NCBI GenBank assembly: GCA_001797815.1
Contig: MGQK01000132.1
Span: 11,745-17,468 of the forward strand
Origin: Deltaproteobacteria bacterium RBG_13_61_14
GTDB lineage: Bacteria; RBG-13-61-14
DNA: 5,724 nucleotides
Direction: 5' to 3'
The notes below the pieces were generated by a model. It was not told where the DNA came from. It did no database searches and saw only the letters and a program-made list of their open reading frames with translations. Position 1 is the stretch's first letter. Each line of letters starts with the position of its first letter. The position numbers were made by a program, and so were the translations under genes. This document shows, in pieces, positions 1 through 5,724 of this stretch.

Positions 1-496
1 CGCCAAACTTTTTGGCCAGGCGGGCGAGGTGGCCGTTGGCCAGACAGTGCCCCTTGCGGCTGCTGATCTCGAGGGCCACTCCGGCCCGGGCCGCCAGCTT
101 CACCTCCGCCTCGCTGATCAAGCCGGGATGGGCGAGGATGTCCACCCCGGCCCGGATGGCGGTGCGGTTGGTGCCTTTGGGCACCGGCTCGACCACCGTC
201 TCGCCGTGCATGACCACGATCTTGGCCCCGAGCTCGCGGCCGCGCTTGAGCAAACCGCGGATCTGGGCCAGGGGCACGTGGGTGATCTCCATGCCCGGCA
301 GCACGGGGATGTCCGAGAGCCCGCGGAGCCCGGCACAGAACCGGACCAGGGCCGGAACCACGATTTCGAGGTTGGACTCATCCACGTGATCGGTCAGGGC
401 AAGGCCGGTCACCCCTTTGGCCCGGGCGCGCTGGACCATCTCCGCCGGAATCAGGACGCCGTCGCTCCAGGTGGTGTGGGTATGGAGGTCAATCAT
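1..496 (-). CDS. PHP-domain metal-dependent phosphoesterase (histidinol-phosphatase-like), 3'-truncated by window edge
   Basis: The 165 visible residues form the N-terminal part of a PHP-fold protein, a family of cytoplasmic metal-dependent phosphoesterases that includes HisK-type histidinol phosphatases. Seen in the translation: LHTHTTWSDG at residues 4-13 (metal ligands His5, His7), LTDHVD at 34-39 (Asp36, His37), PGMEITH at 67-73 (Glu70), VMHGE at 95-99 (His97) and LAHPG at 121-125 (His123), all in the expected order. The last metal-binding motif expected near the C-terminus lies beyond the window. The ATG at 496-494 is the only reasonable start, because an in-frame TAA sits at 511-509. 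No clear Shine-Dalgarno is visible. It follows the L,D-transpeptidase gene by 70 bp with no evident terminator, so co-transcription is plausible. The true substrate is unknown: nothing else of histidine biosynthesis is visible, and PHP proteins also act on nucleotides, oligonucleotides and other phosphoesters. Confidence 0.9.
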   Translation of the reverse strand, partial: MIDLHTHTTWSDGVLIPAEMVQRARAKGVTGLALTDHVDESNLEIVVPALVRFCAGLRGLSDIPVLPGMEITHVPLAQIRGLLKRGRELGAKIVVMHGETVVEPVPKGTNRTAIRAGVDILAHPGLISEAEVKLAARAGVALEISSRKGHCLANGHLARLAKKFG

Positions 497-566
497 GGCT
501 CTGTCAACTTAGCAAAATCGCGCCGGGCATTCAAGCGGCTTCGGCCGAGAGCTCAGTCGAGCGGGT

Positions 567-1493
567 TTAGTAAATAAAGACCTTGGTGCCTTCCTGGGTC
601 AGGTCCCATACCTTTTTCAAATCTCCGGCGTTCATGCGCACGCAGCCGTGGGAATACTTGCCCGGCCGGATCCGGCTGGAGGACGTGCCGTGAATGGAGT
701 AGCCCTCGCCCAGGTGCAGGCGGTATTTGCCGAGCGCGCCCGGCACCGCCCGTTCTTCCAGGCTCAGGGTTTGGGGGACTTCTTCGCCCTTTTCCAGCCA
801 GGACCAGTTGGGCCGATACCAGACCGGGTCCACTTCCTTGGCCCGGATCTCGCGGATGCCGGTCGGAGTGGAAAAATCGCGCTCTTCGCCGGTGGCTTTG
901 AGCCTGGCCATGCCTTTGCCGGAGACCATGGGAAAATCATAGAGGGTCTGGGTGCCCATCTTCACGTAGAGCCGGTCGCGGAAAAGGTCGAGTTCCAGGT
1001 AAATCTCTTCCGAATAGACCGTGGGTTTGAGCCATTGCAAGGTCTGGCGCAGCCGGAAATTCTCTTCCTGGATCTCCTGGAGGGTGCGCTGGGTCTGGGT
1101 CTGGTGTTCCCGGTAGCGGTCTTTTTCCAGGCGGAGGATGATTTCCTGGGCCTCGCGCAGGTCCGAGTTCTCCCGGTTGTTATGCAGGTAGCGTTTGAAT
1201 TCCTCCAGCGCCTCCTGGTTCTTGCCCATCTCCAGATAGCACTTGGCCGACATGAACTGGGCCCGCTGGGCCAGCGGGCTGAAAGGGTAGCGCTCGATGA
1301 TAATGAGATAGTTGCGCTGGGCCTCGGCGTATTCGCCGCCCTGGTAATGGGTTTCCGCCGCGTTCCAGAGTTGTTGGTCTTCGGGTTCCTGGTTGGGTTG
1401 AGGGACGCGTTTGCCGCAGCCGAGGACGATCAAAAGCGCGGCCAGGATCACCCACCCTTTCATCTGCTTGCGCTTCCTCATCCGTTCCATCAT
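567..1493 (-). CDS. L,D-transpeptidase (YkuD) lipoprotein with TPR-like N-terminal region
   Basis: Predicted cell-envelope lipoprotein that forms 3-3 crosslinks in peptidoglycan or attaches partners to it. With the start at 1493 it has 308 residues. A basic n-region and hydrophobic stretch end in a lipobox (IVLGC, lipidated Cys26); Gly follows the Cys, so there is no Asp retention signal and outer-membrane sorting is plausible. Residues about 39-123 look like TPR/BamD-type helical hairpins (QLWNAAETHYQGGEYAEAQ, then KCYLEMGKNQEALEEF), followed by a charged Gln/Glu-rich coiled coil (about 123-155). The YkuD domain spans about 161-308 and contains STPTGI, IHGTSSS (His268) and SHGCVRMN (His282, catalytic Cys284). 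Starts at 1493, 1490, 1481 and 1463 are all possible; the upstream ATG at 1544 would add 17 non-signal-like residues and begins 5 bp from a tRNA, so I rejected it. It lies between the tRNA-Leu and the PHP gene in the same direction. Substrate partners are not inferable. Confidence 0.9.
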   Translation of the reverse strand: MMERMRKRKQMKGWVILAALLIVLGCGKRVPQPNQEPEDQQLWNAAETHYQGGEYAEAQRNYLIIIERYPFSPLAQRAQFMSAKCYLEMGKNQEALEEFKRYLHNNRENSDLREAQEIILRLEKDRYREHQTQTQRTLQEIQEENFRLRQTLQWLKPTVYSEEIYLELDLFRDRLYVKMGTQTLYDFPMVSGKGMARLKATGEERDFSTPTGIREIRAKEVDPVWYRPNWSWLEKGEEVPQTLSLEERAVPGALGKYRLHLGEGYSIHGTSSSRIRPGKYSHGCVRMNAGDLKKVWDLTQEGTKVFIY

Positions 1494-1548
1494 CACCTGC
1501 GCCCCGCTGCCGAGAAATTTAGTGGTCGGGTAGGACCGAGGCAAGTCC

Positions 1549-1633
1549 TGCCGGAGGAGGGGGTCGAACCCTCATGGAGCTAAGCTCCACGGGATTTTGA
1601 GTCCCGCGCGTCTACCAGTTCCACCACTCCGGC
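1549..1633 (-). tRNA. tRNA-Leu (anticodon CAA)
   Basis: The minus strand folds as a class II tRNA of 85 nt. The acceptor stem is GCCGGAG paired with CTCCGGC, with discriminator A73 as usual for Leu. The anticodon stem is CGGGA/TCCCG enclosing the seven-base loop CTCAAAA, giving anticodon CAA (positions 1599-1597) that reads UUG. A long variable arm (TGGAGC-TTA-GCTCCA) and a T arm (GAGGG, loop TTCGACC, CCCTC) complete the structure. The three bases after A73 are GGA, so CCA is not encoded and must be added by the CCA-adding enzyme. The L,D-transpeptidase gene follows downstream in the same direction. Confidence 0.95.
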
Positions 1634-1649
1634 ACCTTAAATTTTCAAT

Positions 1650-1678
1650 AACTTAACATAGAGGCTCCGCTTCGTCAA
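1650..1678 (-). promoter_or_regulatory. candidate sigma70-type promoter for tRNA-Leu
   Basis: On the minus strand a TTGACG hexamer (1678-1673, 5 of 6 to the -35 consensus) is followed after 17 bp by TAAGTT (1655-1650, only 3 of 6 to the -10 consensus). The position fits: transcription would begin near 1643, giving a leader of about 10 nt before the mature tRNA 5' end at 1633. The -10 is poor, so this is a prediction from spacing and the -35 only. If real, it could also drive the L,D-transpeptidase and PHP genes, because I see no other promoter for them. Confidence 0.45.
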
Positions 1679-1703
1679 ACCCCATGGGTAAAATCAGAAG
1701 AAA

Positions 1704-1728
1704 GTTCACGGTTCACAGTTCAAGGTTC
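1704..1728. repeat. short tandem heptamer repeat (GTTCACG-like)
   Basis: Three consecutive heptamers, GTTCACG (1704-1710), GTTCACA (1711-1717) and GTTCAAG (1718-1724), are followed by a partial unit GTTC (1725-1728). The units differ only at the last two positions. The array lies in the intergenic region about 70 bp upstream of the tRNA-Leu 5' end. Its role is unknown: it could be slipped-strand simple sequence, part of a dispersed intergenic repeat, or a binding-site cluster. Confidence 0.7.
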
Positions 1729-2012
1729 TTTGATATCCCGCAAGGGACAGGATCACCTGGTCCAGAACCCCCTTCCGTCTGACCTCGATCTTCCTGGCTC
1801 CTTTGACTTGTGCAAATTTTACCGATAGATTAAAATAGACCCGCGGCCCTGAAAAACACGTCAACCTATCCCACATCGAGCGCCGGCCGAAGGGATTGAG
1901 TCGTTTGCTCTTCGCCATCAGAGCAGTCGAGTGATAAAACCAGGGCGGGTCGTTTTCATCTGATTTTAATCTTGATCTTAGCCCTTTTTAATCCGACAGC
2001 GTATAGAATATT

Positions 2013-2019
2013 AAGGGAG
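2013..2019 (+). promoter_or_regulatory. Shine-Dalgarno-like AAGGGAG upstream of a TTG leader ORF
   Basis: AAGGGAG is the best ribosome-binding sequence upstream of the PEP-synthase-like gene. It is about 35 bases from that gene's ATG, far too distant to serve it directly, but it sits 8 bases before a TTG at 2028. The only SD-like sequence near the ATG itself is AGGA at 2049-2052, separated by a single base, which is too close for normal initiation. Confidence 0.4.
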
Positions 2020-2027
2020 ACGCCTAC

Positions 2028-2057
2028 TTGACTCAAGGCCGTAAAGTTAGGACATGA
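2028..2057 (+). CDS. putative nine-codon leader peptide, translationally coupled to the downstream gene
   Basis: TTG at 2028 opens a frame of nine codons (Met/Leu-Thr-Gln-Gly-Arg-Lys-Val-Arg-Thr) ending in TGA at 2055-2057. The TGA overlaps the ATG of the PEP-synthase-like gene as ATGA. A strong Shine-Dalgarno-like sequence sits at normal distance upstream, whereas the main ATG lacks a usable one. This arrangement is typical of termination-reinitiation coupling. The peptide has no runs of a single amino acid that would suggest classical attenuation. The ORF is very short and the start is TTG, so coincidence is possible; alternatively the main ATG may be used without a strong SD. Confidence 0.35.
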   Translation: MTQGRKVRT

Positions 2058-4585
2058 CCTGGTTTCGCCAGATTTTCCAGCGCGGGCAGGAAGACTCGGA
2101 CGCGTCATTAAAAGCGGTCCAGGACAAGTTCCAGAGTTTCCTGACCCTGTTGGACAAGAACAACCAGGTCCTCAAGATGATGAGCGACATGGAAGAAAAG
2201 TCGCAAGGCGAATATCTTTTTGACATCAACTATATCCGTTCCAGCTTGTCGGAAGTGCGCTTGGGGGTCCAGGCGATCATCAGCCATATGATTACTTTGG
2301 GGGGAGAGGGCTACGCCTGCCTCCAGGACCGCTACGGGGAAATTGACGCGGAGGTGGAAAAGATCCTGCCCGGCAATCGCCCGATCCCGCAGGACGCTTT
2401 CATTATCCCCTTTGATGGTCTGGGCCGGGAGCGGGCCCCCAGCGTGGGGAGCAAGAACGCCCAGTTGGGGGAAATGTGGAAGCTGGGTTTGCCGGTGCCC
2501 GAGGGTTTCGCCATCAGCGCCTGGGCCTACAAATATTTTATGGACGCCAACGATCTGCAGGAGCGGATCAGCCGGCTGCTCGAGTCCCTTGACCTGAAGA
2601 GCTACGAGGACCTGGAGAAGAAGAGCGAAGAGATCCACGCCCAGATCATGGGCTCGCCGGTGCCGGAAGACCTGGCCGAAGAAATCCGCCAGAGTCATGC
2701 TACGCTCCGCAAACGGTATCCCTCGGGCCGGATCGCCCTGCGTTCGAGCGCGATCGGGGAGGACACCCAGTTCAGTTTCGCCGGGCAGTATGCTTCCTTT
2801 CTCAATGTGCGCGGCGAGGAGCTGGTCAATTGCTACCGGGAGGTTCTGGCCAGCAAGTTCTCGCCCAAGGCGATCTACTATTTTTTAAGCCACGCCTTGA
2901 CCGAGTCGGAGCTGGCCATGAGCGTGGGCTGCGTGGCCATGGTGGACGCGGCGGTGAGCGGGGTGATCTACACGCGCGACCCGGTGCGGCCCGATGACCA
3001 TTGCCTCATGGTCAACGCCATTTACGGCCTGGGGAAGTACCTGGTGGACGGCACCCTGACCCCGGACGTGTTTTGGGTGGATCGGGATAAGGGCACGGTG
3101 AAGGAAGCCAGGGTGGCCACCAAGCCGGTGCGGCTGGTGATGCGGGAGGAAGGCGGGACCCTGGAAGAATCGGTGCCCCGGTCCGAGCAGGAGGCTCCCT
3201 GCTTGATCCCGGAGCAGCTCCAGATGCTCAGCCGGTTCGCCCTCAAGCTGGAAAACCACTACGGCTGTCCCCAGGATATCGAATGGGCCATTGACCGCGA
3301 AGGCCGGCCGTTCCTGCTCCAGACCCGCCCGCTGCGGCTGATCAAGGTCCCGCCCCAAGCGCCCGATGTCTCGCAACTGCCGGTGCTCCTCTCCGGAGGC
3401 ACCACCGTCTGCCCCGGGGCCGGCGCCGGCAAGGTCTTCCACGCGACCTCGGCCCATGACCTGCCCCGGGTCCCGGAAGGCGCGGTGGTTATCGCGCCCC
3501 ATCCTTTCCCGGGACTGATCACGGTGATGGGCAAGGTGCAGGCGCTGGTGACCGTGGTCGGGGGAGTGGCGAGCCACATGGCCACCCTGGCCCGGGAATA
3601 TCGGATCCCGACCCTGGCCGGGGTCGAGCGGGCGGAAGAACTCAAGGAGGGCGGACTGGTGACCGTGGACGCCACCCACGCGGTCATCTACGCCGGGGTC
3701 CACCCCGAGCTGATGGCGGCGCGCCGGCCCGAATACGAGCTCTTCGATGACACCGCCATCATCGCCCTGCTCAAAGAGCTGCTGGTCCCGATGTGCTCGC
3801 TCCACCTGCTCCACCCGGCCGACCCGGACTTTATCCCGGAAAACTGCAAAACCTTCCACGACCTCACCCGCTACGCCCACCAGAAAGCCATGGAAGAGAT
3901 GTTCTCCGGCGCCAAGACCATCGAGCACAAGGAGCGGATCGGGCTGCGGCTCCGGAGCGAGATCCCGCTCCAGATGAACATCATCTTCCTGGATCAGAGC
4001 GCTCCGCCGGGACCGGACAAGCGTTGGATCAGCGAGGAGGAGCTCCTCTCCGAGCCGATGCAAGCGTTCTGGAGCGGGATCAAGCGCGAGGGCTGGCCTT
4101 CGCGGCCGCCGCCGGCCGACTTCAAGGGGCTGATCGCGGTGATGGGCAAAGCGGACCACGTGGAGTTCTCCCAGAACAGCTTCGCCATCCTGAGCAGGGA
4201 ATACATGATCCTGAGCCTGGGCATGGGGTATCACTTCACCTCGGTGGAGGCGATGGCCACGGCGGAGGCGAGCAAGAACTACATCCGGATCCAGTTCAAG
4301 GCCGGGGGGGCCTCGCTCGACCGCCGGCTGCGCCGGATCCGGCTGATCATGGAGATCCTCACCCGGATGGGCTTCGAGAACTCCAGCCGGGGCGACTTCC
4401 TCGACGCCATGCTCAGCTACCAGGGCCCCCAGGCCATCGCCGAGAAACTCCATCTCCTCGGCCGCATGACCATGATGACCAAGCAACTGGACATGGCGCT
4501 CTCCAGCGACGCGGTGGCCCAGTGGTACACCGAAGACATGCTGAAAAAGCTGGGCCTGGTCAAGGCCGGAAAGGACCAGCCGTGA
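2054..4585 (+). CDS. PEP synthase / pyruvate phosphate dikinase-like protein with non-canonical C-terminal domain
   Basis: Soluble 843-residue protein. Residues 1-114 form a charged, mostly helical extension. Residues about 115-430 are a PPDK-N ATP-grasp domain: GSKNAQLGEM (132-141, Lys134), VPEGFAIS (148-155), ALRSSAIGED (228-237, Arg230), SGVIYTRDP (302-310), and DIEW (408-411) with LLQTRP (421-426). Residues about 448-550 are the swivelling phosphohistidine domain, with GGVASHMATLARE (503-515) and His508 as the expected phosphoacceptor. Family enzymes move phosphate from ATP through this His to an acceptor, usually pyruvate bound in a C-terminal TIM barrel. Here residues about 560-843 show no barrel motifs or catalytic Cys; they contain His-rich LHLLHP and TFHDLTRYAHQ (582-610) and a later NYIRIQFKAGGASLDRR (742-758). 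The phosphate acceptor is therefore unknown. The regulatory Thr two residues before His is Ala506. TAG at 2048-2050 bounds the ATG start. The stop overlaps the sensor gene start (GTGA), implying an operon. Confidence 0.85.
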   Translation: MTWFRQIFQRGQEDSDASLKAVQDKFQSFLTLLDKNNQVLKMMSDMEEKSQGEYLFDINYIRSSLSEVRLGVQAIISHMITLGGEGYACLQDRYGEIDAEVEKILPGNRPIPQDAFIIPFDGLGRERAPSVGSKNAQLGEMWKLGLPVPEGFAISAWAYKYFMDANDLQERISRLLESLDLKSYEDLEKKSEEIHAQIMGSPVPEDLAEEIRQSHATLRKRYPSGRIALRSSAIGEDTQFSFAGQYASFLNVRGEELVNCYREVLASKFSPKAIYYFLSHALTESELAMSVGCVAMVDAAVSGVIYTRDPVRPDDHCLMVNAIYGLGKYLVDGTLTPDVFWVDRDKGTVKEARVATKPVRLVMREEGGTLEESVPRSEQEAPCLIPEQLQMLSRFALKLENHYGCPQDIEWAIDREGRPFLLQTRPLRLIKVPPQAPDVSQLPVLLSGGTTVCPGAGAGKVFHATSAHDLPRVPEGAVVIAPHPFPGLITVMGKVQALVTVVGGVASHMATLAREYRIPTLAGVERAEELKEGGLVTVDATHAVIYAGVHPELMAARRPEYELFDDTAIIALLKELLVPMCSLHLLHPADPDFIPENCKTFHDLTRYAHQKAMEEMFSGAKTIEHKERIGLRLRSEIPLQMNIIFLDQSAPPGPDKRWISEEELLSEPMQAFWSGIKREGWPSRPPPADFKGLIAVMGKADHVEFSQNSFAILSREYMILSLGMGYHFTSVEAMATAEASKNYIRIQFKAGGASLDRRLRRIRLIMEILTRMGFENSSRGDFLDAMLSYQGPQAIAEKLHLLGRMTMMTKQLDMALSSDAVAQWYTEDMLKKLGLVKAGKDQP
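4572..4575 (+). promoter_or_regulatory. ribosome binding site supporting the GTG start of the sensor gene
   Basis: AGGA, within AAAGGA inside the end of the upstream gene, lies 6 bases before GTG at 4582. This normal spacing supports GTG as the start of the sensor rather than the internal ATG at 4648-4650, which would fall inside the first membrane helix. Confidence 0.6.
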
Positions 4586-5724
4586 GCGGCTTCGGATCGC
4601 GACTGGGCCGGCTGGCCAGCTCTCTCCTCAACCTGCGCTACCTGCTCATGGCCAGCTCGATCCTGTTCTTCCTGGTCATCGGGATCGCTTTCTTCCTGGT
4701 CTATCAGAACGCCCGGGTCATGCACGAGCAGATCAACAACGACTTCAACCAGCAGCAGTTGATCCTGGCCCGCCAGGCCGCCTCCCAGATTGATGCGATC
4801 CTGAATGACGTCGAGCTGGAGATCGAAAGCCTGAAGCGCCTGCTCCCCGGTCGGCCGGCCGGCGCGCAGAAGGAGGCCATGCAGGCCATGTTCGAGCGCG
4901 CCAGCGGCAAGGGCCTGATCGAGATCGGCCTGGCCGACGCCGAGGGCCGGCTGGCGGCCTCCTACCCGGCGGAGAGTTCCCCGCTCAAGGACCCGGCCGC
5001 CCTCCTGGCCGACTGCCGCTGGGATGACGGGGGCCGGATGGTGCTGGGCCCGTTGCGGGAAGCGCTGCCCCGACCCGACCATTACACGGTCGCCAGCACG
5101 CTTTGCGCCCGGATGCCGCCGGGGGCTGCAGCGGGCGAAGTGCTCTTTGCCCGGCTGGACGTGTCGCGGCTGGTCTCGGGCGTGACCCGGGAGATCCGCT
5201 CGGGCAAGACCGGCTACGCCTGGGTGATTGACGAGACCGGGACTTTCCTCTACCACCCGGAGGCGGACTTCATCGGCAAGAACGCCTTTGTGGCGCGCCA
5301 GGAGCGGCAGCCCTACATCAGCTTCACCCAGATCAACCAGATTATGCGCAACCGGATGCAGAAAGGCGAAGAGGGCGCCGGGATTTACGAGAGCGGCTGG
5401 CACCGGGGGATCAAGGGCCGCATTACCAAGTTGATCGCCTTCACCCCGGTCCGAAGCGCGGCGCTGGCCCCGGGCCGGGTCTGGTCGGTGGCGGTGGCGG
5501 CGCCGATCAGCGAGGTGGCGGATACCGTGCATCGCTTGTATCTGCGCCATTTCGCGGCCGAGGCCGCGATCATCGCGGGCATGTTCGTGTTCGGGCTTTT
5601 GGCGGCCATCTACCAGCAGCGGATCTCGCAGGCGCTCAAGGAGCGGGTGAAGCAGACCGAGGCCAACCTGCACGAGACCGAGCGGATCTACCAGCGGGTG
5701 GTGGAACAGGCCACGGACATGATC
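4582..5724 (+). CDS. membrane-bound sensor with dCache and PAS domains, 3'-truncated by window edge
   Basis: The visible 381 residues begin a membrane sensor protein. Residues 20-42 are a transmembrane helix. Residues about 43-322 are periplasmic and resemble a double Cache (dCache) ligand-binding domain, with the characteristic SGKTGYAWVIDETGTFLYHPEADFIGKN stretch spread over 207-234. A second transmembrane helix spans about 324-344 and is followed by a charged coiled coil (about 345-368). The segment IYQRVVEQATDMI at 369-381 looks like the start of a PAS domain and is cut by the window end. The output domain (histidine kinase, GGDEF, or other) is not visible, so the signalling class is unresolved. 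dCache domains typically bind small ligands such as amino acids, amines or organic acids; the ligand here is unknown. The GTG start overlaps the upstream stop by GTGA, so the two genes are almost certainly translated from one mRNA. I chose GTG at 4582 for its spaced AGGA and because it gives a complete first TM helix. Confidence 0.85.
   Translation, partial: MSGFGSRLGRLASSLLNLRYLLMASSILFFLVIGIAFFLVYQNARVMHEQINNDFNQQQLILARQAASQIDAILNDVELEIESLKRLLPGRPAGAQKEAMQAMFERASGKGLIEIGLADAEGRLAASYPAESSPLKDPAALLADCRWDDGGRMVLGPLREALPRPDHYTVASTLCARMPPGAAAGEVLFARLDVSRLVSGVTREIRSGKTGYAWVIDETGTFLYHPEADFIGKNAFVARQERQPYISFTQINQIMRNRMQKGEEGAGIYESGWHRGIKGRITKLIAFTPVRSAALAPGRVWSVAVAAPISEVADTVHRLYLRHFAAEAAIIAGMFVFGLLAAIYQQRISQALKERVKQTEANLHETERIYQRVVEQATDMI

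Follow-up and report, generated by a model that had tools for sequence, protein, structure and literature searches.

A PEP-synthase-like phosphotransferase family with a predicted new C-terminal domain in place of the TIM barrel, found among two-component and sulfur-anion transport genes

What does a PEP-synthase-like protein do when the region that follows its catalytic modules is not the TIM barrel of PEP synthase? The question is raised by an 843-residue protein encoded in a stretch of 5,724 nucleotides (the window) from Deltaproteobacteria bacterium RBG_13_61_14. An earlier note, made from the sequence of the window, recognized ATP-grasp and phosphohistidine domains in this protein and proposed that the region behind them, here called CT, might serve another acceptor, by analogy with rifampin phosphotransferase (RPH). 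The gene and the parts of its product are laid out as follows:

2054..4585, + strand: PEP-synthase-like phosphotransferase gene with C-terminal CT domain; intact reading frame of 843 aa
2054..2398, + strand: N-terminal helical domain, residues 1-115; AlphaFold helices 2-49, 58-83 and 89-104
2438..3337, + strand: ATP-grasp domain (PPDK_N), residues 129-428; Pfam E 9.5e-88
3473..3676, + strand: phosphohistidine swivel domain (PEP-utilizers), residues 474-541; Pfam E 2.8e-16
3575..3577, + strand: codon of His508, the predicted phosphoryl carrier; kept in 149/154 homologues
3710..4558, + strand: CT domain, residues 553-835, a predicted acceptor or effector domain; no sequence match in Pfam, NCBIfam or PDB
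3857..3880, + strand: HDxxRxxH motif of CT (H602, D603, R606, H609), from homologue alignments
4277..4336, + strand: NY...GG...RRxRR motif of CT, residues 742-761, from the 78-homologue alignment
4582..5724, + strand: 5' part of a sensor histidine kinase gene (dCache-PAS-HisKA-HATPase), which runs on past the window end

The two catalytic modules are real. Pfam and a direct check of the sequence place K134, R230 and H508 at the positions given earlier, and the catalytic set of the 843-aa protein is complete (K134, R230, D309, E410, Q423, R425 and H508), the roles of these residues presumably being those known from PEP synthase and PPDK. Residues 112-549, which hold the ATP-grasp and His modules, match RPH (5hv3) with a VIA Z of 42 over 422 residues and PEP synthase (pyruvate, water dikinase; TIGR01418/PRK06464; 2ols) with a Z of 39, and it is over this span only that the full-length AlphaFold model resembles either enzyme. 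PEP synthase has the same ATP-grasp/His order and about 33% identity over 378 aligned residues. In contrast to it, the window protein is without a TIM barrel or catalytic Cys and has CT, a regulatory gene context and an N-terminal helical domain, the last being present in the CT family and absent from PEP synthase. The rest of the window, on the minus strand, holds a tRNA-Leu (CAA) gene at 1548-1634, between the phosphotransferase gene and an L,D-transpeptidase-like lipoprotein gene (567-1544, named by eye), and a fragment of a PHP-domain-like metallo-hydrolase (2-496, assigned by eye from MIDLHTHTTWSDG) that is cut by the window end.

The C-terminal region gave a different picture. Residues 553-843 had no meaningful match in Pfam, where TAD2 alone appeared with an E of 0.02, below its cut-off, and none among NCBIfam models or PDB sequences; 78 CT homologues searched against Pfam yielded nothing credible and one chance match, and their profile matched no PDB sequence. 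The NCBIfam models for PEP synthase match the protein in part, ending at residue ~550, with 334 bits against a cut-off of 598 and 311 against 740. PF02896, the model of the barrel, was absent from all three CT proteins of the window genome and was found there in two proteins, a 618-aa enzyme-I-like protein (contig C123) and a 1148-aa PPDK (contig C76). When the 78-CT profile was compared by hhalign with the barrel of this PPDK, the probability was 0.3%, as against 99.3% for the catalytic half of the family profile and the same PPDK. AlphaFold modeled CT alone as an alpha+beta fold (pLDDT 84) with no eight beta-alpha units in succession, and the catalytic Cys motif of the barrel is absent from the 843-aa protein. 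A divergent TIM barrel was rejected on the alpha+beta model, the absence of PF02896 and the hhalign result. The strong partial scores of the NCBIfam models might be taken to indicate an ordinary PEP synthase with a barrel too divergent to recognize, but they remain under the curated cut-offs and stop at ~550, and the same three results and the missing Cys motif make this explanation highly improbable. Most likely the window protein does not make PEP, whose formation is covered elsewhere because the same genome has a canonical, barrel-bearing PPDK on contig C76.

Structural comparisons likewise gave no known fold. Foldseek, which the earlier note had suggested together with homologue alignment as a way to tell a barrel from a distinct domain, returned nothing for the CT model at E < 0.001 (best E 0.024) and thus no barrel, while the alignments revealed invariant polar residues. 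The top score from VIA, a DALI-like method, was a Z of 6.6 to the MotA double-wing domain (4.4 A over 105 residues); because this best score sits within the noise band of the tool, no fold is assigned to CT. The hallmark of HD-domain phosphohydrolases is an H...HD...D motif on an all-helical fold; CT contains an HD dipeptide, its predicted fold is alpha+beta, and no HD structure was present among the structure matches listed. As judged from sequence and model comparisons, CT is a new domain in place of the TIM barrel in the dikinase superfamily, beginning nearer residue 553 than the 560 of the earlier delimitation. No description of it was found in the literature searched. Neither Pfam nor NCBIfam has an entry for the domain, and the proteins that carry it reach no more than partial PEP synthase scores.

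The window gene is not a singleton but a member of a large, undescribed family. Its own genome encodes two full-length paralogues (41% and 32-38%), and about 150 full-length homologues were found beyond it. A scan of genome contigs with four close alignment rows detected 77 CT loci in Nitrospirae, Deltaproteobacteria, Zixibacteria, Latescibacterota, Omnitrophota and others. In one sampled phylum, which we take to be Desulfobacterota, CT occurs in 146 of 395 genomes and 82 of 245 genera, with up to nine copies per genome; the search of the window genome's own phylum covered three genomes, and a search for CT on plasmids found none. Genome G025 (L028-L034) has nine CT proteins, three of them adjacent (L029). 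One of this genome's members, of 1,124 aa (L034:2355-5726), has ~220 extra residues after CT that appear beta-sandwich-like (LamG/DUF1080-like by eye). A 1,833-aa reading frame in L031 seems to owe its length to a misplaced start, since its first ~970 residues have no counterpart in any other member.

Alignment of the family defined the residues on which CT may depend. The alignment of 154 full-length rows, in which some loci are represented by overlapping copies, shows no variation at D603, H609, P668, H727, G751 and R761 and very little at H602, R606, D781 and D813, a conservation at least as strict as that of K134 (146 of 154) and H508 in the catalytic core. In the 78-homologue alignment N742 is kept in 77 rows and G751 and R761 in all 78. 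On the evidence of these alignments, the conservation of CT is far beyond chance. Several features picked out beforehand from the single sequence can now be sorted. The absence of a TIM barrel holds, as does the glycine-containing basic motif, which is strongly conserved as N742-Y743, G751-G752 and R757-R758-x-R760-R761. In the His-rich segment H602 and H609 are conserved, whereas H584 and H587 are peculiar to the window protein. The first of the two cysteines noted is indeed C581, which is not conserved; the second lies at 598 rather than 597, and is (70/78).

Comparison with known phosphohistidine systems shows CT in the position that the acceptor domain has in PEP synthase and PPDK. PPDK has the same order of ATP-grasp, His domain and acceptor domain, and CT replaces its barrel. 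PTS enzyme I has the swivel His domain in common and offers protein-to-protein phosphoryl transfer as a working model; it differs in using PEP as donor via its barrel and in having no ATP-grasp, and the window protein is without PF02896. In phenylphosphate and phenylphosphoamidate synthase the phosphorylated His is His512/569/571 of the alpha subunit. This residue is near the C-terminus of the subunit, so that no acceptor domain would follow it. RPH combines the same two catalytic modules with a non-pyruvate acceptor, and the analogy drawn earlier holds for the modules; it is unsupported in domain order, because the RPH acceptor domain sits between ATP-grasp and His domain (PMC4844700) and CT follows the latter. 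CT had no sequence match and no significant Foldseek match to RPH, and the NCBIfam model for RPH gave the window protein 220 bits against a cut-off of 999.

The genes around CT provide an indication of what it might do. The window gene and the sensor kinase gene share the letters GTGA at 4582-4585, where the stop codon of the former overlaps the GTG start of the latter, and the window gene heads a same-strand cluster encoding the histidine kinase, a receiver protein, TauE, TIGR02186, Usp, CBS and a DASS sodium/sulfate symporter, a family with just two copies in the window genome. The window gene shares an operon with a histidine kinase and a receiver, the context of a two-component partner. 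Among 39 loci with enough flanking DNA, two-component genes lie within 8 kb in 34, and an anion transporter as well in 27. A further set of CT loci consists of aprA-qmoA-qmoB-qmoC-TauE clusters; QmoC was confirmed in L027, and the QmoA and QmoB labels are HdrA-type matches combined with reading by eye. The second CT copy of the window genome has aprA, qmo-like genes and dsrAB in its vicinity; DsrA, DsrB and AprA there score above the NCBIfam cut-offs. A YkgJ-like cysteine-rich protein recurs by the aprA-qmo-TauE-CT clusters (L023:16103-16981, L027:8618-9349), and neither copy matched NCBIfam.

These neighbors bear on the suggestion that the protein is a small-molecule kinase comparable to RPH or phenylphosphate synthase, with CT binding a metabolite, perhaps a sulfur or carboxylate compound. 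The catalytic core is intact in most members, CT occupies the place of the acceptor domain of PEP synthase and PPDK, and an anion could be bound by its conserved Arg, His and Asp residues; the regulatory gene context may also be compatible with a small-molecule acceptor. However, the neighboring genes encode sensors, receivers, transporters and CBS proteins, not enzymes of catabolism, the domain order is unlike that of RPH, and several members without ATP-grasp or His508 keep CT beside kinase/receiver genes. We consider a kinase of this kind unlikely. Of the earlier proposal of a phosphotransferase for another acceptor, the idea of CT as acceptor or effector domain fits. A kinase of the antibiotic type, or one acting purely on small molecules, is disfavored, since the genes of the family stand within two-component/anion-transporter clusters and CT outlasts the loss of ATP-grasp or His508 in some members, leaving the rifampin analogy less likely than a regulatory phosphotransfer role.

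A link to sulfur metabolism emerged from the distribution of the family. In the 395-genome sample, a strong AprA match (E below 1e-100) is present in 140 of 146 CT-positive and in 23 of 249 CT-negative genomes, an association with a Fisher P of 3e-73 that ignores shared ancestry and is phylogenetically confounded. CT is nearly confined to AprA-bearing genomes. Given this near-confinement and the signaling and sulfur-anion transport genes nearby, the protein is therefore probably a phosphate-passing switch and not a metabolic enzyme. We favor, with somewhat better than even confidence, an ATP-driven phosphohistidine switch in sulfur-oxyanion control rather than a PEP synthase.

The same distribution could also point to an adenylate/pyrophosphate sensor, in which the dikinase half would work near equilibrium, His508 would report ATP versus AMP and Pi/PPi, and CT would relay this state to the kinase or transporter. 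The chemistry of PEP synthase and PPDK is reversible between ATP and AMP, which counts for such a sensor, as do the near-exclusive co-occurrence with AprA, AMP and Pi/PPi being products of sulfate activation (Sat, Apr), and the linkage to aprA-qmoABC and oxyanion transporters. It is, however, a refinement of the switch rather than a separate observation, and we give it a low probability.

Natural variants of the family offer a view of how CT relates to the catalytic core. The comparison took in 138 distinct sequences. All 125 members whose ATP/His core is intact keep R606 and H609. Six members have changes at these residues, and in each of the six the core has degenerated or been deleted: three Nitrospirae-type proteins have no ATP-grasp, a pair lacks the ATP-grasp residues, and in the last (L089:2742), classed by inspection of its alignment, the ATP-grasp domain is truncated. 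In the Nitrospirae-type proteins (L071:2445-4130, L072:3386-5008 and L079:8018-9655) ATP-grasp is cleanly deleted and His508 is replaced by Tyr, the N-terminal helices persist, and a ~760-aa kinase-like gene follows directly, then a receiver. In a core-less protein of L028/L009, H602 is replaced by Arg. The coupling is not absolute, because the pseudo-enzyme lineage of L156, L159, L172 and L174 has lost K134, E410, Q423 and H508 and keeps a perfect CT motif. In L156 (5889-8633 and 10770-13415), and likewise in L159, L172 and L174, a kinase/receiver pair and then an intact paralogue come after the pseudo-enzyme (K134A, H508R), an arrangement that suggests a heteromeric complex. Two further members counted as core-less, in L136 and L161, are probably truncated reading frames. 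On the tree, the core appears to have been lost about four times independently, and the majority of the core-less lineages show a changed HDxxRxxH motif. We read the pattern of substitutions as indicating that in most members the function of CT is bound up with phosphoryl transfer, and the link between motif and core fits an acceptor or effector domain.

The variants without a core could also be cited for CT as chiefly an oligomerization domain or a docking domain for the kinase/receiver pair, standing outside phosphoryl transfer: CT and the N-terminal helices persist where ATP-grasp or His508 is lost, and the tandem pseudo-enzyme/enzyme pairs hint at heteromers. Against this, the invariant His, Asp, Arg and Tyr residues look catalytic, and changes at R606, H609 and H602 track loss of the core; we consider this reading unlikely.

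In the switch that we favor, whose phosphorylation chemistry, acceptor and direction of control we infer, ATP in the ATP-grasp domain would phosphorylate His508, as the conserved catalytic residues suggest, and the swivel domain would then move and offer the phosphoryl group to CT, as expected from PEP synthase and PPDK chemistry. The acceptor or read-out site may be formed by the HDxxRxxH, GYH, NY-GG-RRxRR and D motifs, a proposal supported by their coupled loss with the core. The switch would act together with the sensor histidine kinase, the receiver, anion carriers of the TauE/TSUP, DASS or SulP families and, in many cases, a CBS protein, and the module would control the traffic or use of sulfur oxyanions in sulfate reducers of the APS route (AprA/Qmo). 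A bolder version, which we regard as speculative, would make the family a third type of bacterial ATP-histidine signaling and a signature regulator of dissimilatory sulfate metabolism: the dikinase module, in place of a histidine kinase, would charge its phosphohistidine in step with the ATP/AMP/PPi state that sulfate activation sets, and would pass the group to a new acceptor domain that controls the paired two-component system and the oxyanion transporters.

A related gene cluster has been reported in Desulfovibrio. The "nitrate cluster" of two strains comprises genes for TauE, a hypothetical protein, PtxB and a histidine kinase, a 360-bp receiver gene, the PPDK/PEP-utilizing gene DVU0246 and a phosphatase gene (Korte et al. 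2014, PMC4001038). At locus L164 the order is TauE, a 212-aa protein, a phosphonate-binding protein, a HAMP/PAS kinase, a 120-aa receiver and an 852-aa CT protein, which in this syntenic cluster takes the place of DVU0246; from this synteny, we infer that DVU0246 carries CT. DVU0246 and Dde_0604 resemble the CT family in their PPDK_N and mobile domains and in the adjoining receiver, histidine kinase and TauE genes, and they were annotated by catalytic domains only, the C-terminal domain being left undescribed there (PMC4001038). Strains with transposon insertions in DVU0246, DVU0247, DVU0250 and DVU0251 grew normally in 100 mM nitrate, and a leaky thiosulfate transporter was suggested by the authors (PMC4001038).

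CT proteins are thus a widespread variant of the dikinase superfamily, unrecognized in the libraries searched: the domain has about ten near-invariant polar residues and occurs in more than one third of the sampled genomes of a phylum rich in sulfate reducers, yet has no Pfam or NCBIfam entry. If these proteins are switches of sulfur-oxyanion uptake, they would help to explain the Desulfovibrio nitrate-resistance cluster. They would also caution against counting CT-family genes as PEP synthases in metabolic models, and would provide a handle on the control of respiration in sulfate reducers, with a bearing on souring control and sulfur cycling.
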